64,000 nucleotides of DNA from Citrifermentans bemidjiense Bem (GTDB lineage: Bacteria > Desulfobacterota > Desulfuromonadia > Geobacterales > Geobacteraceae). The notes beneath the pieces are model-generated. The model did not search any database. It saw nothing but the letters and a program-made list of their open reading frames with translations, and was not told the DNA's origin. The translations under genes and the position numbers were made by a program. Shown here one piece after another: positions 1 to 64,000 of the stretch. The stretch's first letter is position 1; every line of letters starts with the position of its first letter. The stretch covers positions 1,239,501-1,303,500 of the forward strand of contig NC_011146.1 of NCBI RefSeq assembly GCF_000020725.1, read 5' to 3'.

Positions 1-398
1 AAGGCGCGGTCCTCAGCGCGAAGTTGAAATACCTCGATTCCTGGAATGCGTTCCGGCGCACGCATGCCTCTTTCTATCAGGAGGCGCTGGCCGAAGTTCG
101 GGCGCTAAGGATTCCCAAGGAGATGCCTTATGCCAAGCATGTCTACCATGTATTCGCGGTGCGCTCGCCGGACAGGGAGGGGCTGAAACAGGCGCTTAAC
201 GCCAGCGGTGTTGAGTGCGGGGTGCATTATCCCGTTCCGATCCACCTTCAGCAGGCTTATGCCGGCCGCGGCGAAGGCGAGGGAAGCTTTCCCGTGGCTG
301 AACGCGTCGCGAAGGAGCTACTGTCTCTCCCAATGTTCCCGGAGTTAACGACGGAGCAGGTCAGCTACATCTGTGACCAAATCAAGCGGTTCCACTAG
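1..398 (+). CDS. DegT/DnrJ/EryC1/StrS sugar aminotransferase, 3' end
   Basis: This is the C-terminal part of a PLP-dependent sugar aminotransferase; the 5' end and the catalytic lysine lie outside the window. The frame is open from base 3 and reads GAVLSAKLKYLDSWNAFRR, which matches the helix after the PLP-binding core in this family. The later HYPVPIHLQQAY segment and the ending LSLPMFPELTTEQV are also typical of the C-terminal domain. These enzymes place an amino group on a nucleotide-linked keto sugar, here presumably a precursor of the exopolysaccharide made by the genes that follow. The next gene begins 5 bases downstream, so they are probably co-transcribed. Confidence 0.88.
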   Translation, partial: GAVLSAKLKYLDSWNAFRRTHASFYQEALAEVRALRIPKEMPYAKHVYHVFAVRSPDREGLKQALNASGVECGVHYPVPIHLQQAYAGRGEGEGSFPVAERVAKELLSLPMFPELTTEQVSYICDQIKRFH

Positions 399-403
399 TT
401 CAT

Positions 404-1444
404 ATGGCCAATCTCACAGTGAAGCTGATAGACCCCCTGAAGGATGCGGGGGTGAGCCACTGGCTGGAACGCTGCCGGGAGACGACGATCTTTCACAGTG
501 CCAGCTGGGCCAGGCTTATGGTCGACAGCTATGGTTATCATCCCCTCTACTTTATGTTGTACGACTCGGGTACCTGCCGTGGCTGTCTCCCCGTGATGGA
601 GGTCGACAGTGTATTCACCGGCAAGCGCGGCGTCTGCCTTAGTTTTGCCGACTACTGTGGCGCCATTGTGGAGGGCGTGGACGATTTTGCGCTGCTGCTG
701 CAAGCGGTACTGGATTACGGCCGCTCCAGGAGATGGCGCTACGCCGAGTTCAGGGGAGAGGCGCGCCTGGTAAACGAGAGGGCGAGCGAGGTGTATGCGC
801 ACCACCTGATTGAACTCTCGCCGGATGAGGAGCTGATGTTGTCGCGGCTGAGAAAAAGCACTGCGAGGAGCATTCACAAGGCGGTCAAAGAGGGGGTCAC
901 TGTCGCTATCGGAACCTCGCTCCAGGAAACACTAGAATACTACCGGCTGCATTGCCTGACCCGCAGGCGCCAGGGGCTCCCGCCGCAGCCTAGGCGGTTC
1001 TTTGTTAACCTGCACCACCACCTTATCGGGAGAGGGCTCGGATTCACTGCTATTGCCCGGCAAGGTGACGCCACGGTGGCGGGTGTTGTCTGCCTCCACT
1101 TCGGTATGAACGCCATTTATAAATACGGCGCCTCCGACATCGAGCAGCAGCAATTGCGCGCCAACAACCTGCTGTTTTGGGAGTTGATCAAGAAGTGCGG
1201 TCGCGACGGTTTCCGTTTCCTGAGCCTGGGCAGGACCGATCCCAAAAACGAAGGGCTGTTGAACTTCAAAAACGGCTGGGGCGGGAACATGAGCGATCTC
1301 AATTACTACCGGTACGATTTCACTTCCGGCTCATTCGTAGCCGGTGAAGTAACGAACCTGGAGCCGTACCGGCAGTTGCTCAGGAAGTTGCCCGTGCCAC
1401 TGCTCCGGGCACTCGGGACGCTGGCTTACCGCCATCTTGGCTGA
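404..1444 (+). CDS. FemAB/GNAT-type acyl- or aminoacyltransferase
   Basis: The 346-residue protein has no signal peptide. Its second half (about residues 150-290) carries a BioF2/FemAB-like acetyltransferase domain: a basic helix RKSTARSIHKAVKEG, then AGVVCLHFGMNAIYKYGAS, and an ending LSLGRTDPKNEGLLNFKNGW that is typical of the FemAB-like proteins in exosortase/EPS loci. Family members transfer an acyl or aminoacyl group to a sugar or peptide; the acceptor cannot be read from sequence. It sits directly behind the sugar aminotransferase and ahead of the export genes, which suggests that it acylates an amino sugar of the polymer. The family call is good; the substrate is inference. Confidence 0.75.
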   Translation: MANLTVKLIDPLKDAGVSHWLERCRETTIFHSASWARLMVDSYGYHPLYFMLYDSGTCRGCLPVMEVDSVFTGKRGVCLSFADYCGAIVEGVDDFALLLQAVLDYGRSRRWRYAEFRGEARLVNERASEVYAHHLIELSPDEELMLSRLRKSTARSIHKAVKEGVTVAIGTSLQETLEYYRLHCLTRRRQGLPPQPRRFFVNLHHHLIGRGLGFTAIARQGDATVAGVVCLHFGMNAIYKYGASDIEQQQLRANNLLFWELIKKCGRDGFRFLSLGRTDPKNEGLLNFKNGWGGNMSDLNYYRYDFTSGSFVAGEVTNLEPYRQLLRKLPVPLLRALGTLAYRHLG

Positions 1445-1488
1445 GAGCTGGCAGGACTCCCATGCTGGGAGAAAGAGGGGGGGTACTA

Positions 1489-2172
1489 ATGAGAGCGGTA
1501 ACGATTGCCTTTTTTGCTATCTTGACCATAACCACCGGCTGCGTTTCCCGGACAGCGGTCCCTGCAGTGACCCCGCAGCCGCCTGCATATGCCATGAGCG
1601 AATATCGTATTCAGCCAGGGGACCTGCTGGACGTGAAGTTTTTCTACAACCCAGAGCTCAACGAATCCCTCACCGTTCGCCCGGATGGCCGCATTACGCT
1701 GCAGTTGGTAAATGATGTCGTGGCTGCGGGGCTAACGCCTGCCGAACTCACGATGAACCTGACCAAAGCTTACGCCCCGGAACTCACCAGCCCCAGGATC
1801 GCGGTCATCGTGAAGACCTCTGTGCTGGAGCGGGTTTTTGTTGACGGTGAAGTGTTCAAGGCGGGCCTAGTTAATTTGGTAGGCCCGACGACGGTGCTGC
1901 AGGCTATCTCCCAGGCCGGCGGCATGAAGGACTCTGCCAAGTCCGGTGAGGTGCTTCTGGTCCGCAAGGCGGCAGATAACTCGACACAGGTGATGCGGCT
2001 TGACGTCAAAAAGCTTAGGGAGGGAGTTGCGTCGCAGGACATTCTGCTGCGCTCTAACGATATTGTGTATGTTCCCAAATCCACCATCGCTAACATCAAC
2101 ACCTGGATCGACATGTACATCAGGAAGAACGTCCCGCTGCCGGTTGGCATAGGGTACGACCTAAGTAGGTAA
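1489..2172 (+). CDS. Polysaccharide export outer-membrane lipoprotein (Wza/GumB-like)
   Basis: I chose ATG 1489 rather than ATG 1462 because a strong Shine-Dalgarno run (agagggggg) sits just before it and it gives a clean lipoprotein signal: MRAVTIAFFAILTITTGC, with the lipid-modified Cys at residue 18. A Poly_export domain follows (SEYRIQPGDLLDVKFFYNPE, then VRPDGRITLQLVNDV), then an SLBB domain (VFVDGEVFKAGLVNLVG). At about 227 residues it is shorter than E. coli Wza but normal for GumB/EpsA-type proteins. It should form the outer-membrane exit pore of the polymer exporter with the Wzz/GumC protein encoded next. Confidence 0.93.
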   Translation: MRAVTIAFFAILTITTGCVSRTAVPAVTPQPPAYAMSEYRIQPGDLLDVKFFYNPELNESLTVRPDGRITLQLVNDVVAAGLTPAELTMNLTKAYAPELTSPRIAVIVKTSVLERVFVDGEVFKAGLVNLVGPTTVLQAISQAGGMKDSAKSGEVLLVRKAADNSTQVMRLDVKKLREGVASQDILLRSNDIVYVPKSTIANINTWIDMYIRKNVPLPVGIGYDLSR

Positions 2173-2200
2173 CACACAGAGAACATTCGGGTGACTTAAC

Positions 2201-3634
2201 ATGAGTCTGCTAGAGATATTGACACTGCTGTTCAAGCGGAAAAAAGCAATCATCGGGATTTTTCTGCTGCTTTTTGCCTCTGCCGCGGCTTATACGCTGG
2301 CCCAGGATCCGACCTATGAAGCCAAAGCCAGCATCTTAGTGAAGATGTTTCGTGAGGACCCTTCCAGACCTGGGATGGAAGCTGACGCGAACAACCTGCC
2401 TCGTATAGTGAGCCAAGACGAGGTTGTCAATGCGGAGATACAGATCCTGACCGGTCGTGAATTGGCGGAAAAGGTGATAGGGACGCTGAAGATGGAGGGA
2501 ATCTATCCCCACCTTGCCTCAGGGGAACTGCTGCCGGCCGCCCGTATGGACCAGGCCGTGCAAACCTTTGCCCAGAGCCTGCAAGTGCAGGGGGTCAGGA
2601 AATCCAACGTAATCGCTGTCTCTTTTCAGCACAACGACCCCGAAATGGCCGCCAAGGCTGTGAACCTGTTGATCGAGGCCTTTAAGGAGAAGCATCTTGC
2701 TGTGCACAGCGACCCGCAATCATCTTTCATTGCGAGCCAATTGGCCTCATTTGAGGTGAAGCTTAAGGAATCGGAGAAGCAATTGCAGGATTACCAGCAA
2801 CGAACTGGGGTCTATTCGATCGACGAGCAAAAAACCCTACTGTTGAGGCAGCACACCGAATTGGACTCAGCCTACCGGCAGGCGGTCACGAACGTTCGGG
2901 AAAACCAGGACAAGATTGCTTCCTTGAAGCTGCAGATGAAGTACATCACCGATAACAAGGACAGGTACACCCAAACCGAAAGGGACCGTATCATCATCGA
3001 GGCAAAATCAAAGTTATTAGAACTGCAGCTCAAGGAACAAGAGCTCAAGATGAAGTACACCGACAAAAACAAGCTGCTTGCCGACACAAGGAAGGAGTTG
3101 GAGGTTGTCAGCAAGTTCCTGAAGGACCAGGAAGAGATCATCATAGGGAAGGTGAAGACGGCGAATCCGGTTTACCAGAGCATGGAGACGGACCTGTTCC
3201 GCGTGCAGGCTGACCTGAAGTCGCAAACGGCAAGGGCCGACGCGCTTAAGTCCCAGTTGAGGCAGCTTGATGGGGAAATAGCTACACTTGATCGGAGCCA
3301 GAACCAGATTCAGGACCTGAAGCGGCAGATAGTGTTGAACGAAAAAAATTACATGGCTTACATGGAGAGGAACGAGGATGCACGCATCTCGGATGCGATG
3401 AACCGTCTGAAGTTGTCGAATATCAGCGTAATCCAGCAGGCAGTGGCACCGGCAAAGCCGATCAAGCCCAATATATCATTGACACTTGCCTTGGGTATGG
3501 TCTTCGGTATGGCCGCGGGACTCCTGTATGCCTATGCTGCGGAAAGACTCAGCCAGACATTCACGGATCCCAAAGGTGTGGAAAAGTACCTCGAACTGCC
3601 GGTTCTCGTGACAGTCCCGCTAAAAAAGGATTAA
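2201..3634 (+). CDS. Wzz/GumC-family chain-length and export protein
   Basis: This 477-residue inner-membrane protein has a Wzz N-terminus (MSLLEILTLLFKRKKAII, then a first membrane segment ending near residue 32), a long periplasmic coiled coil between about residues 165 and 400, and a second membrane segment near residues 428-447. The motif PAKPIKPN just before that last segment is typical of GumC/Wzc proteins. No kinase domain is fused to it; the P-loop partner is encoded separately at 4834. It sets chain length and bridges the membranes to the Wza-like pore. It is 28 bases after the pore gene and 3 bases before the ATPase gene, so the three form one operon. Confidence 0.92.
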   Translation: MSLLEILTLLFKRKKAIIGIFLLLFASAAAYTLAQDPTYEAKASILVKMFREDPSRPGMEADANNLPRIVSQDEVVNAEIQILTGRELAEKVIGTLKMEGIYPHLASGELLPAARMDQAVQTFAQSLQVQGVRKSNVIAVSFQHNDPEMAAKAVNLLIEAFKEKHLAVHSDPQSSFIASQLASFEVKLKESEKQLQDYQQRTGVYSIDEQKTLLLRQHTELDSAYRQAVTNVRENQDKIASLKLQMKYITDNKDRYTQTERDRIIIEAKSKLLELQLKEQELKMKYTDKNKLLADTRKELEVVSKFLKDQEEIIIGKVKTANPVYQSMETDLFRVQADLKSQTARADALKSQLRQLDGEIATLDRSQNQIQDLKRQIVLNEKNYMAYMERNEDARISDAMNRLKLSNISVIQQAVAPAKPIKPNISLTLALGMVFGMAAGLLYAYAAERLSQTFTDPKGVEKYLELPVLVTVPLKKD

Positions 3635-3637
3635 GCC

Positions 3638-4804
3638 ATGTATCTCAACTTCTACAACCTCGATAAAGAACCTTTCCAGATAACTCCGGACCCCGCGTTC
3701 CTGTACCTGAGCAGCGTGCATAAGGAGGCGCTTGCTTCCATCATCTACGGAGTCGAAAAAAGAAAGGGGTTCATACTGATTACGGGTGCGGTAGGAGTGG
3801 GGAAGACAACCATTCTAAGGGCTTATCTGGAAAAGGCCGAGGCCCAACATCTCAAGACCATCTACTTGTTTAACGCGAACATCTCCTACCTTAACCTGCT
3901 GAAGTACATTTTCGCTGAGCTCAACATGACGCCCCAATCCAACGAAGTTTCCGACTTGGTGAACCAACTGCACCAGAGGCTACTCTACTACTACCGTGAA
4001 GGGCGCAACATCCTGCTGGTCATAGACGAGGCCCAGAACATGCCCGTCGACACACTCGAAAACCTCCGCATGTTATCGAACTTCGAGACGGATACGGACA
4101 AGCTCATCCAGATCGTGTTCTGCGCGCAATCGGAATTCGAGAAGACTCTGAGTTTGGGGGAACTGAAGCAACTCAAGCAACGCATCGCGGTGAAGGCTAC
4201 CATCTCCCCTCTCACCAGGGAGGAAGGTATCACCTACATCCATCATCGGTTGAAAACGGCTGGCGACAAGGATTGCATCATTTTCACCAACGGAGCTTTG
4301 AACCAGATCGTGCAGGCCTCGCGCGGAATTCCCCGGGTCATCAACGTACTCTGCGACAACAGCCTGATTACCGCCTTCGGTTACGGCAAGAAGAGGGTGG
4401 GCAGCGGCATCGTGCGGGAGATTACCCGGGATTTCGGGCTGGAGAATCCTCTGTATTTCAGGTGTGGCGTCTTTTTGATGATGCTGCTGCTCATGGCCGC
4501 AGCTTTCTTCGGAATGCGTCAAATGACGTCCTTGATGGCTGCGAAAGCTCCTGTTGGCGCGCAAGCGACGACGGCGGCTCCGCAGGCCCGATTGGTGCCT
4601 ATTTCTGAACGAACTGCCGGGGACAAACGGGCACTCAGGAGGGTGGTCCAACGGGGAGACACTTTGGCGAAGATGATAAAAGAGGTTTACGGCGAGGTCG
4701 ACGCTGACAAAATCAGGCGAGTTAAAGAAGCCAACCCGAGCATTGTGGATGAAAACGTAATCGTGGAAGGGGGAATTATCTCATTCCCATACCGCAACCG
4801 CTGA
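3638..4804 (+). CDS. ExeA-like AAA ATPase with membrane segment and LysM domain
   Basis: The 388-residue protein starts with the ExeA/XrtA-associated motif MYLNFYNLDKEPFQITPDP. Walker A is GAVGVGKT at residues 50-57 and Walker B is NILLVIDEA at about 124-132. A single membrane segment lies at about 276-293. The periplasmic tail, about 335-385, reads RRVVQRGDTLAKMIKEVYG and KEANPSIVDENVIVEGG, a LysM-like peptidoglycan-binding repeat. Known relatives couple cytoplasmic ATP hydrolysis to secretion or EPS export across the cell wall. Its position between the Wzz protein and the CpsD-like protein supports a role in the exporter. No exosortase is visible in this window. Confidence 0.87.
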   Translation: MYLNFYNLDKEPFQITPDPAFLYLSSVHKEALASIIYGVEKRKGFILITGAVGVGKTTILRAYLEKAEAQHLKTIYLFNANISYLNLLKYIFAELNMTPQSNEVSDLVNQLHQRLLYYYREGRNILLVIDEAQNMPVDTLENLRMLSNFETDTDKLIQIVFCAQSEFEKTLSLGELKQLKQRIAVKATISPLTREEGITYIHHRLKTAGDKDCIIFTNGALNQIVQASRGIPRVINVLCDNSLITAFGYGKKRVGSGIVREITRDFGLENPLYFRCGVFLMMLLLMAAAFFGMRQMTSLMAAKAPVGAQATTAAPQARLVPISERTAGDKRALRRVVQRGDTLAKMIKEVYGEVDADKIRRVKEANPSIVDENVIVEGGIISFPYRNR

Positions 4805-4833
4805 TCCACAGACTCACGTGACAGGGGAGTGCC

Positions 4834-5556
4834 ATGAGCAATATTCATGAAGCTTTGGAGCAGGCGCGCCGAGAGAAGAGCTGCTCCACAGTATCCTCGC
4901 AAATAGCCTTAGAGGCCCAAGTGGTCCGTGGTTTCTCTTTAGCGGATGAAATGTCCAAACTGCACCACCAGATTGGACTCATATTGGCTGACGGCTCCTA
5001 TAAAGTGCTTCAGTTCGTTGGCTGCAGCCATCGTGCGGGTGTCTCCACTATAGTGCGCGAGTTTGCCTCGGCGGCCGTTAACCACTACGGGAAATCCGTG
5101 CTCATCCTTGATCCCTCATGCCAGGAACTGGAGCGGAGGATAAATTTCAACGTCACCTGCGAATTCGGCTGGTTCGATACGGACAAGGACGAACTCCCCG
5201 ACAAGGCTTTTTTCCGGTTCGGCGACTCCAATCTCTACTTCGCGCCCATATCCGTTCATGCCTCGTTGGTGGCCCCTTCCAAAAACATAGACAGGAACCT
5301 GGACCTTTGGGCGAAGCTCAGGGAGAGGTTCGATCTCATCCTAATCGATTCTTCCTCCGGTCCCAAAAGACAGGAGGCAGTGGATTCCTTTCACAATGTG
5401 GACGGGATCATCCTGGTCCTTGAAGCTGGCAAAACGCGCCGTGAAAGCGCCGAAGGTGTGAAGAAAAAGATACAGGCCGCCGGTGGTGTGATCCTTGGTG
5501 CAGTATTCAACAAGAGGCAGTACTACATTCCGGACTTCATCTACAAAAAGCTTTAA
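4834..5556 (+). CDS. CpsD/CapB-like P-loop protein of EPS export
   Basis: The protein is 240 residues with a short N-terminal helix (MSNIHEALEQARREK) as in BY-kinase-type partners of Wzz proteins. The P-loop reads GCSHRAGVST at about 63-72, so the usual lysine of GKST is valine. The second Walker motif VLILDPS is at 89-95. It ends YIPDFIYKKL, the tail usual for this subfamily, and lacks a tyrosine-rich C-terminus. It probably controls polymer length or initiation through contact with the separate Wzz protein, though the altered P-loop makes classical tyrosine-kinase activity uncertain. It follows the ATPase gene by 29 bases. Confidence 0.82.
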   Translation: MSNIHEALEQARREKSCSTVSSQIALEAQVVRGFSLADEMSKLHHQIGLILADGSYKVLQFVGCSHRAGVSTIVREFASAAVNHYGKSVLILDPSCQELERRINFNVTCEFGWFDTDKDELPDKAFFRFGDSNLYFAPISVHASLVAPSKNIDRNLDLWAKLRERFDLILIDSSSGPKRQEAVDSFHNVDGIILVLEAGKTRRESAEGVKKKIQAAGGVILGAVFNKRQYYIPDFIYKKL

Positions 5557-5621
5557 CTACTCCGCTGGGCGGCAGGAGCTTCCTGGATGCCCCCATGAGA
5601 ATTACACAGTAAGAGGTCGCA

Positions 5622-6671
5622 ATGCGAAAGGATAAAAAGACCATCTGGATAGACATGGATAATTCGCCGCATGTACCTTTCTTCAGGCCGATCATCGGCG
5701 AACTCGAGGCACGGGGGTACGAGGTGATGTTGACGGCTCGGGATTGCTTCCAGGTCTGTAAATTGGCCGACTTATACAAGATGGATTACCGAAAAGTCGG
5801 AGTCCACTACGGCAAGAACAAGATCATGAAGGGGATTGGGCTGCTGCTGAGGTCGGCGCAGCTTGCTTCATACGTTTTAAAAAGGAGTCCGGACCTTGCA
5901 CTTTCCCACGGGTCGCGCTCGCAGATGATCCTTTCCTCGGTGCTGCACATTCCCACCGTGATGATGACAGACTATGAATATGCCAAGAGTATTCCCTTTT
6001 TTCGCCCTGACTGGCTGATCATTCCGGAGATGATCCCGGACAGCAGTGTGTGCGACCGCCCCGGCAAAATCCTGCGCTACTCCGGGTTGAAGGAGGATGT
6101 CTACGTGCCGGGGTTCCAGCCCGAGCAGGGAGTCCTGGACCAACTGCGCCTTGACCCGACCAAAGTCATCGTTATTGTTCGCCCTCCTGCCACAGAGGCG
6201 CATTATTTCAAGGAGGAAAGCCTGCGACTGTTCGAGGAGGCAATGTCCTGGCTCGGGACAGTGGAACAGGTGAGCGTCATCCTACTGCCGCGCAACAGCG
6301 GGCAGGCGGACTTCGTTACAAGTAAATGGCCGCAACTGCTGCAGAGCGGGAAGGTGAAAATCCCCGATCAGGTGATCCCCGGGCTCAACCTGATCTGGTA
6401 CTCGGATCTGGTGATAAGCGGCGGGGGTACCATGAACCGTGAGGCAGCGGCGTTGGGGGTGCCGGTCTACAGTATCTTCCGAGGAGAAATAGGTTCCATC
6501 GACAGGCACCTATCCGATACCGGGCGCTTGACCATGATCGGGAGCGCTGAGGAACTGCGGACCAAGGTGGAACTCAAGAAAAGAAAGCGCTCGCAGGCTT
6601 ACCAACCGCCGAACCGCCCTGCGTTGAAACAGATTGTCGACATCCTGCACGTCATCCTGAACCAGGTTTAA
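5622..6671 (+). CDS. DUF354 family protein, glycosyltransferase-like fold
   Basis: This 349-residue cytoplasmic protein begins KTIWIDMDNSPHVPFFRPII, the hallmark N-terminus of DUF354 proteins, which share the two-domain GT-B-like fold of UDP-GlcNAc 2-epimerase and MurG. The segment DLVISGGGTMNREAAALGVP at about residues 263-282 matches the nucleotide-sugar binding loop of this superfamily. No specific reaction is established for the family. Within the EPS locus it could act as a glycosyltransferase or sugar epimerase. The ATG is preceded by a weak ribosome site (aagaggt). Confidence 0.75.
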   Translation: MRKDKKTIWIDMDNSPHVPFFRPIIGELEARGYEVMLTARDCFQVCKLADLYKMDYRKVGVHYGKNKIMKGIGLLLRSAQLASYVLKRSPDLALSHGSRSQMILSSVLHIPTVMMTDYEYAKSIPFFRPDWLIIPEMIPDSSVCDRPGKILRYSGLKEDVYVPGFQPEQGVLDQLRLDPTKVIVIVRPPATEAHYFKEESLRLFEEAMSWLGTVEQVSVILLPRNSGQADFVTSKWPQLLQSGKVKIPDQVIPGLNLIWYSDLVISGGGTMNREAAALGVPVYSIFRGEIGSIDRHLSDTGRLTMIGSAEELRTKVELKKRKRSQAYQPPNRPALKQIVDILHVILNQV

Positions 6672-6880
6672 AAGACGGCGCGCCGCCAGGAGACCACTGC
6701 TTGGACAGTAAGTCCGTGCGCCGAGAAAAGGCGACATAAGCTGCACCAATCTTCTTCGCTGTCGCTGACCTGCCTCACTTCCCCGTTGTTTCCGGTGGGT
6801 AACTTTTGCAACAACACATTTCAACTGCTGACTCCGGAAGAGAGGTTCTGCCTCACTGCCACCTGGAGCCGGAGGGAGTC

Positions 6881-8074
6881 ATGATGGATGACACCAAGAA
6901 AGGCGCCGATCTGATGGCGATACTGAAGGGGCCCCTTGACGAACTTTTCCGCTACTGCAAGGAGAACGACTGGGCGGGGTTCGACCCCTACGATGGGCTG
7001 AACAGTCTTGTATATCAGGCTACACCTCTCAAAAACAGCAAGCTCTGCAGGATTGCGCTGATCCAGGCACTGAAACGCCTGCCGGTGAACCTTAGACCGC
7101 TACTAATGGTGCCACGCCTACAGAATCCCAAGGCCCTTGCCCTTTTCCTGAGCGCGTTCGTGAAGTTGTCTAAGCTAGGCTTGCTGAAGGATGAAGGACT
7201 CATTCAGGCGATGACAGAACTTCTGGCGGCTCTGCGCTCGCCGGGAAACCGGTACTGGAACTGGGGATACAGCTTTCCTTGGCAGACGCGGGGAGAGTTG
7301 GTGCCGCAGGGGGGTGCCAATCTTGTGTGCACCGTGTTCGTCGCCAACGCACTTCTAGATGCCTTCTACTTGACCAGCGATCCCCGCTGCATCGAGATGG
7401 CCGGCAGCGCGGCTGACTATCTTCTGGACGAACTGTATTGGACCCAAGGGGGGGAACTAGCCTGCTTCAGCTATCCCCTTCCCACTACGCACGTTCCCAT
7501 CCACAACGCCAACTTTATGGGGGCTGCCTTGCTGTGCCGGTTGGCGAAATACTGTGGTGGCAAGAGATACCGCGATTCGGCCCTGAAGGTGGCGCGGTAC
7601 TCGGCCGCCAGGCAGCAACCGGACGGGGCCTGGGGGTACGGCGAATCACCCAGCCAGGGCTGGGTCGACAACTTCCACACCGGGTACAATCTCTGCGCGC
7701 TTCACACCATCGGCCACTGCGCGGAAACCGGGGAGTTCCAGGGGGTACTGCGGCTAGGCTTCGATTTTTACCGGAAAAACTTTTTCAGGCAGGACGGCGC
7801 CCCGAAGTACTACCATAATAGGATCTATCCAATCGACATCCATAGCGTGGCCCAGAGCATCATCACCATGCTCGAGTTGAAGGAACTGAGTGAGCAGAAC
7901 CTTCCCCAGGCCCGGTCGGTCCTCACCTGGGCGCTGGATAATATGTGGGATGACAACGGGTACTTCTATTACCAACTCTATCCGTTGTTCAAAAACAAGA
8001 TCTCTTACATGAGGTGGTCCCAGGCTTGGATGCTCTTGGCTCTTGCTACTTTTGCCGAGCACGTTCAGGAGTGA
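6881..8074 (+). CDS. VpsJ-like polysaccharide biosynthesis protein (alpha/alpha toroid)
   Basis: The start is taken at ATG 6881 (ATG 6884 is also possible), because ggaggga lies 4 bases before it; a TTG 75 bases upstream has no such site. The 397-residue product has repeated helical hairpins with aromatic and glycine-rich turns (YWNWGYSFPWQTRGELVPQG, WGYGESPSQGWVDNFHTGYN, YYHNRIYPIDIHSVAQ), as in alpha/alpha-toroid glycosidases, epimerases and lyases. It resembles VpsJ-type proteins of EPS loci. It has no signal peptide. The chemistry is unknown; it may modify a lipid-linked repeat unit or a sugar donor in the cytoplasm. Confidence 0.7.
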   Translation: MMDDTKKGADLMAILKGPLDELFRYCKENDWAGFDPYDGLNSLVYQATPLKNSKLCRIALIQALKRLPVNLRPLLMVPRLQNPKALALFLSAFVKLSKLGLLKDEGLIQAMTELLAALRSPGNRYWNWGYSFPWQTRGELVPQGGANLVCTVFVANALLDAFYLTSDPRCIEMAGSAADYLLDELYWTQGGELACFSYPLPTTHVPIHNANFMGAALLCRLAKYCGGKRYRDSALKVARYSAARQQPDGAWGYGESPSQGWVDNFHTGYNLCALHTIGHCAETGEFQGVLRLGFDFYRKNFFRQDGAPKYYHNRIYPIDIHSVAQSIITMLELKELSEQNLPQARSVLTWALDNMWDDNGYFYYQLYPLFKNKISYMRWSQAWMLLALATFAEHVQE

Positions 8075-8092
8075 ACTGAAAAGAGGTGTCTA

Positions 8093-9031
8093 ATGAAACG
8101 GAATACTCAACTGCCGCTATCGGATACCTTGAAGCCTGACAGTCGCTGCCGCTATGTTCTCATCACGCCTGCCCGCAATGAGGAGAAGTACATCGAATTG
8201 ACGATCCAGTCCATGATTCGCCAGACCGTTAGGCCGATGAAATGGGTTATCGTGAGCGACGGATCCACCGACAGGACGGATGAAATAGCAGGAAAGTACC
8301 TGCCTGAGCACCCATGGATGGAACTGATCCGAACACCGGAAAGGGAGAGCCGTAATTTCGGAGGGAAGGTGCGAGCCTTTAACGCCGGCTATGAAAGCGT
8401 CAGGTCCCTTCCCTTTGAGTTCGTCGGTAACCTAGACGCCGACATCTCTTTCAGTCCCGATCTCTTCGAATTCTTATTAGGCAAGTTCGCCGACAACCCA
8501 AAGTTGGGTGTTGCCGGTGCCGCTCTTATGGAAAAAGGGTCCGTTGTCTACGATTACGATATCGTCAACGTTGAGCACGTCTCCGGGGCGTGTCAACTCT
8601 TTCGGCGTAGCTGCTATGAGCAGATCGGCGGGTATCAAAGCATCAAGGGGGGCGGGATCGACTGGACCGCTGTGACCACTGCACGCATGATGGGGTGGCA
8701 GACCAGGACCTTCCCCGAAAACAGCTTCCTCCACCATCGGACGATGGGGACAGGGAAGGGGAGCGTGCTTGGCTCCCGTTTCAGGTTCGGCAAACAGGAC
8801 TACTACCTCGGAGGGCACCCCGTTTGGGAAATCTTCCGCGGTTTATACCAGATGACAAAGGAGCCGTACCTGGTAGGTGGAGCATTTCTACTCAGCGGGT
8901 ACGTATGGGGGTGGTTGAGCGGCACGAAGCGCCCGATTTCGGACCAGTTGGTAGCATTTCGGCGCAAGGAACAGATGGAACGTTTAAAGCAGATTGCTCG
9001 TCGCAAACTCCTTCCCGCCAGCGAACCGTAG
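8093..9031 (+). CDS. Glycosyltransferase family 2
   Basis: A GT2 (GT-A fold) enzyme of 312 residues. The N-terminal Rossmann segment is VLITPARNEEKYIELTIQSM with WVIVSDGSTDRTDEIA, and the metal-binding DxD is the DAD of FVGNLDADISF near residue 120. The acceptor-site ED-type motif is replaced by GGGIDWTAVTTARMMGWQT. A hydrophobic segment near residues 258-277 may dock the protein at the membrane. It presumably adds one sugar of the EPS repeat unit to a lipid-linked intermediate. It starts 18 bases after the VpsJ-like gene, with aaaagaggtg as ribosome site. Confidence 0.88.
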   Translation: MKRNTQLPLSDTLKPDSRCRYVLITPARNEEKYIELTIQSMIRQTVRPMKWVIVSDGSTDRTDEIAGKYLPEHPWMELIRTPERESRNFGGKVRAFNAGYESVRSLPFEFVGNLDADISFSPDLFEFLLGKFADNPKLGVAGAALMEKGSVVYDYDIVNVEHVSGACQLFRRSCYEQIGGYQSIKGGGIDWTAVTTARMMGWQTRTFPENSFLHHRTMGTGKGSVLGSRFRFGKQDYYLGGHPVWEIFRGLYQMTKEPYLVGGAFLLSGYVWGWLSGTKRPISDQLVAFRRKEQMERLKQIARRKLLPASEP

Positions 9032-9103
9032 GCCCTGAAAAAAAGTCATTTGGCAGGAATCGTCGTAACGCCCCCCAATGGAGGTTCACAAGGAGAACGC
9101 GGG

Positions 9104-10021
9104 ATGAGTCTATCGCCCATGCACATAACCGTCTGTATTTGCACCTTCAAGAGACCAGAAATGTTGCAGCGCCTGCTGATCACGCTTGAGGGGCAGCAAA
9201 CCGACGGGAAGTTCAGCTATTCGGCGGTGGTCGTCGATAATGATGCCAACCGCTCAGCGTTGGAAACTATTGCGCTGTTCCAGAAGTATCACACCCTGCC
9301 AGTGACCTACCTGGTGGAACCGGAGCAGAACATCGCCCGCGCCAGGAATAAGGCAGTCGATAATGCGACTGGTGACTTCATCGCCTTCATAGACGATGAC
9401 GAGTTCCCGGAAAACCGGTGGCTGCTGCAGATGGTGAATATCTTAGAGGGATCCGGTGCAGCCGGGGTGCTGGGGCCGGTGCGCCCCCATTTTGAAAAGG
9501 GGTGTCCCAAGTGGATCATCAAGAGCGGCCTGTGTGATCGGAAAAGCCACGCCACCGGAACCATTATGCGTTCCGCCGATACCCGCACAGGAAACGTTCT
9601 GATCAGCAGGGAGATCTTCAAAGATACGCGTAACAGGTTCGATCCTGCCTTTGGCAGAAGTGGCGGCGAGGATGTCAGATTCTTCGAGTACGTTATGCAG
9701 AAGGGGCATACTTTCCTCTGGAGCAACGAGGCCTTGGTCTATGAAACTGTCCCACACGAGCGCTGGAGTGCATCCTTTTATCTACGAAGGGCGGTACGGA
9801 AGGGGGGGGTGAGCGGCTCCGTGATCAGGAAAAGGGGATTCTCCTTTCGGCACCTTGCTTTCGCTCTCGCAGCTTTCTGCGTCTATGCCACAACCTTGCC
9901 CTTCGCCGTCCTGGCTGGAAAGCACTTCTGCATCAAATGCTTGGTGAAAACGGCTTATCACTTGGCATGGCTTTCGGGGTTTTTCGGTCACGTTCAGATA
10001 GCTCTAAAGGACGACCAGTAG
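9104..10021 (+). CDS. Glycosyltransferase family 2
   Basis: ATG 9104 is preferred over an upstream TTG because aaggagaac precedes it. The 305-residue protein opens ITVCICTFKRPEMLQRLL and has a DDD metal site in FIAFIDDDEFPENRW at about residue 90, then the catalytic-site segment GRSGGEDVRFFEYVMQKGH near 185. A C-terminal hydrophobic stretch (about 245-265) suggests membrane association. It is a second distinct sugar transferase of the repeat-unit assembly line; donor and linkage cannot be deduced. Confidence 0.88.
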   Translation: MSLSPMHITVCICTFKRPEMLQRLLITLEGQQTDGKFSYSAVVVDNDANRSALETIALFQKYHTLPVTYLVEPEQNIARARNKAVDNATGDFIAFIDDDEFPENRWLLQMVNILEGSGAAGVLGPVRPHFEKGCPKWIIKSGLCDRKSHATGTIMRSADTRTGNVLISREIFKDTRNRFDPAFGRSGGEDVRFFEYVMQKGHTFLWSNEALVYETVPHERWSASFYLRRAVRKGGVSGSVIRKRGFSFRHLAFALAAFCVYATTLPFAVLAGKHFCIKCLVKTAYHLAWLSGFFGHVQIALKDDQ

Positions 10022-10066
10022 CTCCTTTGACGGCTCAGACTGCCGTCAAGGAAAGGGGGCACCGCG

Positions 10067-11389
10067 ATGTTAGGGATGTTGGCATTACTTGCCTGTTTTG
10101 CCTTAGTCACTTGGCTCTTTGTTCGGGATCAGCGGGTGCGCCCGATGCCCTCCCCCGAGTCGTGGCTACCCTTTGCGTGGTTCGTGATCGTCGGGACCAG
10201 ACCGCTCTCCGCCTGGTTTTCGGTCCAGGAGGAGGATTCCGCTGACGCTTTCCTGGAGGGAAGTCCGCTGGACCGATACTCTTTGATGGCGTTGATCCTG
10301 ATCGCATGCGTGGTCCTGCTGCGCAAGCGACCGCAATGGTTTGGGGTCCTTCGTAGCAACTTCTGGTTCATGGCCTTCATCGCCTACTGCGCTGTCAGCG
10401 TTGTCTGGTCCGATTACCCCTTTGTCAGTTTCAAAAGATGGGTCCGGGAGCTCGGTAATGTAGTGATGGTCCTGGTAATCCTCACCCAGGATGATGCAGG
10501 CAAGACCACCCGTGCATTGTTGGCAAGGTTCGCTTATCTAGTCATCCCGCTTTCTGCGGTCCTGATACTCTACTTTCCCGCCCTCGGCACCTACTACAGC
10601 GATCTTGAGGGTATCTCCTACTGTGGCGTTGCGACCTATAAGAACATGCTCGGCAGCATCATGTTCATCTCTGGGGTCTATCTCGCCTGGGAGTTACTCT
10701 ACGTGCCTGACGGGAAGGACACCAAGGTTTCAGATCTAGCCCCATTGGCCGCCCTATGGGGGATGGCCGTGTGGCTCCTTGTTATCTCCAGCAGTTCTAC
10801 CGCCCTTATCTGTCTGGCGATGGGGTCCGCTGTTCTGCTGCTGATGAAACTCACTTTAGCCCAGAGGCAGGTCCGCCATCTGGGGACCTACACACTGCTT
10901 GGCGCCCTGCTCTTGTTGGGACTCTTCTCTCTCCAAGGAACGCTGGAGATAATGACGGGGGCGGTGGGGCGGGATCTCACCTTCACCGGTCGCACGGAGT
11001 TATGGGGGGACGTCCTTAGAGAACCTATCAACCCCCTGCTTGGGACTGGCTACCAGAGTTTCTGGCTCGGGGCACGCGCCGACGACCTCTGGGAGCGTTA
11101 TCTTTTCCACCCGCGGCAATCCCACAACGGCTACCTGGAAACCTACCTGAACGGCGGGTTGCTTGGCCTGCTCCTGCTACTCGCACTCATCGCCTCGATA
11201 GGAAAGCGCTTGAAGACTGGGCTCCTCGCCGGCAACAGGTTCACCGTGCTCCTCTTTTCCTTCTGGGTCGCGTCGTTATTCTACAATTTTACGGAATCGC
11301 GGTTCGTAGGGCCAAATCTGATCTGGATCCTATTGAGCGTAGCCGCGTTATACCACCCCGCCGAAGCAGACCTGCAACAGGCGGGATAG
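10067..11389 (+). CDS. O-antigen ligase/Wzy-like polymerase
   Basis: The 440-residue protein is highly hydrophobic, with about ten or eleven predicted membrane segments and one large periplasmic loop, the architecture of the Wzy_C/WaaL superfamily. The conserved motif QSHNGYLETYLNGGLLGLLL lies at the end of that loop. In an EPS locus with a flippase and a Wza/Wzz exporter, the likely role is polymerising flipped repeat units; ligation of chains to an acceptor is the alternative. It follows the GT2 gene by 45 bases and precedes the flippase by 27. Confidence 0.87.
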   Translation: MLGMLALLACFALVTWLFVRDQRVRPMPSPESWLPFAWFVIVGTRPLSAWFSVQEEDSADAFLEGSPLDRYSLMALILIACVVLLRKRPQWFGVLRSNFWFMAFIAYCAVSVVWSDYPFVSFKRWVRELGNVVMVLVILTQDDAGKTTRALLARFAYLVIPLSAVLILYFPALGTYYSDLEGISYCGVATYKNMLGSIMFISGVYLAWELLYVPDGKDTKVSDLAPLAALWGMAVWLLVISSSSTALICLAMGSAVLLLMKLTLAQRQVRHLGTYTLLGALLLLGLFSLQGTLEIMTGAVGRDLTFTGRTELWGDVLREPINPLLGTGYQSFWLGARADDLWERYLFHPRQSHNGYLETYLNGGLLGLLLLLALIASIGKRLKTGLLAGNRFTVLLFSFWVASLFYNFTESRFVGPNLIWILLSVAALYHPAEADLQQAG

Positions 11390-11416
11390 TCACCGCTCTT
11401 CCACGAGGAGAGGCAA

Positions 11417-12691
11417 GTGTTCTGGGCCAAGATCAAAAAAAGCGAGCTTTCGCGGGATACGCTCTGGATGCTGATCGGGTATGGGGCGCAGCTTCCGATC
11501 CGTGCGGTCTATTTCATCCTCATTGCCAGATGGCTCGGTGCTGAAGGCTACGGCGCCTTCATCGGCGTGACGTCGTTGGTCAGCATTCTTGCACCCTTCG
11601 CCAGCATGGGGTTCGGCAACATTCTCATCAAGCATGTGGCCCGAGACCGATCTGAATTTTCCCGGTATTGGGGGAGGACCCTGCTTCTCACCTGGTTCAG
11701 CGGCATAGTGCTCACCTTGGCTACCGTGGTCCTTTCGCACTTCATCTTGCCAAAGAGCATCCCGTTGATGCTGGTGGTCACCGTATCAATAGCGGATCTG
11801 CTCTTTCTCTCCATCCTGAATGTTTGCGCGCAGGCGTTCCAGGGGGTCGAGCGCCTGTCCATGACGTCGTTCTTACTAATCCTGCCCAATGCCACGCGTC
11901 TAATTGCCTTGGTGCTCCTGATCCTGCTGAAAAAGCCTACACCGCTCGACCTGGGTTACCTTTATCTGGTGAGCACCGGGGCTGCATTTATGATCGGTGG
12001 CTACCTGGTATCGCGGGAACTCGGCAAGCCGGTTTACAACGGGAGGTTGTTCGACGGCGAGGTCAGGGAGGGGCTGTATTTCTCGGTTGCCCTTTGCTCC
12101 CACAGCATATTCAACGACATTGACAAGACCATGCTGACCCGTCTGGCAACGCTGCAGGCTGCCGGCATCTATGCCGCTGCATACCGCTTGGTCGATGTCG
12201 CCTTCATACCGGTGCGTTCCCTGATAGCCGCCTCTTATGCACGTTTTTTTCGCAGCGGAGAGCAGGGAATACGGGGCACTTTGGGACTGGTCGGGAAGCT
12301 CATACCTTATGCCGCAGGCTACGGCCTTGCCTCGTCGTTACTGCTATATATCTGTGCGCCGTTGCTGCCCTACGTCTTCGGCGCTGACTTTAAGGAGGCG
12401 ACCGTCGCTCTGCGCTGGTTATCGCTCCTCCCTTTCCTTAAGGTGCTTCACTACTTTCCTGCCAATGCCCTGACCGGTGCCGGATTCCAGGGGCTCAGGA
12501 GTTCCCTGCTCGTGGGCACTGCGCTTTTCAACATATGTCTCAACCTCTGGCTGATTCCAATTTACTCATGGAAAGGGTCAGCCTGGGCCAGCCTGATTTC
12601 CGACGGGCTTTACGCGGTCATTATTTGGGGAGCGGCCGTATGGAAGCTCCGTTCTTGCCAATCAGTGGCGCTTGCGAACCAGGAAAAGTAG
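11417..12691 (+). CDS. Wzx-type oligosaccharide flippase
   Basis: The gene starts at GTG 11417 with gaggagaggc as ribosome site. The 424-residue product is a multi-spanning protein of the polysaccharide synthase/MATE-like MOP superfamily; the N-terminal LWMLIGYGAQLPIRAVYFI and the segment RWLGAEGYGAFIGVTSLV are typical. It should move the undecaprenyl-linked repeat unit across the inner membrane for the polymerase encoded just upstream. It is the last gene of this + strand operon and is followed 41 bases later by a perfect terminator hairpin. Confidence 0.9.
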   Translation: MFWAKIKKSELSRDTLWMLIGYGAQLPIRAVYFILIARWLGAEGYGAFIGVTSLVSILAPFASMGFGNILIKHVARDRSEFSRYWGRTLLLTWFSGIVLTLATVVLSHFILPKSIPLMLVVTVSIADLLFLSILNVCAQAFQGVERLSMTSFLLILPNATRLIALVLLILLKKPTPLDLGYLYLVSTGAAFMIGGYLVSRELGKPVYNGRLFDGEVREGLYFSVALCSHSIFNDIDKTMLTRLATLQAAGIYAAAYRLVDVAFIPVRSLIAASYARFFRSGEQGIRGTLGLVGKLIPYAAGYGLASSLLLYICAPLLPYVFGADFKEATVALRWLSLLPFLKVLHYFPANALTGAGFQGLRSSLLVGTALFNICLNLWLIPIYSWKGSAWASLISDGLYAVIIWGAAVWKLRSCQSVALANQEK

Positions 12692-12732
12692 CCGCCCATC
12701 TGCCGGTAGTTAATGGCGCCGTCAGCTTCTGG

Positions 12733-12778
12733 GTACAAAGAAAGCCCTGCAGGTGTTACTGCAGGGCTTTCTTTGTAC
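12733..12778. terminator. Bidirectional terminator, perfect 20-bp stem
   Basis: The arms 12733-12752 and 12759-12778 are exact reverse complements (20 bp) around a 6-base loop. The stem has an A-rich 5' side (caaagaaag) and a T-rich 3' side (ctttctttg), so it can work on both strands. It separates the + strand EPS operon from the convergent - strand gene that ends at 12796. Confidence 0.9.
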
Positions 12779-12795
12779 AGTGTTTTCTTTGTGAA

Positions 12796-14544
12796 TTACT
12801 TGATTGAGCTCAGGTAAGGGGAGGAAACCACCTTTACCGTGCCGTTGGCCCACGGGGTCCCCTTGCCGGCGCCGGGTGCCGTCGGATACTTCGGCGACAC
12901 GTCAGGGCCGATACAGGGCCACTGCAGCCCGCCCCACCAGACCGGCTTCGCGGTCAGGTAGAGAGACTGGGGGAGTGTCTGATCGTCGGTGCGGTTCCAT
13001 GTCACCGCGTTGCTGTAGGTGTCCCAGTTGCCGTGGCGCACCGCCGTGTTGCCGACATTGATGTCGTTGCCGGACGCGCTGTTGTCGCCGTCGCCGTTGT
13101 AGCCCAGTCGGTAGATTGCGGAAGTCGCGGCGTTCATCGCTTCCAGGGTGTACAGGCTTTCGGTGCTTCTCCCCAGTACGTTGCCGATGACGTTGTAGTA
13201 ACGGCTTTGGTACTGCAGATCCACGTCCCAGGCGCCGCTGGTCCGGTTGGGGGCCAGCGCGATCTTGTTGCGGAAGAAGGTGTTGTGGCTCTTGGTCCCC
13301 CAAACGAAGTCGGAGGCGACCCTGCTGTCGATGTAGTTACCCTCTATCAGGTTCATGAAAGCGTGGCTACCATGGAACGAGATCGCATAGGGGTTGAAAT
13401 TGAGGACGTTCAGGTACAGCGACGTGATGTAGTTGTAGGCGAATACGTTGCCGGAGAAAGGTCCTGCCGTTATCAAACCGGTCGAGAGGTGGTAGATCTG
13501 GTTGTTCTCGAAGAGATTCGCGGATGAGTACATCTGCGCGTTGATGCCGTAGGCGCGGCTGGTGGCAAACGACGCGGTGCCGTCTCCTGCCGTGGTGGGG
13601 AACCCTTCGTGCAGTTTGTTCCCCCGGATGGTATTGCGGTAGGCGCCGTAGTTTACCAGTAATATCGCTTCGTAGGCGCCGATGACCTCGGTGTCTTGGA
13701 CCCAGCAGTTGGAGGAGCCCAGCAGGACGAGGGTACCGCTGCTTTTCTGCGCGCTGCCACCACTCAGGCTGTTGTCGACGGTGAGTTTCTCGATGCCTGC
13801 CATGGTGGTCATGCCGCCCAGCTTGACCGCCTGGGGAGAGAGGGAAGGGTCGTAGCTCCAGTAGAGGGGGATCTCCAGTGTCGCCGTGGTGGGAGAGGGG
13901 ACTGCTATCACCTTCGCTGTCTGCCCGAGGGACCTCGTCCCTGATGCTCTGCCGCACCAGGTGCAGGAACCGTTGTTGCCGACGTTAGTAACCGGAGGGT
14001 CGTCGCTGCCGTTGTTAAGTTGGTCGATAAGGATCACGGTCCCAGGGGTCCAGCCGTGGGCTGTCGCCGTGGTGATGGTCGTGGAGCCTTTGCTGAGGCC
14101 CCCGGTGAGCCCAATCCCGGCCCCGACGCTGGGGCGTGCCCCGATGCCGGCCACAGTGTTCCCGGACATCCCGGTCATCCCCTTGATGATTGTGCTCCCC
14201 ATCCCGTTCCCCCTCAGGGTGACGTTGGATTTAACCATGATCGGGCTGCTTACGTTGAATGTGCCCGCGCCTAACTGCACTACTTGGCCGGCCGGGCAGT
14301 TCGCAAGGGCGGTCTTGATGGCGGCTGCATCGTCTCCGCCCGAGGGCTTTAAAGTCGTGTAAACGGTGCTGCGCACAGGTATGTCCCCCTGCACGCCCGC
14401 GTTTCCCGCCCAGGTGATGGCGCGGTTGGCCGGGATGGCGTAGGTGGCGTGTGCCACCTGTGTGAACCCTGCCACTGCCAGCACGAGGGCCAGGCTGGTG
14501 GTCAGGTGTTTGAACAGGTTATCGGTAAGCTTTGCTTGAGTCAT
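12796..14544 (-). CDS. Secreted right-handed beta-helix protein
   Basis: The 582-residue protein has a Sec signal peptide ending at about residue 33 (LAVAGFTQVAHA). The start of the mature part resembles pectate-lyase and GH28-type beta-helices: DAAAIKTALANCPAGQVVQL, then TLRGNGMGSTIIKG. Repeated short coils follow, such as NTIRGNKLHEGF, NLFENNQIYHL, NLIEGNYIDSRV and NTFFRNKIAL. Proteins of this fold bind or cleave polysaccharides; I see no recognised catalytic set. Its place next to the EPS operon and downstream of the riboswitch-controlled repeat protein suggests that it binds, trims or degrades matrix polysaccharide. It could be co-transcribed with the upstream gene across a 200-base gap. 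Confidence 0.75.
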   Translation of the reverse strand: MTQAKLTDNLFKHLTTSLALVLAVAGFTQVAHATYAIPANRAITWAGNAGVQGDIPVRSTVYTTLKPSGGDDAAAIKTALANCPAGQVVQLGAGTFNVSSPIMVKSNVTLRGNGMGSTIIKGMTGMSGNTVAGIGARPSVGAGIGLTGGLSKGSTTITTATAHGWTPGTVILIDQLNNGSDDPPVTNVGNNGSCTWCGRASGTRSLGQTAKVIAVPSPTTATLEIPLYWSYDPSLSPQAVKLGGMTTMAGIEKLTVDNSLSGGSAQKSSGTLVLLGSSNCWVQDTEVIGAYEAILLVNYGAYRNTIRGNKLHEGFPTTAGDGTASFATSRAYGINAQMYSSANLFENNQIYHLSTGLITAGPFSGNVFAYNYITSLYLNVLNFNPYAISFHGSHAFMNLIEGNYIDSRVASDFVWGTKSHNTFFRNKIALAPNRTSGAWDVDLQYQSRYYNVIGNVLGRSTESLYTLEAMNAATSAIYRLGYNGDGDNSASGNDINVGNTAVRHGNWDTYSNAVTWNRTDDQTLPQSLYLTAKPVWWGGLQWPCIGPDVSPKYPTAPGAGKGTPWANGTVKVVSSPYLSSIK

Positions 14545-14744
14545 GTATGGTCCTCATTCCTCTGCCTTCCGTTAAACAATATAGCGTAACTTCGCCCGGA
14601 TAAGCAGGTTGATTGCGCAGTCGGCCCTCCGCATGTTGAGACGTCGCGGTGGTTGCCGTGCTGCTTAGGTATCTTTCAGCGAGGCGCGCTCTTGCTGCGC
14701 CTGCGGCGCTACGGCCCCCCCTGTCACAGCCGGGGGACCAGTGG

Positions 14745-16268
14745 TTACAGCAGTGACAGGTTCAACACCTGATGGCTGCCGGTGCCGGCGAAGAGGCTGA
14801 TGTTGTTCAGCGCGGTGGCGGCTGCCTGCTCGGTCCTAAAGGCGTAGCCAGCGGCGATCTGAGTCTCGGTCCCGCCTGCAGGGGTGACGTAGACGTCGTA
14901 GCGGTGGTAGGGGATGTTGATCACCATCCGCACGCGGTAACTCTTGCCGGCAGAGTAGGGGAGAGCTACCTTGGCGGCATAGGTGCTCCCGTTACGAACG
15001 TCGATGGTACCGCTGTTGTTGAAGCGGACCACGGCGGCTACGTCGGAGTAGCTGGTTGCGGCCACTGCGGAGAACCCGGTTATGGCGTCGATCTTCGCGG
15101 CGTTGGGGATGGTGTCGAAGGTCGCGGTGAAGGTCCCGGTCTTGGGAGCGATCGCCCGGTTCTGCCAGAGCGCGGAACTCATCATCGGGGCGCTGGCGGA
15201 GGTTACGGATAGGTTCTGCAGTTGCAGCGTCCCGGTGCTGGTGTTCCGGGTGAAGGTATTGAGCGCCGTCACCGCCGCCTGTTCCGTCCTGAAGGCGTAG
15301 GCTGCTGCGATCTGGGTCTCGGTCCCGCCGGCCGGGGTTACGTAGACGTCGTAGCGGTGGTTCGGGACATCGACCTGCATCCTGAGCCGGTAACTCTTTC
15401 CTGCGGAATAAGGGAGCGCGACTTTGGCCGTATAGGTGCTCCCGTTGCGCACGTCGATGGTGCCCGTCGGGTTGAAGCGGACCAGCGCGGCGACGTCGGT
15501 GTAGCCCGCGGCCTGTACCGCTGAGAAGCCGGCGATCGCGTTGATGTTGAGGACGCTCGGGGTGAGGTCGAAGATCGCTGAGAAGCTGCCTGTCTGGGGC
15601 GCGATCGTCTGATTCTGCCAGGTTGCAGTGGTGGTGCCTGGTGTCGGTGCCGGTGCCGGTGCCGGTGCCGCAGCGAAAGTTGCGGCGATTTTGTGGTTGG
15701 CCGCGACGTTATTGAAGGTGTAGCTGGCGACGGCCCCGACCGAGACGCCGTCAACCGTCACGGCGGCGATCTGGTACCCAGTGGCAGGGGCGATCTTGAA
15801 GGTCTGGCTGGTTCCCTGGGATACGACGATGGAACCGGTGGGGCTGATGGTTCCCCCGGTGCCGGCAGAGGCCGTGAGGGTGTAAAGTGCTGCGGGCGGC
15901 GGGGGCGCCGGCGTCGTGAAGGCGACTTCGTTGGAGGGGGCGCTGGCGTTGCCAGCCACATCGTTTGCCGACACAGAGAAGTAGTACTTGGTCGCGTCGT
16001 TGAGGTTGCTCACCGTGTACGAGGTCAGGTTGCCGACGGTGAAGTGCTGCGTGTAACTGCCGGGGGCGGTCCCGGTGTGAACGGTGTAGCCGTTGAGGCT
16101 GGTCAGGCTGCTGCCGTCCGTGTAGGTGGTGGGGGCTGACCAAGTCAGAGTCGCCTGGGCTGCCTGGGCCGCGCTCGGTGCCAACTGCGCCGACGCCATG
16201 ACGGTCATGACGAGCAGCGCGCCGAGCGCGATGCGGGTAAAAATGCTGCTACAGGGTCTTATCTTCAT
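14745..16268 (-). CDS. Secreted FN3 protein with two C-terminal tandem domains
   Basis: The start is set at the internal ATG (16268): aaggagg lies 12 bases upstream and the protein then begins with a normal signal peptide (about residues 1-37). The order of domains in the 507-residue product is a fibronectin type III domain (about 38-120), an InlB-B/bacterial-repeat-like domain (about 125-200, YTLTASAGTGGTISPTG), a Pro/Ala linker, and two tandem copies of a 140-150 residue domain starting WQNQTIAPQTGSF and WQNRAIAPKTGTF. The copies are 453 bases apart and very similar, each with GTIDVRNGSTY and HRYDVYVTPAGGTETQIAA. It looks like a matrix adhesin or carbohydrate-binding protein. The long leader contains a GEMM riboswitch. 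Confidence 0.75.
   Translation of the reverse strand: MKIRPCSSIFTRIALGALLVMTVMASAQLAPSAAQAAQATLTWSAPTTYTDGSSLTSLNGYTVHTGTAPGSYTQHFTVGNLTSYTVSNLNDATKYYFSVSANDVAGNASAPSNEVAFTTPAPPPPAALYTLTASAGTGGTISPTGSIVVSQGTSQTFKIAPATGYQIAAVTVDGVSVGAVASYTFNNVAANHKIAATFAAAPAPAPAPTPGTTTATWQNQTIAPQTGSFSAIFDLTPSVLNINAIAGFSAVQAAGYTDVAALVRFNPTGTIDVRNGSTYTAKVALPYSAGKSYRLRMQVDVPNHRYDVYVTPAGGTETQIAAAYAFRTEQAAVTALNTFTRNTSTGTLQLQNLSVTSASAPMMSSALWQNRAIAPKTGTFTATFDTIPNAAKIDAITGFSAVAATSYSDVAAVVRFNNSGTIDVRNGSTYAAKVALPYSAGKSYRVRMVINIPYHRYDVYVTPAGGTETQIAAGYAFRTEQAAATALNNISLFAGTGSHQVLNLSLL
15168..15620 (-). repeat. First copy of a 151-residue tandem coding repeat
   Basis: The segment from the first Trp codon (15620) to the second (15167) is one repeat unit; the second, slightly shorter copy fills 14745-15167 to the stop codon. 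The copies share most of their residues, including RFNxxGTIDVRNGSTY, KVALPYSAGKSYR and YAFRTEQAA. This suggests recent duplication within the gene. Confidence 0.75.
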
Positions 16269-16435
16269 AAAGCTTTGCTGCCTCCTTGATTTGGGCGCCA
16301 TCTGCTGCCGCTTCCGGTTAACGCGTCCTTTCCGCGTTTTGCCTTCTTGCCGACGCCTTCTTGGTTTGTTCTGCTCCCAAAGCCTTCAACGCTTTCAGGA
16401 GCGTGCCTAGCCATGCGCTCATCCCGGCAGGACGC

Positions 16436-16485
16436 AAAAAAGCCGGGTCCGATATCGTTGGTTTCGATATTTCGGCGACCCGGCT
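16436..16485 (-). terminator. Riboswitch expression-platform terminator
   Basis: On the minus strand, AGCCGGGTC-GCCGAAATATCG (16485-16465) pairs with CGATATCGGACCCGGCT (16457-16441) and is followed by a run of six T. The 5' arm is the 3' conserved block of the aptamer including its P1 strand, so aptamer and terminator cannot form together. Ligand binding should therefore prevent termination (an ON switch). Confidence 0.82.
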
Positions 16486-16551
16486 GTCTTCGTGAGACCC
16501 AATAGGCTTTCCGTCACTTTCTCGCGAAAGTTTTAGTATTGTCGTGTATCG
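16465..16551 (-). promoter_or_regulatory. GEMM-I riboswitch aptamer (c-di-GMP or 3',3'-cGAMP)
   Basis: Reading the minus strand, the closing helix P1 pairs CGATA (16551-16547) with TATCG (16469-16465). Between them are a GNRA-capped stem (ACTTTC GCGA GAAAGT), the core GACGGAAAGCC (consensus GACGCAAAGCC), the P3 hairpin GGGTCT...AGAC and the 3' conserved block AGCCGGGTCGCCGAA. These are the landmark elements of GEMM-I in the right order and spacing. The base that aligns with the selectivity position is A in ACAATAC, which would fit the cGAMP-preferring Geobacter subtype, but that alignment is tentative. The leader belongs to the secreted FN3 protein gene that starts at 16268. Confidence 0.82.
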
Positions 16552-16598
16552 CTATTCGTTCTGTCTGGGAGACGGTAACACAGCGGTTGCGAAAGCTT

Positions 16599-16614
16599 TG
16601 TGACGTCCGTCACA
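16599..16614. promoter_or_regulatory. CRP/FNR-family operator, perfect TGTGA-N6-TCACA
   Basis: The 16-base sequence TGTGACGTCCGTCACA is symmetrical except for its two central bases and matches the CRP consensus exactly. It lies 48 bases upstream of the riboswitch aptamer on the minus side and 193 bases before the TTG start of the + strand amidotransferase gene. It could therefore control either divergent unit; the distance favours the minus-strand riboswitch gene. Confidence 0.55.
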
Positions 16615-16806
16615 GTAGCGGAGGTTACCGCGTGCAGGTCACCGAGAGGGGCAGGATACCGCAGGGTGATAAATGCAGCTTCGGGTTGATTCTGGAATCT
16701 GCATTGGTATAGTTTAACGTTCGTTTTTTCGGGAGACGGAAGTTGCTGATTTCCCTGGCAGGATTCGCCTGCTGTTCGCTGCTCCCGGCAGCTTCGGAGG
16801 TCGATT

Positions 16807-18789
16807 TTGTGCGGTATCGCCGGAATTGTTGCTGGGGCGGGTAAAGCGGCACCGGACCTGGAGCGGATCGTCGCCATGATCTCGCCGTTGCGTTATCGCG
16901 GCCCGGACGAGTCCGGTGTCTATCTGGACCGCCGCGCCGCGCTGGGGCACCTGCGCCTGAGCATTATCGGCATAGACGGCGGGATCCAGCCCATCGGCAA
17001 TGAAACGGGCAAGCTCTGGATCGTCTACAACGGCGAAGCATACAACTACCTGGAACTTCGGGAAGAGCTGGAGGCGAAAGGGCATCGCTTCACCACCCGG
17101 ACCGACACTGAAGTGCTGCTGCACCTCTACGAAGAGTATGGCGCCGACTTCCTGTCCAGGATCAACGGCCAGTTCGCACTCGCCATATGGGACAGCGCGA
17201 AAGAGGAACTCTTCCTCGCCAGGGACCGGGTCGGCATCAGGCCCCTTTACTACGGTTGGTCTCGCGAAGGGAGCTTCTTGTTCGCCTCTGAGGTGAAAGC
17301 CATTTTGGCAGTAGACGGTAGCCGGGAGTTGGACCTCGAGGCTCTTGGACAGCTCTTCGTCTTCTGGACCACGCTGCCGGGAAGGACCTTCTTCCGGGGG
17401 ATTCAGGAAGTTCCCCCGGGGCATTACCTTGTCGTCGGCAAAGGTGAGTCGGTGCCGCGCCCCTACTGGCGCATTCCGTTCCATGCTCCCGAGGAGTGCT
17501 GCGCTTTCGGCCTTGCGGAGACGGCTGAAGCGCTGCGGGAGCTTCTCAGCGACGCGGTGCGCCTCAGGCTGCGCTCAGACGTCCCGGTGGGGGCGTACCT
17601 AAGCGGCGGGCTCGATTCTTCCGTGATTACAACGCTCATTCAGCGCCATTGCGACAGCCATCTCAAGACCTTCTCGCTTGCCTTCCAGGACGGCATTTTT
17701 GACGAGAGCGCTGCGCAGCGGGAGATGGTGCGTTTCCTGGGGAGCGACAACCGGCAGGTTATGGTGGAGAACGGCGACATCCGCCGCTTCTTTCCGGAGA
17801 CGGTATGGCACTGTGAAAAGCCGACGCTGCGAACCTCGCCGGTGCCTATGTTCCTGCTGTCGAGGCTGGTGCGTGAGGAGGGTTACAAGGTGGTGCTCTC
17901 CGGCGAGGGGGCGGACGAGATCCTCGGGGGGTACAACATCTTCAAGGAAGCGAAAATCCGCCAGTACTGGGCGAAATGCCCGGACTCTTCCCGGCGCCCG
18001 CTGCTTTTGGAGAGGCTCTACCCTTACATCTTCAGGAACCCCGGGCGCGGCCGTAGCTTCCTGCAGGGGTTTTTCGCTGTGTCGCGGGAGCAGATGCACG
18101 ACCCGTTTTTTTCCCATGCGGTGCGTTGGCACGCCGGGGAGCGCAACCTCGCGTTCTTGGCGCCGGACTGCCTGGCCGCCCTGTCGCAATACCGGCCCAT
18201 GGAGGAACTGGCCCGGTGGCTCCCGGACAATTTCCTGCACCGGGACCTTTTGTCCCGGGCCCAAGTGCTGGAGATGGAGATCTTTCTCTCCAACTTCCTT
18301 CTCTCCTCACAAGGAGACCGGGTCGCCATGGCCCACTCGGTCGAGATGCGTCACCCCTTTCTGGATTACCGGGTGGTGGATTTCGCTTTCCGTCTGCCGG
18401 CCAAATGGAAGGTGCGGGGCCTGACTGAGAAGTTCCTGCTAAGGCACGCCTTCCGGGGAATGTTGCCAGAAGGAATCGCCAGCAGGGCGAAGCACCCGTA
18501 CCGGGCCCCGATCAGCGAGCTCTTCCAAGGCACGGTTCCTCTCGATTACGTGGACGAGTTGCTGTCGCAGCAGAGCCTGAAGCAAAGCGGTTATTTCAAT
18601 GCTGAAAAGATCGGCCGCCTCTACTTGAAGGTCAAGGGTGCGCAACCCGGCGCCATCGGCGAATTCGAGAACATGGCGCTCATCGGCGCACTTTCAACCG
18701 AGATACTGCATCGGCAGTTCATTGCCGGGTTTCCCTTGCGGCGGAGCTCCTTGCTGCAACCGGACTTGGTACGGTACGGGAGCCTCTGA
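16807..18789 (+). CDS. AsnB-type glutamine-dependent amidotransferase
   Basis: The start is TTG 16807 with ggagg 6 bases upstream; this start puts the nucleophile at Cys2 (MCGIAGIV), which is required for class II glutaminase activity. The N-terminal Ntn domain covers about residues 2-215 (YNGEAYNYLELREELEAKGH, RDRVGIRPLYYG). The C-terminal PP-loop synthetase domain has SGGLDSS at 266-272 and SGEGADEILGGY. At 660 residues it is longer than housekeeping AsnB. In EPS loci such enzymes often amidate sugar uronic acids or carrier-bound acids rather than free aspartate. It heads a five-gene run with an AMP-ligase, a NadE-type ligase and a carrier protein. Confidence 0.85.
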   Translation: MCGIAGIVAGAGKAAPDLERIVAMISPLRYRGPDESGVYLDRRAALGHLRLSIIGIDGGIQPIGNETGKLWIVYNGEAYNYLELREELEAKGHRFTTRTDTEVLLHLYEEYGADFLSRINGQFALAIWDSAKEELFLARDRVGIRPLYYGWSREGSFLFASEVKAILAVDGSRELDLEALGQLFVFWTTLPGRTFFRGIQEVPPGHYLVVGKGESVPRPYWRIPFHAPEECCAFGLAETAEALRELLSDAVRLRLRSDVPVGAYLSGGLDSSVITTLIQRHCDSHLKTFSLAFQDGIFDESAAQREMVRFLGSDNRQVMVENGDIRRFFPETVWHCEKPTLRTSPVPMFLLSRLVREEGYKVVLSGEGADEILGGYNIFKEAKIRQYWAKCPDSSRRPLLLERLYPYIFRNPGRGRSFLQGFFAVSREQMHDPFFSHAVRWHAGERNLAFLAPDCLAALSQYRPMEELARWLPDNFLHRDLLSRAQVLEMEIFLSNFLLSSQGDRVAMAHSVEMRHPFLDYRVVDFAFRLPAKWKVRGLTEKFLLRHAFRGMLPEGIASRAKHPYRAPISELFQGTVPLDYVDELLSQQSLKQSGYFNAEKIGRLYLKVKGAQPGAIGEFENMALIGALSTEILHRQFIAGFPLRRSSLLQPDLVRYGSL

Positions 18790-18803
18790 AAAAGGAGTCT
18801 GTT

Positions 18804-20384
18804 ATGGAGCCCGCGGTACACAACCTCTTGGAAAACAGCGCAAGAATTCGCCCCGACAAGGTCGCACTGGTGCAAGGGGACCTGCGCATAACCTACCGCC
18901 AGGCGAACACCCGTGCCAACCGGGTTGCCGGCTGGCTCATAGATGAAGGTGTACTTCCCGGCGAGCGAGTGGTGCTGCTGCTTAAAAACGGCATCGAGTA
19001 CCTTGCGGGTTACTACGGGATTCTCAAGGCAGGGGCAGTCGCGGTGCCGCTCAACTGCGATCTGCGGGTTGATGCGCTTCGTGAGCTCCTGGCCGACCTG
19101 CACGCCGTAGCCGTGATCTGCGGCAGTGAAGGCGAACAACTCTTGAATGGGATCGACAGCGACCTCTTCGGGATTCGCCTCCTGCTGATCAAGGACGCGA
19201 GCGGCTCCCGTACACCCCGAGGCGCCAGGGTGTTTGCCTGGGACGAGGTAGTGACCGACGCCGATCTTCCCGATCACGGCCTAGCCACCAACGCCTCCGC
19301 CCTCGCCGGGATCATCTACACCTCCGGGTCGACCGGCGCCCCGAAAGGGGTCATGCTCTCCCACCGCAACATCGTGAGCAACACCTGCTCCATCATCCAG
19401 TACCTCGGGTTGAACGAGAACGACGTCCAGATGGTGGTGCTCCCCTTTTTCTACGTGATGGGGAAATCGCTTCTGAACACGCACGTGGCGGTGGGCGGAA
19501 CCGTGGTCGTCAACAACGCGTTCGCCTACAGCGCGCCGGTGATAAGGCAGATGGCGCAGGAGGGAGTCACCGGCTTTTCGGGGGTCCCTTCCACCTACGC
19601 TTACCTGTTGCACCGGTCGCCATTGGCGGCTTTCCGGGACAAGCTTCCGGCGCTGCGCTACTGCACCCAGGCCGGAGGGCACATGGCGCGTGAGATCAAG
19701 CAGAGGCTTATGGAGGTGCTCCCGCCGCACACAAGGCTCTACATCATGTACGGCGCCACCGAGGCGGCTGCCCGGCTCACCTATGTCGAGCCGGAAATGC
19801 TTGTTGAGAAAATCGATTCCATCGGCAGGGCTATTCCAGGAGTAACCGTCCGGGTCCTGGACGAGAAGGGGGAAGAAGTCGCCGAGGGGGAGATCGGCGA
19901 ACTGGTGGCCTCCGGGGCGAACATCATGCTGGGGTACTGGAGGGACGAGATTGCCACCGGGAGGGTTCTTGACGCCAACGGCTACCACACCGGCGACATG
20001 GGGTACCGCGACGGGGACGGCTACCTCTACGTGACCGGCAGAAAGGACCATCTGCTCAAGGTGGGAGGGCACCGCCTCGACCCCCAGGAGATTGAGGACG
20101 CGCTGATGGCGACGGGGGAGCTCCTTGAGGTGGCGGTACTGGGCGTGGACGACCACCTGTTGGGGAAAAAACTCGTGGCGATCGCGGTGTCGCTCCAGGA
20201 AAACCCAAGCGACAAGGTGCTCCTCTCCCGCTGTCTGTCCAGGCTCCCACGGCACAAGATCCCCTCCGAGATCAGGTTCGTCGCGGCGCTGCCCAAATAC
20301 GCCAGCGGCAAGATTGACCGCGCCGCCTGTTTAGAGGCGCCACCCCTGGCCGGCCCATGTTGTAGCGGCCGCCAGGGAGACTGA
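18804..20384 (+). CDS. AMP-forming acyl/aminoacyl ligase (ANL superfamily)
   Basis: The 526-residue protein has the complete ANL motif set: P-loop YTSGSTGAPKGVMLSH at about residues 172-187, YGATEAAARL near 316, TGDMGYRDGDGYLYVTGRKD, the hinge region LKVGGHRLDPQEIED and the C-terminal catalytic lysine in YASGKIDRAA. It activates a carboxylate as an acyl-AMP and transfers it to a thiol. The nearby stand-alone carrier protein (21429) is the most likely acceptor, as in DltA/DltC or acyl-ACP ligase pairs. It is 14 bases after the AsnB-type gene. Confidence 0.87.
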   Translation: MEPAVHNLLENSARIRPDKVALVQGDLRITYRQANTRANRVAGWLIDEGVLPGERVVLLLKNGIEYLAGYYGILKAGAVAVPLNCDLRVDALRELLADLHAVAVICGSEGEQLLNGIDSDLFGIRLLLIKDASGSRTPRGARVFAWDEVVTDADLPDHGLATNASALAGIIYTSGSTGAPKGVMLSHRNIVSNTCSIIQYLGLNENDVQMVVLPFFYVMGKSLLNTHVAVGGTVVVNNAFAYSAPVIRQMAQEGVTGFSGVPSTYAYLLHRSPLAAFRDKLPALRYCTQAGGHMAREIKQRLMEVLPPHTRLYIMYGATEAAARLTYVEPEMLVEKIDSIGRAIPGVTVRVLDEKGEEVAEGEIGELVASGANIMLGYWRDEIATGRVLDANGYHTGDMGYRDGDGYLYVTGRKDHLLKVGGHRLDPQEIEDALMATGELLEVAVLGVDDHLLGKKLVAIAVSLQENPSDKVLLSRCLSRLPRHKIPSEIRFVAALPKYASGKIDRAACLEAPPLAGPCCSGRQGD

Positions 20385-20408
20385 AGAAAGGGTGAAAAGG
20401 GTGAACAT

Positions 20409-21395
20409 ATGAATGGTGGGATATTTTCCAAAGAAGTGCTCCGCCTGGACCCGGAACGGGAAGTGGAGCGTATTTGCGCCAGGGTGAAAGAGCTGATGCT
20501 GACCCAGGTAAAGCGGCGCGGGTTGGTGGTGGCGCTTTCGGGAGGGATCGACAGCAGCGTTACTGCGGCCCTGGCAGTGCGGGCGATCGGTAAGGAGCGG
20601 GTGATCGGCCTCGAGATGCCCGAGCGGCACTCGTCCGGCGAGAGCCAGAAGCTAAGCGGCAAGCTGGCCGCCGCCCTCGGCATCGAGACGGTCCTGGAGG
20701 AGATCTCTGCAGCCCTGGAAGCGGTGGGGTGCTATCGCAAGTACGATGAGGCGGTCAGGATGGTCGTCCCCGGCTACGGGGAGGGGTGGAAGTCCAAGAT
20801 CGTGATCTCCAACAACATGGAGCATCCCGGCTTCACCTCCTTTTACCTGGTGGCCCAGGACGGGGCCCAGGGCACCACCCGGGTCCGCCTCCCCTTCAAG
20901 CCCTACCTGCAGATCGTTGCCGCCACCAACTTCAAACAGCGCATCCGCAAGATGCTGGAGTACTACCACGCCGATCGGCTCAACTTCGCCGTGGCAGGCA
21001 CCCCCAACCGACTGGAGTACGACCAGGGGTTTTTTGTGAAACTCGGGGACGGAGCGGCCGACATCAAGCCGATCGCGCACCTGTACAAGTCGCAGGTGTA
21101 CCAGTTGGCCGAATACCTGGGGGTGCCTGAGGAGATCCGCCGCAGAACGCCCACCACGGACACCTATTCCCTGGCGCAAGGGCAGGACGAGTTCTACTTC
21201 TCGCTTCCCTACCCGGAGATGGATCTCTGCCTTTTCGCCAAAAACAATGGAGTCGCGCCAGAAAGCGTGGCGGCAGCCCTCGGGCTCACCCCAGAGCAGG
21301 TCCGGCTGGTATTCCAGGACATCGAAGTAAAAAGGAGCAGCACCCGGTACCTGCACCTGCCTCCCTTGCTGGTGGAGGCGGTCGACTGGCAGTGA
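20409..21395 (+). CDS. NadE-like PP-loop amide ligase
   Basis: The 328-residue protein has the PP-loop SGGIDSS at 44-50 within LVVALSGGIDSSVTAALAVR, and later AGTPNRLEYDQGFFVKLGDG and ADIKPIAHLYKSQVYQLAEY, which match ammonia-dependent NAD+ synthetases. It lacks a glutaminase domain. An insertion at about residues 110-165 (YDEAVRMVVPGYGEGWKSKI and the following part) is not typical of E. coli NadE. Its place between an AMP-ligase and a carrier protein suggests a dedicated amide-forming role in sugar or acyl modification; a housekeeping NAD synthetase is the alternative. Confidence 0.75.
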   Translation: MNGGIFSKEVLRLDPEREVERICARVKELMLTQVKRRGLVVALSGGIDSSVTAALAVRAIGKERVIGLEMPERHSSGESQKLSGKLAAALGIETVLEEISAALEAVGCYRKYDEAVRMVVPGYGEGWKSKIVISNNMEHPGFTSFYLVAQDGAQGTTRVRLPFKPYLQIVAATNFKQRIRKMLEYYHADRLNFAVAGTPNRLEYDQGFFVKLGDGAADIKPIAHLYKSQVYQLAEYLGVPEEIRRRTPTTDTYSLAQGQDEFYFSLPYPEMDLCLFAKNNGVAPESVAAALGLTPEQVRLVFQDIEVKRSSTRYLHLPPLLVEAVDWQ

Positions 21396-21428
21396 GGCCG
21401 GCATATCGAGACCAAAAAGGAGACGCAC

Positions 21429-21731
21429 ATGAGCCTGCAAGAAGATATCAGAAGCTTCATCGTCGACAATTTCCTCTTCGGGGACGCCGGAACGCTTAAC
21501 AACGACAGCTCCTTCATCAAAGAAGGGATCGTGGATTCCACCGGCATACTGCAACTGGTGGCGTTCATTCAGGAACAGTACCGGGTGGTTGTGGAGGACG
21601 AGGAGCTTATCCCGGAGAACCTCGATTCGGTGAGCAAGGTGGCGGCTTTCATCGAGAACAAGATGAAGATGGCGGCTTTCGTGGGCGAAGAGCTCGAGGT
21701 GGCGGTAGGCGGCGCCGACGGCGCGGTCTGA
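21429..21731 (+). CDS. Stand-alone acyl/peptidyl carrier protein
   Basis: This 100-residue acidic protein has the carrier fold: helix 1 (LQEDIRSFIVDNFLFG), then SFIKEGIVDSTGILQLVAFI, where Ser37 of the DS motif is the expected phosphopantetheine attachment site, and a final helix SVSKVAAFIENKM. It probably holds the acyl or aminoacyl group made by the AMP-ligase at 18804 for transfer by the acyltransferase at 21745. It is not the fatty-acid ACP, judging by its locus and divergent sequence. Confidence 0.87.
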   Translation: MSLQEDIRSFIVDNFLFGDAGTLNNDSSFIKEGIVDSTGILQLVAFIQEQYRVVVEDEELIPENLDSVSKVAAFIENKMKMAAFVGEELEVAVGGADGAV

Positions 21732-21744
21732 GCGGGAGCGGACG

Positions 21745-22233
21745 ATGGTCAGGAAAACGCTGCAAAGAATGTTGGGCAAAATGGCCATGGTGGCCCCAGG
21801 GGGGTTCTCCCTGAGGCCATGGCTGCACAGGATGCGGGGCGTCCAGATCGGCAAAAACGTCTGGATCAGCCAGTTGGTTTACATCGACGAGATACACCCC
21901 GAGCAGATAACCATCGGGGACAACGTTACCATCGGCCTTAGGTGCACCATTTTCGCCCATTTCTACCTGGGCGAGCGGTCGCTGGACACCGGGACGGGGA
22001 GGGTGGTGATAGAGCAGGACGCCTTTATCGGCCCCAACTGCACTATCCTCAACGGCGTCACCATCGGAGCTGGATCGGTGGTCGTGGCGGGGAGCGTGGT
22101 GACCAAGTCGGTCCCCCCGGGGGTCCTCTTTGGACACACCCCTGCCGCGCCGCTGGCACGCATCACCCATCCTCTCACCAGTGACGGGCGGGTAGACTAC
22201 GACCGGTTCGTCTTCGGCCTCAAAAAACTCTAG
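21745..22233 (+). CDS. Left-handed beta-helix (hexapeptide) acyltransferase
   Basis: The 162-residue protein consists of hexapeptide repeats of the LbH type: IGKNVWISQLVYID, ITIGDNVTIGLRCTI, VVIEQDAFIGPNCTILNGVT and IGAGSVVVAGSVVTKSVPPG. This fold is typical of sugar O- or N-acetyltransferases that work as trimers. The likely catalytic His lies in TIFAHFYLGER. It starts 13 bases after the carrier protein gene, so it may transfer the carrier-bound acyl group to a sugar. Its stop codon overlaps the stop of the convergent cytochrome gene by 4 bases. Confidence 0.83.
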   Translation: MVRKTLQRMLGKMAMVAPGGFSLRPWLHRMRGVQIGKNVWISQLVYIDEIHPEQITIGDNVTIGLRCTIFAHFYLGERSLDTGTGRVVIEQDAFIGPNCTILNGVTIGAGSVVVAGSVVTKSVPPGVLFGHTPAAPLARITHPLTSDGRVDYDRFVFGLKKL

Positions 22234-23030
22234 TCCCGGAAGGTTCTCCTCAATAGGTAGGCCAGAAGCGCTATCGACAGCAGGGCCGCTACGGCGATCC
22301 CCCCCATGATCCTCCGCCTTACCTGCTCTTCATCAATGAGCTGCAGTTCCCTGTCCAGCTTGGACAGTTCCGCGTTGATCCTCCCCGATTCCGACTTCAC
22401 CCGCGCCGTGTTCACCTCGTGAAAGAGCGAGTGGAAGCTGTTGCGGACCGAGAAGAGCTCCTTACCGAGCCTTTCGGTGTCCACCCCGATGGAGCCGTAT
22501 CCGCCGAGCCTAAGCTCGATACCCTGGATGTGCGCCTCGGTCTGCTGCATGCCGTCCCTGATGATCCTCGCCCTCTCGAAGCTGTGGCAGCGGCTGCAGC
22601 TCTTCTCGTTTATAAGCGTGAGTGAGGCCTTGAGCACCTCGTGGTTGCCATGGCAGGTGACACAGGTGGGCCCTCCCTTGCCCAGAGCCCTGCCATGGGC
22701 GCTGGAGAGGTAATCCTTGAGCACGCCGGGATGGCAGCGACCGCAAAAGGCGGGGATGGCCCCCTCCTTCGGCGCTCCCAGGAAACCCTTGGCGGGGGTC
22801 ATGGCTGTGGGGGCGTCCTTCGGATCGCCGCCATGGCAGCTGTTGCAGGAAATGCCGTTTTGGGCGTGGACGCTCTTTTGCCAGAGGTTCACCGGCGCAC
22901 CCAGCCGGTCCGGGAGGGAGGCGTGGCACTGCAGGCAGACGCTCTCCGGCGCCTCCGCGCTCCAGGCGGATGAGGCGAGGACGAGGGCCAGGGGAATCAG
23001 GATGAGGAGGCTTGTTAAAGTCCGGGTCAT
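22230..23030 (-). CDS. Five-heme membrane-anchored c-type cytochrome of a bc complex
   Basis: I start this gene at the ATG (23030) that overlaps the stop of the cytochrome b gene (ATGA), giving 266 residues with a normal signal peptide (LALVLASSAWSA). Five CxxCH motifs are visible: CLQCH, CNSCH, CGRCH, CVTCH and CSRCH. A coiled-coil region follows (about 150-235), then one C-terminal membrane anchor (MGGIAVAALLSIALLAYLL). It should take electrons from the Rieske/cytochrome b pair encoded upstream and pass them to periplasmic cytochromes. Translation is probably coupled to that of the cytochrome b gene. Confidence 0.88.
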   Translation of the reverse strand: MTRTLTSLLILIPLALVLASSAWSAEAPESVCLQCHASLPDRLGAPVNLWQKSVHAQNGISCNSCHGGDPKDAPTAMTPAKGFLGAPKEGAIPAFCGRCHPGVLKDYLSSAHGRALGKGGPTCVTCHGNHEVLKASLTLINEKSCSRCHSFERARIIRDGMQQTEAHIQGIELRLGGYGSIGVDTERLGKELFSVRNSFHSLFHEVNTARVKSESGRINAELSKLDRELQLIDEEQVRRRIMGGIAVAALLSIALLAYLLRRTFRD

Positions 23031-24130
23031 GACAGGTGCCCCCATACGGAAAGAGCGATCCAGAGCAGGATTCCACCGACCACCAGCGCCAGGAAAAGCG
23101 GGCGCTTCAGGGGGTGCCGCTCCGGTGAGCGGTCGGCAAAGGGGAGCAGGGCCAAAAGGGTCATGGCCGCTCCCTGCACGGTGAGCCCCAGAAGCTCGTT
23201 GGGGAAGATCTTCAGGGTCTGGTAGTTGGCCAGGAAGTACCACTCAGGCTTGATGTGCGCCGGCGTCTTGAAGGGGTCCGCCGGTACGAAGGCGTCCGGG
23301 GTGAAAGGCATCGAGGGCCAGAAGAAGACAACGCCCAGGAAAATGGCGAGGTAGATGCAGATCGAGGTGGTGTCCTCCAGCATGTAGTTGGGGAAAAAGG
23401 GGATGCCGCCCGGGTGGCTTTGGTAGCGGTAGCGCTCGGCCTGCCAGGGCGTTTTGGTGTCGCTTCTGCCAAATGGCGGGGCCGAGATGCCGGTGCGCTT
23501 CAGGAGGAAGATGTGCACCACGATCACGACGCTGATCACCAGCGGCAGGAAGGCTACGTGCAGCGCGAAGAAGCGCCCCAGGGTCGCAGGCCCGACCAGC
23601 TTCCCGCCGCGCAGGAATTCCACCATGCCGGGGCCCGCCACCGGAAGTGCGCTCACCGAGTTCGTGGCGACGGTGGTGGCCCAGAAGGAGAGCTGGCTCC
23701 AGGGGGCGAGATAGCCTGTGAGCGAGATCCCCTGCACCAGGGTGAAGAGCAGGAAACCGCTGAGCCAGTTCAGCTCCCGGGGGCTCTTGTAGCTTCCCAT
23801 CACCAGGGTGGAGAGCATGTGCAAGATGAGCGCGGCGATCATGGTGTTGGACCCGACCGCATGGCAGAGCCGGATCAGCCAGCCGAAGGGAACCTCGTTC
23901 ATGATGAAGTTGACGCTCTTGAAGGCCTTCTCCGCGTCCGGCACGTAGTAGACCAGGAGCAGCATCCCGGTCACCACCTGGATGGCGAAGGCGACCATGA
24001 GTACGCTTCCCAGGGAATACCACGCGTTTATGTTGCGGGGGAGCAGGTAGCCCGTGAGCTCCTTATCCGCGATCTCGCCGATGCCTACCCGCAGGTCGAC
24101 CCAACGGTACAGACGTTTAAACAAGGACAT
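23027..24130 (-). CDS. Cytochrome b (fused b6/subunit-IV type) of a quinol:cytochrome c oxidoreductase
   Basis: The 367-residue membrane protein has both halves of cytochrome b. The two heme-ligand pairs are H-x13-H in LCHAVGSNTMIAALILH and H-x14-H in LHVAFLPLVISVVIVVH; the second spacing is the b6f-type one. The Qo-site motif PEWY is present (IKPEWYFLANY). It oxidises menaquinol in the inner membrane with the Rieske protein (24155-24573) and the five-heme cytochrome (22230-23030), forming a Geobacter-type bc complex. A good ribosome site, ggaggt, precedes the ATG. Confidence 0.92.
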   Translation of the reverse strand: MSLFKRLYRWVDLRVGIGEIADKELTGYLLPRNINAWYSLGSVLMVAFAIQVVTGMLLLVYYVPDAEKAFKSVNFIMNEVPFGWLIRLCHAVGSNTMIAALILHMLSTLVMGSYKSPRELNWLSGFLLFTLVQGISLTGYLAPWSQLSFWATTVATNSVSALPVAGPGMVEFLRGGKLVGPATLGRFFALHVAFLPLVISVVIVVHIFLLKRTGISAPPFGRSDTKTPWQAERYRYQSHPGGIPFFPNYMLEDTTSICIYLAIFLGVVFFWPSMPFTPDAFVPADPFKTPAHIKPEWYFLANYQTLKIFPNELLGLTVQGAAMTLLALLPFADRSPERHPLKRPLFLALVVGGILLWIALSVWGHLS

Positions 24131-24154
24131 TGCACCTCCATGTGCGGCAAAGGA

Positions 24155-24573
24155 CTACCCTATGGTGATGTTCCCGCCGGTGACCGTCACGGGGATTTTC
24201 GCCAGCGGCCTGGGAGGGGGGCCGCCGAGAACGGTTCCGTCGGTGGCGAACTGCCCGCCATGGCAGGGGCAGAGGAAGTGCTGCTGCTCCTTTACCCACT
24301 GCACGATGCAGCCTAGGTGGGTGCAGACCGCGGAAAGGGCGATCATTTCCCCCCCTTGGTTTTTACCAGTACCGCGGAAGATCCGCCGTACTCGAAAAAC
24401 TTTGCCTCACCCTCCTGCAGATCCGCGGCGGAGATGACCAGCTTCTGCAGCCCGGTCGCGCCGGACCTCGGAGCCATAAACCGAAAGACCGGGTAGCCCG
24501 CGGCAACTGCTGCCGCCGCCGCTGTCCCGGCCAGACATACCCCTAGAAACTTCCTCCTGCCGTCACTATCCAT
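24155..24573 (-). CDS. Rieske iron-sulfur protein, reading frame broken by -1 at a G7 run
   Basis: The start is ATG 24573 behind gggggaggg. The N-terminus has a Tat-type motif (RRKFLGV) and a membrane anchor, then LVISAADLQEGEAKFFEYGG. The frame meets TGA at 24345-24343 just after a run of seven G (minus strand; 24355-24349). The rest of a perfectly conserved Rieske domain, with cluster ligands in CTHLGC and CPCHGG, continues in the -1 frame to TAG at 24155. One extra G, or one -1 slip on G GGG GGG, joins them as KTKGGEMIALSAVCTHLG, exactly as the family requires. Other possible explanations are a sequencing undercall, a phase-variable tract or two coupled ORFs (ATGA overlap). Confidence 0.85.
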
Positions 24574-24610
24574 GCACCCTCCCCCGGTCGGCCTTTTCTG
24601 GCCCGGCTCA

Positions 24611-24638
24611 AGTATAATGACTGCCCCTGCCATTTCAA
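24611..24638 (-). promoter_or_regulatory. Sigma-70-type promoter of the Rieske/cytochrome b operon
   Basis: On the minus strand TTGAAA (24638-24633) and TATACT (24616-24611) are separated by 16 bases. The -10 lies about 38 bases before the Rieske start. The rest of the 320-base divergent gap (24574-24892) holds no gene I can support. Confidence 0.5.
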
Positions 24639-24892
24639 GTGCGTAAGGTTCATGAAAATGGCTTTTGCCACAGTCTCACCTCCGGCTTTGACCCGTTGGA
24701 GTCGCGCCACGCGTGGGTGACGGGGGACAGAAGGTTGCGACATTTCTAATGAAAATGAATCTGATGCCTCTCTGCGGCCGGGGGGATTGCTGGATTGTGC
24801 TTTACCGGGTGCCGAAATTTGGGTATTCTTTCGCGGCTCGCGCCGCCGGACGCCCGGTGTCGACAAGCGACGCGAAAGAAAAAGGAGAGAGG

Positions 24893-25225
24893 ATGGAAAC
24901 CTATTACGCCCCAAAGGATCTCGGGAATTTCGCCGAAATAGGAAAGGACGCGCCGGAACTGGCCGGGAAGTTCTTCGCCTACTACAACGAGGTCTTCACC
25001 GAGGGGGAGCTGACCGAGCGGGAGAAGGCACTGATAGCGCTCGCCGTAGCCCACACCGTCCAGTGCCCTTACTGCATTGACGCCTACACCCGAGCCTGCC
25101 TGGAGAAGGGGTCCCATCTGGGCGAGATGACCGAGGCGGTCCATGTGGCGACTGCCATCAGGGGGGGAGCATCCCTGGTGCATGCGGTGCAGATGCGCAA
25201 GATCGCCGAGAAGCTCTCGCTGTAG
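24893..25225 (+). CDS. AhpD-like peroxidase-family protein of the arsenosugar operon
   Basis: I start at ATG 24893 (aaaggagagagg upstream) rather than the far upstream start of the open frame. The 110-residue product is an AhpD/CMD-like helical protein with the redox motif CPYC in AVAHTVQCPYCIDAYTRACL and the downstream histidine of VHVATAIRGG. The best match is the arsenosugar biosynthesis-associated peroxidase-like family, which is usually encoded beside arsS, as here, 10 bases upstream. It may protect or reduce the ArsS substrate or its selenocysteine. Confidence 0.85.
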   Translation: METYYAPKDLGNFAEIGKDAPELAGKFFAYYNEVFTEGELTEREKALIALAVAHTVQCPYCIDAYTRACLEKGSHLGEMTEAVHVATAIRGGASLVHAVQMRKIAEKLSL

Positions 25226-25235
25226 AGGAGAGGGG

Positions 25236-26216
25236 ATGCCGATGGCTGCAAATCCGTTGGGAGGAGGAAGCTTTGGCGAGGCGCTGGCGAAGCACGGCCT
25301 GCAGTTGACCCGCGAGGAGACCCGCGTGCTGCAGGTGAATGTGGGACTTGCCTGCGACCTAAGCTGCCGCCACTGCCATCTGGAGGCGGGGCCGCAGCGG
25401 GTCGAGATGATGGACCGAGACACCATGGACGCGGTGATCGACTGTGCCCGCCGCTTCCGGTTCCAGAGTATTGACCTGACCGGCGGAGCTCCTGAGCTGG
25501 TCCCGGACCTCGACCGCCTGGTCCGCTCGCTCGCCCCGCTTACCGACCGGCTCATGGTCCGGACCAACCTGGTGGCGCTGAATAGCGGAGAGGGATCTGC
25601 CTTGTGTGAGCTCTACCGCGAACTCGGCGTAGCTTTGGTGGCTTCCCTGCCGGCCAGTAACGCCGCGCAGACCGAGGCGCAGCGCGGTGAAGGGGTCTGG
25701 GGGCGGAGCGTCGACGCCCTGAAGAGGCTGAACACGCTGGGTTACGGGATGCCGGATAGCCCACTTAGGCTCGACCTGGTCTCAAACCCTTCCGGGGCCT
25801 TTCTTCCTCCCCCCCAGCAGCAGGCCGAGCAGAAGTTCAGAAGCGACCTTTCCCGCAGGCACGGCATCAGCTTCAACTCCCTTTACACCTTCGCCAACGT
25901 GCCGCTGGGGCGATTCCGCTCTTTTCTTGAGCGTTCAGGGAATCTGGAGGGTTACCTGGCGCAGCTTGCCGACGGTTTCAACCCCTGCAGCGTCGCCGGG
26001 CTCATGTGCCGCTACCAGCTCTCCGTCGACTGGCGCGGCAGGCTTTTCGATTGTGATTTCCATCTGGCGCAGGGGGGGTGGTACGGGGGGGAGGAGACCC
26101 ATATCTCGACGCTCGCCGAGCTGCCGGCGCCGGGGACGATGATCCCGACCGCCGACCATTGTTTCGCCTGCACCGTAGGCGCCGGCTTCACCTGAGGGGG
26201 GAATATCGTGGCCTAG
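25236..26216 (+). CDS. arsS: Arsenosugar biosynthesis radical SAM (seleno)protein ArsS
   Basis: The radical SAM cluster motif is C-x3-C-x2-C in ACDLSCRHCHLEAGP. The C-terminal part has the ArsS signature cysteines (NPCSVAGLMCRYQ, DCDFHLAQGG, HCFACTVGAG). The frame reaches TGA at 26193-26195, exactly where relatives have the conserved Cys of a GAGSSCGG-like tail; read as Sec the product ends GAGFT-U-GGNIVA before TAG at 26214-26216. A SECIS-like hairpin follows the TGA. I therefore annotate 326 residues including Sec. Known members make the 5'-deoxyadenosine-derived arsenosugar from methylated arsenic. The ATG at 26236-equivalent choice is 25236 (aggagagggg upstream); 25242 is possible. Confidence 0.85.
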
Positions 26217-26231
26217 TTAGGCCGCTTCCCC
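26196..26231 (+). promoter_or_regulatory. Bacterial SECIS-like hairpin after the ArsS UGA
   Basis: Directly after TGA (26193-26195) the RNA can fold as GGGGAA (26198-26203) with TTCCCC (26226-26231), a 4-base bulge, then GTGGCCT (26208-26214) with AGGCCGC (26219-26225), closing the tetraloop AGTT. The loop G in second position and a distance of about 20 bases from the UGA fit the bacterial SECIS rule for SelB binding. The hairpin overlaps the 3' end of the convergent gene at 26213. Confidence 0.7.
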
Positions 26232-26755
26232 GGCTCCTTGGATAATAGCGACGGCTTCCTGGCCGGCCGGAACCGTTTTCCCCGATACTTTTCCCTCTCC
26301 TCCCAGTAGCGCCGGTACTCCTGGTTTCTGAGTTCCCTCATAGTGGCCAAGTCGTATTTCACTAGCTGCGCGGGAACCTCCCCCTTCCGGACCATCCCCC
26401 AGGGGCCGTCGTAGGAGCTGGAGTGGTACCAGCCTCCCTGGCGCCACAGGTAGTATCCCTGGGGCAGGTAGAACAAGTCCTGCGGCACCCCCACCGCGAC
26501 CCCGACCCCCAGCCGCTCCGGAAACAGGAACTCCGGCGCAGGCTTCGCCGCCGGCTTCACCGGCTGCGGCTGCTTTACCCCCTCTGCATCCCTGCGGCCG
26601 TTTACCTGCGGCTCCGGCTGGCGGGGCTCGGTGTAGCGCCGGTGGTATTCCTCGTACATCTGGTAAGGGTAATAGGTATAGAAGGCCCCCCGGGCCGGGC
26701 CGCTGCTGGAGAGAACCAGCAAGGCGGCGACTACTGTGCATCCATGTCTGTTCAT
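26213..26755 (-). CDS. Exported hypothetical protein with a YxxWRxGxW-type core
   Basis: The product is about 180 residues with a signal peptide ending near ARG-AFYTY. A Pro/Gln/Lys-rich linker precedes a small domain with LPQGYYLWRQGGWYHSSSYD, which resembles the short tryptophan-rich repeats of periplasmic proteins in delta-proteobacteria. The tail is very basic (YRRYWEEREKYRGKRFRPAR). No function is known to me. The start is ATG 26755; a GTG two codons upstream is equally possible. Its stop overlaps that of arsS on the other strand, so there is no terminator between them. Confidence 0.6.
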   Translation of the reverse strand: MNRHGCTVVAALLVLSSSGPARGAFYTYYPYQMYEEYHRRYTEPRQPEPQVNGRRDAEGVKQPQPVKPAAKPAPEFLFPERLGVGVAVGVPQDLFYLPQGYYLWRQGGWYHSSSYDGPWGMVRKGEVPAQLVKYDLATMRELRNQEYRRYWEEREKYRGKRFRPARKPSLLSKEPGKRPN

Positions 26756-26993
26756 AGGCACCCCCGTACGAAACCTCTCAGGATGTGAGACATCCGAGGT
26801 TGACGCTCCTTTCTGCTTCCAGCTGCATCCGCGGCCCCTTTTTTATGGTCGATTAGAAAACACCAATTTATTCTCTTGGGCCGCGATTAAAAGTCAAGCG
26901 CGATTTTTCATTGGGAGATGGCTGGCTTCTGATATATAGTGTCCGCTGTCAGGCGTAAGATCCTGCAGTAACAAGGGGTTGAAGGGGGATACG

Positions 26994-27188
26994 GTGGCAG
27001 GCAAACCATGGGTGGACAAGGATCAATGCATAAGCTGCGGTATCTGCATCGGCAACCTGCCGCAGGTATTCCGCTTCGACTCGCACGGCAAGTCAGAGTG
27101 CTACGACCCGGAAGGAGCGGATACCGAGACCATCCAGTCGCAGGCCGTGGAGCTCTGCCCGGTCTCCTGCATCGTGTGGGTGGAATGA
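26994..27188 (+). CDS. Single [4Fe-4S] ferredoxin
   Basis: I take GTG 26994 (aggggg 5 bases upstream) as start, giving 64 residues. The cluster ligands are CISCGIC near residue 12 and the distal CPVSC near the end, the pattern of small single-cluster ferredoxins such as those of Desulfovibrio and Thermotoga. It is a soluble low-potential electron carrier. It runs directly into the histidine kinase gene. The link between the two genes is unclear; redox input to the kinase is one possibility. Confidence 0.87.
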   Translation: MAGKPWVDKDQCISCGICIGNLPQVFRFDSHGKSECYDPEGADTETIQSQAVELCPVSCIVWVE

Positions 27189-27199
27189 CGGGGAGCGCC

Positions 27200-28294
27200 A
27201 TGAAGAGAACTGACCTTGCCCGAGGTACGGTGCTCGTTGCCTGCGTCATAGGGATCAGCCTTTTGCATTACCTCACCCCGCTGCGGCTTGCCATGCTGCA
27301 CGACATCTTCCAGCGCCTCTACTACATTCCCATCATCCTCGCCGCCTACTGGTTCGGCTTTCGCGGCGGCATCGGCTGCGCCCTGCTGGTCACCTTCTGT
27401 TACGCCCCGCACATCCTGTTCCAGTGGGGGGGGCACATCGCCATGGAAATGGAGAAGTACCTCGAGGTGATCCTCTACAACGTGGTAGGGGGGATCACCG
27501 GGATGCTCTCGCAGCAGGAACGGTCCCGCAGGGAGCAGCTTGAGGAGACGGCGAAGGGGCTGGAAGATTCCTACCGGCAGTTGAGGACCCAGTCCGAACT
27601 CATCATCAGGATTGAGGAGCAGTTGCGCCGGGCGGAGCGCCTGTCGGCTCTTGGTGAGCTTTCCGCCATCCTGGCCCACGAGATACGCAACCCGCTGGCC
27701 TCGATACGCGGTACCGCCGAGATCCTCAGGGAGGATGGGGCGGCCGCCAACCGCGACGAGTTCCTGGGGATACTGGTGAAGGAATCTGACCGCCTGAACC
27801 ACGTGGTGGAGGATTTCCTGCGCATGGCGCGCTCCGAGCCGGCGATCAAGAAAGAGTGCGACATCAACTACGAGCTTGCCAACATGGTAACGCTCCTCTC
27901 TGCCCAGGCCCGAGGCGAGGAGGTGGAACTGCGGTTTACTCCCGGGGAGGTTCCGACGCTTTCCGCCGATCCGGAAAAGCTGCGCCAAGCATTCATGAAC
28001 GTCATCCTCAACGGGATCCAGGCTTCCGCTCCAGGGGGGCGGGTCCTGGTGACGACGAGCTACGACCGCCAAAGTCGCAGCATCGAGATCCGCTTCAGCG
28101 ACAACGGCCCCGGCATCGCGCGCGAGGCGATCGGCAAGATCTTCGAACCCTTCTTCACCACCAAGGGAAGCGGCACCGGCCTCGGGCTCTCCATCACCAA
28201 AAAGATACTGGAGGGACACGGCGGGACGCTGGAAGTGGAAAGCACGCCGGGCGAGGGGGCCTGCTTCCGGGCCCGGCTGCCGACGGAAACCTAA
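27200..28294 (+). CDS. Membrane-bound sensor histidine kinase
   Basis: The start is ATG 27200 (ggggag 4 bases upstream); ATG 27185, overlapping the ferredoxin stop as ATGA, is an alternative. The protein has several N-terminal membrane segments (about residues 5-95), a coiled-coil linker, the H-box LAHEIRNPLASIRGT with the phosphorylated His, and the ATPase motifs FMNVILNGIQAS, FSDNGPGI and TTKGSGTGLGLS. The N-box has Gly in place of the usual Ala. There is no periplasmic sensor domain of note and no response regulator nearby, so it is an orphan kinase that probably senses in the membrane or through redox. Confidence 0.9.
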   Translation: MKRTDLARGTVLVACVIGISLLHYLTPLRLAMLHDIFQRLYYIPIILAAYWFGFRGGIGCALLVTFCYAPHILFQWGGHIAMEMEKYLEVILYNVVGGITGMLSQQERSRREQLEETAKGLEDSYRQLRTQSELIIRIEEQLRRAERLSALGELSAILAHEIRNPLASIRGTAEILREDGAAANRDEFLGILVKESDRLNHVVEDFLRMARSEPAIKKECDINYELANMVTLLSAQARGEEVELRFTPGEVPTLSADPEKLRQAFMNVILNGIQASAPGGRVLVTTSYDRQSRSIEIRFSDNGPGIAREAIGKIFEPFFTTKGSGTGLGLSITKKILEGHGGTLEVESTPGEGACFRARLPTET

Positions 28295-28413
28295 GTGGCG
28301 GGCTGTGGAAAATTCTACGGGGTTGTTGGATATTCTACAGGCTGCGCCGTCAGCTGCCGACGAGGCCGCTAGCGCCGCTAATGATACCTTGCAGTTGCGA
28401 TCCGCACCTAGGG

Positions 28414-28429
28414 TGGCACGCTCCTTGTA
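28414..28429 (+). promoter_or_regulatory. Sigma-54 (-24/-12) promoter candidate
   Basis: TGGCACG-ctcc-TTGTA has a perfect -24 element and exact spacing; the -12 element has GT instead of GC. It lies about 65 bases before the HMA-domain gene. The rest of the 200-base gap after the kinase gene has a small hairpin (gcaccctttcgggtgc) and no gene. Confidence 0.45.
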
Positions 28430-28493
28430 TTTGCCTTGACCGTTCACTGTGGTCACGCACCCTTTCGGGTGCCCGGGCGAATGGAGCAATCGC

Positions 28494-28910
28494 ATGAAAA
28501 ACATAAAGTTCACAGCCGTCAACTGCTCGCTGGTTGTTGCCGTGGTGGTCATCCTCGTTGTCTCGGCCTTTTACGTGCGGGTTGGCGCGACCGCCGACCA
28601 GGTGGTGGTGCTGCGCACCTCCGGGATGACCTGCAGCAGTTGCGTCAGCAAGATAACCAAAGTGCTGCAGTCCCAGCGCGGAGTGGCCGCCACCGAGATC
28701 GATCTGGCCGGCGGGCTGGTCCTCGCCGGTTACGATTCCAAGCAGGTGGCGCCCGATAGTTTGGCGCGGACCGTCGCCGCAGCGGGGTTCAAATCCGAGG
28801 TCGCACAGGTGCTGACCCCTCAACAGTTCAAGTCGATTGTTGGGCGGGACCTGGGGGGGCAGGCCGCGGGAGGCTGCTGCGGTCCGCGCGGTTGCGGCAG
28901 CGCTCAGTGA
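28494..28910 (+). CDS. Exported heavy-metal-associated (HMA) domain protein
   Basis: The 138-residue protein has an N-terminal membrane segment or signal (VVAVVVILVVSAFYVRVGA), then an HMA domain with the metal-binding GMTCSSC at about residues 43-49 and the ferredoxin-like ending VAPDSLARTVAAAGFKSEV. The tail GGCCGPRGCGSAQ adds three cysteines. It should bind Cu(I), Zn or another soft metal on the periplasmic side. The next gene encodes a DUF2318 protein, so the pair probably works in metal uptake or in delivery for metalloprotein assembly. Confidence 0.82.
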   Translation: MKNIKFTAVNCSLVVAVVVILVVSAFYVRVGATADQVVVLRTSGMTCSSCVSKITKVLQSQRGVAATEIDLAGGLVLAGYDSKQVAPDSLARTVAAAGFKSEVAQVLTPQQFKSIVGRDLGGQAAGGCCGPRGCGSAQ

Positions 28911-28996
28911 TCCGCCGGTAGCTACTTTTGGTAGAGCCTTGCTGAGAGTGCTTCAGCACAAAAGCCCCGGCTCGACCGGGTGAAAAGGAGTAATTC

Positions 28997-29470
28997 ATGG
29001 TTTGTAAATGCAGAACAGGCCTCAAGTACCTCTTGCTCGTATCCCTGTCGCTGCTCCTGGCGGCCACGGTTGCCTTCGCCTTCAACCTCCCCGGAATGGG
29101 GAAATACGACAAGGTGAAGCCGGTAAACGGCAGCGTAACCATCCCGGTATCCAAGGTAAGCGACGGCAAGGCCCATTTTTTCAAGATCGTAGAAGGAGGG
29201 AAGGAGATCAACTTCTTCGTAGTGAAGGGGAGCGACGGAATACTCCACACCGCCTTTGACGCCTGCGACGTCTGCTATCGCGAGAAAAAAGGGTATGAGC
29301 AACTTGGGGACAAGATGGTCTGCAAGAACTGCGGCATGAAGTTCGCGTCGGTACGCATCGGCGCGGCCAGCAGCGGCGGTTGCAACCCATCCCATCTCCC
29401 GGCGAAGATAGACGCGGCCAACGTCAGCATCACGGTTGACGACCTCAAGGCCGGGGCCCGCTTCTTCTAA
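28997..29470 (+). CDS. DUF2318 exported metal-binding protein
   Basis: The 157-residue protein has a signal peptide (LLLVSLSLLLAATVAFA) and the DUF2318 motifs: AHFFKIVEGGKEINFFVVKG, FDACDVCYREKKGYEQ, MVCKNCGMKF and GGCNPSHLP. The paired cysteines (CDVC and CKNC) are expected to bind Fe or Cu; relatives include FtrD-type iron-transport proteins. Its partner is the HMA protein 86 bases upstream. The leader between them has a TGCTGA/TCAGCA hairpin but no riboswitch core that I recognise. A large imperfect GC-rich hairpin at about 29490-29540 may end this transcript. Confidence 0.85.
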   Translation: MVCKCRTGLKYLLLVSLSLLLAATVAFAFNLPGMGKYDKVKPVNGSVTIPVSKVSDGKAHFFKIVEGGKEINFFVVKGSDGILHTAFDACDVCYREKKGYEQLGDKMVCKNCGMKFASVRIGAASSGGCNPSHLPAKIDAANVSITVDDLKAGARFF

Positions 29471-29598
29471 GAGCCTTCCACATGCTTGGCAATTGCCCCC
29501 TCCGCTCCGGCCACCGCCGGTTGGGGGGGAGCAATTACCTCCCCACCCGCCATCCTTTCCCCTCCTTTGCGCCGTCGGCATCCCTTTCGAGGCATTTC

Positions 29599-29628
29599 TT
29601 GACACCCGTCCTTCCCGCGGTGTATTAA
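29599..29628 (+). promoter_or_regulatory. Sigma-70-type promoter
   Basis: TTGACA (29599-29604) and TATTAA (29623-29628) are spaced by 18 bases, 30 bases before the start of the gene at 29659. Confidence 0.6.
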
Positions 29629-29658
29629 ACATAGGCGAGCAGCACCAGGGGAGAATCG

Positions 29659-30288
29659 ATGACCAAGGACAAAGACGAACGCAAGAGGTCTCACCTCAAG
29701 CTCGTAGTGAACAACCAGGAGATCAGGAGCGCCAGACCTTCCGCTGCCGAGCAGGAATTCGTGCCGCTGGAGGAACTGATCGCCAATCGCGACCTGTTCC
29801 GGCCCGCTTTCTACCGCGGTATGGGGAGACTGCAGACCAAGGGATACCAGACATTGGAGCGTTTCCTGGCCGGAAGGGGTGCGCCCTACGGGATCGATCC
29901 CATCCACGGCAAGGTACTGGTGCTTCCCGCCGGCAACGTTTCCCCTGAATCACTGGAGTTCGGTTCGCCGCAGGACGAGCTGCTGCTCAGCATCTCAGAG
30001 GATGCGGGCGGTTCCGGCCTTTGCTTTTCCCTGGAAATGATCCTCCCTTACTTCAGTGAGGACGACGCGGTCATGGAAGAGGCGCTTTTGTTCGCGCCGG
30101 TCCTGCAGTACGGCGCGCTGTTCCTCGAGGAAAACCCCCACGACGGCATGCTGGACCTGATCTACCGGCTGGCCGTTCCGCTGTTCCCCCCCCTTCTCAC
30201 CACTCGCCTCGCCGAGAGGATGTTCTCCATATTCTCCTTTGAACTGAAGGAAACCTTCCTGGCGCTTTCCGACTATCCGGAGGGATAA
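29659..30288 (+). CDS. Hypothetical cytoplasmic protein
   Basis: I do not recognise a family. The 209-residue product has a charged N-terminus (MTKDKDERKRSHLKLVVNNQ), no signal or membrane segment, and an acidic, hydrophobic helical C-terminal half (LLFAPVLQYGALFLEENPHD, LIYRLAVPLFPPLLTTRLAE). It has its own good promoter (29599-29628) and looks like a single-gene unit. A decayed copy of its last 22 codons lies 115 bases downstream at 30403. Confidence 0.6.
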   Translation: MTKDKDERKRSHLKLVVNNQEIRSARPSAAEQEFVPLEELIANRDLFRPAFYRGMGRLQTKGYQTLERFLAGRGAPYGIDPIHGKVLVLPAGNVSPESLEFGSPQDELLLSISEDAGGSGLCFSLEMILPYFSEDDAVMEEALLFAPVLQYGALFLEENPHDGMLDLIYRLAVPLFPPLLTTRLAERMFSIFSFELKETFLALSDYPEG

Positions 30289-30402
30289 CGCACAGCCCTC
30301 CTCGCCTCGCACGTCCATCCACACCCCTCGCCATGTTTCCGCCAGAACGGTGGAAGATCTCTTTCCGTATTCAGTCGGGGGGAGTACCTTCACCTTGCGT
30401 GT

Positions 30403-30471
30403 ATGTTCTCCATCTTCTCCTTCTGACTTAAGGACACCTTCCTCGCCCTTTCCGAATGGCCGGGGAAGTGA
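30403..30471 (+). pseudogene. Degenerate duplicate of the 3' end of the 29659 gene
   Basis: These bases align without gaps to 30220-30288, the last codons of the preceding gene (ATGTTCTCCAT...), at roughly 80% identity. The frame is now interrupted by TGA within FSF-TGA. The 422-base stretch 30289-30710 holds this remnant and no other gene I can support. Confidence 0.65.
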
Positions 30472-30710
30472 TTTTACTTCTGCTGTTCTAGTTCTGCTCA
30501 CCCCTCCTGTTCGAATTTTTCTTCAGTTAAACCGGTGCTTTCCATTGAATGCTCGTCCAGGTGTTCAATTGTTGATGTACTGCCGCTCCCGGGGGATAGC
30601 ACGCCAATCGACGGTAAATCAGGCGGTTATGCTGAGGCATGTCTTGGCACGCCCGTTGCTGAACTCCAGAGCATGCAACAACGAAGTGAAATTTGAGTTG
30701 GAGGGTAACT

Positions 30711-31007
30711 ATGAAAGGACTGTGCAGGCTCTTCCTAGCGATATTTCTTTTATTGACTTCTATTCAACCGGTTCTGGCTGATTTCGATTCTGCCTTGAAC
30801 GCCTTCCGTCAGCAGCGCTATGCCGAGGCAGCCGCAGAATTCAAAAAGTGTGATAGCGCGAAAGCCAACTTTTACCTTAGTCTTATGTACGGAATGGGGT
30901 GGGGGGTAGCTCAAAATAAAGAAGAGTCGGTGGGCTTTTTACGCCGTGCAAAAAAGTTGGAACTGTTGGAGACGAACCAGTTAGCGTTAGTGACTAGTGA
31001 TAAATGA
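30711..31007 (+). CDS. Short exported Sel1-type repeat protein
   Basis: The start is ATG 30711 with ggagggt upstream. The 98-residue product has a signal peptide ending at PVLA-DFDSALNAF and then one TPR/Sel1-like unit (ANFYLSLMYGMGWGVAQNKEESVGFLRRA). Its mature N-terminus has the same plan as the larger Sel1 proteins at 40061 and 40870 (ADFxxAxxAFxxxxYxxA), but it stops after one repeat, so it is either a truncated family member or a minimal one. Such repeats mediate protein contacts in the periplasm. Confidence 0.7.
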   Translation: MKGLCRLFLAIFLLLTSIQPVLADFDSALNAFRQQRYAEAAAEFKKCDSAKANFYLSLMYGMGWGVAQNKEESVGFLRRAKKLELLETNQLALVTSDK

Positions 31008-31549
31008 AAGGAATAGGCTTCTTAGGTTATCGGGTCATCTATATGCCGCTCGGCGGCCGAAGGGCTGTCAAATAGGCCGGTTTGAGGGACTCTACCGGTG
31101 GCTGCACCGGAATGGGAAGATGGCGGGGGGAACCCCGCCTCCTACCCGCTCAGTCTGCATGTGTCCCAACATAGCTCCTGCCCCGCCTGCATCCGGGCTT
31201 CAACATCTTCCCTACTGAACCTTCCCTTTACCCTATCGGGATAACAGGACGGATTCAATAAGGCTCTCACCATTAAAAGCCCTAACAAACAAGCTCAGTA
31301 GTCGGTTGCGCTCTAATTAAATTTTTTATTGCTAATGTTTTAAAATTAATTTATAAAATTCCAAATGTTTTTTGACACCTAAGTGCGGCTATGGTATAGG
31401 CTGACTAGCTTTTTTTATCTTGGGTGCATCAACGTTACAGTCAGTAAGTGACGTAGTGGTATAGTGGAACTCCTGTTTCAAGTGTGCGACAGGGTGAACT
31501 GTTCGCCTAAAAATGAACAAATATCGTTGATATGCAAAGGAGTGACATC
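31008..31549. other. 542-base intergenic leader, AT-rich in its centre
   Basis: I see no gene here. About 31310-31375 is markedly AT-rich against the high-GC background and lies directly before the promoter at 31372. The transcribed leader (about 31405-31549) contains two palindromes, GGTGAAC-t-GTTCGCC at 31493-31507 and ATATC-gtt-GATAT at 31521-31533, which may be operators or RNA hairpins. No known riboswitch core was recognised. Confidence 0.5.
31372..31400 (+). promoter_or_regulatory. Sigma-70-type promoter of the CxxxxCH cytochrome gene
   Basis: TTGACA (31372-31377) and TATAGG (31395-31400) are spaced by 17 bases. The AT-rich stretch directly upstream could act as an UP element. The 5' leader of the cytochrome gene would be about 145 bases. 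Confidence 0.65.
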
Positions 31550-32524
31550 ATGTCCGTCAGGCGTCTTCACTTGGGGCTTGTTTTTGGCACTTTTGCTTTG
31601 CCTGTGCTACTGGTCGCTGGATGCAACCAGGATACTTCATCTTCTGCCGGACCGGCTGACGGTCAATCTGCAACCACGTTAGGCAAAGTGACCACCAGGG
31701 TGGCCACAAGCGCTGAAGTGAGCGCCCTTCCCGCCCGCGGGAAACAGAAGCTTTCCGCTTCTCCCGCCGTAGCTGTTTTCGGGATGATTTACATCGAGGC
31801 CAACACAGGCAAGGAATACATCTTTGATGGCAATTCCTGGGTTCCACACGACAATACCGTGGACAGTTTCTATGCCGCGCGCAAGGCGGAAAGCGCTGCA
31901 AAGACTGGTGCGAAAACCACGGCATCCATGGTCCAGTCTGACGTTTACACCGATGGAGACCCTGCCGCCACCCCTTCCGGTGCCCACGGAGGTCCCGGCT
32001 CAACTCCTGCTGGACATTACGCCTATGGGTGCGCGGTCTGCCACAAGGTTGGCGGGCGTGTGTCCTTTTTAAAAACCGGTCCGGCATATGCGTCTGGGCT
32101 CGCGGCTCCCACCTACAACACTACCACTCAGACCTGTTCCAATGTGGCGTGTCACGTCGTGAGCGGCTCGTTTAGTTACTACACCTACGATTGGGGGCTC
32201 GACACTACGGTCCTGACAACGATTACCTACGGTAGCTCGACGCCCCGCCCCACGGCGTCGTGGTTTTCCACCGGGGCTGCCGGATGCACCGCCTGCCACG
32301 ATGATCCGCCTCGCAACGGTTCTACCGGAAGCAACGTCTGGCATAGCGGCAACCATGGCGGCCAAGGGCCAACCGGTGCGCTCAACCAATGCCAGCTCTG
32401 CCACCCTGATGCTTCCAGCCCCGGGAACGGCATCGGTGACACCATTACCAACAAGGCTTTGCACGCAAACGGGACGGCCAATGTGTCTGCTGTCTTCACA
32501 TCTGCCTGCTACGGCTGTCATTGA
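31550..32524 (+). CDS. CxxxxCH/CxxCH-domain multiheme lipoprotein cytochrome
   Basis: I start at ATG 31550 (aaaggagtgac upstream). The 324-residue product has a lipobox (LLVAGC) and hence a probable outer-membrane lipid anchor. Residues about 75-105 (VFGMIYIEANTGKEYIFDGN and SWVPHD) resemble short tail-fibre-like beta modules. The heme part has CAVCH, the unusual CSNVACH (CX4CH), CTACH, CQLCH and the terminal CYGCH. This is the Geobacter CxxxxCH/CxxCH family, thought to be surface electron-transfer proteins. The next gene is a tandem paralogue. Confidence 0.85.
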   Translation: MSVRRLHLGLVFGTFALPVLLVAGCNQDTSSSAGPADGQSATTLGKVTTRVATSAEVSALPARGKQKLSASPAVAVFGMIYIEANTGKEYIFDGNSWVPHDNTVDSFYAARKAESAAKTGAKTTASMVQSDVYTDGDPAATPSGAHGGPGSTPAGHYAYGCAVCHKVGGRVSFLKTGPAYASGLAAPTYNTTTQTCSNVACHVVSGSFSYYTYDWGLDTTVLTTITYGSSTPRPTASWFSTGAAGCTACHDDPPRNGSTGSNVWHSGNHGGQGPTGALNQCQLCHPDASSPGNGIGDTITNKALHANGTANVSAVFTSACYGCH

Positions 32525-32674
32525 GATTGCTTTGATCACAACGACAGGTGAACTTGGAATTGATCGCGGAACAACTGCCGTGGATCTGTAGTAGGACCTG
32601 CTTGGAGTGCAATGAGGGGCGATCCCTCGACGTGGCAGCCGTATCCTGCAGAATTCTCTGCAAAAGGAGGACTC

Positions 32675-33640
32675 ATGTCTGCTGGGAGATATATAAACCT
32701 GAAGAGCCTGGATTTTAGCCGGTATGCTTTTGCGTTGGTGCTGTTACTGGTGTCCGGCTGCGGCGACGTCTCCACTGTTACCCAGGAGGCGTCCCAAACC
32801 GGCGCATCCGAAAGTAAACAGACGATATCGGCTGCCTCCACCGTGGATGTCAGTAAGCTTCCCATGCAAGCGCGACAGAGGCTTTCTGCTCCCCCCCCGG
32901 TTGCTGTGTTCGGCATGACTTATTTCGATACCACGATCGGGAAGGAGTTCATCTACGACGGCAAGATGTGGGTGCCACATGACAGCACCGTCGAAAGCTA
33001 TTACGTGAAGAAAGGCATTACCCTGTCTAAGACTGCTGCCCTGATGACGCAGGATGAAGTCTGCGTGGACGGGGATCCTTCATGTACACCGACCGGTGCC
33101 CACGGTGCGCCAGGCATGGCAGTAGCTGGTCATTACACATTTGACTGCGCTGTGTGCCACAAGGTCGGCGGCCGGCTTGTCTTCGATAAAAATGGGCCTG
33201 CCTATGCGGCGGGCAAGCCTGCTCCAACTTTTGACGCCAGCGCTAAGACCTGCCTCAACGTGGCGTGCCACAACATATCCGGTACCTTCAGCTACTACAC
33301 CTATGACTGGGGTATGGATGCTGTGGTCCTCAGCACCTTGACTTACGGCGGCGGGGTGCCGCGAGCCACCCCCTCCTGGTACACGACCGGTCCCGCCGGT
33401 TGCTCCGCCTGCCACGACGACCCTCCTCGTAACGGCTCCAATGGGAGCAATATCTGGCATAGCGGCAAGCATGCCAACCAAGGGCCAACAGGAGAGGCTA
33501 ACCAATGCCAGTTCTGCCACCCGGACGCGTCCAGTCCGGGCAACGGTATCGGCGACACTATCACCAACCCCAGCCTCCATGCGAACGGCTCGGTCCAGGT
33601 GCAGGCAACCTTCAAAACGTGGTGCTTCGGTTGCCATTAA
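32675..33640 (+). CDS. CxxxxCH/CxxCH-domain multiheme lipoprotein cytochrome, tandem paralogue
   Basis: ATG 32675 follows a strong aaaggagg. The 321-residue product parallels the gene at 31550 throughout: lipobox (LVSGC), tail-fibre-like module (VFGMTYFDTTIGKEFIYDGK then MWVPHD) and heme motifs CAVCH, CLNVACH (CX4CH), CSACH, CQFCH and CFGCH, with near-identical stretches such as HPDASSPGNGIGDTIT. The N-terminal 70 residues are much more diverged than the heme part. Both end at the last heme motif. A strong terminator follows. Confidence 0.85.
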   Translation: MSAGRYINLKSLDFSRYAFALVLLLVSGCGDVSTVTQEASQTGASESKQTISAASTVDVSKLPMQARQRLSAPPPVAVFGMTYFDTTIGKEFIYDGKMWVPHDSTVESYYVKKGITLSKTAALMTQDEVCVDGDPSCTPTGAHGAPGMAVAGHYTFDCAVCHKVGGRLVFDKNGPAYAAGKPAPTFDASAKTCLNVACHNISGTFSYYTYDWGMDAVVLSTLTYGGGVPRATPSWYTTGPAGCSACHDDPPRNGSNGSNIWHSGKHANQGPTGEANQCQFCHPDASSPGNGIGDTITNPSLHANGSVQVQATFKTWCFGCH

Positions 33641-33667
33641 AAACTCACGCCGTCCCGTCTTGAAACA

Positions 33668-33700
33668 AAGAAGGGCAGCCTTTTCCGGGCTGCCCTTCTT
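33668..33700 (+). terminator. Rho-independent terminator
   Basis: A perfect 13-bp stem (AAGAAGGGCAGCC with GGCTGCCCTTCTT) around a 7-base loop lies 28 bases after the cytochrome stop. The remaining gap to 33935 has a CTCACTTT/AAAGTGAG inverted repeat near 33852-33874 and no gene. Confidence 0.85.
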
Positions 33701-33934
33701 CCATTATAAACCTACTACAAAAGTTGCTTGCTGGTGTGTTTTAGGCTGTATCTGAAAAATTATGAAATGTGCTATGGGCAAACGGCCCATGTATACGGAG
33801 TAAGCTAGCTACTGGGAATGCTCCATGAACTGGGGCCGGCAACTTGAACACTCACTTTTTGCTCCAAAGTGAGCAGTTGAAGCCACGCAATTTCAAAGGA
33901 AAGTAGTTATAGTTACTAAGGTAATTGGGCACTA

Positions 33935-35005
33935 CTAGCGCGACTCGCGGGGAAGGATCCCCGCAACCTGCTCCATGTCCCTTCTAAGCCTTTGTGCGGC
34001 GTAAAACTCCCTACGTGTCATTTCCCCTACCAAGGCATCCCTTACTTCGGCAGCCTTTTCCACGCCCTGCCGGGCCGCGAAATCTAGCCACACCCAGGCC
34101 TGAACCATGTCGCGGGAGGGCCCCTGAGTGTTGTACGAAAGGCCTACATGCAACTGGGAGTTCGCATGGCCGTGCGTGGCCGCGACGAGGTACCATTTCA
34201 CCGCCTCGGAGCCTGTGGCGAACTTCGCGGCATGTTGCTCGTATAGTTGCGCTAGGTCGTGAGCTGCCGCAATGTTGCCGCTATTCGCTGCAATGCGCAG
34301 CCAAACGGCAATATCGGCCGGCCGGCACGCGTTTCCGGGGCCTTTGCCGCAGTGCAGCGCCACTTGGTAGGCCGCCTCGGCAGGGGGCACGCCGGCAAGA
34401 GCGTGCCACTTCTGCCCGGAGTCCGGAAGGCTATTTTCGGCGAGGTAGATCTGGGCGATACCTTCCTGTGCCCCAATGTGCCATTTCTCTGCCGCGAGCC
34501 GGTACCATTTCAGTGCCTCGGCGATGCTGCGTGGTGCGCCGCATCCTTCACGATACATGTTCCCCAGGAAGTACTGGGATTGGGAGTCGCCTTGATCGGC
34601 AGCCTCCTTGAACCATGCCGCTGCCTGTGCGTAATCACGCTTTCCGCCCAGACCGGATGCGTACATGACCCCCAGGTTGTAAGCAGCCTCCAGTTGGGAT
34701 TGCCGTGCCGAAATGGAGAAGCAGTTCAACGCTTCGGCAACGTTTCTCTCTATGTTGTTGCCTGTGGCGCGGTCGACACCGGTGTTGTTGGTGACGGCGG
34801 CGTTTCCGTCCCCGGCCAGCTCTGAGAAGAAACGGTCGTTTTGGGGTGCGCCGGCCGGATGGGCTTCGTCGACTATCTTCGATTTGCGCAGATCTGCCAA
34901 CCCCATCCCCTCCAGGGATGAACAGGCATTGTCCTGTGCTGCGGCGCCTACTGCCGATAGGGCCGCCAGGATGATAAGGGCTGGAGCTGCGTTACGGTAT
35001 TTCAA
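33935..35005 (-). CDS. Exported Sel1-repeat protein
   Basis: The 356-residue protein has a signal peptide (LIILAALSAVGAAAQ) and five or more Sel1-like repeats, for example AAYNLGVMYASGLGGKRDYA, SQYFLGNMYREGCGAPRSIA and SQLHVGLSYNTQGPSRDMVQ. Sel1 repeats are alpha-solenoids for protein-protein contact, usually in the periplasm of such bacteria. It lies 45 bases downstream of the nine-heme cytochrome gene on the same strand, so it may help that cytochrome to mature or assemble. Confidence 0.8.
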   Translation of the reverse strand: MKYRNAAPALIILAALSAVGAAAQDNACSSLEGMGLADLRKSKIVDEAHPAGAPQNDRFFSELAGDGNAAVTNNTGVDRATGNNIERNVAEALNCFSISARQSQLEAAYNLGVMYASGLGGKRDYAQAAAWFKEAADQGDSQSQYFLGNMYREGCGAPRSIAEALKWYRLAAEKWHIGAQEGIAQIYLAENSLPDSGQKWHALAGVPPAEAAYQVALHCGKGPGNACRPADIAVWLRIAANSGNIAAAHDLAQLYEQHAAKFATGSEAVKWYLVAATHGHANSQLHVGLSYNTQGPSRDMVQAWVWLDFAARQGVEKAAEVRDALVGEMTRREFYAAQRLRRDMEQVAGILPRESR

Positions 35006-35050
35006 GGGTATCTCCGGTTACAAGGGCGTCGGTCAAGCTCCGCCGACGGC

Positions 35051-35809
35051 TCACATGTCATGACATCTGACGCAGTTTTCCCTGATGGTGAATGCCGTGT
35101 AGTCGTCGTGACATGCTCCGCATGACTTCCCACTTTCCATCTCATGCATGCTCACCCTCGGAGTGCTGTAGTCGAGAGGGAAAATCTTTTGATGGCAATC
35201 GGTACAGCGGTAGAGCTTGGTGTGATAGCCGTGGCTGAAGGTCACGGGGCCGGCGTTTACACACTTCATGAGTAGGTTTCCCGCCAAATGACACCGGGAG
35301 CAATCCCTGAGGGCGAAGGCCTTTTTGCCGCGGTGGCATGCACCGCATGACTTTCCCTTTTCCATCTCGGCCATTGTGGCATGGGGATTTCTGCCCGGAA
35401 AAAACAGTTTGTTGTGGCATTCGCCGCACGGGAACTTGTCGGTGTGCGGCTTATGGAGGAAGTTGACATTACCCACGTAGGGCACGTCGAAGGTTATGGT
35501 CCTGATACCGTGACACCGCCCGCAGGCTGCGAGAGGAAAGGCGATCCGGCCATGGCAGGCGCCGCAGGACTTTCCCTTCTCCATCTGCGCCATGGTGACC
35601 GGTTTCTTGCTCTTGGTCTTGTAGGTTTTCTCGTGGCAGGTCGGACAGTTGTCCGCGATTTTGGGGTTGCTGGTGTGGATGTCGTGGCTGAAGACGACTT
35701 CGCCGCCGTAGCGCGGCTTGAACACGATATCGAACACATCGGAGGCTTGCGCAGCAGCCCAGAGCATTACCACAGCAATAACCAGCATTGGAATACGCAT
35801 AAAAGACAT
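35051..35809 (-). CDS. Nine-heme c7-type periplasmic cytochrome (three triheme units)
   Basis: I start at the ATG at 35809, in front of a signal peptide (MLVIAVVMLWAAAQA); starts at 35836 (GTG) or 35800 are possible. Nine CxxCH motifs are visible: CPTCH, CGACH, CGRCH, CGECH, CGACH, CSRCH, CTDCH, CGACH and CVRCH. They form three successive triheme blocks, each with a FSHxxHT- or FLHKPHT-type distal histidine segment and an MEKGKSCGACH or MESGKSCGACH element. This is a triplicated cytochrome c7 unit. It should shuttle electrons across the periplasm. Confidence 0.87.
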   Translation of the reverse strand: MSFMRIPMLVIAVVMLWAAAQASDVFDIVFKPRYGGEVVFSHDIHTSNPKIADNCPTCHEKTYKTKSKKPVTMAQMEKGKSCGACHGRIAFPLAACGRCHGIRTITFDVPYVGNVNFLHKPHTDKFPCGECHNKLFFPGRNPHATMAEMEKGKSCGACHRGKKAFALRDCSRCHLAGNLLMKCVNAGPVTFSHGYHTKLYRCTDCHQKIFPLDYSTPRVSMHEMESGKSCGACHDDYTAFTIRENCVRCHDM

Positions 35810-36184
35810 AACAGGGTTCCCGATAACATGCCGCACGGCGAAAAGAATGGCTTAAATCTATAACCCAACGAAACTTTCTTTGTCAAGAACATCGTTAGCT
35901 TTGTCTGATGGTTAGCTCGTGAGCAACCTGCCGGGCCTGCCGTCTTCGCGCGCAAACTCGCAGCCGCCGCCCCATGACATCGGCACGGCGCATCCGGGCC
36001 GCTTGAGATCGCAACTGCGTAGAGAAACCAGGGGAGCCGATCATTTGGTGCCAGGCCGTAACTACTTGCGGCAGTTGATCCGAAATCGAACGCGGAAGTA
36101 AACGAAGCCTACTTTTGCTTATCGCCTTTGCGACATGAAAAAGCCCCCTGCGGGGCAGGGGGCTCGGGGCAACGGTGATGAGTG
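35810..36184. other. Intergenic stretch without a supported gene
   Basis: This 375-base gap contains the terminator at 36136-36164 and only short open frames with no recognisable similarity. I see no promoter strong enough to report. Confidence 0.5.
36136..36164 (-). terminator. Rho-independent terminator
   Basis: On the minus strand AGCCCCCTGC (36164-36155) pairs perfectly with GCAGGGGGCT (36151-36142) and is followed by a T run. It ends the transcript of the OB-fold gene 20 bases after its stop. Confidence 0.85.
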
Positions 36185-36586
36185 TTACTTGATGGTGGCG
36201 TTTTCGAGGATGACGGGGTAGAAGTACCCGCTGCCGAAGTCCTTGTCCTTCGCCACGGTGCCCGTGACGGTAATGGTCTTACCTGTCGACGGCGCGTCCT
36301 GCGTTGTGGTTACGGTCAGGTCGTTGTCCTTGGCGGCTGCGCTGCCGCTGCCGTCTTGCAGGTGAATCCAGGTTTTGCCCATGATACCGGCGGAGATCTT
36401 GACGATCTTCCCTTTAACGGTGACGGACTGCTTGTTCAGCTGCGCCTTGTTCTTGAATACATCACTGACGCGATATACCTTGCCTGCGGCCGCTTTGTCG
36501 TTTGCTGCGCCTTTGTCGGCGCATTGGCCGACGGCTGGGAGTGAAAGGGCAAGGACCGCAACCAGAATTTTCACGTAAGCATTCAT
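36185..36586 (-). CDS. Exported OB-fold protein
   Basis: The 133-residue protein has a signal peptide (VLALSLPAVGQCA) and then an OB-fold domain: SVTVKGKIVKISAGIMGKTW, IHLQDGSGSAAAKDNDLTVT, and TITVTGTVAKDKDFGSGYF. Periplasmic OB-fold proteins of this kind occur next to cytochrome genes in Geobacter and resemble NrfJ-type proteins. They may bind metal, heme or oligosaccharide; the function here is not known. The upstream gene on the same strand ends 63 bases before it. Confidence 0.75.
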   Translation of the reverse strand: MNAYVKILVAVLALSLPAVGQCADKGAANDKAAAGKVYRVSDVFKNKAQLNKQSVTVKGKIVKISAGIMGKTWIHLQDGSGSAAAKDNDLTVTTTQDAPSTGKTITVTGTVAKDKDFGSGYFYPVILENATIK

Positions 36587-36649
36587 GCATTTCTCCTTCT
36601 GTTATGTTTGATCGCCCAAAAACCGGTCGGGCACTGGAGGGGGGATACG

Positions 36650-37048
36650 TCAATCGCAGATCATCAGCTCTTTCTCGCAGTTGTTGATGCAGACGATGTT
36701 GCCGTCGTTGTCCGTGTAGCAGCGCTTTTGAATCAGGCCGCATTTCTTATTACAGAAAACCACCTTGGGTGCGGCCGGTACGCCTTCCTTTCCCGGCTCG
36801 GAAGCGAGCGTCACCGCCGTCTCGGAGGCGCTCTCCTTCTTGTAACTGTTCGCAGTTTCCTTCGCGATGATCTCCCCTTTGTCGTTGACGATGTACTTCT
36901 TGTCGGAGCTGAGTTTGGCGCCTCCCCCCTGAAGCATGTCTACGATGGGCGGAATCTCTTTGTGGGGCTCCGCCGCCCAGGCGGTGAACGGGCCCAGCAG
37001 GAAGCAGGTGATGAGAAAGAAGATCACGTTTCGCGTCAAAGTGGTCAT
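36650..37048 (-). CDS. Small exported cysteine-containing protein
   Basis: I do not recognise a family. The 132-residue product has a clear signal peptide (FFLITCFLLGPFTAWA), a short conserved-looking segment KYIVNDKGEIIAKETANSYK, and a C-terminal part with six cysteines (VVFCNKKCGLIQKRCYTDND, GNIVCINNCEKELMICD) that could form disulfides or a metal site. It has its own promoter at 37088-37116 and may be co-transcribed with the OB-fold gene. Confidence 0.6.
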   Translation of the reverse strand: MTTLTRNVIFFLITCFLLGPFTAWAAEPHKEIPPIVDMLQGGGAKLSSDKKYIVNDKGEIIAKETANSYKKESASETAVTLASEPGKEGVPAAPKVVFCNKKCGLIQKRCYTDNDGNIVCINNCEKELMICD

Positions 37049-37087
37049 CGCAAACCCCTCGGTGGCATAAGGATAAAGTGTCGAGGT

Positions 37088-37116
37088 GCTATAGCCTCGG
37101 CGCGCTGCTATTTCAA
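37088..37116 (-). promoter_or_regulatory. Sigma-70-type promoter
   Basis: On the minus strand TTGAAA (37116-37111) and TATAGC (37093-37088) are 17 bases apart, about 40 bases before the start of the gene at 37048. Confidence 0.5.
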
Positions 37117-37255
37117 CGATATTGTTGAGCCCCGGCGCGACCCGGAGTTGGGAAGAAACATGTTGATCTTTTTACTATGCATTCAAGGGCTGATCTTGCT
37201 ATCATCGCCCGCAGCTTGCTACGGCTGGTCATACCAATGCTGACGAGGACTTGAT

Positions 37256-37993
37256 ATGTTAAATGGAAAAAAAATTGTCGTTGTGATGCCGGCGTACAAC
37301 GCCGAAAAAACCCTCGAGATGACCTACAACGAGATCCCCTTCGAGATCGTGGACGAAGTGGTGCTCGTCGATGATGCAAGTCGCGACCGGACCTCGGACG
37401 TAGCTAAGCGTCTCGGCATCCACACCATAGTTCACACCGACAACAAGGGGTACGGGGGAAACCAGAAGAGCTGTTACCGCGCGGCCCTCGGGCTCGGCGC
37501 CGACATCGTCATCATGGTCCATCCCGATTACCAGTACACCCCCAAGCTCATCCCCGCCATGGCCTCACTCATAGCCTATGACGAGTTCGACGCAGTCCTT
37601 GCCTCCCGCATTCTAGGGATCGGGGCGCTGAAGGGGGGCATGCCGCTGTACAAGTACGTCGCCAACCGTTTTCTCACCCTCTTTGAAAACTTGATGCTGG
37701 GGCACAAGCTCTCCGAGTACCACACCGGCTATCGTGCCTTCTCCAAGGACATCCTCGCGCAATTGCCGCTTGACGAAAACTCCGACGACTTCGTTTTCGA
37801 CAACCAGATGCTGGCACAGATCATCTGGTACGGCTACCGTATCGGTGAACTGACCTGTCCCACCAAGTATTTCGAGGATGCGTCGTCAATCAATTTCCGC
37901 CGCAGCGTGACTTACGGCCTAGGCGTCCTGAAGACCTCGCTCCAATTTCGGCTGCAGAAAATTGGGCTCGTGAAGAGCGGGATTTTCCGGTAA
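37256..37993 (+). CDS. GT2 glycosyltransferase, polyprenyl-phosphate sugar synthase-like
   Basis: The 245-residue protein has a GT-A domain: [40 protein letters not shown], and a metal-site segment [15 protein letters not shown] in which the usual DxD is [18 protein letters not shown] is also typical of this dolichol-phosphate-mannose-synthase-like branch. It has no membrane tail. It probably makes a polyprenol-linked sugar donor for the membrane glycosyltransferases encoded nearby (38065, 44678, 47185). Confidence 0.82.
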
Positions 37994-38023
37994 CGCGGAC
38001 GGCAAGGACAACGATGTGCAGCC

Positions 38024-38055
38024 GGCCGCTCAATGGGGTATCTCCCCAAGCGGCC
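38024..38055. terminator. Hairpin between convergent genes
   Basis: GGCCGCT (38024-38030) pairs with AGCGGCC (38049-38055), and TGGGG with CCCCA inside. The symmetrical stem sits between the convergent genes ending at 37993 and 38065. There is no T run, so termination is not certain. Confidence 0.45.
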
Positions 38056-38064
38056 AGGCCCGCT

Positions 38065-39882
38065 TCACCTCGTCGCCCGGTTCATGCTGCTTTCCAGGTT
38101 CCTCCTGGCATGTGCGTTTGCCGGATTGAGGCGCAGGGCCTCCTGGAACTCCTTGATCGCGGCGTCGCTTTGTCCGGCTTTGTTGTAGACGATGCCCATG
38201 TTGTTGTGGAGATCGTCGTAATCCGGGATCAGTTTGAGGCATGACTGGTACTGTTCAAGCGCCTCCTGGTACCTTCCCCGTCCCAGGTAGGCGTTGCCAA
38301 GGTTGTAGCGCGCCATCGCATCGGCGGGTTCGAGCTGCAGGGCGCGCTCGTACTCCAGGATCGCGGCATCGAGGTTCCCCTGTTGCCGATAGACGATGCC
38401 CAGGTTGTTGTGCAGTTCGAAGTCGTCCGGTTTGATGGCGATCGCCTGCTGCAGTTCCTGTCTCGCTTCTTCCAACCGTCCTGCCTTCCCGTAATAGAGC
38501 GCCAGGTTTTGATGGGGCCTCAGCTTCGCCGGACTCTTTTTCACCGCGTCCCGCCACAATGAAATTTCGCTTTGCCACACGCTGTTGCGCAGGATGGTCA
38601 GCGTACCGAGCATCCCGATGACGACAAGGGCAGCCGCGAACCGAGCCCTTCTTCCCGCCGACAGACGCAGGCATGCCCGGTCAGCGAGCCAACACAGCAC
38701 GATGATTACCCCAAGGGAGGGGAGGTAAAGCCGGTACTCCGCGGACAACTCTCCGAGAGGGATGATGCTTGACTCGACCGATAAGGTCATGAAAAACCAG
38801 AGGATGCCGAAAGGGATCACCCTCGCTGCGGCGTCCCCGGCGCGCAGGGAACGGACGTACCCGACGGCAGCCCAGCCGAACAGGCATAGCAGCAGCAAAA
38901 GCGGGAGGAGGACGGCTGGAGCGGCAAGGTTGTGCTGCACCGCGAAGTCGTGGTCGACGTTCTGCCCCAAAGGGAAGAGCAGCAAGCGCAGGTAGCCTGC
39001 CACCACGTTGAACTGGGTCAGCAGGTAGTCGAGCCTTCCGATGCCGGACGAGTCCGCGGCGGTGAGGGTGCGCATGGTGCCGCCGAGGGCGGTGAGTTGC
39101 CCTTTCTGGAGGAAGATGAGACCGGGGATGATGGGAACGGCAAGCGCAACCGGCCAGACCTTCCGCAGATGGTCGCGAAAGGTGCCGGGGAAGAAGGAGA
39201 ACTCGTAAAGCGCGATGACGAAGGGGAGGGTGAAGGTGAATTCCTTGGTCAGCATGCCCAGCGAGGCGGAGACGACGCAAAGGGCGAGGTAGAACTTCGC
39301 TCGGGAGCCATTGTGGGCCTCGCGAAAGCCGAGGTAGGAGGTCAAGGCGAGCAATGAGAAGAATGAGGCCAGGAGGACGAAGCGCGACGTGACGTAGGTG
39401 ACCGCGTGGGTTTGGATCGGATGGCAAAGAAACAGTAGTGCCCCGATCAGTGGCAGTGGCCTTATCCCGGCGGACCCTTCTTCGAGCTCGTCCTTCCCCC
39501 TGACCCCGAACAGGTGCCCCAGCACCAGGTACACGAGCCATGCGTTAATGATATGCAGTGCAAGATTGACGATATGGTACCCGGCGACCTGCAGGCCGTG
39601 TATGTGGTAGTCGACTGCGAGCGAAAGGTAACCCACGATGCGCGTCATGAAAGCGACCCGCAGTGCAGGCGGGATGGCGGTCGGTGAGAGCTCTGCTCCT
39701 CCAGTGACGGTGCCCGGTGATATGAAGGCGTTGAAATCCTTGATGGCGGGGTTGTTAACGATGTAGGCGTCGTCGTCGAACTGGAACGGGACGGAGAAGG
39801 TATTGCCGTAGGCCGCGAGGCCCACGAGGGCCAAAATCAGAAACACCAGGAGGTGCTTTTGGGTAGAGCGCGTGTACGTCAT
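38065..39882 (-). CDS. TMTC-like membrane glycosyltransferase with TPR tail
   Basis: The start is set at ATG 39882, just before the first membrane segment (LLVFLILALVGLAAYG). The 605-residue product has a GT-C type N-terminal two-thirds with about ten membrane segments and the acidic first-loop motif FQFDDDAYIVNNPAI, as in TMTC O-mannosyltransferases. Four TPRs follow (about the last 150 residues; for example NNLGIVYRQQGNLDAAILEY). The TPRs would recognise acceptor proteins in the periplasm. Two similar proteins are encoded at 44678 and 47185. Confidence 0.78.
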   Translation of the reverse strand: MTYTRSTQKHLLVFLILALVGLAAYGNTFSVPFQFDDDAYIVNNPAIKDFNAFISPGTVTGGAELSPTAIPPALRVAFMTRIVGYLSLAVDYHIHGLQVAGYHIVNLALHIINAWLVYLVLGHLFGVRGKDELEEGSAGIRPLPLIGALLFLCHPIQTHAVTYVTSRFVLLASFFSLLALTSYLGFREAHNGSRAKFYLALCVVSASLGMLTKEFTFTLPFVIALYEFSFFPGTFRDHLRKVWPVALAVPIIPGLIFLQKGQLTALGGTMRTLTAADSSGIGRLDYLLTQFNVVAGYLRLLLFPLGQNVDHDFAVQHNLAAPAVLLPLLLLLCLFGWAAVGYVRSLRAGDAAARVIPFGILWFFMTLSVESSIIPLGELSAEYRLYLPSLGVIIVLCWLADRACLRLSAGRRARFAAALVVIGMLGTLTILRNSVWQSEISLWRDAVKKSPAKLRPHQNLALYYGKAGRLEEARQELQQAIAIKPDDFELHNNLGIVYRQQGNLDAAILEYERALQLEPADAMARYNLGNAYLGRGRYQEALEQYQSCLKLIPDYDDLHNNMGIVYNKAGQSDAAIKEFQEALRLNPANAHARRNLESSMNRATR

Positions 39883-40060
39883 GCTGGTAGGTACCTTTGT
39901 CGTGAGGAAGTGGTTGTTAGCTGAGACGAAATCAGCCAAGGGCCGACAGGGCGCCCAATGTATCATATAAAGTTTGAATTGTAAAAGTTCCGCTTATGGC
40001 GTAAGATTTGGCGCCCGAACCCCTGCGGGGAAGCGTCGGTAAATAAAACGGGAGCTGCCA

Positions 40061-40873
40061 ATGAAAAGACGATTACCGGCAATCATCATCGCATTATTGG
40101 TCTGCTGGAGCGGCTCGTGCTACGCGGATTTTCAGGAGGCCGAGAGGGCATTCGACAAGGGTGATTACCCCTCCGCTCTCGCCTTATACCGGGCCGATAA
40201 GACACCAGAGTCGTTTAACAAACTAGGCGTGCTTTACTACAATGGCCTCGGCGTCGGCAGGAATGTCAGTGAGGCGCTGCATTGGTTTCGCCGGGCGGCG
40301 GATCTGGGGAGTGCGGAAGCCCAGGCCAATCTCGGCCAACTGTACGAAACCGGCGATGGCGTCACCATGGACCTTGCGGAAGCTATGAAGTGGTACGGCA
40401 AAGCTGCCGCTGGCGGGGACCCCGACGCCCAGCACGATTTTGACCGTCTGCGCGCGGAGAGTGAGCCGAGAAGGATCCGCTGGTACCGCAGGGATGCCCT
40501 ACTCGGTCATGTCACGGCCCAGTATAACCTTGCCGACGCCTACTATCATGGCGAAGAAGTGCCTCAGGACAAGCGCGAGGCGGCGAAGTGGTACCTGAAG
40601 GCTGCGGAGCAGGGGAACGTTCCGGCGCAGTACATGCTGGGGCTCATGCTGTTGCAAGGAGACGGCGTGCAAAACGCTTCGGCTGAAGGAGTCGCCTGGC
40701 TGCGAAAAGCCGCCTCCTCCGGTCATCGGGAAGCCCAGTACCAGATGGGCCGATGCTTGCTGCAGGGGATTGGAGTGCGACGCGACAGTGAGGAGGCCGT
40801 CCTGTGGCTGCGAAAAGCCGCGGCACAGGGAGAGCCGACAGCGGTGGCTGCATTGAAAGAGGTGGGAAAATGA
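40061..40873 (+). CDS. Exported Sel1-repeat protein
   Basis: The 270-residue protein has a signal peptide (AIIIALLVCWSGSCYA) and then an initial DFQEAERAFDKGDYPSALAL unit followed by about six Sel1 repeats (FNKLGVLYYNGLGVGRNVSE, AQANLGQLYETGDGVTMDLA, AQYMLGLMLLQGDGVQNASA). It is a periplasmic alpha-solenoid for protein contacts. Its stop overlaps the start of a second Sel1 gene (ATGA), so the two are translated together. Confidence 0.85.
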   Translation: MKRRLPAIIIALLVCWSGSCYADFQEAERAFDKGDYPSALALYRADKTPESFNKLGVLYYNGLGVGRNVSEALHWFRRAADLGSAEAQANLGQLYETGDGVTMDLAEAMKWYGKAAAGGDPDAQHDFDRLRAESEPRRIRWYRRDALLGHVTAQYNLADAYYHGEEVPQDKREAAKWYLKAAEQGNVPAQYMLGLMLLQGDGVQNASAEGVAWLRKAASSGHREAQYQMGRCLLQGIGVRRDSEEAVLWLRKAAAQGEPTAVAALKEVGK

Positions 40874-41898
40874 GAAGTGGGGGAGCCGCGTGGGGCCTTG
40901 TTCTGCCTGTGTGGCTCCTCTTTTTACTCACCTTCCCGCTTTATGGGGTGTCGCCGGCGGCGGCCGACTTTGAAGCAGGCGTGGCGGCGTACGACAGGGG
41001 GGACTTCGAAGCGGCGCGGCGTGAGTTCGCCGCGGACGACAGCCCCGAGGCTTCCTTCTACCTCGGCCGTATCTTCGATCTGGGACAGGGGGGGCCACGG
41101 GACCCGGACCTGGCGGCTCGCTACTACGGCATCGCCAGGGGCGGAGGCTTTACCGTTTCCGGGAGCCAAGGGGTGAAGTTTCGGTGGTACCTATCCGCCG
41201 CTGAGCGGGGTGACGCATCGAGCCAGGCCCGGATTGCTGAAATGTACCTTGAGGGAGATGGAGTCAAAAAGGACGCCCAACAGGCGGAACAGTGGCTGCT
41301 GGAGGCTGCACAGAACGATTATGCTCCAGCCCAGTGCAGTCTGTATGAGTTTTACTCCAACGGGGTCGGGGGGGAGAAGGACCCCGGCCTGGCGCTGTCC
41401 TGGCTGCACCGGGCTGCCGACGGCGACTATGTGAGGGCCCTGACCACCCTCGCCGTCCTGAACTACAGGGGCGAAGGAGTCACTCAGGACAAGGCCGAGG
41501 CGGCAAGGCTCTATACAAGGGCTGCGGCGCAGGGAGACGTCAATGCCGCCTACAGTCTAGGCGTCATGTACTACCACGGCGACGGGGTCGGCCAGGATTA
41601 CTGCAAAGCCGCGCGCTTGTTCGACTTCACGGCGCGGCGCGGAGATTCGGCCGCTCAAGGTTTGCTGGGCTTTCTTTACGACAACGGCTGGTGCGTTCCG
41701 CGTGACAAGTTCGCTGCCGCCATGTGGTATCTTGCCGCGGCTCGTGGCGGAAACGGCCAAGCACAGTACAACATCGCGGTCATGTACCTGAATGGGGAGT
41801 TAGGCCGCACCGATCGGAACATGGGGCTGGAGTTCATGGAAAAAGCCGCTGCCAACGGAGTTCCCGAGGCGCGCGAGGCTTTGGTGAAGCTTAAGTAA
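40870..41898 (+). CDS. Exported Sel1-repeat protein
   Basis: I start at ATG 40870, which overlaps the stop of the preceding Sel1 gene. The 342-residue product has a signal peptide (LLFLLTFPLYGVSPAAA), the same ADFEAGVAAYDRGDFEAARR opening as its neighbour, and about seven Sel1 repeats (SQARIAEMYLEGDGVKKDAQ, AAYSLGVMYYHGDGVGQDYC, AQYNIAVMYLNGELGRTDRN). The pair probably forms a scaffold in the periplasm. An exported foldase gene follows 16 bases later. Confidence 0.85.
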   Translation: MRSGGAAWGLVLPVWLLFLLTFPLYGVSPAAADFEAGVAAYDRGDFEAARREFAADDSPEASFYLGRIFDLGQGGPRDPDLAARYYGIARGGGFTVSGSQGVKFRWYLSAAERGDASSQARIAEMYLEGDGVKKDAQQAEQWLLEAAQNDYAPAQCSLYEFYSNGVGGEKDPGLALSWLHRAADGDYVRALTTLAVLNYRGEGVTQDKAEAARLYTRAAAQGDVNAAYSLGVMYYHGDGVGQDYCKAARLFDFTARRGDSAAQGLLGFLYDNGWCVPRDKFAAAMWYLAAARGGNGQAQYNIAVMYLNGELGRTDRNMGLEFMEKAAANGVPEAREALVKLK

Positions 41899-41914
41899 TT
41901 TGACGGGGGAATTG

Positions 41915-42619
41915 ATGAAGAGAGCATGTATCGTTGCAATTATAGCTGTTTGTCTTTCCTGCGGGGCCGTTTGGGCGTCGACTGCGGGCACTGCGCCGGC
42001 TGCTGCTGCCGCATCCGGGCTGGTTGATCTCAACCTGGCGAGCAAGGAGCAGTTGATGACCCTTCCTGGGATCGGCGAGGAGGAGGCCGGCAAGATCATC
42101 GATGGGCGGCCTTACAGCGCGAAGACAGAGCTCTCGCGGAAAAAAATCCTCCCGTCCTCGTTGCTGTATCGCATCCTCGACAAGACGACCATCGATTTCA
42201 AGGCCTTCAACGACACCGGCAAGACAAAGGAAAAAGAGGCCTTCCTCGCGGAGATGCGCAGCAGCAAGACGATCAGGACGGTCAAGACGGCTTCGGGCCT
42301 TTCCTACCAGGATCTGAAGGAGGGGCACGGGGCGAAGGTCGTAAACGGCAAAAAAGTCCTGGTGCAGTATACCGGGTGGCTTCAAGACGGCACCAAGTTC
42401 GACAGTTCCCTGGACCGCAACAAACCCATCACCTTCACGCTCGGCAAGGGGGAGGTGATCCGCGGCTGGGATGAGGGCATAAAGACGATGAGGGCGGGCG
42501 GCAAGCGCAGGCTCATCATCCCCCCGGTGCTCGCCTACGGAGACAAGGGGAGCGGCAGCAAGATCCCACCAAAAGCCACGTTGGTCTTTGACGTCGAAGT
42601 CCTGGACGTCGAACCCTAA
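41915..42619 (+). CDS. Exported HhH-FKBP fusion, peptidyl-prolyl isomerase
   Basis: I start at ATG 41915 with gggggaa upstream. The 234-residue protein has a signal peptide, then a helix-hairpin-helix segment at about residues 34-80 (LVDLNLASKEQLMTLPGIGE, KIIDGRPYSAKTELSRKK), as in ComEA-type proteins, and then an FKBP domain (about 125-234) with VQYTGWLQDGTKFDSSLDRN, GEVIRGWDEGIKTMRAGGKR and IPPVLAYGDKGSGSKIPPKA. It is a periplasmic or outer-membrane foldase. The HhH part is unusual in a foldase and may bind DNA or simply serve for dimer contact. Confidence 0.85.
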   Translation: MKRACIVAIIAVCLSCGAVWASTAGTAPAAAAASGLVDLNLASKEQLMTLPGIGEEEAGKIIDGRPYSAKTELSRKKILPSSLLYRILDKTTIDFKAFNDTGKTKEKEAFLAEMRSSKTIRTVKTASGLSYQDLKEGHGAKVVNGKKVLVQYTGWLQDGTKFDSSLDRNKPITFTLGKGEVIRGWDEGIKTMRAGGKRRLIIPPVLAYGDKGSGSKIPPKATLVFDVEVLDVEP

Positions 42620-42804
42620 ACCCAGAGATCTGCAACCGATGCATGCGACGGGGCGCCTTTGGCTTAGCTTAAAAAGGGGGGGGAGGCGGTTCGCCTCCCG
42701 AAGTGAGGTTGGGGGGAGCGCTCTTTTTTTTGCGGCTTGGGCGGCTATGTTCGCGCTGCTTTTTCGGGAATGGCGCAGCGGTCGGAGCAGGCTAACGCGA
42801 GCCG

Positions 42805-43488
42805 TTAGCGCAGCAGGTTGTACTTCAGGATGCATTTGAGAGCGGCAACCCCGTCCTTCCAACCGATTTTCTTCCCTTCCTTGTAGGTTCTGCCGGAGTA
42901 GGAGATGCCGACTTCGTAGATGCGCACGTTCATCTTGGCGATCTTCGCGGTGATTTCCGGCTCAAAGCCGAAACGATTTTCCTCGATAGTGATGTTTTCC
43001 AAGACCTCTCGCCGGAACACCTTGTAGCAGGTTTCCATGTCGGTGAGGTTCATATTGGTCATCATGTTGGAGAGAAGGGTGAGGAACTTGTTGCCCAGCA
43101 TGTGCCAGAAGAACAGGACTCTGCGGTACTCGCCAGTGACGAACCTGGAACCGTACACGACGTCGGCTTTCCCCTCCAGTATCGGCCGTGTCAGCTTGGC
43201 GTATTCCTGGGGGTCGTATTCCAGGTCCGCATCCTGGATTATCACGATGTCTCCGAGCACATTCCCGAATCCGGTCCTGAGCGCCGCTCCCTTCCCCATA
43301 TTCCGCTCGTGCAGCAGCACCCGGGTGGAGGGGCTGGCGAGTTCGTTCAGGATTTCGCGGGTGCCGTCGGTTGAATAGTCGTCTACAAGGATGATCTCCT
43401 TGTCTATAGGCACAGCCTGTACGGCGGCATGAATGGCTCTGATGGTTTCCTTTTCGTTGTAAATCGGAATGACGACCGACAGTTTCAT
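42805..43488 (-). CDS. GT2 glycosyltransferase, polyprenyl-phosphate mannose synthase-like
   Basis: The start is the ATG at 43488 that begins [20 protein letters not shown]. The 227-residue product has [20 protein letters not shown], the DxD-containing [16 protein letters not shown], and [20 protein letters not shown], the classical soluble DPM1-like set without a membrane tail. It should make polyprenyl-phosphate-hexose as donor for GT-C enzymes. A GCTAACG/CGTTAGC hairpin straddles its stop codon. The gap 42620-42804 to the convergent FKBP gene also holds a GGGAGGCG/CGCCTCCC hairpin near 42675. Confidence 0.87.
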
Positions 43489-43748
43489 GCGAAAGGCTCC
43501 TTGCTGGTTTATGTCCGGTTGCGCCTCGTGGATGCGGGTTTGGAAGTGTCTAATAGGTGGCGCGGCCGGCGCGGGATGCATCATACTGCATAAGCGTCCA
43601 GCAAGGGAAGCACTTTTCATTGGAGCCCGGCTGGTTCCAGAGGCTGTAAACACTTGCCTGTTTCTGGCGTCTTGAGGTACATTGCCAGATGTTTCTGCCC
43701 CTCTTGTGAGCGCTGCCGCCGATGAGATGACTTTTTAGGAAAAGCGAG

Positions 43749-44681
43749 ATGAACATGCCGGACACATGCAATGCCTGCGGCGAAACTCTGCATCCCCTGA
43801 TGCCCCAAGTGCCGGATCCGATGACCGGTGAACGGTTTGCCATCGCGACCTGTCCCCGCTGCGAACTGGGGCATACCCTGCCGCAACCCCAGGACTTGGC
43901 TCCCTATTACACAGCGCAGTATTACGGCAAAAGGCACGGGGCTTCCGGCGGCTATTGCACGGCGCGCCGTCTGAGGCTCGTACGGGAGGCCATTCCCGGC
44001 AGCCCTGGCATACTGCTGGATATCGGCTGCGGCGACGGCTCTTTTCTGGTGGCGGCCCGTGCCGCCGGCTGGCAGGTGGCCGGCACCGAGCTCAACCCGA
44101 CTCCCGCCCGCGCCGCCGGGCTCGATGTACGCGAAGCGGTTGAGGAGTACGGCGGCGCCGCGCAGTTTGACTGCATAACCATGTGGCACACGCTGGAGCA
44201 CATGCGCGACATTCCCTCCATGCTGGCGCAGGTGGCGGGACTGCTCAAACCCAAAGGACGACTGATCGTCGCGGTTCCCGATTTCGGGGGACTGCAGGCC
44301 CGGCTCTTCGGTCCTGCCTGGCTCCATGCCGACGTCCCGAGGCACCTCTACCATTTCAACCGAAAGGCGCTGGAGTACAGCCTTACCGTTGCCGGCCTGA
44401 CTCCGCACGTCTGGCGTCACCAGGAGTTCGAGTACGACCTGCTCGGATGGTCGCAGAGCGCGCTGAACCGGCTGCAGAAGCAACCAAACCTCTTCTTTTA
44501 CCTGCTCACCGGCAAGCGGTGCGACGCGGGACCGGGGAGCCGCTTCTTTGCCATGGCCGCCGGCATCGTCCTCACCTTCTTGTCTCTTCCGGCTCTTGCC
44601 GTGAGCACAATGCTCGGGCGCGGCGGCACCTTGATCGTAGTAGCCGGCCGGACCCCATCACCACAGGAACAAACAAAATGA
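43749..44681 (+). CDS. Zinc-ribbon class I SAM methyltransferase
   Basis: The 310-residue protein starts with a probable zinc site made of CNACGE and CPRCEL (about residues 6-37). The Rossmann methyltransferase core has the SAM motif LLDIGCGDGSFLVAARAAGW, then VAGTELNP and TMWHTLEHMRDIPSMLAQVA. A hydrophobic C-terminal segment (about 268-290) suggests membrane contact. It resembles sugar or lipid-carrier methyltransferases of glycan loci. It overlaps the start of the TMTC-like gene by 4 bases (ATGA), so the two products probably work in the same pathway. Confidence 0.85.
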   Translation: MNMPDTCNACGETLHPLMPQVPDPMTGERFAIATCPRCELGHTLPQPQDLAPYYTAQYYGKRHGASGGYCTARRLRLVREAIPGSPGILLDIGCGDGSFLVAARAAGWQVAGTELNPTPARAAGLDVREAVEEYGGAAQFDCITMWHTLEHMRDIPSMLAQVAGLLKPKGRLIVAVPDFGGLQARLFGPAWLHADVPRHLYHFNRKALEYSLTVAGLTPHVWRHQEFEYDLLGWSQSALNRLQKQPNLFFYLLTGKRCDAGPGSRFFAMAAGIVLTFLSLPALAVSTMLGRGGTLIVVAGRTPSPQEQTK

Positions 44682-46288
44682 CCGAGGCAACTGTCGGCAC
44701 CCGCCGTCCAAGCAGGCGGTTTTGGCTCCCTATCCTGATCTTGGCGGCGGCGACGCTGCTGGTCTACTCAGTCAGCTTCTTCAACGGTTTCGTTCTCGAC
44801 GACGAGATGATCATCGTGAACAACCCGCAGACGCTCAGCCTGAGCAATGTACCCGACGTGCTGTTCGCGCCCGACCTGATCAAGCCCTACTATCGTCCGC
44901 TGAACCGGGCCACCTACCTGTTCGACTACCAGGTCGCCGGTATGAACCCCGCCTGGTATCACGGCGTGAACATCGTCATACACCTCGGCAACGCGCTGCT
45001 TCTTTATCTGATCTGCCGACGCCTTTTGTCGGACCGCTGGGCAGCCCTGGCTGTGGGGCTGCTCTTCGCGGTGCACCCCGCCAACAGCGAGGCGGTGAAC
45101 TGGGTCTCCGCACGCAACACCCTCATGGCGCTCTTCTTCAGCCTCGCTTCCCTCTTGGCCTACCTGGAGGGGAGGATGAAGGGGAAGACGCTGCTGGTCG
45201 TCTCCCCTTTGCTTTACTTCTGCGGTCTGCTCAGCAAGGAGACGGGGCTCATGATGTCCGCCGTGTTCTTCGTGCTCACCTTTTTCCCCATGCAGGAGGG
45301 GGAGGCGCGACTTTCCTGGAAGGACCGCATCATCCTGCTTTCCCCGTACTTCATCCTCACCTTGGTGTACTTCGGGATGCGCTTTTATTCACTGCAGGGG
45401 GTCGTAGGCACCCCGGTCCCGGCTTCGGGGTTGCTGGAGAGAGTGGCCCAGAATTACCACATCATCCCGCAGTATCTGGCCCTGCTTCTCTACCCGGCGG
45501 ATCTCACCCTGTTCCACAAGGTGCCGCAGGGCGGGCTTTTCTCCCCTCCCTGGCACCTCGCCGCGGTGCTTTTCCTGACCTGGATGGTCTGGCTCGCGCT
45601 TAGCAGCCGCAACCGGGTTGCGCTTTTCGGACTTGTCTGGTTCGTGATCAACTACGCTCCCATCTCCAATATCGTACCCATCCCGAGCGACCAGATCACC
45701 GAGCGGTATCTATATATGCCCGCCGTCGGGTTTTTCTTCGGTCTCGGCGCCGTGCTCTCCTGGATTTTGGCGCGGACCAATCTGCGCTTTGCCAAGGCGG
45801 CGGTCGTGGTTCTCCTCGTCGCCGCCTCGGCGGTCACCGTGCACCGCAATCTCGACTGGCGCAACGCCCTGTCGCTTTTCACCAGCGGCGTGCGCAACGA
45901 TCCCGAGTCCCCGGGCGCCCACTACAACCTTGGGACCGCCTACATGGAGAACGGCGACCTGGCCGCCGCCCGGCGCGAATGGGAGCGGACCCTCGCGCTC
46001 AACGCCAGGCATGGCGAGGCGATGATGCAGATGGGGACGCTGGCTGCCACCGGCGGGGACCTCCGCACCGCCGAGGCCTACTACCGGGCCGCCCTGCAGA
46101 CGCCTCCAGGCCAGACCGACCCGAACAAATCCATGGCCCACCTGAATCTGGGCAAAATCTGCGAGAAACGGGGCGACCTGAAGCAGGCGCTGCAGCACTA
46201 CCGACTGTTCATGAAGACAGTTCCCGTTACCTATATGGAGTACAAAGGCGATACCGAACGCAGGATCAAGCTTCTGGAGCAAAGCTAA
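44678..46288 (+). CDS. TMTC-like membrane glycosyltransferase with TPR tail
   Basis: I start at ATG 44678, overlapping the methyltransferase stop. The 536-residue protein has many membrane segments, the first-loop acidic motif GFVLDDEMIIVNNPQTLSLS, and HPANSEAVNWVSARNTLMAL, which corresponds to the HPxHxExVAWVAxRxD segment of TMTC-type proteins. Three TPRs follow at the C-terminus (AHYNLGTAYMENGDLAAARR and others). It probably transfers a sugar from a polyprenyl donor to exported protein. Translational coupling to a methyltransferase suggests a methylated sugar. Confidence 0.78.
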   Translation: MTEATVGTRRPSRRFWLPILILAAATLLVYSVSFFNGFVLDDEMIIVNNPQTLSLSNVPDVLFAPDLIKPYYRPLNRATYLFDYQVAGMNPAWYHGVNIVIHLGNALLLYLICRRLLSDRWAALAVGLLFAVHPANSEAVNWVSARNTLMALFFSLASLLAYLEGRMKGKTLLVVSPLLYFCGLLSKETGLMMSAVFFVLTFFPMQEGEARLSWKDRIILLSPYFILTLVYFGMRFYSLQGVVGTPVPASGLLERVAQNYHIIPQYLALLLYPADLTLFHKVPQGGLFSPPWHLAAVLFLTWMVWLALSSRNRVALFGLVWFVINYAPISNIVPIPSDQITERYLYMPAVGFFFGLGAVLSWILARTNLRFAKAAVVVLLVAASAVTVHRNLDWRNALSLFTSGVRNDPESPGAHYNLGTAYMENGDLAAARREWERTLALNARHGEAMMQMGTLAATGGDLRTAEAYYRAALQTPPGQTDPNKSMAHLNLGKICEKRGDLKQALQHYRLFMKTVPVTYMEYKGDTERRIKLLEQS

Positions 46289-46373
46289 TCGCGGCGGTCG
46301 GCCCCGGCCCTAGACCGCCGGGGTCGGCGGTCGGTCCCGACATCGAATCTCTATAAGCAGCAGGGTGAAGCAC

Positions 46374-47171
46374 ATGAAGCGTGCAGCGATCCTCATAGCA
46401 TCATTGGCGGCGCTGGCCCTCATCCGGCCGGGTGCCTGCCACGCCATAGTGGGGGGGACTCTCGTCGGCAGCGACGAGCCCTTCCGGAAAAGCATGGTCG
46501 GCATCGTGAATCCGGCCGCCGATGGGGTCTGTACTGGCATCCTCGTGCGCAAGGATGCGGTCCTCACCGCCGCCCACTGCTTCGACGGTTCCCGTAACCC
46601 CGAAAAGTACCTTGCGGTTTTCGGCACAAACCTGCTGCCCGGACACGGCGACCGCGTCTTGCACGTTTCCTCAATCAAGATTCCTGAGCAGTACGTCCCC
46701 GAGCTGAACCGGGAGCAGAGTAACTTCGACATTGCCATCGTGCGGCTCGCGGAACCCGCCCCTCCGGGTTACCTCCCCGCGGAGTTCGCAGAAGAAAGCG
46801 ACTTCGCCATTTCCGAAGGGGACAGCTTCCTAGCCGCGGGCTACGGGGTCTCGAAGTTTCTTCGCAACGACCCGGGGGTGCTGCGCAAACTGGTGCTCCC
46901 CTGGGCGAAACTCGTCTTAAAGGAAGACGGGCGGGTGATTGAGCTGCAGCACCTGGGAGCAGGCCCCTGCAGCGGCGACTCGGGGAGCCCTCTCTTCAAG
47001 ACCACGCCGGATGCTTCGGGAAAAGAACGCTACCTGGTCATGGGCGTTCAGTCCCAGGCGGTCCAGCGTGCAGCCGACGGCCGATTCGAATACGGCATTT
47101 GCGAAGATATCGGCCTTTACACGAGTCTTAAACCCTACCGCACATGGATCAAGCGGACTCTCGCTCCCTGA
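46374..47171 (+). CDS. Secreted trypsin-like serine protease
   Basis: ATG 46374 (or GTG 46365) starts a product of about 265 residues with a signal peptide (IASLAALALIRPGACHA). The mature part begins IVGGTLVGSDEPF, the trypsin-type N-terminus, which suggests zymogen-like processing. The catalytic triad is visible: His in VLTAAHC, Asp in NFDIAIVRL and Ser in GPCSGDSGSPL. Chymotrypsin-fold S1 proteases of this type are rare in bacteria outside a few groups. It lies between two TMTC-like genes, 13 bases before the second. Confidence 0.9.
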   Translation: MKRAAILIASLAALALIRPGACHAIVGGTLVGSDEPFRKSMVGIVNPAADGVCTGILVRKDAVLTAAHCFDGSRNPEKYLAVFGTNLLPGHGDRVLHVSSIKIPEQYVPELNREQSNFDIAIVRLAEPAPPGYLPAEFAEESDFAISEGDSFLAAGYGVSKFLRNDPGVLRKLVLPWAKLVLKEDGRVIELQHLGAGPCSGDSGSPLFKTTPDASGKERYLVMGVQSQAVQRAADGRFEYGICEDIGLYTSLKPYRTWIKRTLAP

Positions 47172-47184
47172 TGGAGACGCACCT

Positions 47185-49110
47185 ATGCTGAAAAACGATG
47201 CGAACAAAAAGATCCTTCTGGCATTTATCCTCGTCGTCGTCACCCTCGCGGTCTTCGCCAAGACCGCCGGCAACGATTTCATAAACTTCGACGACCCGGG
47301 CTACGTCACCAAGAACCCTGTGGTGCAGCAAGGGCTCAGCGCCGCCGGCATCTCCTGGGCGTTCACCGCTACCGCCATGTCGAACTGGCACCCTTTGACC
47401 TGGCTGTCCCACATGCTCGACGTGCAACTTTTCGGCTTGCACCCCGCCGGGCATCACCTGATGAACGTCGTGATCCATGCCGCGGCGGCGCTCCTTTTGT
47501 TCCTGTTCCTGGTCCGGACCGTCGGAGGGGTCTGGCTCGGCTTCTCCGTTGCCGCGCTCTTCGCCCTCCATCCGCTTCACGTGGAGTCGGTCGCATGGGT
47601 CGCCGAGCGCAAGGACGTGCTGAGCTGCCTCCTCATGCTTGTGTCGCTTCATTTTTGGGTGAGCTACGTGAAAAGACCGGGGCCGCGTCCGTACCTCGGC
47701 GCCCTGCTCGCCTTCGTGGCGGGGCTGATGGCGAAGCCGATGCTGGTGACCCTTCCCGTGGTGCTCCTTCTGCTCGACTACTGGCCCTTTCGCCGCCTCT
47801 TCTCCGAGGTGGATGCGGGCGGGGCGGGCGTCGGCAGCGCAAGGGCGACCCCGCTTTTTGTGCTGATGAAGGAGAAGATCCCCTTTTTCCTTTTCTCCGC
47901 GCTCTCCTCCATCATCACCATCTACGGGCAGCAACATGGCGGGGCGATGGCGACCCTGGCCAAGGCGCCCATTTACCTGCGCGTGGAGAATTCGCTGGTC
48001 GCCTACGCGAAGTACCTCGGGCTCATGCTCTGGCCCCGGGGGCTCGCCATCCTGTACCCCTTCCCGCAGTCGGTACCATTGTGGCAGCCGGCCGCAGCGG
48101 TACTCATCCTTGCGGTGCTCACCGCGGCCGTTTTCATTTTGCGCCGCCGCTACCCCTACCTAGTCACCGGCTGGCTGTGGTACTTGGTGACCCTGCTCCC
48201 CGTAATCGGCCTGATCCAGGTCGGTGGACAGTCCACGGCGGACCGGTACACCTACATCCCACTGATCGGGATTTTCCTCGCCATCTGCTGTCTCGTCGCC
48301 GACCTGACTAAAGGGTGGCACGCGCAGCGAACGTTTCTTTTCGCCGTTGGAGCCGTGTCCCTCACCGCGCTGACCACGGTGACCATTCGGCAACTGGACT
48401 ACTGGAAGGACAGCATTGCCATCTGCCGTCATGCCCTCGCGGTCACCCATGACAACTACCTCATCACCAACAACTACGGCATTGCCCTGGATGCGAGGGG
48501 GGATCTCGCCGGGGCCTACCGGCAGTTCCAGGAAACCCTGCGCATCAATCCTCGCTCCACCATTGCCTACAGCAACCTGGGTGCGCTCAGCATCCGCTGG
48601 GGGCAGTACGAGAACGGACTGATGTATTACGACAAAGCCCTGGGCATCACACCCAACAGCGCCGTCGCCCTGGAAGGGATGGGAAAGGCCCTGGCTGGGC
48701 TTGGCCGCGGCGAAGAGGCCATTACCAAGTTCAGGCAGGCCCTTGCCGTCGACCCGAGGCTTCCCGAGGTCCACCTGGCGCTCGCCACCGAGCTTACCAA
48801 GGCAGGCAGGCCGGAAGAGGCGCTGGAGCACGAGGAGGCTGCCCGGCAGTTGGAGCCCCTTTCGCCCCAGACGGCGATCAACCTGGGAGTGGCGCTCGCG
48901 AAACAGGGACGCCTGGCGGAGGCGCTCGATTCATTCACCCGTGCCGTCGCCATCGATCCGGCCTCGGTGGAGGCCCATTTCAACAGAGGGGTCGCCCTGG
49001 CGGGGTTGGGCCGTCCTGACGAGGCGGCCCTGGAATTCAACCGTGTTCTCGCCATCCGACCCGATACCGTAGCGGCCCGCAACTGGCTGGAGAAGATCGG
49101 CAGGAAGTAA
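47185..49110 (+). CDS. TMTC-like membrane glycosyltransferase with six TPRs
   Basis: The start is ATG 47185, giving 641 residues. The membrane part begins LLAFILVVVTLAVFAKTAGN and has the acidic motif DFINFDDPGYVTKNPVV, WHPLTWLSHMLDVQLFG and the strongly conserved FALHPLHVESVAWVAERKDV. The last 220 residues hold about six TPRs (YSNLGALSIRWGQYENGLMY, INLGVALAKQGRLAEALDSF and others). This is the most TMTC-like of the three paralogues in the window. The TPR arm should select the acceptor protein on the periplasmic side. Confidence 0.8.
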   Translation: MLKNDANKKILLAFILVVVTLAVFAKTAGNDFINFDDPGYVTKNPVVQQGLSAAGISWAFTATAMSNWHPLTWLSHMLDVQLFGLHPAGHHLMNVVIHAAAALLLFLFLVRTVGGVWLGFSVAALFALHPLHVESVAWVAERKDVLSCLLMLVSLHFWVSYVKRPGPRPYLGALLAFVAGLMAKPMLVTLPVVLLLLDYWPFRRLFSEVDAGGAGVGSARATPLFVLMKEKIPFFLFSALSSIITIYGQQHGGAMATLAKAPIYLRVENSLVAYAKYLGLMLWPRGLAILYPFPQSVPLWQPAAAVLILAVLTAAVFILRRRYPYLVTGWLWYLVTLLPVIGLIQVGGQSTADRYTYIPLIGIFLAICCLVADLTKGWHAQRTFLFAVGAVSLTALTTVTIRQLDYWKDSIAICRHALAVTHDNYLITNNYGIALDARGDLAGAYRQFQETLRINPRSTIAYSNLGALSIRWGQYENGLMYYDKALGITPNSAVALEGMGKALAGLGRGEEAITKFRQALAVDPRLPEVHLALATELTKAGRPEEALEHEEAARQLEPLSPQTAINLGVALAKQGRLAEALDSFTRAVAIDPASVEAHFNRGVALAGLGRPDEAALEFNRVLAIRPDTVAARNWLEKIGRK

Positions 49111-49207
49111 TAGTTGGGCTAAGACAGCTCTGTGATTGACACAGGGGAGGATGTCGGCTTAGACTCCGCATCAGTGCGCGGAGATTTCACCTGAAAAGGG
49201 AACGGTT

Positions 49208-50161
49208 ATGGATTACACAATATCTCGTTTAGCACGGTCCTTAAGGACGGCGGTGTCACTGCTATTACTTGGCGCAGCGCCGTCAATGGCTGGAGACATA
49301 AACGCCTCCTATCTTTTCAACCTGTCCGACTTCGACGGGATCATCCCTTACAACGCCGCCAGGACTTTTGTGGATGAGGTGCGGGGCGAGGTCTACGTCG
49401 CCACCAGCGGCGGGCTGGATATCTACAACCCCAGCGGCATGCTGACCTTCCACGTCGACTATGACCGCGAACTTGGTGGGGTGTATGATGCCGCAGTCGA
49501 CGACAGTGGCAACATCCTGCTGCTGACCAACAAGAAAGGGGACTATGGCATCGTAACCTGCAATTACCGCGGCGAACCCCTTTCTTCAGTGGCCTTGCGG
49601 CATGTTCCGCCTGAGTTTACCGAGGTGCGCCCCGGTCGGATGATCGTGCGCCACGGTGAAATCTACCTCATAGACCAGGGTGGCATGTTGGTCGTCGTCG
49701 TGAATACAGACGGGGAGTTCGTCCGGGCGTACGACCTTGGGGCATTGATGCTGGTTTCCGACGACCACCGGGCCGATGCAGGAGTGGAGGGGTTCACTAT
49801 CGACCGTGAGGGGCACATGCTCTTCGTCTCTTCTTCCTTCGGCAAGGCATACCGGGGCACCATGGACGGCGTGATCTCTGCGTTTGGCAGGAGGGGGAGT
49901 TCCGCGGGCAAGTTCGGCGTGCCCGGCGGGATTGCCTCGGACCGGAACGGCAACCTCCTCATAACCGACAAGCTGCGTGGCGTGACCATGATCTACGACA
50001 AGGATTTCAGGTTCATCAAAGAGTTCGGTTTCCGCGGCACCAGGCCCGGCAACGTGATCGTGCCCAACGAGATCAGCGTGGACCCTCTGCGCAACCGAGT
50101 CTACGTGAGCCAAATGCGGCGCCGTGGCGTGAATATATACCAGTTGAGCTACAGCGACTGA
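49208..50161 (+). CDS. Exported NHL-type beta-propeller protein
   Basis: The 317-residue protein has a signal peptide ending near APSMA-GDINAS. The rest is a six-bladed NHL-like propeller: VRGEVYVATSGGLDIYNPSG, AAVDDSGNILLLTNKKGDYG, FTIDREGHMLFVSSSFGKAY, GIASDRNGNLLITDKLRGVT and NEISVDPLRNRVYVSQMRRR. An NHL protein gene directly upstream of the OmcS gene is the same arrangement as in Geobacter sulfurreducens, to the best of my knowledge. It may scaffold filament assembly at the surface. A possible promoter TTGACA-N17-TTAGAC lies at 49136-49164, with a weak -10. Confidence 0.82.
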   Translation: MDYTISRLARSLRTAVSLLLLGAAPSMAGDINASYLFNLSDFDGIIPYNAARTFVDEVRGEVYVATSGGLDIYNPSGMLTFHVDYDRELGGVYDAAVDDSGNILLLTNKKGDYGIVTCNYRGEPLSSVALRHVPPEFTEVRPGRMIVRHGEIYLIDQGGMLVVVVNTDGEFVRAYDLGALMLVSDDHRADAGVEGFTIDREGHMLFVSSSFGKAYRGTMDGVISAFGRRGSSAGKFGVPGGIASDRNGNLLITDKLRGVTMIYDKDFRFIKEFGFRGTRPGNVIVPNEISVDPLRNRVYVSQMRRRGVNIYQLSYSD

Positions 50162-50191
50162 TATCCCGGACTTTTCGCCGCTTCAACACGG

Positions 50192-50222
50192 AAAAGCCCC
50201 GCCCCAGAAGGCGGGGCTTTTT
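50192..50222 (+). terminator. Rho-independent terminator after the NHL gene
   Basis: AAAAGCCCCGCC (50192-50203) pairs perfectly with GGCGGGGCTTTT (50210-50221) around a 6-base loop and runs into T. It separates the NHL gene from the OmcS gene. The rest of the gap 50223-50529 contains no gene, only the promoter at 50415. Confidence 0.88.
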
Positions 50223-50414
50223 CTGTTTGGGGATGGCCTCGGTCGGTTCCGTCCCGGCGGCGTGGGGCGCTGCCCGGTGGTATGACAGGGGTTCGGCGAA
50301 ATAGCTGGTGACTTCCGGCCAAAGCACGGGTAAAACGCGGGGCTAACTGGGAGGAGGAAATGCTTCATCGTCGTAAGTGGTCGAAAACAAACGGAATGCC
50401 ATTTTTTTTTGCGC

Positions 50415-50431
50415 TTGGCATGTGACGTGCT
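50415..50431 (+). promoter_or_regulatory. Sigma-54 (-24/-12) promoter candidate of the OmcS gene
   Basis: TTGGCATG-TGAC-GTGCT matches the consensus (TTGGCACG-N4-TTGCT) with exact GG-to-GC spacing. It would give a leader of roughly 85 bases before ATG 50530. No clear enhancer palindrome was found upstream. Confidence 0.6.
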
Positions 50432-50529
50432 ATATGGATGACAAGAACGGTCAAGTAGCAAAATTTCGAGTAGCACCGTGTAATGCAGTTGAAATCCACT
50501 GGCAGTACAAACTAAAAAGGAGAGAACAA

Positions 50530-51855
50530 ATGAAACTGACCAAGATTCTCGCAACAACCGCAGTCCTCAGTCTTGCTACCGCTGGTAGCGCCCTTGCTTT
50601 CCACTCCGGCGGCGTCGCCGAGTGCGAAGGTTGCCACTCCATGCACAACTCGTATGAAGGTGCAGCCAATGTGACCGGCATGGCCCAGTATCAGTCCGGC
50701 CCGTACCTCCTGAAAGCTCAGGACCAGTCCGGTGCTTGCCTCAACTGCCACCAGGCTGCCGACACCACCCCGGGCCCCGTTACCGGTAAGGACAATGGCT
50801 ACCACATCTCCACCGCAAACGTTGTTGCAGCTGACAGCACCACCCCGGTCGAGCTGACCCCGGGCGGCGACTTCGCTTGGCTCAAGAAGACCATGAGCGG
50901 CTCCATCCGCGGCACGGCTACCTCTTGGGAAGGCGATCGTCACGGCCACAACGTGATCGCTGTCGACTTCGGCTACACCCAGGACAAGGTTCTGACTGCT
51001 GCCCCTGGTGGCACCTACCCGGCAGCCAACCTGGCCTGCTCCTCCTGCCACGATCCCCATGGCAAGTACCGTCGTCTTGCCGACGGCACCAAGGCCACTA
51101 CCGGTCTGCCGATTTTCAACTCCGGTTCCTACGTCAACAGCAAAGACCCGATCGCCAGTGTTTCCGCCGTCGGCGTGTACCGCCTCCTCGCAGGCGTGGG
51201 CTACCAGCCGAAGTCCCTTACCGGCTCCTACGCCTTCGCTAACCCGTCTCCGGACGCAGTTGCTCCGGCCAGCTACAACGGTCTCAACGACACCATCGCA
51301 GGCGGTAAAGACCGCGTTGCTTACGGCCAGGGTATGTCCGAGTGGTGTGCTAACTGCCACACCGCAATGCACAATGACACCTACACCTCCGGCACCAAAA
51401 GCCTGGTTCACCCGGCAGGTAACGGCGGCAAGCTGACCGGCGCCATCGCCGGCAACTACAACGCCTATGTTTCCTCCGGCATCAACGGCACCCCGGCTTC
51501 CAACGGCTACAGCGCCCTGGCTCCGTTCGAACTCGGTTCTGGCGACTACGCCGCCATCAAAACCTTCCAGGCTGCTCCGGCTGCCGCCAGCACCAGCAAC
51601 AACGTGCTCTGCCTCTCCTGCCACCGCGCTCACGCTTCCGGCTTTGAGAGCATGGCCCGCTACTACCTGGGCAACGAGTTCATGACCGTAGCTGACGCAA
51701 GCAACGCAGCCGCTTACGACTCCAGCACCACCGAGAACAAGATCAACACCGGCTACAGCGTCACCCAGCAGCAGAACGCTTACAACGGTCGTCCGGCTTC
51801 CCTCTTCGGACCGTACGCACGTGACTACTGCAACAAGTGCCACGCTAAAGACTAG
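50530..51855 (+). CDS. omcS: OmcS-family hexaheme nanowire cytochrome
   Basis: The start is ATG 50530 with aaaaggagag upstream; 441 residues. The signal peptide ends ATAGSALA, and the mature N-terminus FHSGGVAECEGCHSMHNS is the OmcS signature. Six heme motifs are present: CEGCH, CLNCH, CSSCH, CANCH, CLSCH and CNKCH. Further OmcS blocks are LTPGGDFAWLKKT, SCHDPHGKYRR, GTYPAANLACSS, YGQGMSEWCANCH and CHRAHASGF. OmcS polymerises outside the cell into micrometre-long heme filaments that carry electrons to Fe(III) oxides and electrodes. A strong terminator behind it and a sigma-54-like promoter in front make it a separate unit. Confidence 0.93.
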   Translation: MKLTKILATTAVLSLATAGSALAFHSGGVAECEGCHSMHNSYEGAANVTGMAQYQSGPYLLKAQDQSGACLNCHQAADTTPGPVTGKDNGYHISTANVVAADSTTPVELTPGGDFAWLKKTMSGSIRGTATSWEGDRHGHNVIAVDFGYTQDKVLTAAPGGTYPAANLACSSCHDPHGKYRRLADGTKATTGLPIFNSGSYVNSKDPIASVSAVGVYRLLAGVGYQPKSLTGSYAFANPSPDAVAPASYNGLNDTIAGGKDRVAYGQGMSEWCANCHTAMHNDTYTSGTKSLVHPAGNGGKLTGAIAGNYNAYVSSGINGTPASNGYSALAPFELGSGDYAAIKTFQAAPAAASTSNNVLCLSCHRAHASGFESMARYYLGNEFMTVADASNAAAYDSSTTENKINTGYSVTQQQNAYNGRPASLFGPYARDYCNKCHAKD

Positions 51856-51885
51856 TACGACAGCCTGATACTGTGTCATGTCATG

Positions 51886-51915
51886 AAGGGCCGGCTTAAT
51901 GCCGGCCCTTTTTTT
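51886..51915 (+). terminator. Rho-independent terminator after omcS
   Basis: AAGGGCCGGC (51886-51895) pairs perfectly with GCCGGCCCTT (51901-51910) around TTAAT and is followed by a T run. Confidence 0.93.
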
Positions 51916-51937
51916 GTCTTTTCTTTACCATAATCCT

Positions 51938-51966
51938 TTGACTTTGTGGCGCGTTGCCGCTAACAT
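51938..51966 (+). promoter_or_regulatory. Sigma-70-type promoter before the OmcT-like gene
   Basis: TTGACT (51938-51943) and TAACAT (51961-51966) are spaced by 17 bases. The leader to ATG 52298 would be about 325 bases; this stretch (51967-52297) shows no gene and no riboswitch core I could identify, but its length leaves room for regulation. Confidence 0.5.
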
Positions 51967-52297
51967 GGCGCCGCGTCTTGGTTTCGGTCCGCCTGTCGGT
52001 GACGGCAAATGGACTGTTTGTGCAGATGGAATGCTAATTGCAAAACGGTAAACACTCCCCCAAGTCGCCGCGCCGCACCTTTGCCGGCCGGCCGGGTCAG
52101 CTGGTCTTTCTTTTCAGCCCTGGCTGCCTTGCAAAAATCGCAAAATCGCTACTTTCCCGTGTTGCGGCAAGGGGGGCTGGGGAGCCACCTGGAGCGGCAT
52201 CTCACCATTCCCTCATGCGACCTTGGTCTTATGGCGGAGGCGGCGGAGCGACATGCCGTCAAAAGACGTAAGGCTGTTGCGTGGGGAGGCTTGATCC

Positions 52298-53632
52298 ATG
52301 CTTTTCAACCTGAGGTCACTCTTGAGGATATCCAAACTTTCCGCCTTGTTTCTCTTCGGTGCGGTCTGCGGCGCTCTTATGTCTTCCCACCCGGCTCTGG
52401 GGTTTCATTCCGGCGGGGTGGGTGAGTGCGAAGGGTGCCATACCATGCACAACTCCAAGGAAGGGACCAACGTAGGTGCCGGCGGCGCTGCGCTGCTCAA
52501 GGGAAGCGATGCGACCTCCACATGTCTTCTATGCCACCAGGCTAGCAACCTCCCCGGCCCTACTACCTTCCACGTCAGCACCCCCGACGGCGAGATCCTG
52601 GCGGGGAGCCCGCCCAAACAGCTAAGCCCCGGAGGTGACTTCGCCTGGCTCAAGAAGACCTTCACCTGGTATCCGGACATGGTGTCACCGCTCAAAACCA
52701 GCCCCGGCGAACGCCACGGCCACAACGTGGTTTCGCTGGACTTCGGATACCAGCCGGACGGTACCCACCTCACCGCTCCCGGCGGGGGGTACCCATCCCA
52801 GTCGCTCTCCTGCATCAGTTGCCACGATCCGCACGGGAAGTACCGCCGGAACCTGGACGGGAGCGTCACCACGGATGGACATCCCATAAAGGCCTCCGGG
52901 TCGTTCGACGTGAGCCCCGCGCCTGACGCCCAGACTTCGGTCGGCTCCTATCGCATGTTGGGCGGTTCCGGATACGCCCCGAAAGGTGTCGGCGGCGCCT
53001 TAGCCTTCATCTATCCTCCGCCGGTGGCGCTGGCGCCGCTGAACGCCAACCGCTCAGAAGCGACATCCCAGACCCGCGTGGCTTACGGCTCCGGGATGTC
53101 TGACTGGTGCCGGAACTGTCATACCGGCAACGTCCATAACGGCGCCAACGGCTTCCTGCACCCTACCTCGGGATCGGCTTCGGGCAGTTCCACGGGCACG
53201 CTCGACTCCACGATGACGGCCTACTACAACAGCTACGTCAAGAACGGCGACTTGAGCGGGATCGAAGCCACCGCCTACCTCTCCTTAGTCCCCTTCGAGA
53301 TCGGGACCAGTAGCTACTTCGTGCTGCAGAGCATCCTTGGGAACACACCAACCAAGGGACCAAACAGCGCCGACGGTACGCCTTCGGTCATGTGCCTTTC
53401 CTGCCACCGTGCCCATGCCAGCTCCTGGGATTACGGCACGAGGTGGAATGCGAACACGTCGCAGATCGGGTCCAATGGCAAGTATTCCGAAGAGGGGGCG
53501 CTCTACCAGCCTTATGGGCAGGGGCGTACCGAGGCCGAGGCGCTGCAGGGGTATTATCAGATCCCCGAGACGAAGTTTGATCCCAACCAGCAGAAGCTTT
53601 GCTACAAGTGTCATGCAACTCTGCCGCAATGA
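52298..53632 (+). CDS. OmcS/OmcT-like hexaheme cytochrome
   Basis: The 444-residue product follows a strong ribosome site (ggggagg). The signal peptide ends about SSHPALG; the mature start FHSGGVGECEGCHTMHNS is OmcS-like. Six hemes are visible: CEGCH, CLLCH, CISCH, CRNCH, CLSCH and CYKCH. It shares LSPGGDFAWLKKTFTW, GERHGHNVVSLDFGYQ, SCHDPHGKYRR and CHRAHAS with the upstream protein but differs more in the second half. By position and similarity it corresponds to OmcT of G. sulfurreducens. It may form its own filaments or tune OmcS assembly. Confidence 0.88.
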   Translation: MLFNLRSLLRISKLSALFLFGAVCGALMSSHPALGFHSGGVGECEGCHTMHNSKEGTNVGAGGAALLKGSDATSTCLLCHQASNLPGPTTFHVSTPDGEILAGSPPKQLSPGGDFAWLKKTFTWYPDMVSPLKTSPGERHGHNVVSLDFGYQPDGTHLTAPGGGYPSQSLSCISCHDPHGKYRRNLDGSVTTDGHPIKASGSFDVSPAPDAQTSVGSYRMLGGSGYAPKGVGGALAFIYPPPVALAPLNANRSEATSQTRVAYGSGMSDWCRNCHTGNVHNGANGFLHPTSGSASGSSTGTLDSTMTAYYNSYVKNGDLSGIEATAYLSLVPFEIGTSSYFVLQSILGNTPTKGPNSADGTPSVMCLSCHRAHASSWDYGTRWNANTSQIGSNGKYSEEGALYQPYGQGRTEAEALQGYYQIPETKFDPNQQKLCYKCHATLPQ

Positions 53633-53695
53633 CCCTTTAACGCATCGCCGCAGGGCGGCCCGCCGTCCGGCGATGCCCTCGCCGCGTAGAGAGAG

Positions 53696-55105
53696 ATGAG
53701 CATGCATATCAAGACGGTTGCAATACTTCTTGTCCTTCTGTTCTGCGGTGCCTGCGCCTCGCAGGTCACCCTGCAGAAACCGGTGTCGACTGATGATGGC
53801 GAAATCTACCTCTACGCGCAGCCGCTCCCCCAGGAGGCGACCGGGCTGCGCTTTCGCCTGAGGGAGGTGGTTGCGGTAAAAGGTGACGGTACGGAGGTAC
53901 CTCTAACCGTTACGCTCCCCGATGTCAGGCCGGAAAACCTGGACCGCCAGCGGCTCATCTGCCGCGGCGACCTTCCTCCCGGTCCGTACCTGGGCTTTTA
54001 CCTGATGGCGGACCAGGCCTTTAGCCCTGGGGAAAAAGGCGAAAAAGAGCTGACCGTCGCCGAAAAGCGCGAGATGCTTAGCTTCCCTTTCACTGTGAAG
54101 CGCAGACAGGCCGAGCTCTTTTCCCTTTCCTTCAAGGTCGGGGAATCTCTCCAAGGGGCTACCGGGTTCCGGCCGGTCTTCGTCTGCGGCACCTTGCCCA
54201 AGCCGTTGACCAACCTGACCGGCTACGTCACCGATTACGCCGCCGGCGCCATCACAGTTTTCGACAAGAAATCGGGCGAGGCCCTGGACGTCATAAAAAC
54301 CGAGCGCGCCCCCAAAACGGTCGTCTTTGACAGGGACAAGCTGCGGGCATACGTCGTGGCCTCCGCGGACGATGCCGTCGAGGTCGTCGATATCAGGTCG
54401 GGGCAGGTGATCAACACCATCCGCATGACCAGCGGGGACCGGCCCTGTGATGCTCTGCTGACTCCCGACGGGGCTACCCTGATCGTGGTCAATCAGGGGA
54501 CCAACACGGTGAGTTTCATCGACCCCAATTCCAACTTCGAGTCGACCAGGGTCAGGGTCGGCAACAGCCCGGGGAGCATAATCCTCGACCCCCAAGGGAA
54601 GAGGGCGTACATCTTCAACACTCTCTCGAGCAACTTCTCGGTGCTGGATGTAAGCGCACGGGTAGTGCTGGCCACGGTGCCGACCGAGTCGGTGCCGGTC
54701 AGGGGTGATTTCAGCAGGCAGGGGGACAGGCTTTACGTCTTCCACCAATGGTCTCCCTCCCTGCTGGTCTACGACACGGCGTCCCTCACCGTTTTCAAAA
54801 GGATCTATACGGGGCTTGGGGTGAGCGCCGTCAAGGTGGACCGCAACACCGACCGCCTGTACGTGGCGAAGAAGGACAGCCGGGTGATCGAGGTCTACGA
54901 CCCTTTTTCACTGATACCGATCGATTTTCTGGAAGCGGGAGGGTGGGCGTCCTACATGCTCATTGACGCGGATGAGAACAACTTGTTGCTGGTGCTTCCG
55001 GAGAGAAACGCCCTCCAGAGCATCAACCTGATAAGTAAAAGAAGCCGTTTCTTCATGGACACAGGCCGCGCACCCTACTGGTCTGCAATCATGGGTGAGA
55101 GGTAA
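53696..55105 (+). CDS. YncE-like beta-propeller lipoprotein
   Basis: The 469-residue protein has a lipoprotein signal with Cys in LFCGACAS. An N-terminal domain (about 25-160) is unfamiliar, with GEIYLYAQPLPQEATGLRFR. From about 170 it is a seven-bladed propeller of the YVTN/YncE type: GYVTDYAAGAITVFDKKSGE, VVDIRSGQVINTIR, CDALLTPDGATLIVVNQGTN and GRAPYWSAIMGE at the end. It follows the OmcT-like gene by 63 bases and precedes the barrel gene by 6, so it likely works with the outer-membrane barrel in filament export or anchoring. Confidence 0.8.
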   Translation: MSMHIKTVAILLVLLFCGACASQVTLQKPVSTDDGEIYLYAQPLPQEATGLRFRLREVVAVKGDGTEVPLTVTLPDVRPENLDRQRLICRGDLPPGPYLGFYLMADQAFSPGEKGEKELTVAEKREMLSFPFTVKRRQAELFSLSFKVGESLQGATGFRPVFVCGTLPKPLTNLTGYVTDYAAGAITVFDKKSGEALDVIKTERAPKTVVFDRDKLRAYVVASADDAVEVVDIRSGQVINTIRMTSGDRPCDALLTPDGATLIVVNQGTNTVSFIDPNSNFESTRVRVGNSPGSIILDPQGKRAYIFNTLSSNFSVLDVSARVVLATVPTESVPVRGDFSRQGDRLYVFHQWSPSLLVYDTASLTVFKRIYTGLGVSAVKVDRNTDRLYVAKKDSRVIEVYDPFSLIPIDFLEAGGWASYMLIDADENNLLLVLPERNALQSINLISKRSRFFMDTGRAPYWSAIMGER

Positions 55106-55111
55106 CCTGCT

Positions 55112-57390
55112 GTGAGGATGCGGAATGGTAACGTGACTGCGGCACTGCCGCTGATGAAAAGCGGTGCGCCCGTGGCGCTCGCCCTTGCGCTGTGCAGCGT
55201 CCCTTGTGTCGCCTTGGCCGATGGCCTCAGCGGCTTTTTGGAGTACGGCTTCGGGAGCAGTACCAACAAACTCCAGGACGTGTCCGGGGCGACCACGAGC
55301 AGCAGAAGCACCAGTTTCCTGCAGCGCTATAACCTGGCCTTCGACAGGTCCTTGTACCCGACCCTGTTCATAAAAGGGGGGGGCTTTTCGAGACGACCAC
55401 CCAGCAAGGCACTAACGAAGGGATTGACAGCAGGTCAACGGTGCAGCGCCTGAGCCCATATGTGGAGCTGGACCTGAGAAATCCCTTCGTGAGCTCCGGC
55501 ATCGGGTACCGGCGCCGGGAGGATATGGCCAGCACCAACGGCGTCTCCGTTCCGAAGGAGATACAAGACAACTACACCTTCGACCTCGGCCTGAACCCGT
55601 CGGACCTCCCCACTTTTAGTTTCAATTACGGGCACAGGGACCTGTACGACGAGAACCGCACCCAGCAGAATCTCTCGCTGGATGACTTTAACTGGTCAAG
55701 CAACTACCGATCTGTGAAGGGATTCGAGCTGAACTACAGCGGCAGCTATAACATGATGCAGGACCTTCTGCTCGTTTCAGAAAACACCTCGCTCAACAAT
55801 GCAGTTCGCGTCGCCTATTCGGGAAAGCTCCCGTGGCAAGAGATGAGCTATCAGACCAACTACAACTTCAACATGCAGAACTCGCAGGTCACTTCCAAAG
55901 GCAACAACAGTGCGTCCTCCTACGTACCCCAAGTCGGACAGCAGCTCTCCCTGGTGACCGGCAGCGTGAGCCCCACAGCTACCGAAGGGCAACTGGGAAG
56001 CTTCCAGTCTCTGAACCTGGTACTCCCTCAGGGGGAGCTTCCCCCTGCAGTTCCCAAGCAGAACAACATCGGGATGTCGTTTCCGGCCTACACCGAGGTG
56101 AGCACACTCTTTTTGGCCGTGACCTCTACTACCTCTACAACGCTCAGCGGAGCGTACCCGAGCGTCGCCAGCCTCAATAATTACTCGGGGCTGTTCACCT
56201 GGCAGATTTACACCAGCGAGGACGGGTTGAATTGGTCCATTCCGCCGGGGATGGCACTGCAGGTCCGCGCCGGCCACAATCCGGCCGCGCCCGGTACCGA
56301 CCCGACCGGTTTCGTTTTCACCTTCCCGGTGCTGCGGACCCGGTACATCAAGATCGTTGAGACACCAGTCAAGTTGACGGCGCCGTTTCCTAACGACATC
56401 AACAAGGACAGTATCATGGCTGCGAACCTGCAGTCGTTAACCGTGCTTCAGGCTGCGGCGGGAAAATCCGCTTCTTCCAGCAGCTCCGGCGGGATCTTCG
56501 ATTTCAACGCGAGGGCACAGCTGTTGCCGAACGTTTCCTACGACTTCGGGCTCGTCTTCACGCACGCCGAGACGGCTCAGTCCTCGTTCAGCACCAGTAC
56601 CCTTGTGAACAACGGAGTTTCTCTCGCGTACCGCGTCAGCGATGCCGCCTCGCTGAACGGCCGTCTCACCGAAGAGTTCAGCCTCGATCCCGAAGGTAAG
56701 ATGAGGAACACCCTGACCTATAACGCGGGCTTTTCGCTGATGTCTTTGCCGACCCTGACCCACTCGCTGGTCTACGGCGGCAGAACCGAGTTCGCCAACG
56801 GGCAGACGGCAGTCAACAACTCGGTCTTCCTGAACAACTCGGCACAGCTCTACAAGGGGCTCTCTTCCGTCGTCGCCGCGGGGTACAGCACCACCAGCCG
56901 TTCCACCGGCGAGCAGTCGGAAACGGTCACCTTTACCTTTGGCGCGGACATCGTGCCCAACAGGTACCTGACCACAAGCCTCAGCTATCAGGACCAGACG
57001 GGGCAGCAGACAGGCGGCGGGCACCCCGACAGCAAGACCTTCACGCGCACCACCGCTGTGAATGCCACCTACCGCCCCTTCGAAGCCCTTTATCTCACCG
57101 GCGGCTACGGCATGACCATGCAAAACGACAGGGAAAACGTCACGTTGCAAAACTACAGCATCGGCTGGGCACCGTTCCGGGGGGGGGACTTGCAGTTCTC
57201 CTTGGCCTACAACGAGGCTCTCGATTCCACCGGCAACCAGAAGACCAGGAGCCTCGCGCCCAGCCTAAGGTGGAACATCCGCCCCGGTTCATCTCTGGAT
57301 GCTTCCTACAGTGTGCAGCACACTGACAGTGAACTGTCCGGTTCAACCGACTCCAGAACCTTCAGCGCTCAGTTGCGTATAGCACTCTAG
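55112..57390 (+). CDS. Large outer-membrane beta-barrel with F5/8-like insert, frameshifted at a G8 run
   Basis: The gene starts at GTG 55112 (ATG 55118 possible) with a signal peptide (VALALALCSVPCVALADG). After FDRSLYPTLFIKGGG the frame is lost at eight G (55376-55383); the -1 frame continues at once as LFETTTQQGTNEGIDSRST and stays open to 57390. Joined, the product has about 759 residues of alternating beta-strands typical of an outer-membrane barrel (LRIAL at the end). Between about 55940 and 56450 a discoidin-like domain is inserted (WQIYTSEDGLNWS, TRYIKIVETPV). It is the likely pore or anchor of the nanowire locus. Confidence 0.8.
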
Positions 57391-57410
57391 CCTTACAGGA
57401 GATTCACGAT

Positions 57411-58001
57411 ATGACAAAAGCCAGAAAGATCACCTACTGGAACTTCCGACTCTACCTCCTGCTGGTACTGGTATCGTTGCTGCTCCCTGGCTGCGGCGGC
57501 AAAACCGGCGTTTACCTGGATTCCTCCATGGATTTCGGTGCCGTGCACTCGGTGGCCGTGATGCCGCTCGCCAACCTCACCAGGGAGCAACAGGCGGCCG
57601 ACCGGGTACGCGACGTCTTCAGCACCGCGTTCATGGCCAGCAGCGGCATCTACGTCATCCCGCCTGGCGAAGTCATGCGCGGTATCGTCAATTCCAGCAT
57701 CGCCAACCCCAGCAGCCCTACCTCGGACGAGGTGGTCAAGTTCTGCAAGGCGACCAAGACAGACGCCCTTTTTACCGGCGTGATCCGTGAATATGGTGAC
57801 GTGCGGTCGGGAACCGCCACCGCCAACGTCATTTCGATGAGCATGCAGATGATTGAAGGACAGACAGGTAAGGTCATCTGGTCTGGGGACGCGACCCAGG
57901 GGGGGGTCGGCATGAGTGACCGCCTGTTGGGCGGCGGCGGGCAACCGCTCAACGTCATCACGGAAAAGGCCGTTTATGATCTGCTCCGCAAGCTTTTTTA
58001 A
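57411..58001 (+). CDS. LpoB/CsgG-like lipoprotein
   Basis: The 196-residue protein has a lipobox (LLLPGC) and then a compact alpha/beta domain: SVAVMPLANLTREQQAADRV, YVIPPGEVMRGIVNSSIANP, ALFTGVIREYGDVRSGTATA and GQTGKVIWSGDATQGGVGMS. This pattern (VAVMPxxNLT, TGVI, GKVIWSGDA) is shared by LpoB, GNA1162/DUF799 and the periplasmic part of CsgG. It is an outer-membrane lipoprotein, probably a partner of the barrel encoded 20 bases upstream. The next gene overlaps it by 26 bases. Confidence 0.72.
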   Translation: MTKARKITYWNFRLYLLLVLVSLLLPGCGGKTGVYLDSSMDFGAVHSVAVMPLANLTREQQAADRVRDVFSTAFMASSGIYVIPPGEVMRGIVNSSIANPSSPTSDEVVKFCKATKTDALFTGVIREYGDVRSGTATANVISMSMQMIEGQTGKVIWSGDATQGGVGMSDRLLGGGGQPLNVITEKAVYDLLRKLF

Positions 58002-59103
58002 AAAAATTGCAATTCTGGCGTCCGCGGCGCTGATCTGCCTGCCAGGGTGCGCTGCGCACCAGGTTGCGCAACCAGCAGGGCCAGCAACTGCACTCGGGGT
58101 GAAGTTTGTCGTATTCCCTGTCGATAACCTGACTGGAGCCTATGCCCCGATCAAGGCATTCGGCAAGGCGTGGCTCGGGAAGCTCCAGGAGTTCGAGATT
58201 GCTGTGATTGACGATGCAACCCGGGAAAAGATCCTGGCCGAACACCGTATCAGGTCGATCTCGGGTGTCGATTCCATCTCAGCAAAAGCCTTCCGGGAGG
58301 AGGCAGGCGCCGCAGGGATCTTCATCACCTCCCTGGAGTATTACCGCGACGCATATCCGCCTAAGCTCGCCGTGTTCGCGAGGCTTGTTTCCACAGAGGA
58401 TACGCCTAGGATCCTCTGGATGGGGAGCGTGGGGATGGCAGGCGACGATGCCCCTGGTTTGCTCGACCTCGGCCTCATCAAGGATTACGAGGCGCTGCAG
58501 GAGTTGGCTTTGCAGCATTTGGCCGATTCCTTCGGCAGATGGCTCGATGAGCAGCGCCGTGACGTCGCCGCCGGCGATGTTGAGCGGCGCTTTCGCCCGA
58601 AACTGATGTACAACCAATCGCCATTACGGGACGCGGAAAAAGCGACCGTCGCCGTCGTGCCCCTGTACAACGACAGCCAAAGAAAACGCGCCGGAGAGTT
58701 AATGCAGCTCCATTTCATCAGCCAATTGCTGGAAACGGGGAGCATCCAGCCCATCGAGCCCGGCGTTGTCCGGGAGAAGATGCTCAATTCCCGTATGATC
58801 ATGCGCGAAGGCATTTCGGTGAGGGACGTCGACATCCTCACCTATGTCCTTGGCGCGGACGACGTGCTTTCGGGGACGGTGTTCGACTACTACGATCCGC
58901 AAGGCGGCAACGGAACCCCTGTTGTCGACTTCACCACGCTGCTGATGCGGAAGTCCGACCGCAGGATCGTTTTCAAGTCCAAGAGCTCGAATATGGGGAC
59001 GGACGGCGTCTACTTTTTCGACCGGGGCAGACAGAACAATGCCAATGTCATGGCTGAGGCGATGACGCACAGCGTGGTGCGGAACATGGTGCGCGCGAAA
59101 TAG
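57976..59103 (+). CDS. Two-domain LpoB/CsgG-like lipoprotein
   Basis: I start at ATG 57976, inside the 3' end of the previous gene, because it opens directly into a lipoprotein signal with Cys in ICLPGCA. The 375-residue product seems to hold two copies of the same kind of domain: KFVVFPVDNLTGAYAPIKAF to LEYYRDAYPPKLAVFARLVS, and ATVAVVPLYNDSQRKRAGEL to GTVFDYYDPQGGNGTPVVDF. The second is longer. It probably forms a complex with the smaller lipoprotein and the barrel at the outer membrane. Confidence 0.72.
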   Translation: MICSASFFKKIAILASAALICLPGCAAHQVAQPAGPATALGVKFVVFPVDNLTGAYAPIKAFGKAWLGKLQEFEIAVIDDATREKILAEHRIRSISGVDSISAKAFREEAGAAGIFITSLEYYRDAYPPKLAVFARLVSTEDTPRILWMGSVGMAGDDAPGLLDLGLIKDYEALQELALQHLADSFGRWLDEQRRDVAAGDVERRFRPKLMYNQSPLRDAEKATVAVVPLYNDSQRKRAGELMQLHFISQLLETGSIQPIEPGVVREKMLNSRMIMREGISVRDVDILTYVLGADDVLSGTVFDYYDPQGGNGTPVVDFTTLLMRKSDRRIVFKSKSSNMGTDGVYFFDRGRQNNANVMAEAMTHSVVRNMVRAK

Positions 59104-59229
59104 GTCGCAGAGGTTTCCGCCGGGAGGGCTGGGCTATTTTTCGGGTTGCTATTCGTACTGAATTTATCTAGGATTCGATGCTCGTTTTGGAGTGTTACGT
59201 TACTCAACCAATGTTGAAAGTGAGGAGCA

Positions 59230-61071
59230 ATGAAAGCTAAGTTACTTACTACTGGAACCGTTGCAATTATGGCCGGAATGGTGCTGTGCATGGAGGTCCG
59301 GGGCTTCGCCTCGGAGCAGCTTGCACCTCAAGCAGTAGTGCAGGCGGTTCAAGCGCCCGCAGCAAAGGGGATCACCCCGGAAGCTGACAAAACAAGTACG
59401 GCTAAAACCGAAGCGGCTGGCGTATCCAGCCAGCCGGTTAGCGACCAGGCCCGGGCCGAGGGAGTCTACCTTCACTTGAAAGCGCCGTTATACTCCCCGC
59501 TGTTCTTCGATGTGCCCCTTGCCTCGGTGAATGACGAGAAAATCACCCTCGGCGATCTGCAAAAGGCCCTGATGTCTTTGCATGAAAAGATGACTGAGGA
59601 GAAGGAAGTCTCCGCGAAGAAAAACTTCATGGAGCCGCTGGAGCGCCTGATCAACGTCAAACTCGTGGTGCAGGAAGCGAAAAACATGGAGCTCGACCGG
59701 CAGGATGAAATAAAGAGCAACCTGGAAAAATTCGCCGATCAACAACTGAGGCAGGTTCTTTTCCTCGAAAGAGTGAAGGACATCAAGCCGGACGAGAGGA
59801 AGGTCCAAAAGGAATACCGCGACACGATAAAGGAAATGAAGCTTAAAAGCTTGATATTCAAGAAAGACACCGTCGCTAAGGCCTTCATCGAGGAACTGAA
59901 GCACGGCAAGAAGTTTGACGAGCTGCGTGACAAGGCCCTGAAAGATGGAAAGGCGGAAACGGCCGGACAGGACGAACAGCAGTATGCCACCAACGCCGCT
60001 CTGGGGCCCGTCGTCAGTGCCGGGTTGGCCGACGTTAAGGCCGGGGGGATCAGCCCTATCATCGAAATAATGAACGGCTTCCTCGTCGCCAAGGTCGAAG
60101 AGATCCGCTATGTCGACAACCCTGCCGGGCTGGAGCAGGCGCGCAGCAAGGTGCTCAGCCAGATGAAGCTCGATAGCCTGAAGGCATATAAAGCCGAACT
60201 CGTCAAGAAGTACGCCAAGGAAAACACCAAGCTGGTGAAGTCCCTAGACTTCGAGGCAAAAAAACCGGGGTTCGAGAAACTCCTTACCGACAAACGGGTG
60301 GTGATGTCCATCAAAGGGGAGGAACCGATTCGCGTCAGCGACCTGGCTGAAGCTCTGAACTCCAAGTTTTTCCACGGCATAGACAATGCGATTAAGGAGA
60401 AGAAGCTCAACCGGGAGAAACTGCTGGCGCTCGACGAACTCGAGTCGGTACGGGTTTTCAAGAAGGCCGCCCTGGAAAAAGGGCTGGACAAGTCTGAAGA
60501 GTACCTGAAGAGGATAGAGGACCACAAGACTACGGTGCTGTTTGGCGCCTTCATCGAAAAAGTTATCAAGCCTGACGTGACCTTCACCGTGGCCGAGATC
60601 AAGGATTATTACGAAAAGCATATCTCCGAGTACGCTGCCCCGGAAAAGATGCAGATCCAAGGGATCGCCTTCACCAAGAAGGATGATGCACAGAAAGCGA
60701 TCGACAAGTTGAGGGAGGGGGTGGATTTCGCCTGGCTAAGAAACAATGCGGATGGCCAGGTTGCCAAGAACGCACGCGACCTGCTCCAGTTTAACGAGGA
60801 GGCCCTGACGCTGCAGAGCATGCCGGAGCCGATGCAGAAGGTTTTGAAAGATGCCCACAAAGGAGACTACAGACTGTATGAAAGCCCGGAAGGGTACTCC
60901 TATGCGCTGTTTGTAAAAGAGAAAGAAGAGGCGAAAGCGCGTCCTTTGGAAGAGGTGAAAGATGAAGTCGGCCAGAAGGTTGCCTGGCTGAACCTGACGC
61001 AGGATATAGAGAAATGGTTCAAGAAGCTGAGGGAAGCCTATCCCGTGAAGATTTATCTTGAATCGCGGTAA
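59230..61071 (+). CDS. Exported parvulin/SurA-type peptidyl-prolyl isomerase
   Basis: The 613-residue protein has a signal peptide (about 1-28), a linker rich in Ala and Pro, then VASVNDEKITLGDLQKAL-like SurA N-terminal helices (about 95-190) and two parvulin-like regions, about 195-290 (MKLKSLIFKKDTVAKAFIEE) and 475-580 (QIQGIAFTKKDDAQKAIDKL). Such foldases help secreted and outer-membrane proteins to fold. Lying between the barrel/lipoprotein genes and a 26-heme cytochrome gene, it probably serves the folding or heme-loaded export of those proteins. Confidence 0.87.
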   Translation: MKAKLLTTGTVAIMAGMVLCMEVRGFASEQLAPQAVVQAVQAPAAKGITPEADKTSTAKTEAAGVSSQPVSDQARAEGVYLHLKAPLYSPLFFDVPLASVNDEKITLGDLQKALMSLHEKMTEEKEVSAKKNFMEPLERLINVKLVVQEAKNMELDRQDEIKSNLEKFADQQLRQVLFLERVKDIKPDERKVQKEYRDTIKEMKLKSLIFKKDTVAKAFIEELKHGKKFDELRDKALKDGKAETAGQDEQQYATNAALGPVVSAGLADVKAGGISPIIEIMNGFLVAKVEEIRYVDNPAGLEQARSKVLSQMKLDSLKAYKAELVKKYAKENTKLVKSLDFEAKKPGFEKLLTDKRVVMSIKGEEPIRVSDLAEALNSKFFHGIDNAIKEKKLNREKLLALDELESVRVFKKAALEKGLDKSEEYLKRIEDHKTTVLFGAFIEKVIKPDVTFTVAEIKDYYEKHISEYAAPEKMQIQGIAFTKKDDAQKAIDKLREGVDFAWLRNNADGQVAKNARDLLQFNEEALTLQSMPEPMQKVLKDAHKGDYRLYESPEGYSYALFVKEKEEAKARPLEEVKDEVGQKVAWLNLTQDIEKWFKKLREAYPVKIYLESR

Positions 61072-61114
61072 TGCCGGATTGGTTAAACTGCCAAAATTAG
61101 GCCAAGGGGACGGT

Positions 61115-63091
61115 ATGAAAATGCACGATATGCGTAAGGGCAGAAGAATTTTGGTTTTTATGCTGACGGCGCTGCTGGCGGTGATGGTTTCGTTCACCGG
61201 TAGCAGGACAGCCCTCGCCGCAAAGGCGTTTGTCCGAAAAGATTGTTCTGACTGTCACAAAAAATTCGACGACAAATTTTCCTCTGTGAAGTACGTGCAC
61301 CCGATGGTGCACGACAAGAAGTGTGAGGACTGCCACCTGCGTCACGGCATTATCCCGAAGCTGCTTCTCAAGCACGATGGCAACCAACTCTGCCTGAACT
61401 GCCATCCCGCCAACAAGATAGGTTTGAACAAGCCCAAGGTGCATACCCCCATTGCAAAGGGTAAATGTACGACCTGTCACAATCCCCATGGTTCTGATTC
61501 CCGTTATTTCATGAAGTCAGCTGGGAACGAAGCCTGCTTCCAGTGCCATAAGAAATCGGTATTTGAAAAGAAGGTCGTGCACAAGGTGCTCACCGACAAA
61601 GGGTGCAGTGCCTGTCATGTGGCCCACAGCTCGGATTACAACAACCTGCTCTCCTCGGAGGTGCCAAAACTTTGCCTGAACTGCCACGACAAGGGTAGTG
61701 CCTCCTTCAAGAAGGCGCACGGCAACTACCCGGTCGACCAGAAAAACTGCACTGTATGCCACAACCCGCACGCCTCTGATCAACCAAAGCTGCTCAAAGG
61801 CAGCGTGCACAATCCTGTTGCCTCCGCCGGTTGTGACGGCTGTCACAACCCGCCCAATTCGGCCAATCCCTTCGGTGTTTCTCTGAAGAAGGGGGCACTG
61901 TGCGCCCAGTGCCACGAAAGCGCCTCCCTTAAAGGGGGCGGTACCGTCGAGCATATGCCATTTAAGGAAGGTGACTGTCTGTTGTGCCACAACCCGCATG
62001 CTTCAGAGCAGACAAAGCTGTTGGTGCAGGAAGGCAACGATCTCTGCAAGATCTGTCATGCGTCGGAAACGGCATCCCACCTTTTCAAGCACAAGGCTGT
62101 GACCGATGGCAAGGGTTGCCTGTCCTGCCACAAACCGCACGCTGCGGCCAAGAAGAAGCTTCTCGTCGCCGAGGGCGCCGACCTTTGCTACACCTGCCAT
62201 GCGAAGACCAAGGAGGCGCTGAAAGGCAAGGACGTGCACGAGCCGTTCTCCGGCGGGGAGTGCAGCAGTTGCCACGATGCACACGGATCCAACTTCCCCG
62301 GCATGATGAAGGACCGCATGGATACCGTCTGCTTCAATTGCCACAGCGACGCGGAAACCCGGTTCAAGAAGAATTACACCCACAAGCCGGTCCAGGATTC
62401 CAACTGTGCTGCCTGTCACAAGCCGCACTCCTCCGATCAGAAGAAGCTCCTGAAGGGTGTGGGTGCACAGTTGTGCTCGTCATGCCACGCCGAACTCATG
62501 AAGCCTATAAGCCAAGGGATCAACCACCAGCCCTTCACCGATGGGGACTGCCTTGGCTGCCATGATCCCCATGCCAGCAACATCCAGGGGATGATCACCA
62601 GCAACCAAAGCGAACTGTGCGTTAACTGCCACAGCGATCTCAACAAAAACGCGAAGGATGCCAAGAGCAACCATGCGCCCTTCACCAAGGGGGACTGCAC
62701 CAAGTGCCACAGCCCGCACAAGGCGAAACTCAACAAGCTGCTTCTTGCGCAGAGTCCCGACCTCTGCGTCAACTGCCATAAGGACATCAAGGAGAAGATC
62801 GCCCGGCAAAGGCCGCACCCCCCCGCGCAGAAAGATTGCTCGACTTGCCACCTGCCGCATCTCTCCAAGCAGAAGTCTCTTCTGGTCGAGCCGTTGCAGA
62901 CGATGTGCTCGGAATGCCATGAAGTCGAAAAGCCTGCCTTCGTCAAAGCTCATATAGGCATCAAGGCCGCCGACATGGATTGCATCAGCTGCCACAGCCC
63001 GCATGCTTCGAACGATCCCAAGTTTTTCAAGGATGTCGTGCATCCTCCGTTTGCCGGCAGAACGTGCGATGACTGCCATATAAAACAATAG
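61115..63091 (+). CDS. 26-heme c-type cytochrome
   Basis: I start at ATG 61115 with aagggga upstream, in front of a signal peptide (VFMLTALLAVMVSFTGSRTALA). I count 26 CxxCH motifs in 658 residues, from CSDCH near the N-terminus to CDDCH five residues from the end. The repeated unit is C-x2-CHNPHASDxxKLL...LCxxCH, spaced as in doubled-CxxCH (paired-heme) domains. The protein at this position in G. sulfurreducens also has 26 hemes, as far as I recall. It should store and carry many electrons in the periplasm or at the surface. The partial cytochrome gene downstream is 19 bases away. Confidence 0.92.
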   Translation: MKMHDMRKGRRILVFMLTALLAVMVSFTGSRTALAAKAFVRKDCSDCHKKFDDKFSSVKYVHPMVHDKKCEDCHLRHGIIPKLLLKHDGNQLCLNCHPANKIGLNKPKVHTPIAKGKCTTCHNPHGSDSRYFMKSAGNEACFQCHKKSVFEKKVVHKVLTDKGCSACHVAHSSDYNNLLSSEVPKLCLNCHDKGSASFKKAHGNYPVDQKNCTVCHNPHASDQPKLLKGSVHNPVASAGCDGCHNPPNSANPFGVSLKKGALCAQCHESASLKGGGTVEHMPFKEGDCLLCHNPHASEQTKLLVQEGNDLCKICHASETASHLFKHKAVTDGKGCLSCHKPHAAAKKKLLVAEGADLCYTCHAKTKEALKGKDVHEPFSGGECSSCHDAHGSNFPGMMKDRMDTVCFNCHSDAETRFKKNYTHKPVQDSNCAACHKPHSSDQKKLLKGVGAQLCSSCHAELMKPISQGINHQPFTDGDCLGCHDPHASNIQGMITSNQSELCVNCHSDLNKNAKDAKSNHAPFTKGDCTKCHSPHKAKLNKLLLAQSPDLCVNCHKDIKEKIARQRPHPPAQKDCSTCHLPHLSKQKSLLVEPLQTMCSECHEVEKPAFVKAHIGIKAADMDCISCHSPHASNDPKFFKDVVHPPFAGRTCDDCHIKQ

Positions 63092-63110
63092 CCATTTGAG
63101 GAGCTTTACT

Positions 63111-64000
63111 ATGATAAATAGACATAAGGTATTAATCCTGTTTGGTGTTATCGGCTCTCTCATGGTCGGCCTCATCGCCAACGCTCAAGATGACAGCGCG
63201 AAATTCCGGCTTAAGCCGGGCGCCTTCGGCAAACTCTGCCAGGATTGCCATACGAATTTTGAGGAAAAGCTGAAGAAGACCTACGTGCACACCCCGGTGA
63301 AGAAAGGGGACTGTACCGGGTGCCATAACCCGCACAGCTCGAACTTCAAGAAACTCCTGTCTGCCGACAGTTCCAAGATATGCTCGTCCTGCCATAAAGG
63401 CCTGCTGTCTGCGAACGCGAAAAGCACCCATAAGGTCGTCGTTGAAGGCAACTGCATGAAGTGTCATGACCCGCATGCTTCCGCCATCAAGAACAACCTG
63501 CTCAAGGGGGGGAACGAGTTGTGCCTTGAGTGCCACAAGGCATTGAAAAACGCCATCGCGAAGGCGAAGTTCCAACACGCACCTGTGACGAAGGACTGCA
63601 CCATCTGCCATGACCCGCACATGTCGGTCAAGGAGGATTCTCTCCTGAAGGACAAAGTCAGTGCGCTGTGCAGCGGTTGTCATAAAACTGATAAGCCTAC
63701 GTTCATCAAGCGTCACATGAACTACCCCATGGCGAATACACATTGCACCTCCTGTCACGATCCTCACGGCTCTAGCGTGCAGGGGATCCTGTACAACAAC
63801 GTGCACAAACCGGTGGCAAGCAAGATGTGCAACCAGTGCCACGAAGACGCCGCTTCGCCCAACGCTTTGAAGACCAAACGCCAGGGCGGCGAACTTTGCA
63901 AGGGGTGTCACAACGACATGTACAACTCGACCTTCGGCAAGAACAAGGTCCACTCACCGCTGTTCAGCAAAAAAGGATGCCTCACTTGCCATAACCCCCA
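63111..64000 (+). CDS. Multiheme c-type cytochrome, 3' end outside the window
   Basis: The gene starts at ATG 63111 (ttgaggag upstream) and is open to the last base, so it has no stop in this window. The first 296 residues have a signal peptide (LILFGVIGSLMVGLIANA) and 11 CxxCH motifs so far: CQDCH, CTGCH, CSSCH, CMKCH, CLECH, CTICH, CSGCH, CTSCH, CNQCH, CKGCH and CLTCH. The HTPVKKGDCTGCHNPHSS-type pattern is that of the 26-heme neighbour, so the two arose from the same paired-heme unit. They are probably co-transcribed. Confidence 0.92.
   Translation, partial: MINRHKVLILFGVIGSLMVGLIANAQDDSAKFRLKPGAFGKLCQDCHTNFEEKLKKTYVHTPVKKGDCTGCHNPHSSNFKKLLSADSSKICSSCHKGLLSANAKSTHKVVVEGNCMKCHDPHASAIKNNLLKGGNELCLECHKALKNAIAKAKFQHAPVTKDCTICHDPHMSVKEDSLLKDKVSALCSGCHKTDKPTFIKRHMNYPMANTHCTSCHDPHGSSVQGILYNNVHKPVASKMCNQCHEDAASPNALKTKRQGGELCKGCHNDMYNSTFGKNKVHSPLFSKKGCLTCHNP

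Follow-up and report, generated by a model that had tools for sequence, protein, structure and literature searches.

Where does the ArsS protein of Citrifermentans bemidjiense Bem end: at an in-frame TGA seven codons ahead of the next stop, or at that next stop, with the TGA read as selenocysteine (Sec)? We addressed this question in a window of 64,000 nucleotides, the whole stretch of DNA analyzed (contig NC_011146.1, positions 1,239,501 to 1,303,500; coordinates below are those of the window unless a genome is named). A reading made earlier from the letters of this DNA alone, called here the sequence-only reading, had proposed that ArsS is a selenoprotein whose TGA is served by a SECIS-like hairpin.

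Results

An in-frame TGA lies at a conserved cysteine position of ArsS

The gene, the TGA and the hairpin elements are arranged as follows.

25236..26216, plus strand: arsS, radical SAM (seleno)protein of 326 aa with predicted Sec320 and stop TAG (TIGR04167; PF12345, DUF3641; PF04055, Radical_SAM)
26193..26195, plus strand: TGA, predicted to be read as selenocysteine (U320); the column is Cys in relatives
26198..26231, plus strand: lower stem, GGGGAA (26198-26203) with TTCCCC (26226-26231) and a 4-base bulge
26208..26225, plus strand: upper SECIS hairpin, with a 7-bp stem (26208-26214/26219-26225) closed by the loop AGTT (26215-26218)
26214..26216, plus strand: TAG stop codon of arsS, which contributes its A and G to the SECIS loop as positions 1 and 2

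The ATG at 25236 is in frame with the TGA at 26193-26195, and the next in-frame stop is the TAG at 26214-26216. A plain list of open reading frames under translation table 11 gave the arsS frame as 25143-26195, ending at the TGA, just as the sequence-only reading had expected of an automatic gene caller. Read-through gives a C-terminal end of HCFACTVGAGFT-U-GGNIVA-stop, with the motif GFT-U-GGNIVA, confirming the proposed tail of U-GG-NIVA followed by TAG.

The arsS product scored 369 bits against TIGR04167 (cut-off 300; profile positions 2-303 of 303), which NCBI names rSAM_SeCys, arsenosugar biosynthesis radical SAM (seleno)protein ArsS, and it also matched PF12345 (DUF3641) and PF04055 (Radical_SAM). 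In an alignment of eight ArsS proteins, the radical SAM cysteines C40, C44 and C47 (CxxxCxxC) were invariant, as were C258, C273, C309, C312 and C/U320, the last followed by invariant G321 and G322. PMC13188914, which cites Zhang and Gladyshev 2005 as reference 13, gives the family motif as GxxU, and the window ArsS carries GFTU where members have GxxU or GxxC close to the C-terminus. In the reviews PMC13188914 and PMC9312934, the family stands in tables of predicted selenoproteins as "Radical SAM domain protein", with AAR34688.1 as exemplar. The ArsS selenoprotein is thus already known, and the window holds one more genomic copy of a catalogued family: it exceeds the curated cut-off, its GFTU is a GxxU motif and its predicted Sec is likewise near the C-terminus, and we found no feature setting it apart. 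A literature search naming bemidjiensis and selenocysteine returned no title on arsS.

The TGA column is cysteine in relatives, and the reading frame continues beyond it

We compared the locus with its relatives. TIGR04167 was over its cut-off in 86 of the 297 genomes sampled from the phylum and in 103 of 141 genomes of the order, and a scan of named records added 8 ArsS loci, the closest of which, from Citrifermentans bremense, shares 97% protein identity with the window ArsS. All over-cut-off matches flagged with an internal TGA were taken from the phylum and order sets, but only part of those with Cys. This gave 147 loci, each matching the window protein; 5 near-copies and 3 unsortable loci were dropped, and the remaining 139 (of 142 non-duplicate loci) were sorted by a rule that required Gly two residues past the Sec/Cys position. 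The three omissions were a partial locus in which the same TGA and tail are visible (L055), a low-scoring match that falls short of the family cut-off, contains an internal TAG and has no usable C-terminus (L118), and a locus with a shifted frame (L168).

The alignment with Cys-containing ArsS proteins that the sequence-only reading had suggested placed the TGA in a column that is TGA in 56 loci and a Cys codon in 83, bearing out its claim that the codon stands at a conserved Cys ahead of Gly-Gly. A short Gly-containing tail past this position is common to Sec loci and Cys relatives. All 56 Sec loci continue into the tail, one of them (L116) being irregular just ahead of the Sec site, and we saw no relative that ends naturally at the same TGA.

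Of the 19 genus genomes in the order set, the window's own included, 18 carry the TGA in frame. In the shifted locus L168 (genome G339, one contig), the arsS frame is lost ahead of the C-terminus close to a C-run, at ~3134-3290 on the arsS strand, with the Sec TGA and SECIS intact downstream in another frame. Genome G324 has a second, Cys-type arsS copy on another contig (L147 and L160).

The hairpin accompanies predicted selenocysteine codons

According to PMC13188914, the bacterial SECIS (bSECIS) model published by Zhang and Gladyshev in 2005 limits the loop to 3-9 nt, the upper stem to 4-16 bp and the spacing to 16-37 nt, and it requires a G at loop position 1 or 2 and a minimum free energy of <= -7.5 kcal/mol. 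When these limits were applied with a purpose-written script, the window hairpin fell within all of them: its upper stem (GTGGCCT/AGGCCGC) has 7 bp, its 4-nt loop has G at position 2, the TGA-to-loop spacing is 19 nt, and the upper hairpin alone folds at -10.7 kcal/mol. The two-part hairpin at the distance used by SelB is therefore present as proposed. It is like bacterial SECIS elements in loop, stem, loop G, spacing and energy and differs in that arsS's own stop codon sits within its loop. The 51-nt fold alone reached -24 kcal/mol (z -2.07), with 9 of 200 shuffles folding equally well; taken singly, the fold is only moderately unusual, and it is the comparison among loci that lifts it above chance.

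In that comparison, an uninterrupted bSECIS-like hairpin at <= -5 kcal/mol was found in 52 of the 56 Sec loci (all but L090, L094, L095 and L110) versus 9 of 83 Cys loci. At -7.5 kcal/mol, the counts were 41 of 56 and 5 of 83, so that 15 Sec loci miss the stricter value. Ordinary ORF ends in 400 kb of the same genome had a hairpin after 15 of 91 TGA, 12 of 82 TAA and 10 of 77 TAG stops, of which 0, 2 and 1, respectively, had a spacing of 18-21 nt. Fisher's exact p values were 7e-24 (Sec versus Cys loci) and 4e-21 (Sec loci versus the genome's own TGA stops), values that overstate independence because the loci are related. The hairpin thus exceeds chance: it tracks Sec and is mostly missing after Cys.

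Pairing was counted in two ways because a MAFFT alignment of the 56 SECIS stretches placed no gaps despite differing loop lengths. At fixed columns in the 18 genus loci, where a longer or shorter loop was scored as broken, four of the seven upper-stem pairs were standard in 15 of 18 loci, two in 17 and one in 14. With arms anchored on the loop in all 56 loci, 327 of 336 cells were paired compared with a mean of 202 for shuffled arms, a biased count because each hairpin had been selected for pairing. The conserved portion among relatives is the upper stem; the lower stem is variable and not kept base for base.

The genome encodes selenocysteine machinery

A look-up of selA, selB, selC and selD, also suggested by the sequence-only reading, found the full set in the genome: selA (600 bits, cut-off 268), selB (393, cut-off 242), selD (360, cut-off 125) and tRNA-Sec (75, cut-off 47; anticodon tca). 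The selD gene (L018; G000:C1:3972577-3973494 of the genome) has one in-frame TGA of its own, and the selenophosphate synthetase of this organism is probably also a Sec protein. Across the family, selA was over its cut-off in 51 of 55 genomes with a Sec-type arsS, the other four being 62-81% complete. We rejected the machinery as a discriminator between Sec and Cys forms and treat it as permissive evidence only, because selA was also over its cut-off in 57 of the 65 Cys-type arsS genomes searched, and in 11 of 13 inside the Sec group described below.

Sec-type ArsS loci form one main group

With the Sec/Cys column and the tail excluded, a quick tree placed 55 of the 56 Sec loci together with 14 Cys loci in a single set of 69 (SH-aLRT 100). 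The Sec/Cys label requires 7 changes on the tree compared with a shuffled mean of ~44, and at least two changes were forced by strongly supported branches. The simplest reading, dependent on where the tree is rooted, would be one main gain of Sec, several returns to Cys and a separate case, L049. Cys-type ArsS shares with the window ArsS the radical SAM motif, C258, C273, C309, C312 and the residue-320 column; it differs in having Cys for Sec, in the rarity of the hairpin and, outside the Sec group, in having mostly GSSC rather than GFTU. Within the group, 8 of the 14 Cys members have GFTC.

Overlap of the arsS stop codon with the SECIS loop

Among the 56 Sec loci, 43 have an arsS stop codon that overlaps the apical loop identified for that locus. 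In a slightly different set of 43, the stop is the seventh codon after Sec, comprising 26 TAG, 17 TGA and no TAA, while TAA accounts for 4 of the 13 stops located elsewhere and for 11 of 37 codon-7 stops in Cys genes. When codon-7 stops were confined to loci with a G+C of at least 50%, TAA made up 0 of 42 in Sec and 10 of 31 in Cys genes; all of these stop-codon counts treat related loci as independent. Since the equal tail length is common in Cys genes too (37 of 83, and 11 of 14 inside the Sec group), the overlap of stop and loop was probably inherited. The lack of TAA is consistent with a requirement for the loop G. We propose, tentatively and at somewhat less than even confidence, that this family fuses two opposite signals: the loop by which SelB overrides a stop would be built from the gene's own real stop codon, the loop G would limit this stop to TAG or TGA, and Sec insertion might be mechanically linked to termination seven codons later. 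Among the matches listed in a literature search on SECIS and stop or termination codons, no title concerned an in-loop stop, although such work may have been published. The in-loop stop with its missing TAA, and the absence of an ArsM over cut-off described below, go slightly beyond what is known.

Neighboring genes

Two genes adjoin or overlap arsS.

24893..25225, plus strand: partner gene, AhpD-like "arsenosugar biosynthesis-associated peroxidase-like protein" (TIGR04169, 189 bits, cut-off 120)
26213..26761, minus strand: convergent ORF of 182 aa, with its TAG stop (26215-26213) in the CTAG palindrome of the SECIS

The AhpD-like partner has a CPYC motif with Cys rather than Sec. Homologues of this partner were found in 52 of the 56 Sec loci, upstream of arsS, and in 26 of the 83 Cys loci; these are lower bounds, as some loci are short. 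All 52 homologues from Sec loci carry CPYC.

The convergent ORF had no match in Pfam or NCBIfam. CTAG is its own reverse complement, and the arsS stop therefore gives this ORF its stop for free; in 11 of 18 genus loci, this CTAG within the SECIS terminates a minus-strand frame of 130 codons or more. The sequence-only reading had stated that the hairpin overlaps the 3' end of an antisense gene and that this constrains both. The overlap is real, through the shared CTAG, but the constraint is limited, with a homologue of the convergent protein in only 14 of 56 Sec loci. Beyond linking a few bases of the two genes, the antisense overlap calls for no additional explanation.

Elsewhere in the window, next to a cytochrome b gene, a minus-strand gene at 24155-24633 changes frame close to seven consecutive G, which leaves it as two ORFs with an ATGA overlap at 24343-24346; from its CTHLGC/CPCHGG motif, we take it to encode a Rieske iron-sulphur protein. 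The two pieces are in one frame in 20 other loci matching both (two of them near-copies), and the split is either a recent frameshift or a sequencing error. Downstream, 28449-30285 encodes an HMA-domain protein, an FtrD-like membrane iron-sulphur protein and a 209-aa ORF without a Pfam match.

ArsS structure and the search for ArsM

The predicted ArsS structure has a radical SAM fold (mean pLDDT 66.7): the PDB entries that match it best, at TM-scores near 0.5, belong to radical SAM enzymes. Residues 298-326 have a pLDDT under 50, and Sec320 cannot be placed in this structure because confidence at the C-terminus is too low. A PDB sequence search likewise returned a radical SAM match at 2.7e-7; weak PDB matches to a viral matrix protein were judged to be chance.

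In arsenosugar synthesis, the adenosylation of arsenic is assigned to a radical SAM enzyme (PMC12159101, citing the 2021 ArsS paper of Cheng et al.). We searched the genome for ArsM with two models, and no protein exceeded either cut-off: the best score was 70.4 of 263 bits for NF008823 and 46 of 400 for NF038099, and neither of the two best candidates reached an ArsM cut-off. Here, the arsenosugar name therefore derives from homology alone. A 337-aa ORF elsewhere in the genome (L190; G000:C1:1550921-1551361) combines an ArsR-type regulator with a methyltransferase half that is weakly ArsM-like (70 of 263 bits).

Discussion

The ORF that ends at the TGA under table 11 and the modest z of -2.07 for the single-sequence fold are what would be expected if the TGA were a normal stop, the protein ended at Thr319 and the hairpin were incidental. 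We nevertheless consider this highly improbable, for the column is Cys or TGA throughout the 139 sorted loci, the tail beyond it is conserved, the hairpin follows Sec rather than Cys, and the Sec machinery is present. An intrinsic terminator between two convergent genes would account for a hairpin located exactly where arsS and the minus-strand ORF meet. That candidate was rejected as well, and we give it scarcely any weight: no terminator-like site was called at the hairpin on either strand, the hairpin persists in Sec loci although the available DNA of 42 of the 56 yielded no homologue of the convergent protein, and most Cys codons are not followed by it. The aligned column, the hairpin comparison and the Sec machinery instead support the original proposal, and we hold it as almost certain that arsS encodes the radical SAM protein ArsS as a predicted selenoprotein, with SelB and the hairpin directing insertion at residue 320. 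In this mechanism, SelB with Sec-tRNA(Sec) would bind the hairpin just past the UGA, selenocysteine would be inserted at residue 320 in place of a Cys near the C-terminus, and the ribosome would then read six further codons and stop at the UAG in the hairpin loop.

What the selenoprotein acts on is a separate matter. The C-terminal CxxC (C309, C312) and Sec320 probably serve the substrate; during 5'-deoxyadenosyl transfer, they may together coordinate a soft substrate such as trivalent arsenic with high affinity or act on it as a redox nucleophile. The Sec form could be a selenoprotein that is not an arsenosugar enzyme here and handles another arsenical or soft substrate, as the lack of an ArsM over cut-off (NF008823, NF038099) in the organism's own genome and the grouping of nearly all Sec loci in the tree might suggest. 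However, the score exceeds the cut-off of the curated arsenosugar ArsS model, methylated arsenicals could come from neighbours, and the ArsM search covered the organism's own genome with two models; we regard a role outside arsenosugar synthesis as a serious contender but on balance doubtful. The missing ArsM thus raises the question of what Sec-type ArsS does in these bacteria.

For the selenoprotein assignment itself, the consequence is direct. An apparently truncated ArsS is, as the comparison confirms, a predicted full-length selenoprotein, and a gene call ending at 26195 is seven residues short, with the likely functional one among them. The in-loop stop would provide a compact natural case of SelB recoding and normal termination coexisting within ~20 nt.
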